Source: a virus
Direction: 5' to 3' (one strand)
IMG/VR virus record: IMGVR_UViG_3300047554_000160
Span: 1-54,230 of that record
Length of the DNA: 54,230 nucleotides
Positions 1 to 54,230 of the stretch are shown piece after piece. Made by a program: the position numbers and the translations under genes. The notes beneath the pieces are model-generated. The model saw nothing but the letters and a program-made list of their open reading frames with translations, did no database searches and had not been told where the DNA came from. Position 1 is the stretch's first letter, and each line of letters opens with the position of its first letter.

Positions 1-10
1 GTAAATTAAA

Positions 11-1024
11 TTAGCAGTTTATGATGTTAAAAATTTTCGCTGTTGAACCGCTTCGCGGCTCCGCCGCTGGGTGGACAGGAACGGGCCCGACCGGAATCAT
101 GCGTTTAGCAGTTACTATGTCCGTAGTGCAGTGGCAGTTGTGCTGATGACAAATAACAGGAGTAGTGGGCCATTTTAATATGGGATCGCTCAGTCGTCCT
201 ATGTAACCGCCTTCTGCACAGTTACCCCTGCGATAACTGCCGTCATACTGCACAAACAGAGTGTCCAGGCCTATGTCACATTGCCAGCCTGGAAAATAGT
301 GTCGATCTTCAACTATCAGGCGAGTTGCCCAGGGTCCCGACACTCGTTCAGTAGAGCCATCCATATATACTGCTTGGGCACTGTATTCTAGCTTGGCATT
401 CTTGCCTTCGGGGTGCTTTTTAGGTCTGCTGTTCTCCAGCCATTCCAGCTGTTCGGCACTGTAGGTAACCGGTTTGCTGCCCCCACCCCAATTGACTATC
501 TTTACCGGTTCTATACCCAGATTTGTTTTTTCTAGTATTTTAAAGACTGCCAAACATTGGCTCCATCTATCAGGGTCCATCATGATACGAGCCGTAGTAT
601 GTGGTATTCTGCACTGTGTTTCCACAGCACGACCTACCCAAGACAGATCGTCAAATGCGGCATGATAGCTGAGACAGATATAGTCCGGGCGGCAGTCGTC
701 CCAATAGTGTCCTGCACGAACTCCGTTAGAAGTTAGCCCTACAGTATGTCCTCGATCTAGAAATAGATTGATTAGATCTTTAAGCCAGGGACTGACTGTA
801 GGTTCTCCGCCTGCAATACTTAACTGTATATTGGGATGTTGTTCCATTAGTTCTAGAGCAAATCGTTCGGCGTGCCGCCATTCATAATGATGATTCTTAC
901 CATTATGCAACATTGTAGGGCAATATCTACAATGATTGGTACAGATGTTGTTGATACACCAAGTCAGTTGAAATACCCGAGGTTTGTGGTTGCGTATTTC
1001 TATAAGATCAGCTTTGGTATTCAT
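11..1024 (-). CDS. Radical SAM enzyme with C-terminal Cys cluster (SPASM/twitch-like)
   Basis: A 337-residue protein with the radical SAM signature CX3CX2C at C28, C32 and C35 (CTNHCRYC), which binds the 4Fe-4S cluster that cleaves S-adenosylmethionine. A GGEP motif follows near residue 73, as is usual for SAM contact. The C-terminal third has further cysteines (near residues 249 and 269, then a CHQHNCHC cluster near 295), as in SPASM or twitch domains that hold auxiliary clusters in peptide-modifying enzymes. It diverges from the collagen-like fibre gene at 1098. GTAAATA lies 6 bases upstream of the ATG and there is no SD site. The family call is firm. The substrate is unknown; a peptide or protein is my inference from the auxiliary cluster. 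Confidence 0.85.
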   Translation of the reverse strand: MNTKADLIEIRNHKPRVFQLTWCINNICTNHCRYCPTMLHNGKNHHYEWRHAERFALELMEQHPNIQLSIAGGEPTVSPWLKDLINLFLDRGHTVGLTSNGVRAGHYWDDCRPDYICLSYHAAFDDLSWVGRAVETQCRIPHTTARIMMDPDRWSQCLAVFKILEKTNLGIEPVKIVNWGGGSKPVTYSAEQLEWLENSRPKKHPEGKNAKLEYSAQAVYMDGSTERVSGPWATRLIVEDRHYFPGWQCDIGLDTLFVQYDGSYRRGNCAEGGYIGRLSDPILKWPTTPVICHQHNCHCTTDIVTAKRMIPVGPVPVHPAAEPRSGSTAKIFNIINC

Positions 1025-1030
1025 AGCTGA

Positions 1031-1037
1031 TATTTAC
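1031..1037 (-). promoter_or_regulatory. Late-promoter motif GTAAATA, leaderless spacing
   Basis: Reverse-strand GTAAATA ends 6 bases before the ATG of the radical SAM gene. In T4 late promoters the start lies about 6 bases after the motif, so the transcript would begin on or beside the ATG. Confidence 0.5.
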
Positions 1038-1052
1038 TTCTTTAGACTTGGG

Positions 1053-1059
1053 CTAAATA
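1053..1059 (+). promoter_or_regulatory. Late-promoter motif CTAAATA before the collagen-like fibre
   Basis: CTAAATA lies 38 bases before the ATG at 1098, giving an expected leader of about 30 bases. The only SD-like stretch is CAGGA well upstream of the ATG. It is back to back with the promoter of the radical SAM gene. Confidence 0.5.
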
Positions 1060-1097
1060 TAGAAATTAGAGAACCCTTATCAGGATAACCTTGACCT

Positions 1098-6236
<5,139 letters not shown>

Positions 6237-6758
6237 TTAAATGAGTGAGAGCAGGATCTGCTCTTGCTCATACAGTACCTTTAGCTGATCTAGCGCCTCT
6301 CCATAGTACTTGGTTACACGAACTGCAAGGCCGCCTGCCTCTTTCCAGCCTTGACAATTATCAAGTCGGTCATCAACTAAGATATCACCAGGTTTGGTAT
6401 GATTGCGTTTGTCCTGACTATATGGACCAAAATGCACAGGAATATCTGGATAGCGCTCATGTGCCCACATTACTTTATCATAGTAGGCCCAATGGATATC
6501 ATTATAGTGCGGAACCGCAGTTAGAAATATCAATTCCCAACCTAGTTCATCACGAAACTTTCGAGCAAGTTCGACCAGCTCGTCGGCACGTTTCATTTTT
6601 GGTAGGTTACGGAATATTCGTTGATGGCTACGAATTTTTGCCCAGTCACTAGGCGGATAAGGTTTTTCTGGGTACTCAGAAACATATCCGACTAATTCGG
6701 CTGCACCTGCTTCCCAATCGGCTACAACGCCGTCCATGTCTAAGTAAATTGTTCTCAT
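6237..6758 (-). CDS. HAD-family 5'(3')-nucleotidase-like hydrolase
   Basis: A 173-residue protein opening with the HAD motif I D7-M-D9-G-V, in which Asp7 would be the phosphoryl nucleophile. It has FLTAVP (motif II-like) in the middle and the Mg-binding ILVDDRLDN (motif IV) near residue 127. Size and motifs fit the small phage and bacterial 5'(3')-deoxyribonucleotidase (NT5C-like) group, which dephosphorylates nucleotides during host DNA salvage. The exact substrate is inferred. Its 3' end abuts the fibre gene. A sigma70-like promoter lies immediately upstream, unlike the late motif seen at most neighbouring starts. Confidence 0.75.
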   Translation of the reverse strand: MRTIYLDMDGVVADWEAGAAELVGYVSEYPEKPYPPSDWAKIRSHQRIFRNLPKMKRADELVELARKFRDELGWELIFLTAVPHYNDIHWAYYDKVMWAHERYPDIPVHFGPYSQDKRNHTKPGDILVDDRLDNCQGWKEAGGLAVRVTKYYGEALDQLKVLYEQEQILLSLI

Positions 6759-6763
6759 AGTTT

Positions 6764-6791
6764 ATTATAGCATAAACTAAGAAAAAATCAA
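6764..6791 (-). promoter_or_regulatory. Sigma70-like promoter of the HAD gene
   Basis: On the minus strand TTGATT (6786-6791) and a perfect TATAAT (6764-6769) are 16 bases apart. TATAAT ends 5 bases before the ATG, so the transcript would be leaderless or nearly so. The -35 box overlaps the end of the upstream nucleotidyltransferase gene. Confidence 0.5.
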
Positions 6792-7474
6792 ATACTTAAT
6801 TGCTCATCTTTTAAATTGCGAACGGCGTCTATTAGCTTTCCTACATATCCGTCATTGCGTAGGCTTTTAAATGCAAGGTTGGCGGGATTCATTTCTCCGC
6901 TTTTATCTAGTCCTGCCTGCCGGAACGATCTCAGTAGATCTTTTACAGAGATACAGACGGAAAGTTCTCTAGTTGCTATTGCTTTGTCGATAATCCTTTC
7001 CCAAAGCTCAACTAATCTCATTACTTCTTTTTTATCGTATCCTGCCTTAATTGGTACTGGCTTTTTAAGCCATTCGCCGCGTACTACAGAGTAAGTAGAA
7101 CCAGTTACGGGCTCATCAACATCTTCTGCGTATAATTCTACAGGTACTCCGTGAATCGAAATATCGTGAGTTGAACGCCATAAATCTCTTTTAGTTTTAA
7201 ACAGTTGATCTATTCCCATATCACACTTAACTTTGTCATACGGAACAACAAGATGTAGATCTAGATCGGAATATTTGGTGTAGTTAAAATTTGCTTGACT
7301 ACCTGTAATAATAACATCCATTAATGTTACATTGATATCTAAAAATTTATAGTACTCTTTAGCAATCTTTAGTAACGCTACTCGAACATCAGATCGTAGG
7401 TGTTCCCCGTCCCAAATGTCTGGATTTAGTGTATTATGGATATCAATAGGATCAGTGAATTCAACAACGCTCAT
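6788..7474 (-). CDS. Nucleotidyltransferase of the pol-beta superfamily
   Basis: A 228-residue protein with the pol-beta superfamily signature GS (residues 58-59) followed by D70-L-D72-L-H. These aspartates bind the two metals that transfer a nucleotide to a substrate. A further acidic stretch (VELYAED) lies near residue 115. The C-terminal half is helical with no motif I recognise. Such single-domain enzymes are frequent in T4-like phages, but the target (RNA end, protein or small molecule) is not known. It diverges from the YqgE gene across 29 bases. ATAAATA precedes its ATG by 6 bases and no SD is visible. Confidence 0.7.
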   Translation of the reverse strand: MSVVEFTDPIDIHNTLNPDIWDGEHLRSDVRVALLKIAKEYYKFLDINVTLMDVIITGSQANFNYTKYSDLDLHLVVPYDKVKCDMGIDQLFKTKRDLWRSTHDISIHGVPVELYAEDVDEPVTGSTYSVVRGEWLKKPVPIKAGYDKKEVMRLVELWERIIDKAIATRELSVCISVKDLLRSFRQAGLDKSGEMNPANLAFKSLRNDGYVGKLIDAVRNLKDEQLSI

Positions 7475-7480
7475 ACCATT

Positions 7481-7487
7481 TATTTAT
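7481..7487 (-). promoter_or_regulatory. Late-promoter motif ATAAATA, leaderless spacing
   Basis: Reverse-strand ATAAATA lies 6 bases before the nucleotidyltransferase ATG at 7474, with no SD. It is paired back to back with the motif at 7492. Confidence 0.45.
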
Positions 7488-7491
7488 TTTA

Positions 7492-7498
7492 GTAAATA
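7492..7498 (+). promoter_or_regulatory. Late-promoter motif GTAAATA, leaderless spacing
   Basis: GTAAATA lies 5 bases before the ATG at 7504, with no SD. The predicted +1 coincides with the A of the start codon. Confidence 0.5.
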
Positions 7499-7503
7499 TC
7501 TGA

Positions 7504-8061
7504 ATGAGTAATAGTAGTTTAGCAGGACATATTTTAGTATCGCAACCTAGGAGCGAGGATCCTTATTTTTCTAAAAGTGTTATATTAGTAGCCAAGCACG
7601 GCCCACAGGGTGCATGGGGTATTATGATTAATAAATCAACACCTAACTTAACATTAGGCACAATAATGCAGGCAGTAGGGATTGATTCAAATAAACAGGA
7701 TAGAGTTTATGTTGGAGGGCCTGTAGATACACATAGAGTATTCATTGTTCATAGTATGGACTGGCAAAGTCACAATACTATACAGGTTACTAGAGATATA
7801 GGAATAACGAACGAGATGCAGGTGTTAGCCGCAATTAGCACCGGAGAAGGTCCTGCACTATATAGGACCTGCGTAGGAAGTGCAGGATGGGGACCGGGAC
7901 AATTAGACGGTGAATATAGAGGAGAGCCACCCTGGAAAACGGCAAATAGATGGCTAGATGCTCCTGCTACCATAGAATCTGTGTTTAGCCTTAGTCAGGA
8001 TGATCAATGGCAAAAGTGCATTGAATTAGTTGCACAACACAAAGTTTCTTCCTGGCTTTAA
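7504..8061 (+). CDS. YqgE/AlgH family protein (UPF0301, DUF179)
   Basis: A 185-residue protein matching the bacterial YqgE/AlgH family over its whole length. It opens with AGHILVSQP, then shows the conserved DPYFSKSVI, GAWGIMINK, VYVGGPV and YVG/CVGSAGWGPGQLDGE-type stretches and ends with a W-rich tail. Bacterial members are cytoplasmic and of poorly defined function; AlgH is a reported influence on alginate genes in Pseudomonas. A copy in a virus looks like a host-derived accessory gene. It is a lone plus-strand gene with its own late-type promoter motif, and its end overlaps the helicase gene by 4 bases. The family is clear and the role is not. Confidence 0.88.
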   Translation: MSNSSLAGHILVSQPRSEDPYFSKSVILVAKHGPQGAWGIMINKSTPNLTLGTIMQAVGIDSNKQDRVYVGGPVDTHRVFIVHSMDWQSHNTIQVTRDIGITNEMQVLAAISTGEGPALYRTCVGSAGWGPGQLDGEYRGEPPWKTANRWLDAPATIESVFSLSQDDQWQKCIELVAQHKVSSWL

Positions 8062-9503
8062 TCCTTTTCCGGACTAAAACTACTTAAAATATCCCTAACA
8101 CTTCTCATTGTAGGTTGTGCCTGTTTAGGTTTAGGCGCAGACAAACCTTTAGTCATATCAATTTCACCAGTTTCTGGATCTACATTAGTAGCAGTTACAA
8201 CACTGGTCTTTTTCAATCCGTCGATTAGCGCATTACTGGCCGCACTACGCTGTTGGCTAAAACTATTTTCTTCTTCGTCTCCAAGATCTTTGATTCTAAG
8301 ACTGTCGATATCAAATTCTAAGTCAAGTTTTTGTCCAACACCCGATGACGAACGTGTCTTCATAAACTGAATTTGATAACGTCCTCGCTCACGCATAGCA
8401 CGACTGGTAAAGATACCAATAACGTTGTCAGCAGTTTGAATCTTACTTAAACCGCCCGAAATGTGACTGTGATCGAATTCAACTTCTTCAACGGCAGCAC
8501 GGTTTAACTGAGCGGCAGTTACTACTACACATTGAGTTTCCATAGCTAGGTTACGCAACTCTTCCGAAACATATTTGTCTTTAACAAACAGGTCACTAGG
8601 GCTAACTTTAACACTTAATGGCATCATTAAGTCTAGGTAATCAACTAATAGAACATCTGGCTTCTTACCTGTTTTAACTTGATATTCTTTTAGGTAAGAT
8701 CTCAAATCATTACAGTTTTTGCCGGATGGTAGATACTTGATCTGCATTCCGCCTGCACGTTTGCCTGTAAGTTTAACCTTCATTTCAACATCATCAAGAT
8801 TCTTAAAGATGTCTTTTGATGCCACACCGGTTAGCATACTATCCACACGCATACCTACTAACTCTTCACTAAGTTCGAAGGTAAAGTAAATGACATTTAA
8901 GCCTGCGAGAGCAAAATTAACACCAAGATTAGCCAAGAACAAGCTCTTACCACCGCCCGAGCCAGCACACCAAATATTGAGTTCGCCTCGCTTGAAACCT
9001 CCATAGAGTTTCTTATCGATACTAGGGTATCCAGTAGATATTTGACCATTATTATCTTTCAATTTCATTAAACGAGCACGGGGATCTGCCCAGTAGTCTG
9101 TGCCCATGTCTTTGTTTAGACTAATCTGAATAGCGTCCTTGATTAGTTTTTCAACTGGACTGTATTCTCCCTTTTCCAGCATGTCTGCTGACTTTAGAAT
9201 AGCACGTTCCAATCCTTTGTGCCTACTAAAGTTTTCAAACTCATCCATTAACCAATCATAGTTTTCTTTGGGTAATGTTACAGATTGAAAGTCAGTTTGA
9301 CATGAAGCATTAACAATACTAACTTCAGGCATGACCTTGTAATCATCTACATACTTTGTGATGAAAGAGGATGCATCTTGGTATCTCTTGTCAAAGTTCT
9401 CTGGGTCAAAAATATTTTGACATCGAACAAAAGTCTCTGCATCGGATAGGAACATCTCTAAATAGAGTTTTTGCATGTCTGCGTTATAGTTAGGTTTCGT
9501 CAT
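8058..9503 (-). CDS. gp41: Replicative DNA helicase, DnaB-like (T4 gp41)
   Basis: A 481-residue protein with an N-terminal helical domain and a RecA-fold motor. Walker A is AGSGGGKS at residues 180-187, Walker B is VLLVDYLD near residue 283, and QLNRAA/ISGGLSKIQ sensor-like segments follow. It matches hexameric DnaB-family helicases and takes the place of T4 gp41, which unwinds the fork 5' to 3' and pairs with primase gp61. The start overlaps the primase end by 14 bases, the usual gp61-gp41 coupling. The tail after residue 420 is low complexity and rich in K, Q and P. Confidence 0.9.
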   Translation of the reverse strand: MTKPNYNADMQKLYLEMFLSDAETFVRCQNIFDPENFDKRYQDASSFITKYVDDYKVMPEVSIVNASCQTDFQSVTLPKENYDWLMDEFENFSRHKGLERAILKSADMLEKGEYSPVEKLIKDAIQISLNKDMGTDYWADPRARLMKLKDNNGQISTGYPSIDKKLYGGFKRGELNIWCAGSGGGKSLFLANLGVNFALAGLNVIYFTFELSEELVGMRVDSMLTGVASKDIFKNLDDVEMKVKLTGKRAGGMQIKYLPSGKNCNDLRSYLKEYQVKTGKKPDVLLVDYLDLMMPLSVKVSPSDLFVKDKYVSEELRNLAMETQCVVVTAAQLNRAAVEEVEFDHSHISGGLSKIQTADNVIGIFTSRAMRERGRYQIQFMKTRSSSGVGQKLDLEFDIDSLRIKDLGDEEENSFSQQRSAASNALIDGLKKTSVVTATNVDPETGEIDMTKGLSAPKPKQAQPTMRSVRDILSSFSPEKD

Positions 9504-10488
9504 CTTCTAGTGCTTCTAATTTCTTTTGATATAGTTTTATTTTTATCTCGTTAGTCTCTACATAGTGCAGAATACTGAATAAAGTATAAAGCCTGCCGTA
9601 TTTTTTTACAGCATCCGCAGAGTCCTTTATGTCGTCTTCCCACTGCGGTATCGACACTGCCCAGCCTTGTTCGAGTGCATATTGCACTAACTTAGCGCCA
9701 GGCTTATCTCTGTCAGGCAGTACAATAACTTTCTTGCCAAGGCGATTAATCCTAGCAATCTGAGTAGTGTTGGGCTCGTTAGTCATAATTGCCACGCCAT
9801 CTATAGCAATAGCATCAAATTGGCCTTCAACTACAATTACATATTCTCTAGAGTCAGTCTGGCGATCAACATTGAATACATATCCGCTTTGACTGTCTGT
9901 GAGGTATTTGGGCTTACCAGGTTTGATTTTACGCCCAGTATAGCCCACTACCACTCCGTCCTGATAGAAAGGGATCATCACTCGATCGCGGTACCCGTTT
10001 TCACTAGACCACATCCAAGGATACCAGTCAAGTTCCATTCCTCTACCAGTAAGATAATCAACTACTGCTATTACTTCATCATTTGGCTCAGCCTCCAGCC
10101 ATTCTAATATTGACCTACAGTCTCCCGGCAAAGTTCTGGGCTCTTGATGAAAGTTAATAGTGGGTTTAGCCACTGGTTGATCCTCTTTGGATCGCAATGC
10201 CTCAAGATTCAGTTTATTAATTTCATCACTTGGCATTCCCATCCAGTTGAATAAGCTCTTGGTATTCTTACTTAACAACCTTCCGGGTGTCCAGCCTGCT
10301 TTGAATCCACAGTTAAAACAATGATATTGGAATCCTTCGTTGCTGAACAGCACGCCACCACGCTTTCTTGTATCTTGATGATCTCCATTGTGATGGCAAC
10401 AGACTGCGTTAAAACTTATCCAGCCGCTAGGAGTTGTCTTCCTTTTAGGAGGCAAGAAAGTTTGTACGGAAGCCTGTATGAGATTCAT
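9490..10488 (-). CDS. gp61: DNA primase with zinc ribbon and TOPRIM domain (T4 gp61-like)
   Basis: A 332-residue DnaG-type primase. The N-terminal zinc ribbon has CCHH near residues 30-33 and C57-x2-C60. The TOPRIM core has VVEGQFDA (catalytic Glu) near residue 210 and LPDRDKPG (the Asp pair) near 250. It makes RNA primers for lagging-strand synthesis together with the helicase encoded directly downstream. The ATG at 10488 is preceded only by CTAAACTA, a degenerate version of the late motif, with no clear SD. A structural-type gene ends 9 bases upstream. Confidence 0.88.
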   Translation of the reverse strand: MNLIQASVQTFLPPKRKTTPSGWISFNAVCCHHNGDHQDTRKRGGVLFSNEGFQYHCFNCGFKAGWTPGRLLSKNTKSLFNWMGMPSDEINKLNLEALRSKEDQPVAKPTINFHQEPRTLPGDCRSILEWLEAEPNDEVIAVVDYLTGRGMELDWYPWMWSSENGYRDRVMIPFYQDGVVVGYTGRKIKPGKPKYLTDSQSGYVFNVDRQTDSREYVIVVEGQFDAIAIDGVAIMTNEPNTTQIARINRLGKKVIVLPDRDKPGAKLVQYALEQGWAVSIPQWEDDIKDSADAVKKYGRLYTLFSILHYVETNEIKIKLYQKKLEALEDDET

Positions 10489-10497
10489 ACATATAGT

Positions 10498-11616
10498 TTA
10501 GCTTCGCACAATTAACTTGTCAATTTTTCCGTTAGGATAATAAGCCGTTCCGGGAGTAGGATTGCCCGGCATTTCAGGACTGTAGAAGTTTAATAGTCCG
10601 GGAAGATCGGAATTGTCTGGGTACCATTTAACACGAACATCACTCCAAGTTCCTTCGGCGTTGGCATAATCAACGCCGGTGAAGTTGGTATAAGTTTTGG
10701 TTTCTAAAGTTGCATAGTTACCGAAGTTCGAAGGAGCATTATCCAATGTTGCCTGCACTTCTACGGTTCCTGTATAGTTGGTAAAGTACATGGCAACGGT
10801 AGTCAATTGACTGGCTTCTGGATTAGCACGTAGGTTGCCGGAGTAAAATTCGTATCGGTTAGGTTCTACATCTCTATTGGCAAAATACTTGAAAGAAGTT
10901 GTTTCAATACCTGCACTTAATACTGGAACAAGATCGCCGGCTAGTCTTGCAGTGCCGTCGATACTGTAGTAGGTATTTGAATATGCAGGTAATCTTTCTC
11001 CGTCGCTATCTGCTAGTGTAACTGAAAACTTATAGTAACTGTTATGCAGTTCTCTTGTGTCGTTATCTGATAAAGATAGCAATGCAATACCTCTGGTTGC
11101 AGTTGTGACACCATCGTCTATAACCTCAAGTGTTTTCTGGACAACCATTCTATTTTGCTCAGCGTCGAACATTGAAAATACAAAATTATGATTGAAAGTA
11201 ATTGAGGTGCCTGAATTGATGTCTGTAGTAATAGGAGATAAAAACTGGTCTAAGTCAGCATCGTATAGGGGATCTAAGTTGCTAAGAGTTAAGGTATTCG
11301 AATCAATTGCAGAAATATAAGTACCGGCAGAAACATTATCGCTATTAACTGACATGCCTAGCTGAACATTGGATGCATCGGATACTACAAGAACATTGGA
11401 TGCAGATGTTGCAGTTCCTACAGTTTCTGTGGATGCTAGTACCCTGACACGTTTTTGATCAGAGTTCATAAACTGAATTTGCACTTTGTTCTTCATGCCT
11501 CTCTGAAGTTTAAGTTCGCGTTGGTACATAACGTTATTTGTCCTTTTCTCGTAGTCGTCCAAATCTAATTGTACAGTTAGTAAATTGGAGTATAAATAGA
11601 CTGGTAATTTCTGCAT
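10498..11616 (-). CDS. Virion structural protein, T4-like aquatic phage type
   Basis: A 372-residue protein. I place the start at the ATG giving MQKLPVYLYSN rather than the TTG at 11643, because ATAAATA lies 5 bases upstream of this ATG. The sequence is beta-rich, with an N-terminal NLLTVQLDLDD/YQRELKLQRG segment, a DSDGERLPAYSNTYYSIDG segment in the middle, and VAMYFTNYTGTVEVQATL with a YPNGKIDKLIVRS end. This layout resembles a conserved virion protein of cyanophages as I remember it; its position in the particle is unknown. It sits within the replication cluster. A short insert near residues 65-105 (SNVLVVSDASNVQLG) resembles a small beta repeat found in fibre proteins. Confidence 0.6.
   Translation of the reverse strand: MQKLPVYLYSNLLTVQLDLDDYEKRTNNVMYQRELKLQRGMKNKVQIQFMNSDQKRVRVLASTETVGTATSASNVLVVSDASNVQLGMSVNSDNVSAGTYISAIDSNTLTLSNLDPLYDADLDQFLSPITTDINSGTSITFNHNFVFSMFDAEQNRMVVQKTLEVIDDGVTTATRGIALLSLSDNDTRELHNSYYKFSVTLADSDGERLPAYSNTYYSIDGTARLAGDLVPVLSAGIETTSFKYFANRDVEPNRYEFYSGNLRANPEASQLTTVAMYFTNYTGTVEVQATLDNAPSNFGNYATLETKTYTNFTGVDYANAEGTWSDVRVKWYPDNSDLPGLLNFYSPEMPGNPTPGTAYYPNGKIDKLIVRS
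11591..11598 (+). promoter_or_regulatory. Perfect T4 late promoter TATAAATA
   Basis: An exact TATAAATA lies 34 bases before the ATG at 11633. The expected transcript start is near 11604, inside the first codons of the oppositely oriented structural gene. Confidence 0.6.
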
Positions 11617-11621
11617 AGATA

Positions 11622-11628
11622 TATTTAT
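11622..11628 (-). promoter_or_regulatory. Late-promoter motif ATAAATA, leaderless spacing
   Basis: Reverse-strand ATAAATA ends 5 bases before the ATG at 11616. It lies downstream of the plus-strand promoter at 11591, so the two divergent transcripts would overlap by a few bases. Confidence 0.5.
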
Positions 11629-11632
11629 TGTA

Positions 11633-12016
11633 ATGACCAGCAAGGACGAGTTTCAGAAAAAATTTCCGTTTATAACGTGTATTAAAACGTCAGAAAACGA
11701 GTATTTAGGCATCATTGTGAATCACGATGACAATGTCACCAGCATATACAACTATGCAGACATACGGACCGAAACACAAAAGCAACTATTCTTAGAAATG
11801 GGCGAAGTGTGGTGGTGGGAAAGTAATAGGAAAATTCCTATTAACATTTTCCTAAAATCGGAGATGATCGACTTCCGTCCGTTTATTAAGACATTTAACA
11901 GCAAGGACGTAGAAGTACTATTTGGACCTATAGTAAATCTAGGCGAAATTGCAGAAAAACGAGTTAAACGTAAAAGTATTCAGTTAGTTAGAAGTGTTAA
12001 GCGAAAGGGTAGCTAA
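11633..12016 (+). CDS. Conserved hypothetical protein, T4-like aquatic phages
   Basis: A 127-residue soluble protein with no signal peptide or membrane segment. It starts TSKDEFQKKFPFITCI, contains a striking VWWWESNRKIPINIFL stretch near residues 59-74, and ends in a Lys/Arg-rich tail. The pattern is reminiscent of a small protein common in cyanophage-type genomes, but I know no function for it. It is expressed from a perfect TATAAATA promoter, so probably late. Its 3' end overlaps the DnaE-like gene tail to tail by 20 bases. Confidence 0.65.
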   Translation: MTSKDEFQKKFPFITCIKTSENEYLGIIVNHDDNVTSIYNYADIRTETQKQLFLEMGEVWWWESNRKIPINIFLKSEMIDFRPFIKTFNSKDVEVLFGPIVNLGEIAEKRVKRKSIQLVRSVKRKGS

Positions 12017-12575
12017 CGCTTTCACATAACAGGTTAAGTTGAACTACAATTACATGAGCATAAGCAATAGCATGAGCCTTCTTAAAGAAATAAGCATCAT
12101 CCGTTTTAGTCCATATCTCTTGCTTGATACCTTGGAAGCCTTCTTTTTCACATACTGGGATGAGATGCTTTTTGCCGGGTCTGAGCAGCGCAAGGAACAT
12201 GGCTAAGTCCTCAATTGATCTAGGCTTTAGTTTAGCAATCAGTTGATGATATCCATTAATATGAAACATTTGATCACAGACTGCCTGGTCCTCTAACAAG
12301 TCCCATAACGGTTCAACACCTAATAGATGTTTAAGGTGTTCCTCATTCTTAACACCATTGTAGGCATTGACATTTAAAAAGTCAATTTTAAAGTAACCCC
12401 TATCCTCTGCTTCTTTATAGTTGATGTTTGCAAGCCCGGTTAAGGGATTCTGCGGAATAACATGACAATATACACCTGTGTTATGCTTCTTCCCATCTTC
12501 AAGACTGGCGGGAACATGATCGATTATATCAAGAATAGAAGACCTGTTTAAAAAGTCAATATCGATATCAGGCAA
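11997..12575 (-). CDS. Miniature DnaE-like (family C DNA polymerase) protein
   Basis: A 192-residue protein starting at a TTG codon behind GGAGACAGGAA. It keeps, in order, the landmarks of the bacterial Pol III alpha polymerase core: PDIDIDF (D5 and D7, matching E. coli D401 and D403), a HNTGVY segment like HAAGVV, YFKIDFLNV (D65, matching E. coli D555), SIEDLAMFLALLRPG (residues 120-134) and FKKAHAIAYA (164-173), ending in a YPF stretch. All three catalytic aspartates are therefore present, while the long spacers, PHP domain, tau-binding and DNA-binding tails are gone. The start overlaps the zinc-finger gene. It could be a reduced polymerase or nucleotidyltransferase, or a domesticated regulatory relic. 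The relationship is strong and the activity unknown. Confidence 0.75.
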   Translation of the reverse strand: MPDIDIDFLNRSSILDIIDHVPASLEDGKKHNTGVYCHVIPQNPLTGLANINYKEAEDRGYFKIDFLNVNAYNGVKNEEHLKHLLGVEPLWDLLEDQAVCDQMFHINGYHQLIAKLKPRSIEDLAMFLALLRPGKKHLIPVCEKEGFQGIKQEIWTKTDDAYFFKKAHAIAYAHVIVVQLNLLCESVSYPFA

Positions 12576-13272
12576 TTCCTGTCTCCTTACAAACTTCTTT
12601 TACAAATGCAACATCTGCTGGTTGATCTTTAAATTTTTTTGACCAAAATGCAAAGTCTAGAATTTGATTAACTAGATCTAATTGTTCATCATTGAACTTT
12701 CGCATGAGCTCAACTCCGCTGGCGCTGTTTAATACTAACCACGGACTAACTTTGCCATCACGAATATGATGCACTGCTCTATTGAGATTTACATAACTGA
12801 AGTAATGTGCAAAGTTTGCATTTTGCTCTTCGCCCCACTCCATCATATATTGCAGACTGCGTTCAACTGCACTTTCCACTGGTTCGATTTTAATTAAGTC
12901 AGACAGATATTGTTCATATAGAGAATCTCTGCACCAATGATCGAGTTTAACTCCGCTTTTGATTACAAAGTCAATAAATCGTTCTGGATACAGCGGATCT
13001 ACGTTGTTGATAAAGCTGCCAAATTTTACAAAGGCATTATAGTATGCGCTCTTACAAAAATCAGTATATGACTTTTGCTTCTTGGCGTTTTGTGTCAGCT
13101 GATAAAATCTGTTATAGGCGAAGAAACCCATCTGAACACGTTTCTCGTCTTTTTGCAAGACTCGACGTTTTTGTTCGCACATGTGCGCAACAAGCGTTTT
13201 TTCTTTCATAAACATCTTGCCGCAATGAACACACTTAAATGGCTGATCCACTAAATCAATCATCTTTTTCAA
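12568..13272 (-). CDS. Zinc-finger (C2HC) conserved phage protein
   Basis: A 234-residue protein with an N-terminal finger FKCVHCGK...LVAHMC (C14, C17, H30, C32) followed by EKRVQMGFFAYNRFYQL and a mainly helical body (YYNAFVKFGSFINNV, GVKLDHWCRDSLYEQY, VSPWLVLNSASG). Unlike the usual C2H2 finger the last ligand appears to be Cys. It sits between replication accessory genes, its end overlaps the DnaE-like gene and its start overlaps the 76-residue gene, so the three are probably made together. A role in DNA replication or repair is inferred from context only. A gp59-type helicase loader was considered but I see no convincing match. Confidence 0.65.
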   Translation of the reverse strand: MKKMIDLVDQPFKCVHCGKMFMKEKTLVAHMCEQKRRVLQKDEKRVQMGFFAYNRFYQLTQNAKKQKSYTDFCKSAYYNAFVKFGSFINNVDPLYPERFIDFVIKSGVKLDHWCRDSLYEQYLSDLIKIEPVESAVERSLQYMMEWGEEQNANFAHYFSYVNLNRAVHHIRDGKVSPWLVLNSASGVELMRKFNDEQLDLVNQILDFAFWSKKFKDQPADVAFVKEVCKETGIA

Positions 13273-13486
13273 CGCCGTATTTTTTAACCATTCGATACAA
13301 GGGATCTTGTTCGATAATTAAAAGTCTTTCAGGAAATCTTATTGCTTGTTTGCTGTCGTCAAGATAAATTTTGCCATCTGCAATTTTAGTAACAGTACAG
13401 ATATCTAATTTAGGACTCTTGCCCCACATAACTGCTCTTGCAACTTTACAGCCTTCATTAAAGGCAAAACCTTTCATGTCTTTCAT
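13256..13486 (-). CDS. Small hypothetical protein
   Basis: A 76-residue protein of unknown function. It begins MKDMKGFAFNEGCKVARAVM and has a beta-rich centre (VTKIADGKIYLDDSKQAIRFPERLLII) of the type seen in small SH3-like folds. Its ATG overlaps the stop of the upstream gene (ATGA) and its end overlaps the zinc-finger gene by 17 bases, so translation is likely coupled. No homology I can name. Confidence 0.55.
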   Translation of the reverse strand: MKDMKGFAFNEGCKVARAVMWGKSPKLDICTVTKIADGKIYLDDSKQAIRFPERLLIIEQDPLYRMVKKYGVEKDD

Positions 13487-13944
13487 TCGTAGTCTTTCCG
13501 TTGCTTTTTATCAAAACCCATCTTGTCAAAGAGTTCTTCCTTGTCCTCTTTGGTCATCATTGATGCTAGAATCTTAATTTCTTCTAGCTTCATTGCAGGA
13601 TAAATTTCTTCCAACAGTTTTTCTATCTTGTTGGCTTTTTCTTTTGAACTAGCTTTTAGATATGTATATTTGACAGGCATTCCAACGCCGCAACTAGCAA
13701 ATAGTTGCCACAGCAACGGCTTATGTCCTTTGCTTAGTGTCCAGTGATTTATATTGACAAGATCATTAACTCGTTCTAGTACGAATTCGTAAGTTTCTGT
13801 ATCAACCTGTGGATTACTTACATATCTCATCAGGATGTAAGGACTGAACGCTTTCTTTTCTTCGTCAGTTAGATTTTTGTAAAAGTCGTGATTACGATCA
13901 TTTACACCTTTGAGTTCTCTGCCAATGTCAAGTTTTGCTGCCAT
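13483..13944 (-). CDS. Possible clamp-loader small subunit (gp62-like)
   Basis: A 153-residue helical protein. I start it at the ATG overlapping the upstream stop (TAATG), giving MAAKLDIG, rather than the GTG at 13959. It contains KKAFSPYILMRYVS, a HWTLSKGHKPLLWQLF stretch and a C-terminal LEEIKILASMMTKEDKEEL. Proteins with this pattern in other phages are, as I recall, annotated as the small clamp-loader subunit that joins gp44 to load the gp45 clamp. No gp44 or gp45 lies in this window, so that assignment rests on the sequence pattern alone and is tentative. It is part of the tightly coupled chain from uvsX to the DnaE-like gene. Confidence 0.45.
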   Translation of the reverse strand: MAAKLDIGRELKGVNDRNHDFYKNLTDEEKKAFSPYILMRYVSNPQVDTETYEFVLERVNDLVNINHWTLSKGHKPLLWQLFASCGVGMPVKYTYLKASSKEKANKIEKLLEEIYPAMKLEEIKILASMMTKEDKEELFDKMGFDKKQRKDYE

Positions 13945-14228
13945 TATACTGGATGCCACATTATGGGCTTTTCTTTCTGTTTAAGGTAATACAATACTTT
14001 AACACGATCTAGGGCTTCTTGCAACTCTTTGTCAGCCAATGCAGCCTGCCGAATATCATGCCAAAGTTGGGCATCTTTTGGACTGCTCATGTAATTTCTG
14101 TGATCCAATGGATCTCTGTGATAATTGTAGCCCACTACAGTCCTTTCAGTGCTGCCTTCCTCACGAGCATAGACAGTGTCACCTACTCGCTCGTAGATTA
14201 GTTTAACTCCGGGAGTAAGAGAACCCAT
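13944..14228 (-). CDS. Small conserved hypothetical protein
   Basis: A 94-residue protein with the recognisable stretch VVGYNYHRDPLDHRNYMSSPKD flanked by a beta N-terminus and a helical C-terminus. It is joined to both neighbours by one-base TAATG overlaps, which argues for a real, translated gene. No function known to me. Confidence 0.6.
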   Translation of the reverse strand: MGSLTPGVKLIYERVGDTVYAREEGSTERTVVGYNYHRDPLDHRNYMSSPKDAQLWHDIRQAALADKELQEALDRVKVLYYLKQKEKPIMWHPV

Positions 14229-14563
14229 TAGTGATTCCGTTTTCCGTCAAAGACACAGTTGAATACTAGGTGCATTTCGCCATCATTAATTACACGATGA
14301 AAAGCACCGTCTGGAATTAGAATGATGTCTCCCGAATTAACCCTAAATTTTTCTTCATCAACAATCATCATGCCAGTACCTTGAACAAAGAAATATACCT
14401 CTTCTTGTCCTGCATGGCTGTGTCCGCGAGTAGCTTGTCCTCTATACAATTTTGTCGAACTAAGAACAAGATTCTTTAAAGTTTTGTTGTCTTTGAGAAG
14501 ATATGTTTCGTTATCTTTAACAACTTCTCCGCCTATATCATGATTATGAAATTTAATTTGCAT
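14228..14563 (-). CDS. Cupin-fold metal-binding protein
   Basis: A 111-residue single-domain cupin. Motif 1 is GHSHAGQEEVYFFVQGTG with H48, H50 and E54/E55; motif 2 is GDIILIPDGAFH with H89, giving a complete metal site. I take the ATG at 14563 (TGATG overlap with the upstream stop, GAGGTG upstream) rather than the GTG at 14572. Small cupins serve as isomerases, dioxygenases or sugar-binding proteins, so the substrate cannot be told. Its place between uvsW and replication genes gives no further hint. Confidence 0.75.
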   Translation of the reverse strand: MQIKFHNHDIGGEVVKDNETYLLKDNKTLKNLVLSSTKLYRGQATRGHSHAGQEEVYFFVQGTGMMIVDEEKFRVNSGDIILIPDGAFHRVINDGEMHLVFNCVFDGKRNH

Positions 14564-15066
14564 CACCAACACCTCGAATAATCGACAATTTCACTTTGTC
14601 TGCTAACCTCTTTAACAAAGTATGCACATGGAGGTTTAGGCTCATTGTTCAGTGGAGTACATAGAAGCTGGCCTGGCTTCATTTTAGGAAAATACCACTT
14701 AACATCTTGATAGACATCAATGATGTCAATGTCATAGAACTCGGGTCTAAAACTACTCAAAGGATTAAAAATAAAAGTTTTAAATCCTCGATCGTTTAGA
14801 CTAGTTAGTGGAATAATTTCCATTTCAGGACCTTCTGGATCGCCAACAATGGTGCACCAATCTAACGGCATATTAACAGTATATGGTCCTACCTTTAGCA
14901 CTGCCGCAGGTGCTGTAAAACTTTCCAAGAAAATTAATGGAATATGAAAGTAGTCAGGATTTTGATTGTCGCTGTTATCTAAAACTGCAAACCTTAAATC
15001 ATCATCAACTTCCTCTGGTAAGTCGTTTAAGTGATATATTTTATTTTCTAATGTTAAAATTTGCAT
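14563..15066 (-). CDS. Conserved hypothetical protein downstream of uvsW
   Basis: A 167-residue protein with a beta-rich N-terminus (ILTLENKIYHLNDLPEE) and a dense middle segment (EIIPLTSLNDRGFKTFIFNPLSSFRPEF, DIIDVYQDVKWYFPKMK). It ends CAYFVKEVSRQSEIVDYSRCW. Its ATG overlaps the uvsW stop (TAATG), so it is translated with uvsW. I do not know a function; the strong conservation look of the middle segment suggests a folded domain and not a spacer ORF. Confidence 0.6.
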   Translation of the reverse strand: MQILTLENKIYHLNDLPEEVDDDLRFAVLDNSDNQNPDYFHIPLIFLESFTAPAAVLKVGPYTVNMPLDWCTIVGDPEGPEMEIIPLTSLNDRGFKTFIFNPLSSFRPEFYDIDIIDVYQDVKWYFPKMKPGQLLCTPLNNEPKPPCAYFVKEVSRQSEIVDYSRCW

Positions 15067-16523
15067 TAGTATTTTACCTTTTCAATAGCGAACGGATACT
15101 TCGCTTCCTTATAGAATTTCTTTCGTTCAGTAAGATGTCTCTTTGCATATTTCGTTGCCGCAGTAATATCCCAGATCTGTACGAAGTCTTTGTCGTCTGC
15201 TTTTCTAATGCCTCGCCCAATAGACTGTATAACTCTTGTAAAGCTCTTTCCGGCTTCCACCATAACCAGATTAAAAATACGAGGGATATTAATACCCACA
15301 GCGGCCACACCATAAGTCGCCACAATAATCTTGTTGTCAGCAGTTTTAACTTCATCGTATTCTTCTTTTCTGTCTTTAGTTTTTACTTCACCAGAAATAA
15401 AAACTGCATCTGGTATGTTCTCTACAATTATACGCCCGGTTTCAATTCTGTCAACCAAGACTAGTGTATTTCCGCTTTCTGCAATACCTTTTATCAGTTT
15501 GCTCATCCAGGTAATACGATCTTTGTCAGTGACTAGATATTTTAGTTCGGCTGGATAACTTTCAAACTCTTTCCATTCGGCAGTTTGAATAACATTCACA
15601 TGACATGCGCTCAACACACCTTTTTCTTGAAGTTCGTGTGCGGCAACTTTATGAACAACTTCGCCTAGGCCGGCGCGAATATTCATAAATTCAATGTCTT
15701 CTTTAGGTACTGTTCCAGTTAGTCCCCAACGAATCGAACAGTTGGCAAGATTTTGTGTCAATAGTTTTTTCAACACATCTGCCTTGGCCATATGAACTTC
15801 ATCAACGATAACTGTTTGAACACCGTTGAGAAATTCTGCCAATGTTAGGATGTCATCATCTGTGGTATTTTTGGATTTTTTGTCTAAAATATTCAAACTT
15901 TGCCAAGTGCAGATAGTATGTGTTTTATCTAAGTCTTTTCGATCTCCGTAATACACACCTACATCAAGCTGACAGTTGATAAAATCTTCCTCTGTTTGCT
16001 CAACAAGACTTTTGTTAGGAACAATGGTTATTGTTCGACCATATTTTTCACAAATTTTACTCAAAGTTGCGGTGGTAATGGTCTTGCCAAAACCAGTAGC
16101 AATCTCTTGAATACACTGAGGATTCTCTAAAAACTTATTGACTACTTCGACTTGGTCATCGCGTAGTCGAATAGGTTCTCCTGCAAAACGATGTCCTTCA
16201 GGCCAACACAGCTCACCCCAAAAATCTTCGGAAATTTTCTCAAATTTTAGCTCAACTGGGATACGATGATCTTCAAGTACTGGATCATATCCTTGACGGA
16301 TGAGCTCTTCAATAACCTCAGGGAGGATGCTCATGTAAGTGGTACCGCCTAGGCCAAAGAAACTGGTACAGCCATCCCACCTACCTAATTTGTATGCTGG
16401 TAGGTAACGAGCTTTTTGGTCAAAAAACTTGAATTTCTTGACCAGATCCTTTCGAGTGTCTAGGTCAAGGTTTTCAATTTTAACATTGACCTCGTCTTTG
16501 ATTACAATTTTACAATAGGCCAA
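15066..16523 (-). CDS. uvsW: UvsW helicase, SF2
   Basis: A 485-residue SF2 helicase. Walker A is ATGFGKT (142-148), motif II is DEVH near residue 240, motif III is LTGT, and motif VI is QSIGRGIRK near 440. The N-terminal 100 residues match the substrate-binding domain of T4 UvsW (ARYLPAYKLGRWDG). In T4 UvsW unwinds recombination intermediates and R-loops, ending origin-dependent initiation and promoting recombination-dependent replication. The start is a TTG with AGGA upstream, inside the last codons of the preceding gene; I see no alternative ATG. It is followed by a TAATG-coupled gene. Confidence 0.9.
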   Translation of the reverse strand: MAYCKIVIKDEVNVKIENLDLDTRKDLVKKFKFFDQKARYLPAYKLGRWDGCTSFFGLGGTTYMSILPEVIEELIRQGYDPVLEDHRIPVELKFEKISEDFWGELCWPEGHRFAGEPIRLRDDQVEVVNKFLENPQCIQEIATGFGKTITTATLSKICEKYGRTITIVPNKSLVEQTEEDFINCQLDVGVYYGDRKDLDKTHTICTWQSLNILDKKSKNTTDDDILTLAEFLNGVQTVIVDEVHMAKADVLKKLLTQNLANCSIRWGLTGTVPKEDIEFMNIRAGLGEVVHKVAAHELQEKGVLSACHVNVIQTAEWKEFESYPAELKYLVTDKDRITWMSKLIKGIAESGNTLVLVDRIETGRIIVENIPDAVFISGEVKTKDRKEEYDEVKTADNKIIVATYGVAAVGINIPRIFNLVMVEAGKSFTRVIQSIGRGIRKADDKDFVQIWDITAATKYAKRHLTERKKFYKEAKYPFAIEKVKY

Positions 16524-17712
16524 ACTGATATCCTGTTTTATTCTTATCTGTATATCTTATAACATCTGGGCGATTGTCTAAGTAGGTGCTGATGCTGTAA
16601 TGCACCCCTGACAAACTGCCTAAATTCAATATTAGTTTAAAATCTATGCCAGATTTAATCAATGGCTTAGGAATCTTTTGACTAACAAAAACTACCTTGG
16701 TATTTTCGTCCAAGGGGTTGTTTAAATTTTCTTGTTTAATAAATTCATTCAACAAGTTGCCTGTACTGTTAGGCAATCTAAACAACACACTGATGTCTTT
16801 TTCAGGAATTCCTTGCTTTTTTAACCACAAAGCCCAGGCCTTTAGTGAAAAGAATTCATTGTATCCTGGAATAACGATCAAAGCTGGCAAATTATGTTTG
16901 AACAGGGTTGATAGTTGATCAACGGGATTTTCATTCAGGTCGAATTCTAGACTATTTGGTCTCGATTCTTGCAAAAATGAAGTCAAAACAGGCGAAAAAT
17001 TTGCATTTTCCATCAATTTTTCGACATTTTCGTCCCATGTTGAAATTCCGTAGTATTTGGCCAATAGCAGTGTTTCTGCAACATCATTAGATGTCGGCTG
17101 TGGAATGGTATGATGCGTGTTGATGAATGAAAACTTCTCACCGTCATGTACCACCATGGGCAAATGATCTTCAATTTTCTCTAAAATTTCGGAAATTTCG
17201 TCAAAATAGCGGGCAAACTCTTCATCCACTGTAAAGCCGAGATTTACAATGTTATAGGCAATCCAATGGATGTTAGATTCTTCGAGAGCAAACTTCCATA
17301 CCTTGTTATCAGCGTCCCACTCACAAAGCTTCATGTGATGCAGGTCCCTATATTTTCTGATTTTTGACACCAGATCTTCATTATAGGGGAATTTTACCAC
17401 AATTTCCTTGTCTCGGACCGTAATGCTCTTTTCATAGGTCGCCGGTTCGACTATGGGAAATCTAAATTCCGGATTGTCTAGTGCATCATGTGCATCTGCA
17501 CCTAAGTACATGGCCAATTGATTCCTGTATTTTTGACAAAGTCTCAAAACAAGAGCTCGTTGCTTCTCAGTAAATCCTTTTCCAATGGAGGGATTTTGAG
17601 CCAAGCTGGTAACAACCTTCTTATCCATGTCCCAGAGAGAAATTTCTGGGTCGAACATGTATTGTCCAGAGTTCCCAAGCCTGCAAATTAGGTCTTCGAT
17701 GTATAGTTTCAT
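16510..17712 (-). CDS. Helicase-like protein lacking Walker A, next to uvsW
   Basis: A 400-residue protein lying between uvsW and uvsY. A segment near residues 105-160 (VVKFPYNEDLVSKIRKYR...WDADNKVWKF) resembles the annealing-helicase (HARP-like) or N-terminal accessory domains of SF2 enzymes. The C-terminal part (residues 270-390: ALIVIPGYNEFFSLKAWALWL, KVVFVSQKIPKP, FKLILNLG) looks like a RecA-like lobe 2 without catalytic motifs. No P-loop or DEXH is visible. It may be a non-catalytic partner of UvsW. Its ATG is 2 bases after the uvsY stop. The resemblance is by eye only. Confidence 0.55.
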   Translation of the reverse strand: MKLYIEDLICRLGNSGQYMFDPEISLWDMDKKVVTSLAQNPSIGKGFTEKQRALVLRLCQKYRNQLAMYLGADAHDALDNPEFRFPIVEPATYEKSITVRDKEIVVKFPYNEDLVSKIRKYRDLHHMKLCEWDADNKVWKFALEESNIHWIAYNIVNLGFTVDEEFARYFDEISEILEKIEDHLPMVVHDGEKFSFINTHHTIPQPTSNDVAETLLLAKYYGISTWDENVEKLMENANFSPVLTSFLQESRPNSLEFDLNENPVDQLSTLFKHNLPALIVIPGYNEFFSLKAWALWLKKQGIPEKDISVLFRLPNSTGNLLNEFIKQENLNNPLDENTKVVFVSQKIPKPLIKSGIDFKLILNLGSLSGVHYSISTYLDNRPDVIRYTDKNKTGYQFGLL

Positions 17713-17714
17713 GA

Positions 17715-18170
17715 TTATATCGTCACATCTTCCATACCTGCTGTACGGAGTTTAATAATATTGCTTACCTGCCACTGTTTAATGTCTAGTCCCTTGATTA
17801 TACCTAACCATTGGTTGCGTAGTAGAGCAAATTCGTTGATGATTTTCTCCATATCAACAACATCTGCTTCGCCTTCGACATATTTTTCGACATCTCTTGA
17901 GCTTAATGCTCTCTGATAGTTTTCTAAATATTTTTTAAACGTCTTAGACTTGAGTCGTCGCAACTCTATGTTCAAATATTCAAGGATACCTTCAATTTCT
18001 TGGAGTTGATTGAATCTATGCGCTACAATGCCTGGCAAAGAAGCAGAGGCCTTCTCCACGTTTCCGTAGATCTTGACCTCTTTCTTAGCTTCTTCTAACT
18101 CAGAGTAGTAATAATCAATACAGCCTGGTAAGTGAGCAATATCCTTGCTTACTTTGCTGTACCAATTCAT
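17715..18170 (-). CDS. uvsY: UvsY recombination mediator
   Basis: A 151-residue protein starting MNWYSKVSKDIAHL; I prefer this ATG because it overlaps the upstream stop (TAATG). The upstream Arg-rich extension to 18224 comes from reading the acidic tail of the neighbouring gene in another frame. The protein is small, charged and helical, as in T4 UvsY (137 aa), which helps UvsX replace gp32 on single-stranded DNA. The position directly after uvsX and one small gene agrees with this. Identity is supported by context and by the general pattern more than by a sharp motif. Confidence 0.7.
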   Translation of the reverse strand: MNWYSKVSKDIAHLPGCIDYYYSELEEAKKEVKIYGNVEKASASLPGIVAHRFNQLQEIEGILEYLNIELRRLKSKTFKKYLENYQRALSSRDVEKYVEGEADVVDMEKIINEFALLRNQWLGIIKGLDIKQWQVSNIIKLRTAGMEDVTI

Positions 18171-18421
18171 TAATAATCCTCGTCTTCGTCGTAGTAATCG
18201 CCTTCGGCCTCGTCTTCGCTCCACTCAGCTTGCTCATCAACTACTGCCTTGATGGCAATGTCGAGATGAGGGTCATACCCCATGAGCGCTTCGAGTGCAG
18301 GAACCTCAATATCTTTACCTAAAAGGTAATCGACATACTGATGTGCCGCTACTTCCTTGTTTTTGTCTGAGATATACTCGCGGAAAGTATCCCAGATCTC
18401 CATGATTAGACTTTCATCCAT
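18170..18421 (-). CDS. Small acidic protein between uvsX and uvsY
   Basis: An 83-residue protein with a helical N-terminus (SLIMEIWDTFREYISDKNKEVAAHQYVDYLL) and a strongly acidic tail (EDEAEGDYYDEDEDY). It is joined to uvsX and uvsY by TAATG overlaps on both sides, so all three are co-translated. The acidic tail could mimic DNA or contact a basic partner such as UvsY or UvsX; this is inference. A gene of this size is often seen next to uvsX in T4-like aquatic phages, without assigned function. Confidence 0.65.
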   Translation of the reverse strand: MDESLIMEIWDTFREYISDKNKEVAAHQYVDYLLGKDIEVPALEALMGYDPHLDIAIKAVVDEQAEWSEDEAEGDYYDEDEDY

Positions 18422-19476
18422 TATGCTTCCTCGGTTACTTCATCTGTTGGAGCAGGAATAACAATAGTTTCATCCCACTCGTCCATAATGACCTTTAATT
18501 TATCTTCTGTCCAGTTTTTACGAAATTCTGAATGAACTTCGCCGGTCTCTTTGCTTACATATTGTAGCTTATTTCCGCTTTTTGTCAAGACACCTTTTGC
18601 TTCAAACAGATCAACTAGTCCGCTTGTGGGACTCATACCTGTTGTATAAGGAATCTCAACCTGAACAGCTTCAAAAGGTTTGGCATAACGTGTTTTCATG
18701 ATTTTACATGCTGAACGAATACCATGTACTTCAGAAGTTTTGTTGCCGTCTGCATCAACTTTAAGTTTGAGCTTACGCATAGCAACAACAATGGAACTGG
18801 CATAGATAAAGCCTTGACCACCACTGATTTTATCATCCGGGTCAAACATGTCTTGGCTTGCGTATGTGTGATTGGTACAGACCAAACCAACATTATACGA
18901 ACCAAACATATTAACACAGTTACGAACCAATGCAGTCAATGCCTTAGGCTTACGGCCCATGTCACCTTTTAGGTCGCCCGCTTCAAACTGATTCAAGTCA
19001 GTAGGGGTCAGTAACATACCAAGACTGTCTATGACAAACAAAACTTTGGGACGTTCTTCCTGAGGCATTGCCTTATACTCTTTCATGAATTCACTAATGG
19101 TTTTTGCCACGTCGTCAATCATTGCCATGTTGAGTTTTAGCAACTTATCATCGCTTGTATCTACACCTAGCGCCTCTAACCATGCTTGGTCAAGTGCGTT
19201 TTCGCTATCAACTAAGATAACATAGATGCCCTGCTCTTGTGCGTTCTTGATAATGTTTCCGGAACAGATATACGATTTACCTGCGCCAGACTCACCTGCA
19301 AACACTGTAACTTTGCCAAGGGGGACTCCCTTGTTGAAGTCCCCCGAGATCAAATAGTTAAGAGCATAGTTTCCAGTACTGATCCAGTCAGTAGGGTCGT
19401 TAAATCCAATACCTAAGCCGTCGATAGACTTGGTGATAGATTTACGAAACTTAGAAATGTCAAATGCTTTAGCCAT
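18421..19476 (-). CDS. uvsX: UvsX recombinase, RecA-like
   Basis: A 351-residue RecA/RAD51-fold recombinase. Walker A is GESGAGKS (61-68), Walker B is VLFVIDSLGML near residue 155, and there is a DNA-binding-loop region around KISGGQGFIYASSIV. It forms filaments on ssDNA and drives strand exchange with UvsY and gp32. A near-ideal SD, AGGAGGT at 19481-19487, lies 4 bases before the ATG, in clear contrast with the SD-less late genes. gp32 ends 14 bases upstream. The gene heads the coupled uvsX - 83 aa - uvsY group. Confidence 0.95.
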   Translation of the reverse strand: MAKAFDISKFRKSITKSIDGLGIGFNDPTDWISTGNYALNYLISGDFNKGVPLGKVTVFAGESGAGKSYICSGNIIKNAQEQGIYVILVDSENALDQAWLEALGVDTSDDKLLKLNMAMIDDVAKTISEFMKEYKAMPQEERPKVLFVIDSLGMLLTPTDLNQFEAGDLKGDMGRKPKALTALVRNCVNMFGSYNVGLVCTNHTYASQDMFDPDDKISGGQGFIYASSIVVAMRKLKLKVDADGNKTSEVHGIRSACKIMKTRYAKPFEAVQVEIPYTTGMSPTSGLVDLFEAKGVLTKSGNKLQYVSKETGEVHSEFRKNWTEDKLKVIMDEWDETIVIPAPTDEVTEEA

Positions 19477-19490
19477 ATTGACCTCCTAAA

Positions 19491-20477
19491 TTATTGACCA
19501 GAACGGGCTTTGATTTTTGCTAGGATGTCCTGAGCACGGCTGGATGCTTCACTACCACCGGAACTTGCTGGAGCAGGTGCTGCCGCCTTTGGTTCTTCCC
19601 AAGGTGCGTCATCTGCGCTTTCTGCTACTGGAGCAGGTGCAGGTGCTGCCTTTGGTGCTGCCGCAGGAGCAGAAGAACCTGCTGGTGCGTTGTAGCCACT
19701 TGGCTTAAAGTATTGACCCCAACGTTCCATGTCAAATGCTTCGCCATCAACTGATGCCTCAAACATTTCTTTCATGACTTTGAGTTCAACTTCACCTGGC
19801 TTCTTAGGTAAGAAGTCCTTGAGATTGAAGGCGCCGTACTGAGTAAGAGCCGACTGTTCTTCATCATTTAGAGCACGTTCGCGACGAGCCCAGTTGGATG
19901 TAGAGTAGTCTGCGTATCCGCCCTTGCTAGTTTTAACAATGCGGAAATCAACACCGCGAAGGGTGTCTGTTGGCAATTCTTCCATATCAGGGTCAAGCAG
20001 AGCTGCCTTGATAATGTTGAAGATTTGACTACCGATGATGAATCGGCGAATTGGATTTTCTGGAAGTTTTCCATCTTCCTTGTACTGGCTATCGACTACA
20101 AAGCCTTGGAAGAGGTAACTCTTCTTTTTCCAGTATTTACGACCCATTTCTTCTAGGCTCTTGTCCTTGAACCAAGGACGAACTTCTGTAAGAATAGGAC
20201 ATGTTTCGCCCCACATTTCCATACATGGGACTTGCACAGTCACAGGCTTGGAATTGGCTTCGCCTTTAACTCCGGCGAATGGCAATTTGATCATTGCACG
20301 TTCAATCCAGAAGAAAGTGTTGTTAGGGTCTGCATCCGCGACAAAACGAACTGTTGCTGTTTGTCCTTCTGCGATATTCCAATGGGGGTAAATTGCGTTG
20401 TCTCCGCCGGTCGAGCCACCGCCGTTTTGTTGAGATGCTTGTTGAAGTTTTGCTCGGATTTCTGCTAAAGTTGCCAT
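19491..20477 (-). CDS. gp32: Single-stranded DNA-binding protein (T4 gp32)
   Basis: A 328-residue protein with the N-terminal basic cooperativity segment (LAEIRAKLQQ), a core with the PHWNIAEGQTATVRF beta strand and conserved aromatic/basic stretches (FPFAG-like, YLFQGFVVDS, RRFIIGSQIFNIIK), then a long Ala/Pro-rich linker (from about residue 255) and a C-terminal tip. In place of T4's zinc cluster only CMEMWGETC is visible. It coats ssDNA at forks and in recombination. An AAGGA SD lies upstream. A terminator overlapping a late-type promoter lies at 20532-20578, so early and late expression may differ. Confidence 0.9.
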   Translation of the reverse strand: MATLAEIRAKLQQASQQNGGGSTGGDNAIYPHWNIAEGQTATVRFVADADPNNTFFWIERAMIKLPFAGVKGEANSKPVTVQVPCMEMWGETCPILTEVRPWFKDKSLEEMGRKYWKKKSYLFQGFVVDSQYKEDGKLPENPIRRFIIGSQIFNIIKAALLDPDMEELPTDTLRGVDFRIVKTSKGGYADYSTSNWARRERALNDEEQSALTQYGAFNLKDFLPKKPGEVELKVMKEMFEASVDGEAFDMERWGQYFKPSGYNAPAGSSAPAAAPKAAPAPAPVAESADDAPWEEPKAAAPAPASSGGSEASSRAQDILAKIKARSGQ

Positions 20478-20531
20478 AATGATTTTTCCTTAAAATGTTT
20501 TTATTATGCCTCTTCTTTAAAGCCCACTGAC

Positions 20532-20572
20532 TAAAAAGAAAAACTGTGCATGTGTTTAGTATGCACAGTTTT
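20532..20572 (-). terminator. Rho-independent terminator after FkbM gene
   Basis: A perfect 12-bp inverted repeat AAAACTGTGCAT (20540-20551 and 20561-20572, 9-base loop) is followed on the minus strand by TTTTTCTTTTT. It ends transcripts from the FkbM side and separates them from gp32. Confidence 0.8.
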
Positions 20573-20578
20573 ATTTAT
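20572..20578 (-). promoter_or_regulatory. Late-promoter motif ATAAATA overlapping a terminator
   Basis: Reverse-strand ATAAATA shares its last base with the hairpin, so a late start near 20566 would fall inside the first arm. Such transcripts could not form the terminator and would run into gp32. Confidence 0.4.
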
Positions 20579-20601
20579 CATTGCAACCTAAATGGCTTAA
20601 A

Positions 20602-21264
20602 TTATTGACTAGGTTCTGCCAACATGTGATAATGAAGATCGTACATTTCTTTACCATTATGCTTGCCGTCAAATACTCTGTAGGGCTCGCCTGCGTATCC
20701 TGGAAACTTATATTCTGTTACAACATACCCAAGGTCATTTAAGAAATTTACCACTTCTTCGTATTTGGCATCGTCAAAGTACATGTGAAAATGGAATTCA
20801 ATTGCTAGTGTAGGTTTAAATTGTTTGATGAATTCTTTACCACCTAAAATAACATCTAAGTCACTACCTTCAGTATCAATTTTTACCAGTACTCTATCTC
20901 CAGCAGTTGCTTCTGGAATTAAACTGTCAAGTGTAATAGTTTTGATATTTTCTTCGGATCGGTCAAGTTCGGAATATAAATCTTTTCCGAATACAGAAAA
21001 TTGACCGGAATCAGCCGAAGGTGTGTGGATTGATTTTTCCACTCCTAGTTCATTTGAACAGATGTTTTTTAAGAACTTAACCTTATTCTGCTGATCATTT
21101 ATTTTGGTTTTGGCAGCATCCATTGCTTCTGACGATGGCTCAACGAAAACAATCTTCTTGTAATCATCATATACTGCGGACGACCACATGCCTACATTTC
21201 CGCCAATGTCAATAAACAGATCGCCGTGAAAATCGTACTCAAACGATTCTAATTTTTTAATCAT
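20602..21264 (-). CDS. FkbM-family methyltransferase
   Basis: A 220-residue class I SAM-dependent methyltransferase of the FkbM family: motif I DIGGNVGMWSS near residues 18-28, acidic strand-2 end VEPSS near 41, and the FkbM-typical DRVLVKIDTEGSDLDVILGG (residues 122-141) with PTLAIEFH after it. FkbM enzymes methylate hydroxyls, often on sugars or lipids, and in phages may modify glycans or virion parts; the target is inferred only. The SD (GTGAGGT) is buried in the 3' arm of an 11-bp hairpin directly before the ATG. A strong terminator follows the stop. Confidence 0.85.
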   Translation of the reverse strand: MIKKLESFEYDFHGDLFIDIGGNVGMWSSAVYDDYKKIVFVEPSSEAMDAAKTKINDQQNKVKFLKNICSNELGVEKSIHTPSADSGQFSVFGKDLYSELDRSEENIKTITLDSLIPEATAGDRVLVKIDTEGSDLDVILGGKEFIKQFKPTLAIEFHFHMYFDDAKYEEVVNFLNDLGYVVTEYKFPGYAGEPYRVFDGKHNGKEMYDLHYHMLAEPSQ

Positions 21265-21265
21265 A

Positions 21266-21303
21266 AGACCTCACAAATTTTATATAATTATCTTGTGAGG
21301 TCT
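21266..21303 (-). promoter_or_regulatory. RBS-sequestering hairpin with promoter-like loop before FkbM
   Basis: AGACCTCACAA (21266-21276) pairs perfectly with TTGTGAGGTCT (21293-21303) across a 16-base AT-rich loop. On the minus strand the second arm contains the SD GTGAGGT and ends one base before the ATG. The loop reads TATAAAAT, near a late or -10 element. Confidence 0.55.
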
Positions 21304-21310
21304 AGTTGAT

Positions 21311-23248
21311 TTAAATTTTTGAAAGCCCTGCTAGGCGCTTAATGTCTTCAAATTGCTGAGCTACTGCCTGTTGCCCACGCATTGCTTCAGTCTTCGCCTG
21401 CATTTGCTCGACATACTTTTCAACTAGTTTGCCAACATGATCACCAAACTGTTTGCCGGCCATAATACCTAGCTCAGTCGGTCCTTTACGCCACTCGCCT
21501 AATCCTTGTTCGGCTGCGTGTTTATTGTAGAACGGTTTGATAAATTCTACAATTTCTTTCATAGACGGAGTATGACCTTCTGGTTTGCTTTCTGCATTTT
21601 CCATGTCTTCTCCTTCTTCGGGCATTTCTTTGTCCATGTGTCCTAATTCGCCAAGTGTGTCAGAAACAAAGTCTTCATCGTAACTGATCATATATCTTGC
21701 CTGCTTTGGACTCATATTAAATTCTTTTATTAGAATCATTCCAATGGCACTAATTAGATCATCTTCTTTTGCCGAATCGTATTTGATGCCTTTATCAAAT
21801 AAAATTTTTGCCACTTGATAGCTTGTGCGATCTTCTGGAGATTCTGCTACAGGTTGTTGCGGTGCTGCCGCAGGATCTACAGCAGGTGCAGGAGCCGGTG
21901 CTGCCGGTACAGGTTGTTCAGCCGCACCCAATTCTTGAGCTGCTTCTGGATCGTCTTTCATTAACCAAGACATGATGATTTCTTTAGGATCACCTTCTGG
22001 ATTTAATTCTGCGTTTGCTGCTAATGCTTTTTCTAATGTTTCGTTATGAACGCCAATGCCCTGTAATGCTTCTATTGCGCCAGTTGCATCTGGGCCACCG
22101 TAAGTTAAGCCACTGTCTAGTAAATCTTTAAGAGCCATAATTGTATCTGGCTCTAGTGTTCCTTCAGTAACTGCTACTGTCCAAGACTCAAATGCAGCGA
22201 ACGGATCAACAGAATCGTCATCCATTGTTTCGTCTAGATTATTGAATGACTGTGCTACTTGTGTAAGATCAATTTCTCCGGCTTCTTGCATAATTTTATG
22301 AATTAGTGGGAAATATTGAGTTAGATCTTCTTTAAAATTCTTTTGTGTAAATTTGTCTTTGTAGTCTTCCATAGTTGCTTGGTCAAGTACAAATCCGTCA
22401 TCTTCACTAGGCTGTAGTTCAGAAATCCATTGCTCGTAAAACTTTTGTCCGCTCAGACATTCAATTGTTTTTCTAAGTTCGTTTAACTTACCTTGACTGC
22501 GTTCTAAAATCTCATTAACTTCTGTATTCATTCCGTCGTGATGTCCAACGTGACGTTTGAATGCAACTAATTGACTAACTTTTTCACTTAGGTTAATAAT
22601 TTCTTTACCGGCTTCGTCATAAGGGCGGCCGCCGTTAGCTACGTGACGTTGCATAGCCTTTGCACCAGCTAAGTGTATGAATGGATACTTGAAACGCTCT
22701 CCGTCCGAATTTTCAATGAATAGTGCATTAATGTTGCGGCTTCTTGCACCTTTTTGTGTTTCATCGATTGCTTTAGAGTGGCGTACAATTAGACGTGTAT
22801 TTTCTAATTTTCTCATGCTGGTCTTTGGACCACGTGCAATCATTGCAGATTCATTCATAGTATTTTCCTTAGTTCCTGTTTGTGCAAGATACTGAAAGTC
22901 GTTCTTGTTCAAATTACTCTTAGTAATATCTCGTGTGTCAAAACGCAACATTCTGCGCTTGGCAAAATATCGCATTTCTCTTAAAAATTCATACCACTCG
23001 TTAAGTGTAACTGTATCAACGTCTTCTGTAATTCCTTGGCTATAGAAGATTTTCAATGTTCCTAGCTCATGAATAGAAACGCTGACACGACCTAGATTGT
23101 TGCCCTCTATGACAAAATCAAAGTCAAAAAATCGTGCGTCTTTGGGGTTAGTTGTAATTGTACCCTGATCGTCGCCCATTTCTAAATTAGTGAAGCGGCC
23201 GCGAACTTTGTCAAAAACGTCTTGTGCAATAAATTCAATGATGTTCAT
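21311..23248 (-). CDS. Large conserved virion-associated protein, unknown role
   Basis: A 645-residue protein in the terminase/head-tail block. The N-terminal 120 residues form a compact alpha/beta region (NIIEFIAQDVFDKVRGRF, GRVSVSIHELGTLKIFYSQG, EWYEFLREMRYFAKRR). A basic middle (RLIVRHSKAI, YPFIHLAGAKAMQRHV) follows, then acidic helices, a Pro/Ala linker (about residues 425-450) and a C-terminal helix pair. I do not recognise a catalytic motif. Similar long proteins occur beside gp17 in marine T4-like phages as I recall. ATAAATA lies 5 bases before its ATG and starts at the gp17 stop codon. Confidence 0.6.
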   Translation of the reverse strand: MNIIEFIAQDVFDKVRGRFTNLEMGDDQGTITTNPKDARFFDFDFVIEGNNLGRVSVSIHELGTLKIFYSQGITEDVDTVTLNEWYEFLREMRYFAKRRMLRFDTRDITKSNLNKNDFQYLAQTGTKENTMNESAMIARGPKTSMRKLENTRLIVRHSKAIDETQKGARSRNINALFIENSDGERFKYPFIHLAGAKAMQRHVANGGRPYDEAGKEIINLSEKVSQLVAFKRHVGHHDGMNTEVNEILERSQGKLNELRKTIECLSGQKFYEQWISELQPSEDDGFVLDQATMEDYKDKFTQKNFKEDLTQYFPLIHKIMQEAGEIDLTQVAQSFNNLDETMDDDSVDPFAAFESWTVAVTEGTLEPDTIMALKDLLDSGLTYGGPDATGAIEALQGIGVHNETLEKALAANAELNPEGDPKEIIMSWLMKDDPEAAQELGAAEQPVPAAPAPAPAVDPAAAPQQPVAESPEDRTSYQVAKILFDKGIKYDSAKEDDLISAIGMILIKEFNMSPKQARYMISYDEDFVSDTLGELGHMDKEMPEEGEDMENAESKPEGHTPSMKEIVEFIKPFYNKHAAEQGLGEWRKGPTELGIMAGKQFGDHVGKLVEKYVEQMQAKTEAMRGQQAVAQQFEDIKRLAGLSKI

Positions 23249-23253
23249 TAGCG

Positions 23254-23260
23254 TATTTAT
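23254..23260 (-). promoter_or_regulatory. Late-promoter motif ATAAATA, leaderless spacing, overlapping gp17 stop
   Basis: Reverse-strand ATAAATA ends 5 bases before the ATG at 23248. Its first base belongs to the TAA stop of gp17, so coding end, promoter and next start occupy about 15 bases. Confidence 0.55.
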
Positions 23261-24846
23261 TAAAAATGTGATACAAAGATCGGCATGGGCAAGTCAGCTT
23301 CATCTAGCGCCCTGTCTTCGATCATTTTCTCATAAACTGTAGGATCCCAATCACCCAGCATACTGATCATACGAACTGCTAAAAGCATACTAGATACTAA
23401 ATCGTCGTGCTCATTAACTTTTGCTTCAAAACTAACACCGTTTGCAATATATGTTTTAAGCTCACTAATCAATGCTTTGCTCTTAATTTTTAGACGCTTT
23501 TGCTCAATTAACTGCTTGAGCTTTGCACAGGCAGCAATCTTGCTAACGTTAGTGGTATTGAAACCTCTACGGAACCGACGAACATGTCCTTTCTTAATCG
23601 GCTCGCTCATAAACATTCCAGGCACAGTTTCTTCACCCATTTCGTTAATAGCAACTAATGCGGCTTCTCCTACAGTATTGTTTTCGACAGAGTAATAGAT
23701 CTGTCCTCGATTTTCTGACTTAGCACATTCTCCGTCAATGTACCGGCAGATTTCTCGCATGATCCGCACTTGTTGCTGTACAGGCGTAGTGTTATGGTTC
23801 CACTCTCCTACTTGATCGAAACTAGGAACTTCTACAATTTGTATGGCTGCATAATCTCCACCCGTACCTAGGCTAGGGTCAAGAGATACTACGTAGAGGC
23901 TATCCGGTCGTATCTTTTTATACCACCGAACTTGCCCCATTTTCATTATGGGTTCTATTCCTTCTAGGTCAGACAAAGTAATACTATTGATCAGCGTTTC
24001 ATCAAAGATTAAGAATTCACACTCGTGTTCTCGACGGAATCGTTCTTCTCCAATACGTGATCTTTCTGTGTTTGCCCACTCCTCATCTCGATCAGGATGT
24101 TCGCTCCAGTGTGCTCTAAAGGGGAAGAATCCGTTACGACCTAGTTCTTGCTCGTTACCAAAGTCGTCAAATCGTTTGTTAGCTTCTTTCCAAATTTGAG
24201 CAAACTGATCTTCGTCCGAGTTAGGAGTTGAAGTAATAATTGCTTTACCACCAGTTGCTAGTGTAGGCGAAATAGAAGTCCAGAACTCGCTAGCAATGTT
24301 TGGTTCAACGAACGCAAATTCGTCTGCGTATAGTAAGGATAGCGACAAACCTCGACCAGTAGTAGGTGTAGTTGTTTGTGCAATAATACGACTACCGTTG
24401 TCAAACTCTAGACTCTGTTTGTTATAACTCTTAACACCACAACGAATGTGATCAGGACAAAGTTCGTACCCGTAACGAATACGTGACATAATTTCCTGAG
24501 CACCTGTATATTTGTGCGCGGCAACTAGAACCGTTGCATCTGGAACAAACATAGCATACCACAATAGGTATCCTGCGGCTGTAGTTGTTTTACCTGTTTG
24601 ACGAGGTAAAAGATTTACATTGAAACGATGATTATGATAACTGTCGATTAATCTCTTTTGATATTCATAGGGATCGTAAAGCAACTTGCCCTTAACTGGG
24701 TGTTGAATATGAAAAAAGTTTTCAAGAAAGTAGTGAGGGCCATTTACAGGATCCTGACATTTCATCAGATCCTCAATATCCTTTTCTGTCCATGTCTGGG
24801 TAGCAAAGGGCTTCTTAACTAGATTGTCGTACTTATTAACTGCCAT
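23260..24846 (-). CDS. gp17: Terminase large subunit (T4 gp17)
   Basis: A 528-residue packaging motor and nuclease. ATPase: Walker A PRQTGKTT (81-88), Walker B LLYADE (D175, E176), coupling motif ITSTPN (205-209). Nuclease: SLDPSLGTGGD with D323 as first metal ligand, and a late acidic residue in NEHDDLVSS near 480. It packages DNA into the prohead and cuts the concatemer with gp16. The gene stands alone between a terminator (24860-24887) and the 645-residue gene, with GTAAATA 5 bases before its ATG and no SD, so it appears to be transcribed from its own late start. Confidence 0.95.
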   Translation of the reverse strand: MAVNKYDNLVKKPFATQTWTEKDIEDLMKCQDPVNGPHYFLENFFHIQHPVKGKLLYDPYEYQKRLIDSYHNHRFNVNLLPRQTGKTTTAAGYLLWYAMFVPDATVLVAAHKYTGAQEIMSRIRYGYELCPDHIRCGVKSYNKQSLEFDNGSRIIAQTTTPTTGRGLSLSLLYADEFAFVEPNIASEFWTSISPTLATGGKAIITSTPNSDEDQFAQIWKEANKRFDDFGNEQELGRNGFFPFRAHWSEHPDRDEEWANTERSRIGEERFRREHECEFLIFDETLINSITLSDLEGIEPIMKMGQVRWYKKIRPDSLYVVSLDPSLGTGGDYAAIQIVEVPSFDQVGEWNHNTTPVQQQVRIMREICRYIDGECAKSENRGQIYYSVENNTVGEAALVAINEMGEETVPGMFMSEPIKKGHVRRFRRGFNTTNVSKIAACAKLKQLIEQKRLKIKSKALISELKTYIANGVSFEAKVNEHDDLVSSMLLAVRMISMLGDWDPTVYEKMIEDRALDEADLPMPIFVSHF

Positions 24847-24851
24847 GAAAA

Positions 24852-24858
24852 TATTTAC
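24852..24858 (-). promoter_or_regulatory. Late-promoter motif GTAAATA of gp17, leaderless spacing
   Basis: Reverse-strand GTAAATA ends 5 bases before the gp17 ATG and lies right after the terminator of the upstream gene, so it is the obvious source of gp17 transcript. Confidence 0.6.
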
Positions 24859-24859
24859 C

Positions 24860-24887
24860 GAAAAAAATAGCCTCCGGAGAGGCTATT
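24860..24887 (-). terminator. Rho-independent terminator upstream of gp17
   Basis: Perfect stem AATAGCCTC/GAGGCTATT (24866-24874 and 24879-24887) with a 4-base loop, followed on the minus strand by a run of T residues. It ends the gp16 to 321-residue-gene transcript. Confidence 0.85.
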
Positions 24888-24904
24888 GATTTGTTAATTT
24901 TGGA

Positions 24905-25870
24905 TTAACGTTTGTTAGACCAAACTTTAGCGCCAGAACTTTGATTTCTCTTTTCTGTAGCGGCATCTGCGGTCTTTTGACTCTTTTCTTTCTGCTTTCG
25001 CATGAAAGCAGGAATCTTGTCCATGTCTGGACCTTCTGCTACGAACTTTTTGTATTCGTCAAATAGCTTGGCTTCAAAAGCTGCCATTGTATTAACTGAT
25101 TCGTCTTTCTTTGTCTCGTCCGGCATTGGGTTAGATCCGCTGTTTGGAGGAGTGTAATCAAAGTCACGCACTTTATTAACTACGTGAGCAAAGTCATTTG
25201 GGTTATAATCACGAGTAGAAATCTTAGGACTATTGTCATAGCTTTCCTCGCCATCATCACTACGAGCGTTCAATTTGTCAGTTGTACTGCCTTTGATTGG
25301 CTCGTCGCTAGTAACTTTAACTGGCATGTCTGTAGAAATCTTTACTGGTTGTCCAGTTTTAACTTTCTTGATCAAATCTGCAATTTCGTCTGCACCACTA
25401 TCGTCCATTCCTGCTGGTCCGCCAGTTAAAGGACCAGTGTCTGGTTTTTCTAGCTCGTGATCTTTTGAATCGTGATCACCGTCCATATCAACATCGCCTA
25501 GTGCCTTTAGCATAGGATCTGCCGACGGCATTCCCATGCCTTGACTTGGCTCGTCTGTTTTTGCAAGGTCCATAATACCACGCATCATAGCAACGATTTC
25601 GCCTGCATTGCCTGCACTCATATTGATGCTTGCTGGCATCATAGGCGGCATCGGTGCTCCCATTCCCATCATTCCGCACTCAGCAATAACAGATTCATTA
25701 AGTTGTTTCTTAACTCCGCTCAGTGCTTTTAATTCATTTAGATTAGGTTCTGGTAAATTGATTTCAACTTCTTTACCTTCGGTTAGAACTGCTGGTTTTT
25801 CAACAGGTGCAGCCTTAGGTTCAGATCCCTTTACGCTTTCTAATCTTTTAAGTATGTCTAGCATTTCCAT
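24905..25870 (-). CDS. Acidic, low-complexity packaging-region protein
   Basis: A 321-residue hydrophilic protein, probably largely disordered. It has a Met/Pro/Gly patch (GMMGMGAPMPPMMPASINM) near residue 65, an Asp/Gly stretch (VDMDGDHDSKDHE) with calcium-loop-like spacing near 130, a TDMPVKVTSDEPIKGST repeat-like region near 180, and a Lys-rich C-terminal helix. No enzyme motif seen. It is followed by a strong terminator and lies between terminase subunit genes, so a capsid, scaffold or packaging role is plausible but inferred. An AAGGA SD precedes the ATG. Confidence 0.5.
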   Translation of the reverse strand: MEMLDILKRLESVKGSEPKAAPVEKPAVLTEGKEVEINLPEPNLNELKALSGVKKQLNESVIAECGMMGMGAPMPPMMPASINMSAGNAGEIVAMMRGIMDLAKTDEPSQGMGMPSADPMLKALGDVDMDGDHDSKDHELEKPDTGPLTGGPAGMDDSGADEIADLIKKVKTGQPVKISTDMPVKVTSDEPIKGSTTDKLNARSDDGEESYDNSPKISTRDYNPNDFAHVVNKVRDFDYTPPNSGSNPMPDETKKDESVNTMAAFEAKLFDEYKKFVAEGPDMDKIPAFMRKQKEKSQKTADAATEKRNQSSGAKVWSNKR

Positions 25871-25882
25871 GTTTTATTTCCT

Positions 25883-26401
25883 TTATTGACCCGCGCTTGG
25901 GATCTGTTCGCCACGTTGCTTGCGTCTTTCGGCTGCGTCGGCGTTTAGTTGCTTTAAAAATGAGTTATTATATTTTTCACCATAGAAGTCATCAAACTTT
26001 GCATTTGGTGCTTCTTTATAATCTGGATCAGATAATAAAGCACCTGTACGAGTTTCGGCAGGTGCTTGGTATTCTTCAGTTGGTTCTAGCGGGCTACGTA
26101 CAACCATGTAGTTTTCGTTAATGCCCATTTCAGCTGTTAGGTATTTGTGTAATTCGTTAGCAGTAGTAGGGTAACTTAGTGTTACTTCGTAGATGCTAAC
26201 TTCTGCGTTTTTAATTTTAGGGAAATCTAACGGTAGTTGCTGAATAGGAGTCTTGCCTTTTTTGCTGAACTCAGCTACGCTGAAACGCTCTAGTAAGCCT
26301 TTCATTTTTGCTTCATTATCGGATGTGCATTCCTGTGCGACTTTAATTCTAAAGTCGTATTTCTTAACTGATTCTGTTAGGTATTCTTTGAATGATCTCA
26401 T
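25883..26401 (-). CDS. Conserved virion-type protein with MRSFKEYLTES start
   Basis: A 172-residue protein. The N-terminal MRSFKEYLTES motif is common at the start of small T4-like phage virion proteins and resembles a core-targeting or prohead-protease-type segment; that comparison is mine. The body is alpha/beta (KYDFRIKVAQE, KTPIQQLPLDFP, NAEVSIYEVTLSYP, ENYMVVRSPLEP), the end basic and Gln-rich. Function unknown. ATAAATA lies 18 bases before the ATG, overlapping the gp16 stop, with a TAGGAAA SD in between. Confidence 0.5.
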   Translation of the reverse strand: MRSFKEYLTESVKKYDFRIKVAQECTSDNEAKMKGLLERFSVAEFSKKGKTPIQQLPLDFPKIKNAEVSIYEVTLSYPTTANELHKYLTAEMGINENYMVVRSPLEPTEEYQAPAETRTGALLSDPDYKEAPNAKFDDFYGEKYNNSFLKQLNADAAERRKQRGEQIPSAGQ

Positions 26402-26418
26402 AGCGGTTTTCCTATGCT

Positions 26419-26898
26419 TTATTTATCAAGATTTTTAAGTTTTGCAAGCAGGCTATTACGGTCTGTAATCAGCGTACCCTCGGCTTGAATAGCATCTGCA
26501 GGAGCATCGCCGTTCTTTTTATCTACAGCATACTTTTTAAGCTGTAATTCTACCATCTTTAGCTTTTTGTCAATCTTTGCACTTTTGGCATCAATTGCGT
26601 TCTTAAGCATTACACCTGCAACTTCAAACATACGTGCGCCATATCTTGCTTCTACGTTCATACCTAAATCCATTAGATCGTCGTAGGCTTTTTCAGCTTT
26701 GTTTGCAAGCCCATCTAATTCTGCATCGCTTAGATCACCAAGTCCTTTTACTCTAGGAAGTGCTGCGGAAATTTTATCAAATTCTTCAAGTTTTTCTTGT
26801 AGAGAAATTACCTGCTGTTCGGGGATTTCTTGCGGAGCAATCACTGGATCAGCATCGGGCTCTGGCAGATTAAAAAGTTCTTCAAGTTTCTTAGTCAT
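26419..26898 (-). CDS. gp16: Terminase small subunit (T4 gp16)
   Basis: A 159-residue helical, acidic protein. The central segment (AYDDLMDLGMNVEARYGARMFEVAGVMLKNAIDAKSAKIDKK) matches the pattern of gp16 in T4-like aquatic phages, with an N-terminal acidic lead and a C-terminal LITDRNSLLAKL end. gp16 forms rings that recognise DNA and stimulate gp17. It lies in the same block as gp17, two genes apart, and 8 bases after the gp4 gene. Size agrees with T4 gp16 (164 aa). Confidence 0.75.
   Translation of the reverse strand: MTKKLEELFNLPEPDADPVIAPQEIPEQQVISLQEKLEEFDKISAALPRVKGLGDLSDAELDGLANKAEKAYDDLMDLGMNVEARYGARMFEVAGVMLKNAIDAKSAKIDKKLKMVELQLKKYAVDKKNGDAPADAIQAEGTLITDRNSLLAKLKNLDK
26420..26426 (-). 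promoter_or_regulatory. Late-promoter motif ATAAATA within the gp16 stop region
   Basis: Reverse-strand ATAAATA contains the gp16 stop codon and lies 18 bases before the ATG at 26401, with an SD in the short leader. Confidence 0.5.
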
Positions 26899-26906
26899 AT
26901 CTTTAC

Positions 26907-27347
26907 TTATCGCTTTTTGCTGCCATTATGGAAAATATCACGCTCACTGACTACTCTAAACTTAATACCTCTGCCCTTGCACCATGCTTGTGCAGCTTCC
27001 CATTTAGCTAGATTTTTAATATACTGTGCTTGGTTATGAGGATTTTTACCTACAGCTTCTCTAATGGCTTGATTATTAGGTTTTATTTCTATAAGCTCTG
27101 CATGACGTTTTAGATTCTTATCAGTATATACAATTAAAAAGTCCGGAACATAAACTGTGTTTTTACCTGTTAAAGGATCTCGATAGGGAATTTTTACAGC
27201 TTCACTGGCCCATTGCTCAACCGCAGGATTATTGTCACAGAACAACATAAATGTGTGTTCCCAGCTTGACCTATATATAGGATCGTGTCCGCCTACGTAT
27301 TTCTCTGGGTTCTTTGGCACAAATCTGCCCTTGGCAGTATTTCTCAT
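26907..27347 (-). CDS. gp4: Head completion nuclease-like protein (T4 gp4)
   Basis: A 146-residue protein matching the gp4 head-completion family: GRFVPKNPEKYVGG start, YRSSWEHTFMLFCD, IPYRDPLTGK, then a PD-(D/E)xK nuclease motif, VPDF (D69) and EIK (E87, K89). T4 gp4 is 150 residues and is needed to complete filled heads before tails join. The nuclease residues here look intact. Its ATG overlaps the upstream gene's stop (TAATG). Confidence 0.85.
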   Translation of the reverse strand: MRNTAKGRFVPKNPEKYVGGHDPIYRSSWEHTFMLFCDNNPAVEQWASEAVKIPYRDPLTGKNTVYVPDFLIVYTDKNLKRHAELIEIKPNNQAIREAVGKNPHNQAQYIKNLAKWEAAQAWCKGRGIKFRVVSERDIFHNGSKKR

Positions 27348-27721
27348 TATGGTAGTATGTTTCGTTTAACAAAATCAACAGGCGTAACTTTTTGTACAGA
27401 ACCTAGTACGCTAGTCTTGTATCGGTTGAAGTTTAAAATCTCAGATACAAACTGGCTAAGTTCTATATTACCCAATGAGCGCATAGAGTCTAGTACATTC
27501 ATTGGATTAAAATTATCACGCTTGGCCTGCATCATAATTGTAATAGAAATGTTTTCAGCTGATTCTTCGCTAAAGCCTTTGCTAGACAATAGCCCTGTCA
27601 TAGCTGTCAGTGTTTCATTATCAAGTTGAACCGGAACGTCATTATATTGACTTAACTGTTTGTTAGTTAAATCACTAGAAGACCCCGAAGTATCTTTTGA
27701 TGGTAAGTTAGTATAAATCAT
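27347..27721 (-). CDS. Conserved hypothetical protein in the tail/head gene block
   Basis: A 124-residue protein with a Ser/Thr-rich start, a helical centre (DNETLTAMTGLLSSKGFSEESAENISITIM) and a C-terminus rich in Phe/Val. It is coupled to both neighbours, by ATGA with the upstream tube-like gene and TAATG with gp4. The position is that of small baseplate-hub assembly genes in related phages, but I see no match strong enough to name it. Confidence 0.55.
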   Translation of the reverse strand: MIYTNLPSKDTSGSSSDLTNKQLSQYNDVPVQLDNETLTAMTGLLSSKGFSEESAENISITIMMQAKRDNFNPMNVLDSMRSLGNIELSQFVSEILNFNRYKTSVLGSVQKVTPVDFVKRNILP

Positions 27722-29313
27722 GCAAAATATGTAGTTGTAGAATCATCATCATTTTGTTCATAAACATTAGTTACCTGAACATCGAGATCCTCAGAGTCAT
27801 TAAGAGTTACAACAGTTTCATTGTCTTCTTCAAAGCTGACTGTATCATCTGGGTTTTCAGCTTGTTCAGCTTCTGCTAATTGTTCTTCTAATTCTGCTTC
27901 TTCTAGTTGAACGCTTTCTAAACTAGCTTGTAATTTATCCGGGTCGGTGTAACCTAGTTCATCGTATTCGGAATATATTGCCTCAGTTGCTTCCGGATCT
28001 CCTTCAGCTGCCGCCAGGCGTGCATCTAGTTCTTCTTTTAGACCTCGATTTTTTTCAATATCTGCTGCGAGCGCCGCGGCTGCGGCTGTTTTTTCAGCTT
28101 TGGCATTTGATAATGCAGCCGCAGTAGTACCGGCTCCGGACGGAAGTAGGCCTTTTATTGAACTGCTAATTTTACTAGTTAGTCCGCTAACAGCGCCGCC
28201 TATACCCGCAGTTAGACCGCCTAGCGTAAAACCTGCACCACCTGGTTGTGCAGATCTCGGAATTGCACCAGTTGGCTGTTCTCCAGGAAGTGTTGCTAAT
28301 GCAAGACCTGCAGGACTTTTTCCTGTGAGAATATCCGGTAGTTGCCCTGTTCTTGCAACCTTATCAAGAATGCCGTAGCCTTCTGCAAGAATTCCTGCCT
28401 TGGTAATATTTTTTGCATTCTTAGCAAGAGAAGCAACACCTCTAGCTGTTTTAAATAATCCTAATGGACTAGTATCTCCTCCACCGCCGAGAACTTCTCC
28501 AATACCGGGGATAATTCCACCTGGACCAAGAATACTGCTATTGCCGCCACCAAATACACTTAATGGACCAGGCGTACTGTCATAGTGAATAGTTGCAAAG
28601 CCAGTCGGATTATCTCTTTTAATTTGACCAGTTCCATACAATACTGTTTCGTATTGGATAGACATGTTATTTTCTAAAAGTTTAGTCTGTGTCTGGTCTA
28701 GTTTGTCGTGACTAAAATCAGTGATTACAGGATTGACTAAAATAAACGCTGTAAATTGTTTTCTGTTTAGTTGATAGATTTCGATACTTCTAAAGAAAGG
28801 ATCAGTCTGCCCGTTGTTCATACCGTAGGCAGTACTTTCGTCTATGTTTGTTCCTATCTTCTTATATTTGGTGTCGCCGAATGATGCAGGGATAGATAGC
28901 CCTGAAGTATTTTTACCATCAACAAAGTAATAATTGTAGTAAGACTTCCACAGGCCAATTGTAGTGTTGTTGTGGTCATCATGAAATGCCATGCTAATAG
29001 GTTGATATTCAATCTTGCTTTGAACTATAGTTTTCTTATTGTATTGATTAACAGTTTCAGTTGCTATTCTGTACTTAGGGAGATCAATGTTCTTTACTAA
29101 TAAACCTAGCTCAGGGCCATTCTTAGAAAGATACTGACTGATAATAGGATTGTTGTTTCTGTTAATGTTAAACACAACATAATACAGAAATCCGGCCTTA
29201 GGAGCCAGCCTAAAATAATCATCAACATACAATCTACTGGCATGTTGATAATCCCTAACTTGGTTAGGAGTCGTTAGGGTCTGACTTAAAAAATTAGTAA
29301 ATGCGTTGGCCAT
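27718..29313 (-). CDS. Tail-tube/baseplate-junction-like structural protein
   Basis: A 531-residue protein. Residues 1-230 have a tube-protein-like layout similar to gp19 (FLYYVVFNI, LGLLVKNIDLPKYRI, TIVQSKIEYQPISMAFHDD, NYYFVDG, FILVNPVITDFSHDKLDQT), followed by a Gly/Ala-rich middle and a long acidic, Ala/Glu-rich helical C-terminus (residues 395-531). Comparable proteins in cyanophages are virion components; a gp48/gp54-like tube initiator or cap is possible. CTAAATA lies 5 bases before the ATG, and a terminator separates the gene from gp19. Confidence 0.6.
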   Translation of the reverse strand: MANAFTNFLSQTLTTPNQVRDYQHASRLYVDDYFRLAPKAGFLYYVVFNINRNNNPIISQYLSKNGPELGLLVKNIDLPKYRIATETVNQYNKKTIVQSKIEYQPISMAFHDDHNNTTIGLWKSYYNYYFVDGKNTSGLSIPASFGDTKYKKIGTNIDESTAYGMNNGQTDPFFRSIEIYQLNRKQFTAFILVNPVITDFSHDKLDQTQTKLLENNMSIQYETVLYGTGQIKRDNPTGFATIHYDSTPGPLSVFGGGNSSILGPGGIIPGIGEVLGGGGDTSPLGLFKTARGVASLAKNAKNITKAGILAEGYGILDKVARTGQLPDILTGKSPAGLALATLPGEQPTGAIPRSAQPGGAGFTLGGLTAGIGGAVSGLTSKISSSIKGLLPSGAGTTAAALSNAKAEKTAAAAALAADIEKNRGLKEELDARLAAAEGDPEATEAIYSEYDELGYTDPDKLQASLESVQLEEAELEEQLAEAEQAENPDDTVSFEEDNETVVTLNDSEDLDVQVTNVYEQNDDDSTTTYFA

Positions 29314-29318
29314 AGTAA

Positions 29319-29325
29319 TATTTAG
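29319..29325 (-). promoter_or_regulatory. Late-promoter motif CTAAATA, leaderless spacing
   Basis: Reverse-strand CTAAATA ends 5 bases before the ATG at 29313 and directly follows the gp19 terminator. No SD is present. Confidence 0.6.
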
Positions 29326-29329
29326 TCGT

Positions 29330-29357
29330 AAAAAAAGCCCCCAACGGAGGCTTTTTT
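29330..29357 (-). terminator. Rho-independent terminator after gp19
   Basis: AAAAAAGCC/GGCTTTTTT arms (29331-29339 and 29349-29357) around a 9-base loop, with a T-run on the minus strand. It ends the gp18-gp19 transcript. Confidence 0.8.
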
Positions 29358-29370
29358 CGTTTGGCTAAGA

Positions 29371-30009
29371 TTAACCTGTAGCCAAGGAAGATAAGGTTCT
29401 TCCGACGCTTGCTCCCAAGCCCACCGGTGTGCCTGTAGGTCCAATTTGAAGTGCGTTATCGTATTGGATTGTAAGTGCAATTTCCATTGCTGTACTTTCT
29501 GCGTAGGCTAATTCATTGTAATTGACGCTCTGTAAGTAGCATCCATAAATTTCCCATGTTTCTAAAACATTTGCAGACCAATTCTGGTTATCGCCATTAC
29601 CGCCGTCTAACATTTCAATTCTTGTTAAGAACTTGTACTCTGCGCCAGATGCAGCACTTGCTTGTTCGAAGAAGTCGAACTGCTTCTGTAGTTGCTCGCC
29701 AACTAACTTAGTTACATTACCTTGAGAATCATCACGGATACTCAAGTTCATTGGTTGCCATGTGTGCTTACCAGCATAGTTGATCTGGCTGTTATAAACA
29801 TGTAGCACTTGGTTTTCAAACTGAACTTGTGGTCTCGCAGCAGATACAACCTGCTTTGTTAGTTCGGTTGTTGGCTTTGTAACACCAAAGTTCTCTAACG
29901 ATACACGGAAGCGATATTTCAGCTTCGGCATCAATAGGCCCTGGACGGTGCTACTCTGTCCGCCACCTGCTAGCGGAACTGTGAATCTGCTTAAACTTGC
30001 GATTGCCAT
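29371..30009 (-). CDS. gp19: Tail tube protein (T4 gp19)
   Basis: A 212-residue protein of the gp19 tube family: N-terminal FTVPLAGG...GLLMPKLKYRFRVSLENFG, then QVVSAARPQVQFENQVLHVYNSQINYAGKHTW, LSIRDDSQGNVTKLVGEQLQKQFDF, and a C-terminal strand (MEIALTIQYDNALQ). It stacks in hexamers to form the DNA channel inside the sheath. It lies directly after gp18 and has an AAGGAGC SD with a GTAAATA 21 bases upstream. T4 gp19 is 163 residues, so this one has about 50 extra. Confidence 0.88.
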   Translation of the reverse strand: MAIASLSRFTVPLAGGGQSSTVQGLLMPKLKYRFRVSLENFGVTKPTTELTKQVVSAARPQVQFENQVLHVYNSQINYAGKHTWQPMNLSIRDDSQGNVTKLVGEQLQKQFDFFEQASAASGAEYKFLTRIEMLDGGNGDNQNWSANVLETWEIYGCYLQSVNYNELAYAESTAMEIALTIQYDNALQIGPTGTPVGLGASVGRTLSSLATG

Positions 30010-30030
30010 TATATTTGCTCCTTGTCCTTA

Positions 30031-30037
30031 TATTTAC
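30031..30037 (-). promoter_or_regulatory. Late-promoter motif GTAAATA of gp19
   Basis: Reverse-strand GTAAATA lies 21 bases before the gp19 ATG; the short leader carries AAGGAGC, a conventional SD. It lies in the 31-base gap after gp18, so the tube can be made apart from the sheath. Confidence 0.55.
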
Positions 30038-30040
30038 CTA

Positions 30041-33000
30041 TTATAGTCCTGCCTGAATATCGCCGGTGTTCTTCAAGCGTAGTGGAATGTAAATGAATTC
30101 AACTGCCTTGACTGGTTCAACTGCAATATCTAACCATAGTTCGCTACGGTCAATTCTTGTTGGTGTGTTGTTTGTTTCATCACATACAACTAAGAAGTCA
30201 TATAGCGCTCTTTGACCTACTAATTCTAATAGGAAACTTTCTGTTGCTTGTTTAATTTCGTTACGAGTAATTCTATCGTTAGGTTCAAATAAGAACGGCT
30301 TAACTAATAGACTTAACTGTCTGCGTAAGTATGCTACTAGACGTGCAACGTTGATACGATCTAATGCACTTGCGTTTCTTGCACGAGTGTATTGACCAAA
30401 ATTAACAATACCTGCACCAGGTATTGTTGCAATTGGATTAACCTTTACACCTGCCATTACATCGCGTAAGCTCTGTGGTAGGCTTGTTGTCTTGAACTCG
30501 CCTTCGCTTGTAATGTAACCAACGCTAGTTGCGTTATCAACTGTTCCACGACGTGTTCCAGCTGGTGCAAACCATTGGAAGCTCTTAGCATCGCTATTAA
30601 CGATTGTGCGTAGCATCATGTGGCTTGGAGGAACAACGATAGCGTTACCTAAGTTGTCATTTGCATAACCGCTTGGATAGAACATAGCCATGTATTCGTC
30701 ATAGCTAACTGCGCCGTCTTCGCCGTTATCAAATGCTAGGGCAGTATTCATACCCCAGTTGTTCAATTCAGTACCAGTTGGTAGTAAGCGGAATGGTGTA
30801 TCACCAACAACAAATGCTGTTAGACCGCGGTCAGTGTTGAATGCAATCATGTTCTGAATTGCTTCTGGATATCCAGGTGTAGCAATCAAGTTAAAGATTA
30901 CGGTATCTGTATCACGGATGCTTTGGTTAGTGTCGATTAAGGCTTTTAGACCTTCGATAACGAAACCTCGCTGTGCGTGACGACCGAAGCTGCCTTGTCC
31001 AGTTGGCTGGTTAGGGCTTACTGTGATCCAACGACTAGCTACATAAGGTGTAGAGCTGTTAGATCCGTCCATTTGTTCGTCATTGTAACGAGCGTTCTTG
31101 CCGTCGTTCGCGTCAATGTTTAAGTGCTCAACTACATATTTCTTAACGTTAAATCCTGAACGACGTAGGTTCCATAGTCTCATACCGCGTGGGTATAATG
31201 CTGGATCTGGTGCGTCTGGATCTAAGTAGTCGCTAGTTAGAAGATCAGTAATATCTGCTGCATCCTCTAATGTGCCTGCGGTGCTCCAACGTGCGTCAGC
31301 AAACAACCATCCTGTAGGTGTTGTTTGATCTGCGGTGTCTTGTGCAACCCACTTGCCGCCTGTGCGTACATATACAGCCTTGCCGTACTCGCTGATATCT
31401 GCTGTGCTGATCCAAATATCGTTATCAACTAAAGGATCACCTGTGCTCTGTGTTGTTGGAGCAACACTAGCAACAATAGGACCGGCCGGATCAGTTAGAG
31501 GATATACATTTCTGTAGCCCATCCAAGTTGTTCCGTTATGAACCATAATATCTACTTCATCAACAACACTGCTGTACCATAGTTGGCCATCGGCTGCGTC
31601 AGTAAATGGAGTCTGTGCCTTAGCTTCATAAACTAATGGCTTCCAGTTACTTGCAAAGAATGTAATGTCTCTGCTGTCGTATGTAGCTTTTGCGTATAGG
31701 TTCTTTGTACCAGACTCTAAACCTGTTTCGCTGTCTCTGCTCCATGCGCTAAATCCTAGTACAGTTGTCAAAGGTGTGCCAGTACCGTTCTTTAGGTTAA
31801 TCTGACCTCCTGCGCTGTGCTGGATAGTTAAACTTGTAGCTGCCCCGCTAGCATTTGTACTTGCTACGCTAGCAGTTACGTATGTCATATTAAGAGCATT
31901 GATCTTGCTGACGATTGTATCAACTGTATCGCCTGCAACCAAACTAACTGTGTATGCACTGCTGTAGTCAGCTGCGCCGTTAGTAGAAGTTGCTAGACCT
32001 TCGCTAATTGTAAAGCTAGAAGTTGTTGTTACAGAAGCTGTAGTTGCAACACTAGTAATCTTAGTTGCGCCAGTTGCATTGCGTCTAAATGCTTTGAAGG
32101 AAACAACTTGCGGTGCTACTGTACTTGTAGAACTTGTACCAGAACCCATTGTGTAGTTCTGTTGAATGTAGATACGTCCTACAGGAATATCACCTGTTGC
32201 ATCAATGCTATTAACCGCAGTTTGATGTTCGTCAAAAATGCTTGTGCTTTGTAGGCTAAATGCTCCCTGGCTAGCACTGTAAAGTTTTACATACCAATCT
32301 GCACCGCTGTTAGGTGTAGTTGTTTTGATATAAACAGAGCCAGTAGGCATATCACCAAAGTCTGGATACTTAGTGTGAGATGCTTGGAATAGTGTTACGC
32401 CTTCGTATGTACCAGCTGTTAAACCGATAGCAGTTAGCATAACTTCTAAGCCGGTGCCTTCTTCGATCTTAATCTTTCCGTCAAGTGTTGAACCGTTGGA
32501 TTTTGCACGAGCATCTGCATATAGTTCTAAGAAACCGCCTGTATTAACGCGGCAACCTACACCGTGTGTTCTCATTGCGGCGTTGATGCTAGATGCAAGA
32601 GCGGATAATGTTGTTCCACTTAGTGTAACAGTTTGTCCGTTGATCAACAATGTGTTGCCGTTGTAGGCTGTTAGGTTAGGGTTAGATGCAGTAGCAACTA
32701 CAACAGGATGGCTTGTTTTCCAGCTTGTGCTAGAGAATGTTGCCGCACTAGCAAATCCTGTTTCGACATCAGATCCAACTACTACCCAGTTTCCGCTGGA
32801 GTTCTTGAACCATAATGTGTTGGAGTTGTCGCTAGTTACAACGATTGCGTATTGTCCGTTAGAACCATAACTTGGCTTAGGTGTTACGCCTAGACCGCTA
32901 ACTGTAGCAGTTGCATAGTTGTCGTTATCAATTACTAAAGGTACTTTGTTAGTAAAGCTATCAGAACTTGTGTTCCACTCAAAAACACCCCACTTGGTAT

Positions 33001-33421
33001 TAGAAGTGTCAATCCAATATGTTCCATCTACAGGCTCGCCTACAGGCATAGTGCTCGATGCAGTTAGTTGGCTTAGATCTAAATCTGCACGAACTACGTA
33101 TGCTCTAGAACTTACTCCTAGTACGGAATAAGCAGCCTGAAGACCGTATTCGTTTTGTTCGCCGCCATGTACTGGATTACCACTGGCATCCTGATAGAAC
33201 AATGGAGTTCCAAAGGTATCAGTTAAATCACGCTGGCTAGTAATCAAATAAACTTGGCCAGCATTTTCAGGCAATGTGCCTGGTGCTGTGCCCGTACCGC
33301 TAGCATTTTGCTTGTTGGCTGCGGTTGCAACAAAAATCATAGGTACAGTGGAAGGTGCTGCCGGTAGGTAGAAACTCTCATCGATAACACTTACTTGTAC
33401 GCCTGGTGAATTTAAAGCCAT
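30041..33421 (-). CDS. gp18: Contractile tail sheath protein (T4 gp18), enlarged
   Basis: An 1126-residue sheath subunit, against 659 in T4. The N-terminus (SPGVQVSVIDESFYLPAAPSTVPMIFV) and the C-terminal third (FVIEGLKALIDTNQSIRDTDTVIFNLIATPGYPE, GRDTVDNATSVG-like, RARNASALDRINVARL, EIKQATESFLLELVGQRAL...RIDRSELWLDIAVEPVKAVEFI) are typical sheath core. In between, about residues 130-720, lie Ser/Thr-rich inserted modules (PVGEPVDGTYWID, GSVYIKT, GQLWYSSVVDEVDIMVHNGTTW, NDIWIST), which would decorate the sheath surface. A CTAAATA promoter with a 34-base gap and GGGAG SD precede it. Confidence 0.9.
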   Translation of the reverse strand: MALNSPGVQVSVIDESFYLPAAPSTVPMIFVATAANKQNASGTGTAPGTLPENAGQVYLITSQRDLTDTFGTPLFYQDASGNPVHGGEQNEYGLQAAYSVLGVSSRAYVVRADLDLSQLTASSTMPVGEPVDGTYWIDTSNTKWGVFEWNTSSDSFTNKVPLVIDNDNYATATVSGLGVTPKPSYGSNGQYAIVVTSDNSNTLWFKNSSGNWVVVGSDVETGFASAATFSSTSWKTSHPVVVATASNPNLTAYNGNTLLINGQTVTLSGTTLSALASSINAAMRTHGVGCRVNTGGFLELYADARAKSNGSTLDGKIKIEEGTGLEVMLTAIGLTAGTYEGVTLFQASHTKYPDFGDMPTGSVYIKTTTPNSGADWYVKLYSASQGAFSLQSTSIFDEHQTAVNSIDATGDIPVGRIYIQQNYTMGSGTSSTSTVAPQVVSFKAFRRNATGATKITSVATTASVTTTSSFTISEGLATSTNGAADYSSAYTVSLVAGDTVDTIVSKINALNMTYVTASVASTNASGAATSLTIQHSAGGQINLKNGTGTPLTTVLGFSAWSRDSETGLESGTKNLYAKATYDSRDITFFASNWKPLVYEAKAQTPFTDAADGQLWYSSVVDEVDIMVHNGTTWMGYRNVYPLTDPAGPIVASVAPTTQSTGDPLVDNDIWISTADISEYGKAVYVRTGGKWVAQDTADQTTPTGWLFADARWSTAGTLEDAADITDLLTSDYLDPDAPDPALYPRGMRLWNLRRSGFNVKKYVVEHLNIDANDGKNARYNDEQMDGSNSSTPYVASRWITVSPNQPTGQGSFGRHAQRGFVIEGLKALIDTNQSIRDTDTVIFNLIATPGYPEAIQNMIAFNTDRGLTAFVVGDTPFRLLPTGTELNNWGMNTALAFDNGEDGAVSYDEYMAMFYPSGYANDNLGNAIVVPPSHMMLRTIVNSDAKSFQWFAPAGTRRGTVDNATSVGYITSEGEFKTTSLPQSLRDVMAGVKVNPIATIPGAGIVNFGQYTRARNASALDRINVARLVAYLRRQLSLLVKPFLFEPNDRITRNEIKQATESFLLELVGQRALYDFLVVCDETNNTPTRIDRSELWLDIAVEPVKAVEFIYIPLRLKNTGDIQAGL

Positions 33422-33455
33422 TTGTTAATCTCCCATAAATGGTTTTTCTTTTGTA

Positions 33456-33462
33456 TATTTAG
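33456..33462 (-). promoter_or_regulatory. Late-promoter motif CTAAATA of gp18
   Basis: Reverse-strand CTAAATA lies 34 bases before the gp18 ATG. Expected leader is about 29 bases and holds GGGAG, a conventional SD suited to a highly expressed gene. Confidence 0.55.
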
Positions 33463-33486
33463 TGGGAATGGATAAAAAATACTGGG

Positions 33487-33493
33487 TTAAATA
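33487..33493 (+). promoter_or_regulatory. Late-promoter-like motif TTAAATA of the HNH gene
   Basis: TTAAATA lies 30 bases before the ATG at 33524; AAGGG stretches upstream of the ATG could serve as SD. Confidence 0.35.
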
Positions 33494-33523
33494 CAGGATA
33501 AAAGGGAACAAAAAGGGCGGTGT

Positions 33524-33859
33524 ATGCGCGATCTTTGTAAAAAATGTCAAAGAAGGCCAGTAGCTATCAACTATCGTAAGGGTGATAGAGTATTCTACAG
33601 GTCAATGTGCGACCACTGTGCTAAAAGTTATAAGACAGCCCGACCTACTTGGCTAACCAGTGGATACAAAAAGAAAGCCGCATGTGATAGATGCGGCTTT
33701 AAAGGAGAAGACTTAGATCAGTTTGATGTTTATCACATTGACGGAGACCTAAGCAACTGTAAGTATTCTAATCTAAAAACTGTATGCGCTAATTGTCAAA
33801 GGCTGTTGCACAAACTCAAGCTGCCTTGGCGTCGGGGCGATCTGACACCAGATTTTTAA
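33524..33859 (+). CDS. HNH endonuclease-like zinc protein
   Basis: A 111-residue basic protein with two zinc-binding knuckles and an HNH-type core. Cys pairs are C5/C8 with C29/C32, and C54/C57 with C88/C91. The core reads VYHIDGDLSNCKYSNLKTVC, giving H71 and N83 in HNH order; the last His is uncertain (H96). Such small HNH proteins cut DNA and may be freestanding homing enzymes or packaging helpers. It lies between the sheath and the dNMP kinase on the opposite strand and overlaps the kinase end by 44 bases. A minus-strand terminator is embedded in its reading frame. Confidence 0.75.
   Translation: MRDLCKKCQRRPVAINYRKGDRVFYRSMCDHCAKSYKTARPTWLTSGYKKKAACDRCGFKGEDLDQFDVYHIDGDLSNCKYSNLKTVCANCQRLLHKLKLPWRRGDLTPDF
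33667..33700 (-). terminator. Minus-strand terminator embedded in the HNH gene
   Basis: AAAGCCGCAT/ATGCGGCTTT (33674-33683 and 33691-33700) with a 7-base loop, followed on the minus strand by TTTCTTTTT. It would end the gp13-kinase transcript before gp18 while its plus strand encodes part of the HNH protein. Confidence 0.6.
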
Positions 33860-34469
33860 TCTGCTCAAATAGATCGTCGATGGTAGTATCGTTAAAAATA
33901 GTATGATCAATATCTCCACCAACCCAACTAGTTTCACTTGCGTGAATACCTAGCTTCTTGATTCGGTCTGTACTAATGAGCCAACTCATGTTTGTATTTC
34001 CTGCGTTCATATTAACAGCATCTTGATACCATTCAGGCTCGTCACCCCGCTTGATACGTACTACAATTCCACCTGCGTTGTGAATAGCTTTAATTTCGTT
34101 AGGAAAGCGTACATCGCTAATAACAATGTTATCGCCTGTTTTACGCATTTTGTTTTCTAGGCTGGCAATCCAAATATCATCATGGAATCCTTTACGTAGA
34201 ACATCTGTGCCCCAATATTGTAAGACCCAACGAGGCGTTAAATTAGGCATAGCTAAACGCTCTGCCCACCAAGTATCTACCTGCTCGCGCCATTCTCGGG
34301 CTTCTTTTGTGCGTCCTTCGAGTAAAGTACGATCCCAGCCAAAAACACAGGCTACTGCATCTTTAAGTGTGTTAGCGAACGAATCTCGTCGGTATCCGTG
34401 AAAATTTACCAAATAATCTGCGGCAGTATCTTTACCTGAACCAATAAAACCGACGAAGCCAACAATCAT
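33816..34469 (-). CDS. gp1: Deoxynucleoside monophosphate kinase (T4 gp1-like)
   Basis: A 217-residue P-loop kinase: GFIGSGKDT (residues 7-15) binds ATP, SFANTLKDAVACVFGWD is the substrate-lid region, WVLQYWGTDVLRKGFHDDIW and IVISDVRFPNEI contain the conserved acceptor contacts. It matches the phage dNMP kinase group (T4 gene 1), which phosphorylates dNMPs for DNA synthesis. TATAAATT, near the late consensus, and AAGGGGA SD precede the ATG. It follows gp13 in the same direction and ends inside the HNH gene. Confidence 0.85.
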   Translation of the reverse strand: MIVGFVGFIGSGKDTAADYLVNFHGYRRDSFANTLKDAVACVFGWDRTLLEGRTKEAREWREQVDTWWAERLAMPNLTPRWVLQYWGTDVLRKGFHDDIWIASLENKMRKTGDNIVISDVRFPNEIKAIHNAGGIVVRIKRGDEPEWYQDAVNMNAGNTNMSWLISTDRIKKLGIHASETSWVGGDIDHTIFNDTTIDDLFEQIKNLVSDRPDAKAA

Positions 34470-34499
34470 GAGTATCCCCTTGCGATACTATAATTTATA

Positions 34500-35258
34500 T
34501 TAGCCGATGACAAATGTCAATGGGGTTTGGTTATCTTTGTAATTAATTAAATCCAACTCTAAGGCTTCCATTTCAGCCTTGCCCTCTGCTTTTAGAGCAG
34601 TACCGTTCAGACTAGTTCCGCCTTGCGGGCTTGCGATCTGACCGAACTTTTCGCGAGCTTCGCCTAGCATAACCTTACAGTTTGCCAGTGCGTAGTCCTT
34701 GATCCAGATACCGGAGTAAGGATCTTGAATAATAGTAAAATCAGGCTTTTGATTGTACATCCATAATAGTACGTTTTCTTCACCTCTAGGGCGCTGAGAA
34801 ATGCGTAGGCGCTTGCTTGTAGGATTCCAATCGAAGTTAATATAGCTACCAAACATTTTACCAACTTCTTTCTGGTAGCTAGCAAACATATAATAGGTAG
34901 CAATGCCGCCCATTTGTGTGCTGGCCATTAGATACATGTTTGTGTAGGCTAGGTTAAAGGGCTCAAACAGAGTTCCGCCATCTCCGCCACCTGTTCTGCT
35001 ACCAACACTTCTACGGAAAACTTGACGAACTTGCATAACTTCGGGTGCAAGGATGTAATCATTGACGTCTGTTTGCAGGGTTAAAAAGCCGAAACTTTCT
35101 TCAACAGCGTTAGAACTACGCTGTCTATACTTTGCTAGAGCTCGGTCTATGGCAATATTGTAGTGTTTAGCATCGAGTTCAACATCGATCATTCCGTCAC
35201 CTAGCATTGTGCGGATATATTCGACTACGTTTTGCCTTTGGGTGTCAAGTTCGTTCAT
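34500..35258 (-). CDS. gp13: Neck protein (T4 gp13)
   Basis: A 252-residue protein; I start it at MNELDTQRQN, not at the TTG at 35273, because CTAAATA lies 5 bases before this ATG. It has the head-tail-connector pattern of aquatic gp13: N-terminal helices (VVEYIRTMLGDGMIDVELDAKHYNIAIDRALAKYRQRS), then a beta-rich VMQVRQVFRRSVG, a NFDWNPTSKRLRIS strand and a C-terminal helical YALANCKVMLGEAREKF. gp13 and gp14 form the neck that joins the filled head to the tail. It diverges from gp14 across 28 bases. Confidence 0.75.
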   Translation of the reverse strand: MNELDTQRQNVVEYIRTMLGDGMIDVELDAKHYNIAIDRALAKYRQRSSNAVEESFGFLTLQTDVNDYILAPEVMQVRQVFRRSVGSRTGGGDGGTLFEPFNLAYTNMYLMASTQMGGIATYYMFASYQKEVGKMFGSYINFDWNPTSKRLRISQRPRGEENVLLWMYNQKPDFTIIQDPYSGIWIKDYALANCKVMLGEAREKFGQIASPQGGTSLNGTALKAEGKAEMEALELDLINYKDNQTPLTFVIG

Positions 35259-35263
35259 ACCAA

Positions 35264-35270
35264 TATTTAG
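35264..35270 (-). promoter_or_regulatory. Late-promoter motif CTAAATA of gp13, leaderless spacing
   Basis: Reverse-strand CTAAATA ends 5 bases before the gp13 ATG and lies 2 bases from the divergent motif of gp14. Confidence 0.6.
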
Positions 35271-35272
35271 CA

Positions 35273-35279
35273 ATAAATA
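35273..35279 (+). promoter_or_regulatory. Late-promoter motif ATAAATA of gp14 operon
   Basis: ATAAATA lies 7 bases before the gp14 ATG. Together with the gp13 motif it makes a 28-base divergent promoter unit with no room for leaders. Confidence 0.6.
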
Positions 35280-35286
35280 TACGACT

Positions 35287-36495
35287 ATGCCAAGACTATC
35301 TCTTTACCGCCCAGAAAAAGGCAATGATTTCCGTATGCTTGATCGTGTTATATACGAGCAGTTTCAAGTGGGCGGCACAGACATTGTTATTCACAAATAC
35401 TTAGGTCCTGTTGATCCTGCAGAAGGTGAAGCAACACCTACTACACCCGTTAATAGTAATCCTATTCCTGAACTAGGAATACAAGATGTACTGTTTATGG
35501 AAAACAGAGATAGAAAATACGAAAAAGATGTATATGTTAGTCGCGGGATCTATACTATGCAGGACTTAGATTTTAACCTGCAACAGTTTGGATTCTTTTT
35601 AACTAATGATAACATTATGATAACTTTCCACCTAAGGGGAATAGTAGAGCTTTTAGGTAGAAAGTTAATGGCAGGAGATGTGCTAGAGCTACCTCACTTA
35701 AAAGATGAGTATGCCTTAGGTGATGATATGGTTGCACTTAAACGTTTTTATGTTGTATCCGATGTTTCTCGTCCTGCAAGCGGTTACAGTCAAACATGGT
35801 ATCCTCATTTGCTTCGTGCTAAGTGCGAGCCGTTAGTAGATGGACAAGAATACAAAGATATTCTTGATCAAGATAGCGGCGACGGAGCAAACAGTCTGCG
35901 CGATATTCTTTCTACTTACAATCAAAATATTGCAATCAACAATCAGATTATTGCACAAGCAGAAGAAGATGCAGGTCTAAGCGGTTACGATACTGAGCAG
36001 TTTTATATTCTTCCTTTAAAAGATGATAATCAAACACTAGATGTACGTGATACAACGGACATGGATGTTGATGCCAGCTACGAAGGAACCGCAGCAGATG
36101 CAAGTTCTATCTTTGTTACACCCGATAAAGATGTTTATATCAGCGCATATCAAGGTGACGGCAAACCGCCTAACGGAGCACCTTACACATTTGGCATAGA
36201 ATATCCTTTCAATCCAGGTATCGGTGCATACCACTTACGCACAGACTATATGCCTAATAGGCTGTTTAGATTTAATGGCAGCGGGTGGGAGTATGTAGAA
36301 AGTAATGTTAGAATGACTCTAACTAATAAACCAGTTGATGGACTTCCTGCACCAGATGCACAAACTCGTCATACACAGATTGGCGGATTTATTAACAATA
36401 ATAATACTGCAACTATTGCTGGCAAAGTTGTAGAAGAGAGACAAAGTTTAAGTAAGGCCTTGAAAAAGCGTCAAGGTCCGGAGGCAGATCTATGA
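35287..36495 (+). CDS. gp14: Neck protein (T4 gp14)
   Basis: A 402-residue protein; start taken at MPRLSLYRPEKG (ATG at 35287), 7 bases after ATAAATA, since the upstream extension is only the gp13 gene read backwards. It has DYRMLDRVIYEQFQVGG-type N-terminal helices, IQDVLFMENRDRKYEKDVY, a long beta segment (MITFHLRGIVELLGRKLMAGDVLELPHLKDEY, ALKRFYVVSDVSRPASGYSQTWYPHLLRAKCEPL) and a C-terminal module with RLFRFNGSGWEYVESNVR. It acts with gp13 in the neck. It heads the plus-strand operon gp14 - Cys-rich - gp15 - Nudix. Confidence 0.75.
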   Translation: MPRLSLYRPEKGNDFRMLDRVIYEQFQVGGTDIVIHKYLGPVDPAEGEATPTTPVNSNPIPELGIQDVLFMENRDRKYEKDVYVSRGIYTMQDLDFNLQQFGFFLTNDNIMITFHLRGIVELLGRKLMAGDVLELPHLKDEYALGDDMVALKRFYVVSDVSRPASGYSQTWYPHLLRAKCEPLVDGQEYKDILDQDSGDGANSLRDILSTYNQNIAINNQIIAQAEEDAGLSGYDTEQFYILPLKDDNQTLDVRDTTDMDVDASYEGTAADASSIFVTPDKDVYISAYQGDGKPPNGAPYTFGIEYPFNPGIGAYHLRTDYMPNRLFRFNGSGWEYVESNVRMTLTNKPVDGLPAPDAQTRHTQIGGFINNNNTATIAGKVVEERQSLSKALKKRQGPEADL

Positions 36496-36659
36496 TGGAA
36501 AAATATATGGATGATTTTCAAAACTACAAACGATTCACCAGCAAATGTACCTGCGGTTGCCCAGCGCACTGTGGTCATAGTTGCCAAGACTGCGAATATT
36601 GTGCAGACTGTGAGTGCGAAGAATGTAAGAGGCTAGATCAGGGTCGAGGACAAAACTAA
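36492..36659 (+). CDS. Small ten-cysteine protein between gp14 and gp15
   Basis: A 55-residue ORF: MMEKYMDDFQNYKRFTSK followed by a block with ten cysteines (C19, C21, C23, C27, C31, C34, C37, C40, C42, C45) and a polar tail. Its ATG overlaps the gp14 stop (ATGA) and its TAA overlaps the gp15 ATG (TAATG), so it is placed for coupled translation. The CxCxC and CxxC spacings suggest metal binding, in the style of a metallothionein or zinc knuckle. I recognise no family. The fit between overlaps at both ends makes it likely to be real. Confidence 0.65.
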   Translation: MMEKYMDDFQNYKRFTSKCTCGCPAHCGHSCQDCEYCADCECEECKRLDQGRGQN

Positions 36660-38089
36660 TGGAACATTTTTACGACGGCCAGATTCGCCGTTATATGACT
36701 CAGTTTATGAGGTTGATGAGTAACTTTAGTTACAAAGATGCTAGAGGAAATATTACTCAGATTCCTGTAAGATACGGAGACATGAGCAGGCAAGTTGCCA
36801 GCACACTAAAGAAGAACAGTGAAAACGTTCTTAACTCTGCACCTTTTATTGCCTGCTATATTAAAAGTCTAGATATTGCTAGAGATAGACTACAAGATCC
36901 TACGTTTGTTGGCAAACTGCATATTAGAGAACGACAGTTTGGATATGTTGATGAAAATCCTAACAGCCCTACTTACGGAGAAACTATTCAAGATTATGCA
37001 AATGTTCAGGGTGAGAACTATACTGTTGAAAGACTAATGCCTACTCCTTTTAATTTGCAGTTGGTTGCAGATGTATGGAGCACTAACACTGACCAAAAGC
37101 TACAGATCTTAGAGCAGATTCTTGTATTGTTTCGTCCTGCAATGGAAATACAAACTACCAGCAACTATATTGACTGGACAAGTTTAAGTTACGTTGAACT
37201 GACAGGAATGAACTGGTCTAGCAGAACTATTCCTCAGGGAACAGAAAACGATATAGATATTGCTAGCATGAACTTCCTAACACCTATTTGGTTAAGTCCT
37301 CCTGCTAAGGTTAAGAAGCTGGGTATTATCACTAAGATTATTGCTAACATCTTTGCAGAACAGCAGGGTTCTAGTGCTATGGGGCCGGAGTTCAGTTTTA
37401 CGAATCCTGTATCGCAAGTGTATGTAACGCCTGGAAACTTCTCTATTCTATTAACTAACAACACTGCTAAACTTATGGCATCGTCTGAGAACTTGTTGTC
37501 AGATGAGTTTGATCAAATACCCGTTAAGGCAGGTGTTAAGATTAACTGGAATACCCTGTTAGATATCTATCCTGGCAAGTTTAGAAACGGTCTAAGTCAT
37601 ATTGAACTAACAAAACCAGACGGTGGTAAAATTGTAGGCTATCTAAGTATCAGTCCATTTGACGAAACAGATATGGATGTGCTGAATATTCAGTTTGACG
37701 GCGAAACATTGCTCAATACTGCAATACCTGATCTAACAAACACCAACAGCAGAGGTACAGTTAATGCGGTTGTAAATCCTTTGACTTACAATCCAGGAAC
37801 ACCTGCAGACGATACTCGTTATCTTATTTTAGAAGACATTGCCGCAACAGAAGATGATGGTCCTAATGCTTGGTTAAACAGCGACAATAGCAGTTTTACA
37901 GCCAGTGCTAATGACATTATTCAGTGGGATGGAACACAATGGAATGTAATCTTCAGTTCTGCAGACACTACAGATGTTACCTACATAACTAACTCATACA
38001 CTGGAGTACAATACAAGTGGGACGGCGAACAATGGTCTAAGAGCATCGACGGTATGTACTATCCAGGTGAATGGCGTTTAGTTTTATGA
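36659..38089 (+). CDS. gp15: Tail sheath stabiliser / tail completion protein (T4 gp15)
   Basis: A 476-residue protein. The N-terminal 260 residues match the gp15 family: FYDGQIRRYMTQFMRLMSNF, IPVRYGDMSRQVAS, NSAPFIACYIKSLDIARDR, TPFNLQLVADVWSTNTDQKLQILEQILVLFRP, and LTPIWLSPPAKVKKLG. gp15 caps the contracted or extended tail and contacts the neck. T4 gp15 is 272 residues; here the C-terminal 200 residues are an added beta-rich region with IIQWDGTQWNVIF and YKWDGEQWSKS repeats. A GAGGACAA SD lies in the end of the preceding small gene. Confidence 0.8.
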   Translation: MEHFYDGQIRRYMTQFMRLMSNFSYKDARGNITQIPVRYGDMSRQVASTLKKNSENVLNSAPFIACYIKSLDIARDRLQDPTFVGKLHIRERQFGYVDENPNSPTYGETIQDYANVQGENYTVERLMPTPFNLQLVADVWSTNTDQKLQILEQILVLFRPAMEIQTTSNYIDWTSLSYVELTGMNWSSRTIPQGTENDIDIASMNFLTPIWLSPPAKVKKLGIITKIIANIFAEQQGSSAMGPEFSFTNPVSQVYVTPGNFSILLTNNTAKLMASSENLLSDEFDQIPVKAGVKINWNTLLDIYPGKFRNGLSHIELTKPDGGKIVGYLSISPFDETDMDVLNIQFDGETLLNTAIPDLTNTNSRGTVNAVVNPLTYNPGTPADDTRYLILEDIAATEDDGPNAWLNSDNSSFTASANDIIQWDGTQWNVIFSSADTTDVTYITNSYTGVQYKWDGEQWSKSIDGMYYPGEWRLVL

Positions 38090-38520
38090 GTAAAGAAGAT
38101 ATAGTCTGTAGCGGTGGTTTATTTTTTGCAAGAGATACAAAAAGATTTTTGTTCTTGCTAAGAAATCACGGCAAGACTGCTGGTACTTGGGGTATTGTTG
38201 GTGGCAAAAAAGAACCCGGAGATGTCACTCCTTATGCTGCCCTTGAAAGAGAAATAGTTGAAGAAATCGGTGTTAGTCCTAAGATTAAAAAGACTATACC
38301 TTTGGAACTATTTACTAGCGAAGACCAACGTTTCTTTTTTAACACCTATGTTCTTATAGTTGATAAAGAGTTTATTCCTGTACTCAATGATGAGCATGTA
38401 GGATATGCGTGGTGTGCATTAAATCAATGGCCTAAACCATTACATCAGGGTGTTAAGAGAAGTTTATCAAATAAAACTAACAAAACTAAAATAGAATTGT
38501 TAATAGATATTTTTATTTGA
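38086..38520 (+). CDS. Nudix hydrolase
   Basis: A 144-residue protein starting at MSKEDIV (ATGA overlap with the gp15 stop). The Nudix box reads GGKKEPGDVTPYAALE then REIVEEIGV: the REUXEEXGU half is exact, the first half has D46 in the Glu position with one extra residue. Nudix enzymes hydrolyse nucleoside diphosphates linked to another group (oxidised dNTPs, ADP-ribose, NADH, RNA caps); the substrate here is unknown. It is the last gene of the gp14 operon and ends base to base with the minus-strand cluster. Confidence 0.8.
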   Translation: MSKEDIVCSGGLFFARDTKRFLFLLRNHGKTAGTWGIVGGKKEPGDVTPYAALEREIVEEIGVSPKIKKTIPLELFTSEDQRFFFNTYVLIVDKEFIPVLNDEHVGYAWCALNQWPKPLHQGVKRSLSNKTNKTKIELLIDIFI

Positions 38521-38865
38521 TTACCAGGGTCTGTTTAGTTGGACAACAGATGGTTGTTTTTGTTGTTCAATTTGATTGACTAGATTCTGTTTTAAATCAA
38601 CTAGCTGCTCTTCGCCAATAGCAGACTCAACCCATCCTTGAACAACTTCCTGAGTAATTAAATTAAATCTTTTAAAAACTTCAGGATCAGGCTCGCCTAC
38701 TCCGACAGAACTAAAATACTGACTTCCGTGACCTTCACCGTCAGTTGCAGATAAAATGTATTCTACATTGTAGATAACATTAGTCATGCCGTTTAACTCA
38801 GGGTGTGCGGAAAAACGTGGGAATTCCCAAGTAAATGTAATGCCAGGAAATAGTTCGGTGCTCAT
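38521..38865 (-). CDS. Small virion-type protein, paralogue A
   Basis: A 114-residue protein (MSTELFPG start), chosen over the upstream codon at 38883 because ATAAATA ends 5 bases before this ATG. It has ITFTWEFPRFSAHPELNGMTNVIYNVEYILSATDG, then FNLITQEVVQGWVESAIG and a Gln-rich tail. The layout (a TWE-type strand, a long beta hairpin, an ITQEVVQGWV helix, a tail) is shared with the proteins at 39434 and 40077, so the three look like paralogues. Role unknown; all sit among fibre genes. Confidence 0.6.
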   Translation of the reverse strand: MSTELFPGITFTWEFPRFSAHPELNGMTNVIYNVEYILSATDGEGHGSQYFSSVGVGEPDPEVFKRFNLITQEVVQGWVESAIGEEQLVDLKQNLVNQIEQQKQPSVVQLNRPW

Positions 38866-38870
38866 ATTTT

Positions 38871-38877
38871 TATTTAT
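38871..38877 (-). promoter_or_regulatory. Late-promoter motif ATAAATA, leaderless spacing, overlapping a stop
   Basis: Reverse-strand ATAAATA contains the stop codon of the 2OG oxygenase and ends 5 bases before the ATG at 38865. Confidence 0.5.
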
Positions 38878-39437
38878 CTCCAATGGGGACCTTCATACCA
38901 ACCCGCTAGACTGTGTCTAACTCCTTGTGTAACTGGTGTAACTTCATGAAAAATAATGCTAGGAAATACACAAACTGTACCCCTTGTCCGCATATTTTCT
39001 ATTTTAGGATGTTGCCCTACATCTAGAAACTTTAAGTCCCCGCCTTCGTAAGTTTCAGGATCACTTAGCTGTACTGTAATGCTAAGTTTTCTTTGTGTTT
39101 TTAACGGTCCTAAAAAAACATCTTGATGTCTTTTATAAAATCCGCCTGTTTCGCTATCGTACGTTGCAAATTGAATTGCTGGTAAAAAATTATAATCAAC
39201 TTGAAACCATTCTTGATTAACTTGAGCAACTATTTTGTCGAGTTCGTTAAACAGATGGTTCCATGTACTATTTCTAATAATCGCACGAATAGTACTCTTA
39301 CGCCATTGATTGTCAATTCTTTCACTAGAAGGCCCTAAAGTTGCTTCGTATTCCGGTAACTTTAGGGCCTCTTGAATTATTTGATCACATTGTTCTGGCG
39401 TAAAGTGACTTTTAATATACGCCCACTCACCTATCAT
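38874..39437 (-). CDS. 2-oxoglutarate/Fe(II) oxygenase, PiuC/prolyl-hydroxylase-like
   Basis: A 187-residue 2OG-Fe(II) dioxygenase. The metal triad is H104-x-D106 (YKRHQDVF) and H164 (IIFHEV); R174 (GVRHSLAGW) would bind 2-oxoglutarate. The layout, KLSITVQLSDPETYEGGDLKF between them, is that of the PiuC/P4H-like group, whose better-known members hydroxylate proline. Such genes are common in cyanophages with unclear targets. It overlaps the preceding small gene by 4 bases (ATGA), placing it in the fibre-accessory operon. Hydroxylation of the collagen-like fibres is an attractive but untested idea. Confidence 0.85.
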   Translation of the reverse strand: MIGEWAYIKSHFTPEQCDQIIQEALKLPEYEATLGPSSERIDNQWRKSTIRAIIRNSTWNHLFNELDKIVAQVNQEWFQVDYNFLPAIQFATYDSETGGFYKRHQDVFLGPLKTQRKLSITVQLSDPETYEGGDLKFLDVGQHPKIENMRTRGTVCVFPSIIFHEVTPVTQGVRHSLAGWYEGPHWR

Positions 39438-39814
39438 GGATTGTTAGGATCTGGTGTTTGGTCTTGTTTAGCGGCAGCGGCAGCAAGTTGTTCAGCTACA
39501 GTAACGCTAGTTCCTGTAGTATTCATAAATGTAATAGTAGTTACGCCCGGATTTAAATCACGTTCTATAACGCTTACTGGAACAGATGCTTTAACCCAAT
39601 CAATAATATTCTGTTTTGTAACTTCTTCAACAGGAATAAAATTCTCAGGATCAACGGCTGGATTTAACTCAATAACACCGATTTGATTTTTAGATTTTCC
39701 GGAATCAGCTGTTGCTGTGCATTTCCAAACAACTCTAAACACAACATTTTCGTTGCCTTCGTGGTTGTCGATTAAATCTACGTTTTCAATATCCCATTCG
39801 TAAGTTGTAGCCAT
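39434..39814 (-). CDS. Small virion-type protein, paralogue B
   Basis: A 126-residue protein, MATTYEWDIENVDLIDN..., with NENVVFRVVWKCTATADSGK, IGVIELNPAVDPENFIPVEEVTKQNIIDWVKASV and an Ala/Gln/Pro tail. Same architecture as paralogues A and C: a (T)YxWxI start, NENxVxxxxW beta hairpin and a FIPxExxTxxxxxxWV helix. Unknown role; probably a small structural or assembly factor for the fibres. ATAAATA lies 23 bases upstream and GGAG serves as SD. Confidence 0.6.
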   Translation of the reverse strand: MATTYEWDIENVDLIDNHEGNENVVFRVVWKCTATADSGKSKNQIGVIELNPAVDPENFIPVEEVTKQNIIDWVKASVPVSVIERDLNPGVTTITFMNTTGTSVTVAEQLAAAAAKQDQTPDPNNP

Positions 39815-39837
39815 TGTTATCTCCGCTGCTAAACTAT

Positions 39838-39844
39838 TATTTAT
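39838..39844 (-). promoter_or_regulatory. Late-promoter motif ATAAATA overlapping a stop
   Basis: Reverse-strand ATAAATA contains the stop codon of the 63-residue gene and lies 23 bases before the ATG at 39814, whose leader carries GGAG. Confidence 0.5.
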
Positions 39845-40032
39845 TCTTTACCTGGACCCATTGCGCCCTGTCCAGCGGCAGCTTGTTGTTGCTGAATTTG
39901 AGGGCCGACTTGTTGTCGAAGACTATCAACTACTGCAAAACACTGTTCATAAGGCAACTTGCCTAGGCCTGCCATAATTGTGTTAAGTTCGTTCATGTCT
40001 AAAGATAGGTTAATTTTTTGATCTGGATTCAT
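39841..40032 (-). CDS. Small conserved hypothetical protein
   Basis: A 63-residue protein, MNPDQKINLSLDMNELNTIMAGLGKLPYEQCF..., with a Gln-rich tail. It has a perfect TATAAATA promoter 21 bases upstream and a CGGAGA SD, so it is well set for late expression on its own. Short proteins of this pattern (beta start, one helix with a GNxPYxQ-like turn) occur in T4-like phages; I know no function. Confidence 0.6.
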   Translation of the reverse strand: MNPDQKINLSLDMNELNTIMAGLGKLPYEQCFAVVDSLRQQVGPQIQQQQAAAGQGAMGPGKE

Positions 40033-40053
40033 AGAAATCTCCGTTAGTGATTT

Positions 40054-40061
40054 TATTTATA
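40054..40061 (-). promoter_or_regulatory. Perfect T4 late promoter TATAAATA
   Basis: Reverse-strand TATAAATA, exact match to the T4 consensus, 21 bases before the ATG at 40032 with a leader that holds CGGAGA. Confidence 0.65.
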
Positions 40062-40076
40062 TATGTAGTTAATAGG

Positions 40077-40439
40077 TTAGATATTTTCGGGGTCAGGTGC
40101 AGGAAGTCCTTTGCCTGGTGCCCATGGTAATTCAGGTTGCGTTGTATGTTGAGAATCAATTTGAGCAGTAATTTTACCATTAACATGCTGCTCGTATTCC
40201 CCTGTAACAACAGATTGTATCCAACCTAGTACAATTTCTTCAGTTAGTTGGTCAAACGGCACAAACGATTCTGCAGGAACATCTACTGATGTAAAAGGTG
40301 TTGCTCCTGTAAATGTTCCAGTATGCCCGTGTTCATCTGTACCTTTCTTAATCCAGTATGTTTGAATAACTGCGTTCTCGTTAGCACCTTCAGTTCTTGT
40401 TTTAAGAGCAGTAATTTCCCATGTATAAGTAATCGCCAT
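40077..40439 (-). CDS. Small virion-type protein, paralogue C
   Basis: A 120-residue protein, MAITYTWEITALKTRTEGANENAVIQTYW..., then SFVPFDQLTEEIVLGWIQSVV and a Pro-rich end. It shares the TYxW start, NENAVxxxxW hairpin, FVPFxxLTEEIVxGW helix and Pro tail with the proteins at 38521 and 39434. It is 2 bases after the stop of the 132-residue gene and has a GAGGAAT SD. Structural or chaperone role inferred from position only. Confidence 0.6.
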   Translation of the reverse strand: MAITYTWEITALKTRTEGANENAVIQTYWIKKGTDEHGHTGTFTGATPFTSVDVPAESFVPFDQLTEEIVLGWIQSVVTGEYEQHVNGKITAQIDSQHTTQPELPWAPGKGLPAPDPENI

Positions 40440-40441
40440 GA

Positions 40442-40840
40442 TTATTCCTCAACTGCATCTGAGTAATAGCTAGTGGTTTTTAAAAAATCGTATGCTTGCT
40501 CTACAACAGTCTTTGACGAGCCCATATCAATTGTCATCCACAGGTTAGTTTCGGTCTTAGTTTCAGCTCGAAGATCTGCAGGGATGTCAGTTGGATAAAC
40601 TCCGATTTGTGCAATAGGTAATTTACCAGCATCTCTTGCCGCTTTGTTATAAAATACCTGAACGCATACTCTACCATAATATCCTTTTTTCCACTGCCAG
40701 TCTGGGCAATTTGCAGGTCTAACTCCGCCCGGATCTGGTATATCTGTGGGTATCTTATGTGTTATAACATCGCTTACAACATGATACGCTTCGTCGGCGT
40801 CAATGCCATTGGCAAGTTCGTATCGTTTAATTAGAGCCAT
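40442..40840 (-). CDS. Conserved hypothetical protein after the fibre
   Basis: A 132-residue protein with a helix-rich start ([28 protein letters not shown]), a middle Pro-rich loop ([37 protein letters not shown]) and a C-terminal [12 protein letters not shown]. Its start overlaps the end of the giant fibre gene by 14 bases, suggesting co-expression and perhaps fibre assembly. No family recognised with certainty. Confidence 0.55.
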
Positions 40841-43800
40841 TTAATTTCCCTTTTAGTTCTTCGATTTCCGCTTTTAGATCCTTAATAGCTTGGATCAAAT
40901 ACGGTGTAATTTTGTCATATTTAACAGTTAGATAACTCTCGATGTCAGAATCTTTGCCGGCGCTTCTGCCTGCTTTGTTTTCAGCAACAGCAATTGGTAA
41001 AACTTCCTGTACTTCTTGAGCAATTAGGGCAGTTTCTGGCTGTCCTTCGTAGAACTCCTCGTTGATTTTAACAGCCTGTGCATTCCATTCGAAGCTAGAC
41101 GGTACTAGTCGATCTACTAGTGCTAGGCCAGAACCAGGTTCTAACGGCTTGATATTCTGTTTTAATCTACGATCAGACCAATAAGCTGTAACTTCGCCAC
41201 GAGCATATAAGTTGTTACCGCTGTGATAGATTCTCCAACCGTTACCCGAACGGTGAATACCACCGTCGCCGTCGTTCATCATCAGTGTAGAACCAGATGC
41301 AAAGTAAATTCCGTACCAGCCGTTACGAGTACCGTCCATGCGCCAGCTACCGTAGTCGCCGTTGTTTGGATAAAAGTGAGCTCCGTTGGTTCCGTCTGCG
41401 GCATACATACCTTGATAACCATAGACACCAATCCAACGGTCCATGTAGATGTAGTTACTACCGCCATTGACCTGCATAACACGACTACTCATGTCGTAGT
41501 CTGTGTAGAAACGCATACCTTCGTAACTTGGGTTAGCACCAAACTTTAGACCAGTGTGGAATGCAATTCTCAAGTCAGGGTATGGATAGCTCCAACCTCC
41601 ACTCTCACGATAGATTCTATAGGCTGTACTTTGATCGTTACTGAACGCAACACCAAACGGGTGATCAACGCTAACATCATAGTTGTTACGTAAGTAGAAT
41701 GTACCAATACCCCACATTCTAGACCATGTATTCATATCTACATAGTAGCCTGTGTCGTCTCTAGAATAACCAATATACCAACGTGCATCATCCATGTATG
41801 TTGTGCCATACAATTCTTGATAGCCGCCGTTAGTTCTTACACGCCAGTTACCTGCGTTATCTAATAGGCCCGAGTTCCACGATGTGTCACCGTAGAAGTA
41901 ACCCATAATGGTGCCTGCAAAACCGTTTCTTAAACGAATACCGCCTGCACCCGACTGACCAGTATTCCAATAGTTGCCTGCATCGCTGTACCAATGGTTT
42001 CCGTTGGCCTGATTATATAGACCTGTACTGTTGTTATTATTGCGGAACCAGCCGTTGTTGTATATGTTATTAAACAATACATCACTTTGACCATTGACTA
42101 CAAATCCAGGGTTATTAGATAATTGACTTAAACTTGTTAAGTTTGCACTATCCCAAATTGTTCGCCATGCATACCAGCTGTTTGACCAGCCTGTTCTATA
42201 ACGCAGGCCATCACCGTTACTAGCAGTATGCGAACGATACATTTGATAGTTGTGGTTATCACCTCTAAAGAATTCAACGCTACCGTAACTGTAGTTTCCT
42301 GGACCGTTTGTCCATGTACTACCGTTATTAATCTGATAGTAACCCATTTCGGCAGTAGCATCTCCCCATGAGTTCCAATCAGTTGCACTACCAACAGTAC
42401 CGTAGTATCGCATATATCCCGAAGAGATACCGCCGCTTGTAATAAATCCAGGTCCGTTAGTTAGCTGGCTTAAGTTGGTTAAGTTTCCGCTATCCCAAAC
42501 AGTATAACCAGTTCCTCCGCCATATGTGCTTCGATGGACATACATAGTACCGTTAGTCCATCTCCATTGCCAACCATAGCTGTTGTTATGGTGACCAGTT
42601 TCTCCAGAATTCATCATTAGAGTTACGTTACCGGCACCGTTACCTGGGAACTCCATACCTGCCCAGCTGTTACGTGTTCCTAAAACTCTCCAAGAACCGT
42701 AGCTAGCATCGTTAGGATAGAAGTGAGCGTTATTTAACGTACTGTATAGCCCGTGATAACCAGTAGTCTGTAGCCATGTATCTAGTTGATAATAAGCGTT
42801 ACCAAACTTTCCTAAGAAACCAGGTCCGTTAGTTAGCTGACTTAGGTTAGTTAAGTTGTAGTTGTTCCAAATTCTGCGCCATGTACCGTAGCTGCCGTTT
42901 TCAATACGACGGTTGTAAATCTCACCATCATCATAGAAGCTTGCGGCCCACTGGTTACCGTAGTTGTTACCGGTGTTAGTATGACGAACATGCAACATGG
43001 TGTACCATGTGCCTGTCGGTGTTCCGTTGTTATAGGCGTTATAGAATCCAGAGTTTAGAGCTTGTGTAAATCCTGTTTCAGTAGTCTTAGTGCTGTTATC
43101 ACCATAGACAAATCTGTTATAGTAGATGCCGCCTAAGTTATCAATACTACCGCTACTTGTAATATATCCCGGTCCGTTACTTAACTGACTTAGGTTAGTT
43201 AAGTTACCACTATCCCAGTTTGTAAATGCACTACCTCTTGTATAGATAGGACGGCCACTGTAATAGTTTAGATATAAATCGTAACCGTTAGCCGCATCAA
43301 TGTGCAGATTGCCGTTTGTAGCTGCAACAGTTGCTTTAGTTGCATCTGTACGTCCGTTGCCGCCGACAATTAAATCAGCACCCCAGCTCGAGTTAGGCCC
43401 TAGATATAAACGACTGTCACCTTGGAATCTAACATCTCCACTAACATGTAGTCTGTGGGTTGGATCATTGTAGTTAATACCTACATAACCATCAACTGGA
43501 TCGATAGTCATGCGTTCGATTGGTAAATCGGTGCTAGCTCCGCTAGTGCCAGTACCTGGCTTAGTTGCAAATACCAAGAAACTGCGCTCACTACCCGGTG
43601 TGTCGTGCAATCTTAGACCAATCCATGCTTGAGGACTTATGTTGTAACTTGTTCCGTCGTCATTTAATGTGCCGCCACTATAATTTAACAAGTGGTTAAA
43701 TGCAATACCGCCGTAATAGCTGTTTGCAGTTGTACCTCGTGTAGGTGCAGGGCCAACTTGTAACGCATAGGTATTTTGATCAATAGTAGTAGATCCTGTT

Positions 43801-46800
43801 CCTTCAGAGTGGAACATGTGGTCGCCGCCACGGAAATCAATTGCGCCTGTGTAGTACGCAGGAATATATCCAGGGCCGTTAGTTAGCTGACTTAGGTTAG
43901 TTAAACTGTAAGTAGTATGCGCTCTTGCGGCTGTAATAGGGCCGTTTTCAACAGTATCAAATGCAGTTGCAAAAGAAATTGCCCAGTCATCGTTCCAGTC
44001 AGTGTTAGTAAATGCGTTATAACCTGCTTGGAATTCAGTAATGAATACCTGCGGATAAGCCCAGCTGCCGCCGGTTTCGCCAATCCAGATACAGTTTCTC
44101 GAACCATCATGACCAAAACGGACATTTAGGTCGCCGCCGCCGTGCGTTGTTTGATATGCAAATACGTTATACCAGTTACCGGGTCCGTAGTTATAACCAC
44201 CAAGTTCAATTGTTCTACTTGTTCCTGCACTTCCGCCTGCATATTCGTAAATCTTTACGGTCATACGCATCATTGTGCTGGTGCGGAACTGTGGTAATCT
44301 AATCTTGATTGCGCCTGCTACACTGCTAGAACCAGTAGTGTATGCGCCGCCGCCTGGAGCATATACTTTTAAACCACCGTTGTTGTCAGTGAAGCCACCG
44401 TTGGTTGTTAATACATATTGGAATGTTGCAGCGCCGCCACCTGTTACATATCCAGGACCGTTACTTAACTGGTTAACGTTTGTTAAGTTGCCAGCATGCC
44501 AGATAACGTTTGTACCAACATACGGGTTGTAGCCGAATGTTGTTCTACCTGTACTTGCACTAACATCAAATGCGGCGTCTGCTCTGAATGCTACAGAACC
44601 TGTAAAACCGTTTCTTAATAAAGTAAATTGATTAGAATAACCTGAACCAGCTTTACCTAATAACCAAGAATCACCGCCGGTGTCAGCAGTAATAGGATAA
44701 TATACGCCTGCCCAACTGTTACTGCTAGAAGGATTAATTCTAATACCTTCACTCCAGTTGTTGCCGCCAGGAGTAATTGTAAGAGCAGGAGTTCCACTAG
44801 TACCAGCGGCTAAAGAGCTTCCGCTACTTGACCAAGTTGCCCAGTTAGTAATAGTTCCGCCACTAGTTGCCCAGGAGTTACCGTTACCAAAGTATAGTGT
44901 TCCATTAGCTGCTGTAATGACACTAGGATTGTTTGCGCCGCTACTGTCCTGGTTGCCCATCAATAAGCGTTGTGCTCCGGCAGTGTTTGTAATTCTAAAA
45001 TAATCTTGTACTGCACCAGTACCTGTTACATCTAATGTGTAAGTTGGGCTTGCAGTTCCTCCAACTCTTAACTTGCCGCCGCCGCTGGCTGCATAAACAT
45101 CGGCATTGACATAGTGGTTTAGATAAACTCCTTTGCCAGTTGTAGAACCGTCAATGATAATTTGACCTTCGCCGTAACCTTTGATGTTAGGAGTACCGCC
45201 TACCCTGTCTAGATAAAGAATATCAGTTCTATGATCTGTTGCATCATAAACAGCAGCAGAGCAGATATACCATGTTAAAGGACTTCCGCTAGACGGTGTT
45301 GGACTACCAGTGATATAGAAGAAGTGTGTTGAACTGAATGTACCAGTGTTACCGGCAATTACAACATAGATGTATTCTTCCCATTTACCTGTACCAACGT
45401 TGTTAGTTGCCCAGTATGTCTGACTGTTAGAACCAACTGCGTTACTTGCCCAGTTAAGTGTATAACCTGATGGTATCTTTGCTTTAAATCTTGCAACTAA
45501 AATGGCGTTGGCTCTTGTAGCTACACCAAAATAGAATCCACCAAATCCTGGACTTTGTCCGCTGCCTGTATGCTGTACCTGTAGGACATAACCGCTAGTT
45601 GTTGGAGTACCAGTTGGACTAGAAATTCTAGTGATAGCAGTCTGGCCAGAACCGTTATTATCATAAACACTTATACTGTTAGAACCAGATAAGAAGTTTT
45701 CGTCTAGATAACCTGCATGTTTCTTACCTTGAGCGCCAAGAGCATGGAAAGCAATTGTCGGTGCTCCGCTTTCTGTGGAATCTGCATGTTCCCAGTTTGT
45801 CTTGCTGTCAAATCTTAGAGCGCCGCCAACGTTTAAGTTAGTACCATCAAATGTTAAGTTAGCAGAACCTGCAAATACGTTACTGCTATCTTTATAGATA
45901 ACTTGATTTGCAGAACCTGCGCCAATACCTGCACCAGATTGTCCTGTTGCGCCAATTTCACCCATTGCTGAGAACGCAACGTTAGTTAGTGCTACACCAG
46001 TTGTATATAAAGACGCATCTAAGTATAGTGCAGAGCCGATAGCTCTAGCAGTTGTTTTTAATAATGTACTATTTTGCCAGTATCTTACATTACCGCCATC
46101 GTAGGTAATTGTAAAGATATCGCTAGTTGCATAAGATCCGCCTGTATAAACTGAGCTAGCACTTTCGTAAATTGTTACAGTACCAGCATTAAAATAGATA
46201 GCATAGTCTAATGTATCAAAGCTAGCACTGCCTGTTGGATCGGCATTAAGACCGAACATTGCACGACCAGTTGTGTTATTAACACTAGCACTGGCCATTG
46301 CTCCTCGAACAAATCCTTCTGCAGAGTAAAAATGAACGTCCCAAGCGCCGTTAGTTCCGCCGGTCTTGGTAAATGTTGTATAGTTGGTTGAGCTAACACC
46401 TGTGCCTAGAACAGGAACCCATGCACCTGCACCAGTAATACCAGTGGCACCTGTACTACCTTGTGGTCCTGTTGCGCCCGTAGTTCCGCCTAATCCTGAA
46501 GGACCTGTTGCACCTGTACTACCTTGGAAGCCTGTAGCTCCAGTAGCACCCGTTGCGCCAATTTGTCCAGTAGCACCTGTTGCGCCGATAGCACCTGTGC
46601 CGCCGTTTGCACCAGCAGGTCCTGTTGGTCCAGTTGAGCCAGTACTACCTTGATTACCTTGGATACCGGTTGCACCAGTAGCACCTGTGCCGCCACCGGA
46701 ACCTTGAACACCAGATGCACCAGTAGGTCCTGTTGCACCAGTAGGTCCTGTTGCACCAGTACTTCCAAACATACCTGTAACATCAATAGTCCAGTTTGCG

Positions 46801-47915
46801 TATGGTCCAGCGCCGCTTGTGCCGCCAACATAATCGACGTTAACCGTAATTGCTAGTCCTACAATGGCAGTGATTGTACCTTCCATGTAGTTTGTAGGAA
46901 TAGCAGGATAAACTACACGCACACGCATACCAGTACTGAATGCGTTTGTTTTATTAACTGTCCAAGTTTTACTGCCAGTAGTATTGGTATTAGATGTAGA
47001 ACTTGTTACATCATAGCCTAATCCAGTAGCACCTGTTCCACCAACACTACCTGCAGAACCTGCCGCACCAGTAGCACCTATTTCACCAGTAGCACCTGTA
47101 GCACCTTGAGGTCCTGTAGCACCTGTAGTTCCTGTTAAACCAGTAGCACCTGTAGCTCCAGTAGATCCTTGATTACCTACACCACCCGACGGTCCTGTTG
47201 CGCCTTGAGGGCCTGTAGCACCAGTTGCACCTCGAGCACCAGTTGCACCTACACCACCAGTTGCACCTACTTGTCCTGTGGCACCTGTAGCACCTACTTG
47301 TCCTGTTGCACCTGTAGCACCCGGATTACCTTGACCCCCAGCACCACCTGTTGCACCAACTGGGCCAGTAGCACCAGTTGCACCTGGATAACCTGTAGCA
47401 CCCTGCGGACCTGTAGCACCTGTAGCACCTCGCAAACCTGTAGCACCTGTTGATCCGTCTTGTCCTGTGGCACCAGTGGCACCAGTGCTTCCAGAAGGTC
47501 CTGTTGCACCAGTACCTCCGCCACTGCCACCTGCACCAGTTGCACCTTGTGGTCCTGTAGCACCAGTGGAACCTACAGGGCCGGTTGCACCTGTAGCACC
47601 TCGAGGACCTGTTGCGCCTGTACTGCCTGTAGCACCAATTGGGCCTGTGGCGCCAGTTGCGCCTTGAGGGCCTGTAGCACCAGTTGCACCAGTAGCTCCA
47701 TTTTCTCCATCGGGACCAGTTGCACCTGTAGCACCAGCGGCTCCACTAGCTCCTGTACCAGGTGCGATAAATGCCAAACTACCTTGTGTATCGGCTAGAC
47801 CTAATAACCAACCGCTAGTAGTTGCACTCTCGGGTAAGGTTAGAGTAACTGTTCCTGTTGTAGGAGATTTTAAGGTTATATTACCTTGCTGACTGGTATC
47901 TAAATTAATTGCCAT
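40827..47915 (-). CDS. Giant collagen-like tail fibre with knob repeats and S74 domain
   Basis: A 2362-residue fibre. After a 50-residue lead ([19 protein letters not shown]) come two collagen-like blocks (about residues 54-295 and 380-492) around one beta module shared with the 1098 fibre. The middle has six copies of an [14 protein letters not shown]-type repeat in knob-like units of 100-150 residues, rich in Trp, Tyr and Gly. Two similar GSWR...GTRN segments occur near the end. From about residue 2247 (SDRRLKQNI, candidate S2247/K2252 dyad) an S74 peptidase/chaperone domain and coiled coil end the protein. It should be a trimeric receptor-binding fibre released by self-cleavage. ATAAATA lies 21 bases upstream. 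Confidence 0.9.
46437..46775 (-). repeat. Collagen-like triplet repeat block, second of the 2362-residue fibre
   Basis: Uninterrupted Gly-X-Y triplets encoded on the minus strand by nine-base units close to GGTGCTACT, following the shared beta module. Confidence 0.8.
47030..47757 (-). repeat. Collagen-like triplet repeat block, first of the 2362-residue fibre
   Basis: About 240 residues of Gly-X-Y triplets ([12 protein letters not shown]) near the N-terminus. The codon pattern is like that of the block at 2413-3180 on the other strand, so recombination between the two genes is conceivable. Confidence 0.85.
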
Positions 47916-47936
47916 AGTTATTCAACTGTTATCCAA

Positions 47937-47943
47937 TATTTAT
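47937..47943 (-). promoter_or_regulatory. Late-promoter motif ATAAATA, next to a stop
   Basis: Reverse-strand ATAAATA immediately follows the TGA of the 47944 gene and lies 21 bases before the giant-fibre ATG, which has no clear SD. Confidence 0.5.
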
Positions 47944-50900
47944 TCAGGTAGAAACTTCAACAGTTTCAACTTTTGCAACGAACCTTACTGTTGTTCCTGC
48001 AAGGCCTACTGCACGAACACTTAATCCGCCATTTACTGTATCTGCAACAAGATCAATATCAAATGCTTGACTTGCCCAGATCTTCGTTTTGTTATATCTC
48101 TTTACTACTGTAGTGTTTGCACCAGCATATCTAGAGATAGAACCGTTAAATTCCCATGCTCCTTCATCATCTGATCCTACAGACTTTGCAGTTACAAATA
48201 CTTTAAACATGTAACTAGAATTATCAGGTAAAATTACTTGATTATTTGTTGAAGCAACAAGTCCGTTAGAAGTTAAAACTGTAGTTGCTGTAGTTGCTGT
48301 AGAACTTCTTAAAATATATGTTCCTGCCTGAGCATCTCCTGCGGCAGCAAATATACCACTTGCAACAACATTTGCATCAACAATATTTCTTGTTGTTGCA
48401 CCAGTACCTATTACTAGATTTTCACCAACTGCAAGACCGCCTGCAATTACTACCGCAGCAGATTGTGTAGTTAATGCACTGGCTGTAGAACTAAAGGTTG
48501 TTAAAGTGCTAGCAACTACTAATTGTCCATAACCGTCAGTTGAACCAATATTAACATTAGATACTGAACCTGCGCCGCCATTAGTTGCAATATTAACAGT
48601 TCTAGTAGTTCCTCCTAATATTGCACCTGTAGATAAATCTAAAGTATTAGCAGAAGTTGTATTGTTCAAACTTGCACTTGTGCCACTGTGTGCAATATTT
48701 CCTGTAATTGTTAGGTCTTCAAAGGAAGTAACGTCTGTGTCATCAATGATTGCGTTGGTGCCCAACGATGTTACTGATGCAGACCAGTTGCTATCTTTAA
48801 TTATTGTAGGAGTTACAAACTGATTTACAACGCTTGCAGGAATTTGTTCAGTAATTAAGGTCCAAACTCTACCACCGGAAACTGTGGATCTTCTCCAATA
48901 CTCGAATTCACCTGTAGAAGAGTTATAAGTAACTGTATGGTTGGCTGCAAGACTACTGATTGCGGCTTCAGCATTTTCAGCTACCCAATAAACTGAGCCT
49001 GCAACAGTGCTGACAGTATCTCTTACATAACTTACCCATAAAACATCGTTGTCCATGTTATCACTATAGACAACACTTGCAGATGCTTTTACAGCACTCT
49101 TAATTTTGAATGTAGTACTATCTCCTACATTAGGTAAGGACCATGATAAACATTTAATCCACTGGTTAGTACCCGGACTTACGCCAGCTGTTTGACTGTG
49201 TTCGGTATATGCTTGAGCGCCAAAGATGCTACCTTCGACTACTAAGTTTTTCTTAATGCTTGCGCCGCCAGCGATTTGTACTGCACCAGTAGCAGTGCTT
49301 GTTGCTTCGCTAGTATTAGCAAAATATACGATCGAGGTAGCAGTTGCACCGCGTTGAGTTAAGCTGTCAAGAGTTGCTGTACTCCAGATTGTAATAGAGC
49401 CAAAGTTAGAACTTACTGCGGTATCAGTGCCGGCATAAATCTGGCTTACACCAATGCCACCACTACCTAAGCTAGATGTTGTTAGAACTTCTAGGCCTGA
49501 GGCATAAATCTTGTTATTAACATACAAGTCGCCACCAATTCCGACTCCGCCAGCAACAGTTAAAGCACCACTTGCAGTGTTAGTTGCGCTGGTTGTATTA
49601 ACTAATGCTAGACCACCAAATTGTGCAAGGCCCCATGTACCTGTATTTGAGAACAGTGCTGGGAATTCTTGTGTTCCGCCTGGATAGATATCAGTCTTAT
49701 AGACTAATTTCTTAGATGCATTGTCCATTCCTAAGAAGGAATGATTGTCATATTCGGTATTGACAGATGCAGTAGTACTGTAGTGCAGTAAAATACCTCT
49801 GTCAAGGCCATCATTTACACCTAAGTTTGCATTATCAACACCTGCGCCAATACTTATAACAGGATCAATTACAACAGTTTGTGTAGAATTTACATACGTC
49901 CATGTACCATAGACCTGTAAGTTTCCATATACCGCAGCATTTCCGCCAACAATTAAATTACGAGCAATACCGACACCGCCACTAACAATCAATGCACCAG
50001 CAGTTGATGTGTTAGAGTCAGTTGTTGTAGTAATGCTAATAGTACGATTAGTAGTGTTTCCTCTTTCAGTTACTGATTGTAATGTAGAAGTATTCCAAAT
50101 TACAACAGAGCCTGTACTCCTACTTACAGTTGTATCAGTACCTGCGGTAATAGTTTGAACACCAAGGTTAGTAAATGTAACAATACCTGTAGCAGTACTT
50201 ACACCTAAATATTGTGTGCCTACTGCGGCAATAACACCGGCGTTATTGATTGTAAAACTTGTAGCAGTTCCTACACCAACTTCGTCTGTAATAGTAATAC
50301 CCGGACCAGCAGTCGGATTAACGCTGGTTACAACACGATGTCCATCGTCATAAATTTCAGCTGCACGAACTTGTTTGCCAACACCTAAACCACCGTAGAT
50401 AACAACAGCACCATCTGTGACTGTGTTACTTGCAGTTGTATTTTCAAAAATTGCCACAGCAGCCGGACTACCGCGTAGTGTGCTAGTGATTAGAGCAGTA
50501 TCAATAGTTGCTTGCCCGCCAATGCCAACACCACCTAGCACTACTAAAGCACCGGACGATGTAGAATTAGATACTTCTGCATTATTAATAACAACTATAT
50601 TAGTTGTAGAATTACCTCGATCGGTTACTGTTTGAAGAGTATCTAGAGAACTTACAATTACAGCACCAGTTGTGGTATTAACTCCAATTCCACTACCGCC
50701 TTGAATACTTGTTACACCGTAAGTACCTAAAGAAGCGTTGGTAATTACAAGACTACCGTTAGAATAAATGTTAGCGGCCTTAATGTCGCCACCAACTTCT
50801 AACTGTGCAGTTGCAGTTGCAGTGTTAATTCCTACAAAGTTTGTACCAGTTGCTCCACCGTAAATTTTTACTACCTCATTAGCACCGATTGCTAACGATT

Positions 50901-53900
50901 GTGCGCCTGCTGGTAAGAACTGGAAATATCCTGTAACACTCGAACCTGTCCATAACAGGTCTAAAGTTCCGCCTTCTGGATCAAACCAAGATTGTAACCA
51001 ATTTGTTCCATTAACTGTTAATGCACTTCTACTGTCAATTGCTCCGATAATCGGGCTTGACATAAAAGTTACATATTCATTAACGTATAATTTCTTGCCT
51101 ACATATAGGCCGCCGTCAATACCAACTGCTTTAGAACTACCAGATATAGTTGCTTGAGAAGTATTAGTAAAGTTAATAACGTAAGGAGTGGTATTTCCTC
51201 GATATGTTACGCTTTCTAATGTATCTGTTTCAGTAGTTAATACTTGAACACCGTTTGAATAAATGTTGCCTGCATAAACACTGCCACCGATGCCTACACC
51301 GCCTGTAACAATTAACGCACCTGTATCTGTAGAAGTACTTGATGTGGTATTTGTAATATTAATTGCAGCAGTAGTTGTTGAACCTCTGTTTGCAACGGTG
51401 TCTAATGTAGAAGTATTCCAAACAACTATAACACCTGTGCTAGTGCTTACTGCGGTGTCTGTACCTGCATTTATTGCTGTTACACCTAGACTTCCAATGC
51501 TTGCTTCTGTAACAACTAAACTACCGGCTGAATATAAGTTACTTGCCCACAGGTCTCCACCAACTCCGACACCGCCCGATACTATTAACGCACCACTAGT
51601 TGTGCTAGTTGCCTGTGTCTGATTTGCAAAAGTTAAAGCAACGGTAGTTGTTGAACCTCTTTGAGTTACAGTTTGTAAAGTAGATGTGTTATTAATTGTA
51701 ACAACGCCTCGGCCGGGATTAGTAATATTACTGTCAATACTGATATCAGTTCCAGCAAGAGCTTGAGTAACAACATACGTTCCGATAGTTGCAGTAGAAA
51801 CAATTAAACCAGTCGAATCAAAATATTGGTTGGCATACACATCACCACCAAAACTTGCACCGCCCTCCACCTGCAGAGCTCCAGTATCAGGTAATCCGCC
51901 AGGTGTTGCATCATTTAATACTAAACTACCAAACTTTGCAGAGCCCCAGGTGCCAGAATTAATAAACTGCGGTATGTACTCTCCAGCGGCGCCAGTAATA
52001 ACTCGTGTCTTATAGATAAGAGTTTCGGTATTGTTGTCCATACCTAAGAAACTTCTTGTGTAAGAACTTGTTCCAGAACTTGTATTGTAATGGAACAATA
52101 GACCTCTATCATTACCATCATCAACTATTAGGTCTGCGCCGTCAGTTGCAATACCTAAATCTAGTACTGGGTCAGTGATACTAGTCTGTGTGCTATTGAC
52201 TACTGTAGTATTACCACGAACAACTAAGTCACCGACTACGGTTGCATTGCCGCCGACCCAAAGGTCTTTAGCCATTCCAACGCCACCACTAACAACGATA
52301 GCACCAGTAGTAGTCGAAACTGCGTTCTCAACACTGGTTGCTAACAGTTGTCCAGTGAAATTTAACTCTCCATTTACCTGTAGATCACTTTCAATAGTTG
52401 TTAAAGTGCCGGCAGGATCTAAAGTTAAGTTACCACTGATAGTTTGAACTCTACTACCTGCAAATAATAATTGGCCAACCTGAATACTTGTTGGTTGTAA
52501 TACGCTGGTATTAACGCCGTCGCTGATTGTTAAGCTAGATAACGGACCTAATCTAAAGTTAGCAGTACCAAAATCTACGTTACCGGTACGTTGATTGATA
52601 CGGAATTCAGGACCAACACGGAAATCACCTAAATGATCAACTGTTTGGAAATAAACTTTTGCGCCGTTTAATCTTACAACTTCGTTTGCTTGAACAGCTA
52701 GCGAAGGATCGTTAGTCATATCCTTGCCGCTACCTACATAACTCATGTTGAAAGCAATTGCTTTGAAGTCAATGCCTTCGCCATCTGTATAGATACCGTA
52801 GTTACCATAGCAGGCCGCAGATCCGATACAGCGTAATTCGCCGCCAAATTGACGATAATCTGCTAAACTAATCTGTTGAGCACTTGCAACTACTGTTGCC
52901 GTATATGTAGCAGTAGTAGTATAAACGTTTTGACTACCTAGACCGTCGTCTGTAAAACTTGTGCTTAGGTTAGCGCCGTCGCAGTGTAATAAAACAGTAG
53001 TACTAATATCACTAGCATACGCACTAGTCGGAGGTGTAAATGATCCTGTATATCTAGGTGTAGTACTTACTCGAACTTCATCTAAATAACCTCTTAAACT
53101 TAGACTTGGAGTAGTCGAGTAACCACCAATTGTTAAACTATCGGCATTACTGATGCTAGCAGTTGCACTAGTTGCTACTTCTAAGTTACCGTTAATAAAC
53201 AATCTGTTGGTATTGTTTAGATCACGGCTCATCATTACATGATACCAAGTACCTGTACTTAGAGTATTTGTAGAAGTGAATACTGTTGTACCGTGTTGTC
53301 CGACTAGTTTGTTGTTAGAGCCAATGTATAGACCAAATGCTGTTGCGGCAGTTGTGCCTTTATTAACAATATATTGTGTTCTTCCATTTTGTGTTAGGTG
53401 AACCCATGCTTCAACAGTGTATGAACTAAATCCATACTGCATGTCTGCATCGCTAACAATGTCAAGAAGGTCGCCATCGGTACTAAAATACGCTGCGCCT
53501 GTACCAAATTTACGTTCAAAGCTACTGATAACAGTATTTCCATAAACGTTGATTGTCTTTCCTGTACGGTCTTGAGCTTCTACGAAGCCAGATGCTTTAC
53601 CTTGTAAGTAAATGTAGTCAGGTGTAACTTCGTCAATTAGACCGGTGGCTAATAGTGTGCCTGTAGAGCCTACGTAGTGTAGATAATGTCCTACAGTAAA
53701 TGTTCCTGTTGAGTTTGCAAGACGTAGTCTTGTACGTCCTTCGCCGCCCCAACCTGTTGTTCCGCTTTCGCCAATAATTGCTTTATCAGCAAAATAGCTA
53801 AAGCCGTTTAGTAATTCAACCCTAGTACCGTTCTTGATATGAACAGCAGTAGAACTAGGAACAATAAATGTTGCTTCGTTAAATAAAAATGCTGCTTCGA

Positions 53901-54230
53901 TACTAGATGCATCAACATTTGCACCGTCTAGGTATGCGCCACCACCTGCATCGTTACTGTCAAAGCCGTAAGGATCAGTTGCGCTAGGGTTAGAGCCTTT
54001 TGTTAATACAGTAAAACGTTCAACGTAGGGGCTTCTTGATGCAATAGTTGCTCCCGGAGCAAACTCAAACGCATAACCTGGTTTGTAAAATCCGCCGACT
54101 GTAAAGTCACTGATTGTAGTTTCGCCATTTAATAAGAATGCTGAATAAGTGTTTGTAGCAGTAGTCGGTTGTACATAAACTTCTCGGAGTCCTGCACCTC
54201 GGACACTAACACCTTGAGGAACTGTTAATG
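47944..54230 (-). CDS. Giant modular fibre-like structural protein, start outside window
   Basis: The frame stays open from its stop at 47944 to the window edge, so at least 2094 residues are visible and the N-terminus is missing; an internal Met at 53442 is not the start. The visible N-terminal part (GVSVRGAGLREVYVQ, FLFNEATFIVPSS, ELLNGFSYFADKAII) resembles a right-handed beta-helix. Then a LamG-like domain (FGTGAAYFSTDGDLLD, SSYTVEAWVHL) follows, and after that repeats of about 90 residues with TGALIVSGGVGVGGDLW, NTSTLDTVANRGSTTT and NIYSNGVQVLT-type segments. There is no S74 domain; it ends VRFVAKVETVEVST. It is a virion fibre or baseplate-attached protein of the cyanophage type. Confidence 0.8.
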   Translation of the reverse strand, partial: LTVPQGVSVRGAGLREVYVQPTTATNTYSAFLLNGETTISDFTVGGFYKPGYAFEFAPGATIASRSPYVERFTVLTKGSNPSATDPYGFDSNDAGGGAYLDGANVDASSIEAAFLFNEATFIVPSSTAVHIKNGTRVELLNGFSYFADKAIIGESGTTGWGGEGRTRLRLANSTGTFTVGHYLHYVGSTGTLLATGLIDEVTPDYIYLQGKASGFVEAQDRTGKTINVYGNTVISSFERKFGTGAAYFSTDGDLLDIVSDADMQYGFSSYTVEAWVHLTQNGRTQYIVNKGTTAATAFGLYIGSNNKLVGQHGTTVFTSTNTLSTGTWYHVMMSRDLNNTNRLFINGNLEVATSATASISNADSLTIGGYSTTPSLSLRGYLDEVRVSTTPRYTGSFTPPTSAYASDISTTVLLHCDGANLSTSFTDDGLGSQNVYTTTATYTATVVASAQQISLADYRQFGGELRCIGSAACYGNYGIYTDGEGIDFKAIAFNMSYVGSGKDMTNDPSLAVQANEVVRLNGAKVYFQTVDHLGDFRVGPEFRINQRTGNVDFGTANFRLGPLSSLTISDGVNTSVLQPTSIQVGQLLFAGSRVQTISGNLTLDPAGTLTTIESDLQVNGELNFTGQLLATSVENAVSTTTGAIVVSGGVGMAKDLWVGGNATVVGDLVVRGNTTVVNSTQTSITDPVLDLGIATDGADLIVDDGNDRGLLFHYNTSSGTSSYTRSFLGMDNNTETLIYKTRVITGAAGEYIPQFINSGTWGSAKFGSLVLNDATPGGLPDTGALQVEGGASFGGDVYANQYFDSTGLIVSTATIGTYVVTQALAGTDISIDSNITNPGRGVVTINNTSTLQTVTQRGSTTTVALTFANQTQATSTTSGALIVSGGVGVGGDLWASNLYSAGSLVVTEASIGSLGVTAINAGTDTAVSTSTGVIVVWNTSTLDTVANRGSTTTAAINITNTTSSTSTDTGALIVTGGVGIGGSVYAGNIYSNGVQVLTTETDTLESVTYRGNTTPYVINFTNTSQATISGSSKAVGIDGGLYVGKKLYVNEYVTFMSSPIIGAIDSRSALTVNGTNWLQSWFDPEGGTLDLLWTGSSVTGYFQFLPAGAQSLAIGANEVVKIYGGATGTNFVGINTATATAQLEVGGDIKAANIYSNGSLVITNASLGTYGVTSIQGGSGIGVNTTTGAVIVSSLDTLQTVTDRGNSTTNIVVINNAEVSNSTSSGALVVLGGVGIGGQATIDTALITSTLRGSPAAVAIFENTTASNTVTDGAVVIYGGLGVGKQVRAAEIYDDGHRVVTSVNPTAGPGITITDEVGVGTATSFTINNAGVIAAVGTQYLGVSTATGIVTFTNLGVQTITAGTDTTVSRSTGSVVIWNTSTLQSVTERGNTTNRTISITTTTDSNTSTAGALIVSGGVGIARNLIVGGNAAVYGNLQVYGTWTYVNSTQTVVIDPVISIGAGVDNANLGVNDGLDRGILLHYSTTASVNTEYDNHSFLGMDNASKKLVYKTDIYPGGTQEFPALFSNTGTWGLAQFGGLALVNTTSATNTASGALTVAGGVGIGGDLYVNNKIYASGLEVLTTSSLGSGGIGVSQIYAGTDTAVSSNFGSITIWSTATLDSLTQRGATATSIVYFANTSEATSTATGAVQIAGGASIKKNLVVEGSIFGAQAYTEHSQTAGVSPGTNQWIKCLSWSLPNVGDSTTFKIKSAVKASASVVYSDNMDNDVLWVSYVRDTVSTVAGSVYWVAENAEAAISSLAANHTVTYNSSTGEFEYWRRSTVSGGRVWTLITEQIPASVVNQFVTPTIIKDSNWSASVTSLGTNAIIDDTDVTSFEDLTITGNIAHSGTSASLNNTTSANTLDLSTGAILGGTTRTVNIATNGGAGSVSNVNIGSTDGYGQLVVASTLTTFSSTASALTTQSAAVVIAGGLAVGENLVIGTGATTRNIVDANVVASGIFAAAGDAQAGTYILRSSTATTATTVLTSNGLVASTNNQVILPDNSSYMFKVFVTAKSVGSDDEGAWEFNGSISRYAGANTTVVKRYNKTKIWASQAFDIDLVADTVNGGLSVRAVGLAGTTVRFVAKVETVEVST
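48000..52500 (-). repeat. Internal modular repeats of the giant fibre
   Basis: Repeated units contain GALxVxGGVGIGGDLY, a SLGTxGVTxINAGTDTAVS segment and an RGSTTT segment. One large unit (NSTQTSITDPVLDLGIATDG...DDGNDRGLLFHYN...SFLGMDNNTETLIYKT) recurs once with clear divergence, indicating a large internal duplication. Limits are approximate. Confidence 0.7.

Follow-up and report, generated by a model that had tools for sequence, protein, structure and literature searches.

The window analysed here, a whole 54,230-base virus record that is a genome fragment, carries a phage-type yqgE gene (DUF179/AlgH-like) at 7504..8061 on the plus strand (185 aa, ATG start). Its product is a real YqgE/AlgH (DUF179) protein, and yqgE is a nearly constant gene of a large uncultured T4-related phage clade with contigs of up to 354 kb. 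We propose that this YqgE is phage-domesticated and inherited with the replication block of the clade, that it would be expressed late from a leaderless mRNA, and that it may serve an envelope or lysis role. The package as a whole is given a probability of roughly 0.55 and is compatible with the rival functions weighed below. YqgE is very common in bacteria, and its function is not settled.

YqgE in the window and across phages

The initial annotation named the product of 7504-8061 a YqgE/AlgH homologue, and profile and structure searches agree. The protein matches PF02622/DUF179 in Pfam with an E-value of 4.9e-34 (118 bits, against a gathering cut-off of 27). It scores at best 113.9 bits with the NCBIfam YqgE/AlgH equivalog models, under their curated cut-off of 198, and has no PHROGs family at E ≤ 0.001. 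The AlphaFold2 model (pLDDT 91.2, 26-row alignment) matches the eight YqgE-family PDB chains listed with Z 12.1 to 24.3, and the next listed row has Z 4.4. The best structural match is 2ew0, with a Z of 24.3 and an rmsd of 2.2 over 171 residues.

The flanking genes at 6237-6758, 6788-7474 and 8058-9503 are all on the minus strand. The description of yqgE as a single plus-strand gene among minus-strand genes holds locally and fails across the window, as 1098-6236 and 11633-12016 are plus-strand as well. The divergent partner (6788..7474, minus strand) belongs to phrog_36119, for which no function is named; two cyanophage relatives annotated as nucleotidyltransferase are the source of the label nucleotidyltransferase-like. 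A DnaB-like replicative helicase (8058..9503, minus strand) is convergent with yqgE, with overlapping 3' ends, and is adjoined by a DNA primase (9490..10488, minus strand; phrog_47, 1.9e-37). Elsewhere in the window, 1098-6236 encodes a protein of 1712 aa in which long GATG repeats resemble collagen; by eye it is probably tail fibre-like. At 11-1024 a late-type box precedes a gene of the radical SAM family (Pfam 7e-08), which has a weak QueE-like match in PHROGs, and two very long minus-strand ORFs at 40827-47915 and 47944-53442 encode 2362 and 1832 aa.

Searches of IMG/VR gave 10 YqgE loci with the YqgE query, 20 with the alignment query and 40 with a broader query (31 to 100% identity), and PF02622 finds a match in 20/20 clade records. 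A helicase-seeded IMG/VR scan, with loci chosen by helicase alone, covered the best 80 of at least 545 confirmed loci, i.e., down to about 67% helicase identity; the six seed helicases all came from yqgE-bearing contigs. In this best-80 set, yqgE is found in 68/80 loci overall. Where the flank is at least 3.5 kb, yqgE is present and convergent with the helicase in 46/46 of these loci, which are not 46 independent cases since some helicase loci are near copies (L131-L133 among them). A gene this constant is not the accessory gene it was first taken for. Among the best 80, loci with 0.7 to 3.5 kb of flank carry yqgE in 18/20 cases (L084 and L152 are without it) and those with less than 0.7 kb in 4/14. 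L084 has neither yqgE nor the nucleotidyltransferase in a 3.07 kb flank, and to judge from this contig yqgE may be dispensable. At L084:8300-10285 the next gene after the helicase is 5'-nucleotidase-like and by eye resembles window 6237-6758.

A tblastn search of 50,697 annotated phage records gave four matches, the same four with each of four phage YqgE proteins, and no convincing phage-type yqgE was found among them. Two were rejected as phage carriers: Acinetobacter phage MD-2021a (CAKLQH02) has a recN-yqgE-yqgF neighbourhood that looks bacterial, and MT839622 looks bacterial by its translated ORFs, judged by eye. Both (L012, L013) are labelled phage in the annotated collection although their DNA looks bacterial. 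The other two, known by their names alone, are a second MD-2021a record and one named as a Salmonella enterica strain. At the sensitivity of tblastn, no yqgE was seen in the cultured T4-like phages of this collection, and the gene was correctly placed outside the T4 core. In the accessible text of the literature on YqgE, AlgH, UPF0301, COG1678 and DUF179, we found no description of a phage yqgE.

An old phage lineage beside the replication genes

In a maximum-likelihood tree of 94 rows, 57 phage YqgE proteins fall on one side of a branch and 37 bacterial ones on the other (UFBoot 98/SH-aLRT 91; the branch is in 98% of 200 bootstrap trees). The rows are 160-260 aa long and were thinned to less than 75% identity for phages and less than 65% for bacteria. 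The bacterial rows come from the phyla of Methylophilus and Marinimicrobia only, plus three plasmid-borne copies. A scan of bacterial genome contigs gave 13 YqgE loci (10 Methylophilus, 1 Moraxella, 2 Marinimicrobia). The first-branching phage YqgE in the tree as drawn, L073:3967-4512, is found beside an HNH endonuclease; no further protein within 7 kb on its contig has a match in the window.

The window's branch carries a 7-residue insertion (residues 140-146, GEPPWKT; codons at 7921..7941, plus strand), delimited by an alignment gap. G140, P143 and W144 are found in 25/25 rows of the window branch and group 2, and the stretch is a gap in 37/37 bacterial rows. In group 3 these three residues are found in 35-58% of rows. 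The spacing from the QL motif to the following W is 8 residues in 66 of 69 bacterial rows (two unmatched, one gave 22). Among 107 phage rows, it is 15 in 41, 9 in 21 (here the pattern stops early at PWT) and some other value in 4, while 41 are unmatched, having lost QL.

The initial annotation implied a recent acquisition from a host and offered a phylogeny with bacterial YqgE as the check. That DUF179 is widespread (it is present in 115/120 genomes sampled from the Methylophilus phylum) would favor a recently captured host accessory gene. However, the best bacterial identity found to window YqgE is about 34-36%, whereas the first 20 phage loci reach 51-100%; none of the 37 bacterial rows has the insertion, all sampled phage copies are on one branch, and the place beside the helicase is fixed. 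The phage-only branch and the fixed synteny led us to reject recent capture, which we regard as barely credible. Within the two bacterial phyla sampled, the phylogeny gives the outcome that the initial annotation had named as refuting recent capture, a long-standing lineage of phages alone without recent origin from a host; on sequence evidence, phage YqgE is an old and separate lineage.

Convergence with the helicase is found in 68/68 two-gene loci among the best 80 of the at least 545 helicase loci, and in 56/68 of them the two 3' ends are at most 5 nt apart. This layout would suit an antisense effect, in which late yqgE transcription into the convergent helicase and primase genes damps them and the RNA counts for no less than the protein. 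Against this, yqgE lies more than 200 nt from the helicase in 6/68 loci of the same set, and strong protein-level selection shows that the protein matters. In 13 phage yqgE pairs with aa identity of at least 0.88, dN/dS is 0.017-0.097 (17 pairs were kept within the synonymous-difference window, and the four distant pairs gave 0.27-0.31 at a dS of about 1.3); these low values in close pairs indicate that the YqgE protein is kept by selection. Antisense damping of this kind is improbable.

A nucleotidyltransferase relative is adjacent and divergent to yqgE in 54/56 matches, and 39/46 well-flanked loci of the best 80 carry both genes. These counts, together with L084, which lacks both in its 3 kb flank, could indicate that YqgE and the nucleotidyltransferase-like protein form a functional pair, such as an enzyme with its partner or a host-modifying module. 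But 7/46 well-flanked loci of the best 80 have yqgE without the nucleotidyltransferase nearby, and the joint absence is one contig. Nucleotidyltransferase relatives are present in 45 annotated phage records, none of them among the four with a YqgE match, and a shared promoter alone can account for the co-location. We consider a functional pair distinctly unlikely. Inheritance of yqgE with the replication block is part of the reading we prefer.

Late-type promoter boxes and the predicted leaderless start

A late-type promoter box, GTAAATA (7492..7498, plus strand), ends 5 nt before the yqgE ATG at 7504, at the distance first reported. It is back to back with the late-type box of the divergent gene, ATAAATA (7481..7487, minus strand). 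The late-type promoter attributed to yqgE is real, as one half of a pair shared with the nucleotidyltransferase gene. Shuffles are expected to contain 0.09 copies of the back-to-back arrangement TATTTA-N(2-10)-TAAATA, and the window contains two. The second one is found at 35264-35279, between a head-tail adaptor-like gene (minus strand) and a structural gene (plus strand).

The gap between TAAATA and the start codon is 4-7 nt in 40/57 dereplicated phage yqgE genes and exactly 5 nt in 29/57. The other 17/57 fall outside the 4-7 nt range, and in some of them (L082, L097, L138) the chosen ATG looks misplaced. The inverted pair TATTTA-N4-8-TAAATA is present in 40/57 upstream regions of the same set. 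Among bacterial yqgE genes, 3/69 have TAAATA within 45 nt. The base preceding TAAATA is not fixed in the phage yqgE promoters: 29 have T, 19 have G, 4 have A and 1 has C.

Other genes share this layout. In the window and 12 related loci, TAAATA ends 4-7 nt 5' of the ATG in 42/274 genes of at least 100 aa. Permuted hexamers on the same 274 genes gave 0-7 for 11 permutations and 17, 22 and 33 for three more, which we read as shifted copies of the TAAATA motif. Within the window, 10/32 TAAATA sites are followed, after 5-7 nt, by the ATG that starts an ORF of at least 60 aa. The start codons of these ten predicted leaderless late genes are at 1024, 7474, 7504, 11616, 23248, 24846, 29313, 35258, 35287 and 38865, and the 5-7 nt gap leaves scant room for a Shine-Dalgarno site. 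In G005, a 151 kb relative with 141 genes, the box stands at 4-7 nt in 16 genes and at 15-45 nt in 17. A Shine-Dalgarno-like sequence is found in 2/16 near-box, 13/17 far-box and 45/87 other genes of G005. Permuted hexamers in this genome scored 8 (ATAAAT), 7 (AAATAT), 4 (ATAATA), 3 (AATAAT) and 3 (ATTAAA), compared to 16 for TAAATA.

Among the near-box window genes are some that match families of tail tube, large terminase, structural and head-tail adaptor proteins. Their common promoter layout would be in keeping with YqgE as a virion or assembly component, but the bacterial relatives are found in non-phage operons, and we regard such a role as a long shot.

The T4 late promoter box spans -13 to -6 (PMC1524935), and a 5-nt gap would place the A of the yqgE ATG at +1. 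If T4 geometry applies, the near-box mRNAs are predicted to begin at AUG and to be leaderless. The gp55 family (phrog_234) is found in 6/6 clade contigs of at least 132 kb, G005 among them, by a profile that also finds matches in 7/14 control genomes. No gp55-family sigma was detected in the 54 kb window or in 3/9 clade contigs, all of 107 kb or less. Phage transcripts are described in a remark as often leaderless, yet AR9 leaders are 26-491 nt long (PMC5312081). Start-site data for the clade were not found in the literature on T4 late transcription or PA5oct transcription.

Late timing and a leaderless start are quite likely for yqgE. In our proposal, host RNA polymerase with a gp55-like phage sigma would fire late in infection from the back-to-back TAAATA boxes, into yqgE in one direction and into the nucleotidyltransferase-like gene in the other. 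With its box 5 nt before the ATG, the yqgE mRNA would begin at the AUG. The box position also yields a sharp prediction that lends itself to testing: leaderless transcription of late genes in T4-related giant phages.

Candidate functions and comparison with known systems

GGPV, G125, W129, QL and E137 are common to window YqgE and bacterial YqgE. Out of 27 bacterial near-invariant residues, the window branch keeps 75% on average and group 3 keeps 52%; at the Cys, V79 and A177 positions the window branch keeps none. The near-invariant bacterial Cys (36/37 rows) is Ala30 in window YqgE and is absent in 14/14 window-branch rows. The protein has two other Cys residues, C123 and C172. This loss counts against a redox sensor of the kind proposed for Pseudomonas AlgH, where an algH mutant is reported to be hypochlorite-sensitive and AlgH is called a potential redox sensor (PMC7950407). 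A redox role for the phage protein is highly improbable.

Group 3 (31/57 tree rows) has diverged further, with retention of 6% at F22, 10% at V74, 13% at L151 and 0% at Q133. The model of one member, L123, has a pLDDT of 89.3 and a Z of 24.1 to 2ew0. A surface changed on a kept fold, as modelled, suggests a changed partner in this sub-clade. Given the residue loss in group 3, YqgE function may not be the same across the clade.

The window branch, with the YqgE fold and most of the bacterial near-invariant residues apparently kept, probably engages the same partner or pathway as bacterial YqgE. An extra, phage-tuned dose of YqgE would then support envelope or proteostasis homeostasis as virions build up, and premature lysis would be delayed or guarded against. 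A late envelope/proteostasis factor that holds off premature lysis is the most likely function in our assessment, although it is put forward tentatively and at well below even odds. Against the L-like lysis proteins of the ssRNA phages MS2, KU1, Hgal1 and PRR1, high fitness scores are reported for ten E. coli genes in addition to waaQ and galE, and yqgE is one of the ten (PMC10229422). That result comes from an overexpression screen with bacterial yqgE, and the authors name indirect effects as the simplest idea (PMC10229422). Also on the side against our reading, E. coli carrying a frameshift in yqgE is reported to be viable (PMC12075407). In the accessible part of a Pf4 paper, algH appears only in a list, 2.27-fold down (PMC9602442).

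It is also conceivable that phage YqgE redirects late proteolysis by binding a ClpC/ClpA-type unfoldase of the host, in the role of adaptor or anti-adaptor. Of three Arabidopsis DUF179 proteins, two were found together with plastid CLPC1, one of them enriched in the trap, and adaptor or anti-adaptor roles are named by the authors as possible for the CLPC1 set (PMC8889267). The third was no interactor (PMC8889267), and the plastid proteins could be substrates. Among loci with a blastp match, median identity to the window is 37% for YqgE, the lowest of ten block proteins compared, vs 61% for the primase and 73% for the helicase. Such divergence fits a host-facing role, but weaker constraint could also explain the fast change, and we found no bacterial Clp link. 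A Clp adaptor is unlikely, if worth keeping in view. That phage YqgE diverts an envelope or regulatory process of the host, as first suggested, is conceivable.

Returning to the domesticated late YqgE that we prefer, a stronger joint statement can be made. YqgE would be a core phage-specific factor; the late programme would run partly from gp55-type AUG-start promoters; yqgE and the nucleotidyltransferase gene would form an ancient bidirectional leaderless pair; and in one sub-clade the conserved surface would have been rebuilt while the fold was kept, a sign of an arms race against some target in the host. Taken jointly, these claims have somewhat less than an even chance of being right. If true, the arms race would reveal the binding partner of YqgE, and a clade that keeps yqgE late-type-promoted and fast-evolving would offer a new handle on YqgE contacts.

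Among the records listed, the nearest helicases of cultured phages, at 48-52% identity, are those of the jumbo phages Pseudomonas phage PA5oct, Agrobacterium phage Atu_ph07 and Sinorhizobium phage Phosso. PA5oct and Phosso have a gene annotated as primase directly before the helicase. All three differ from the clade in that YqgE was not found in their complete records at E ≤ 1, in a search without its own positive control. The only viral structural match to window YqgE at E ≤ 0.001 is A0A6J7WKK4 (TM 0.91 by query, 26% identity), known by its deposited annotation as 'COG1678 Putative transcriptional regulator' of an uncultured Caudovirales phage.

Window YqgE shares family and fold with bacterial YqgE/AlgH (UPF0301, DUF179, PF02622). 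It differs in that the phage branch is separate and the window branch has the insertion at 140-146 and is without the near-invariant Cys. In several bacteria seen, RuvX neighbours yqgE, as in the yqgE-ruvX operon, and a Methylophilus control (G021) gives a match beside its yqgE; RuvX/YqgF was found in 0/9 clade contigs, which are fragments. The promoters resemble the T4 late promoter (TATAAATA, gp55/gp33/gp45) in the TAAATA core, the late-type genes downstream and the gp55-family sigma in long relatives. Unlike TATAAATA of T4, the base before TAAATA is variable in phage yqgE promoters. A further difference from T4 is the presence of two gene classes, one in which +1 would fall on the AUG and a far-box class whose members mostly carry Shine-Dalgarno-like sequences.
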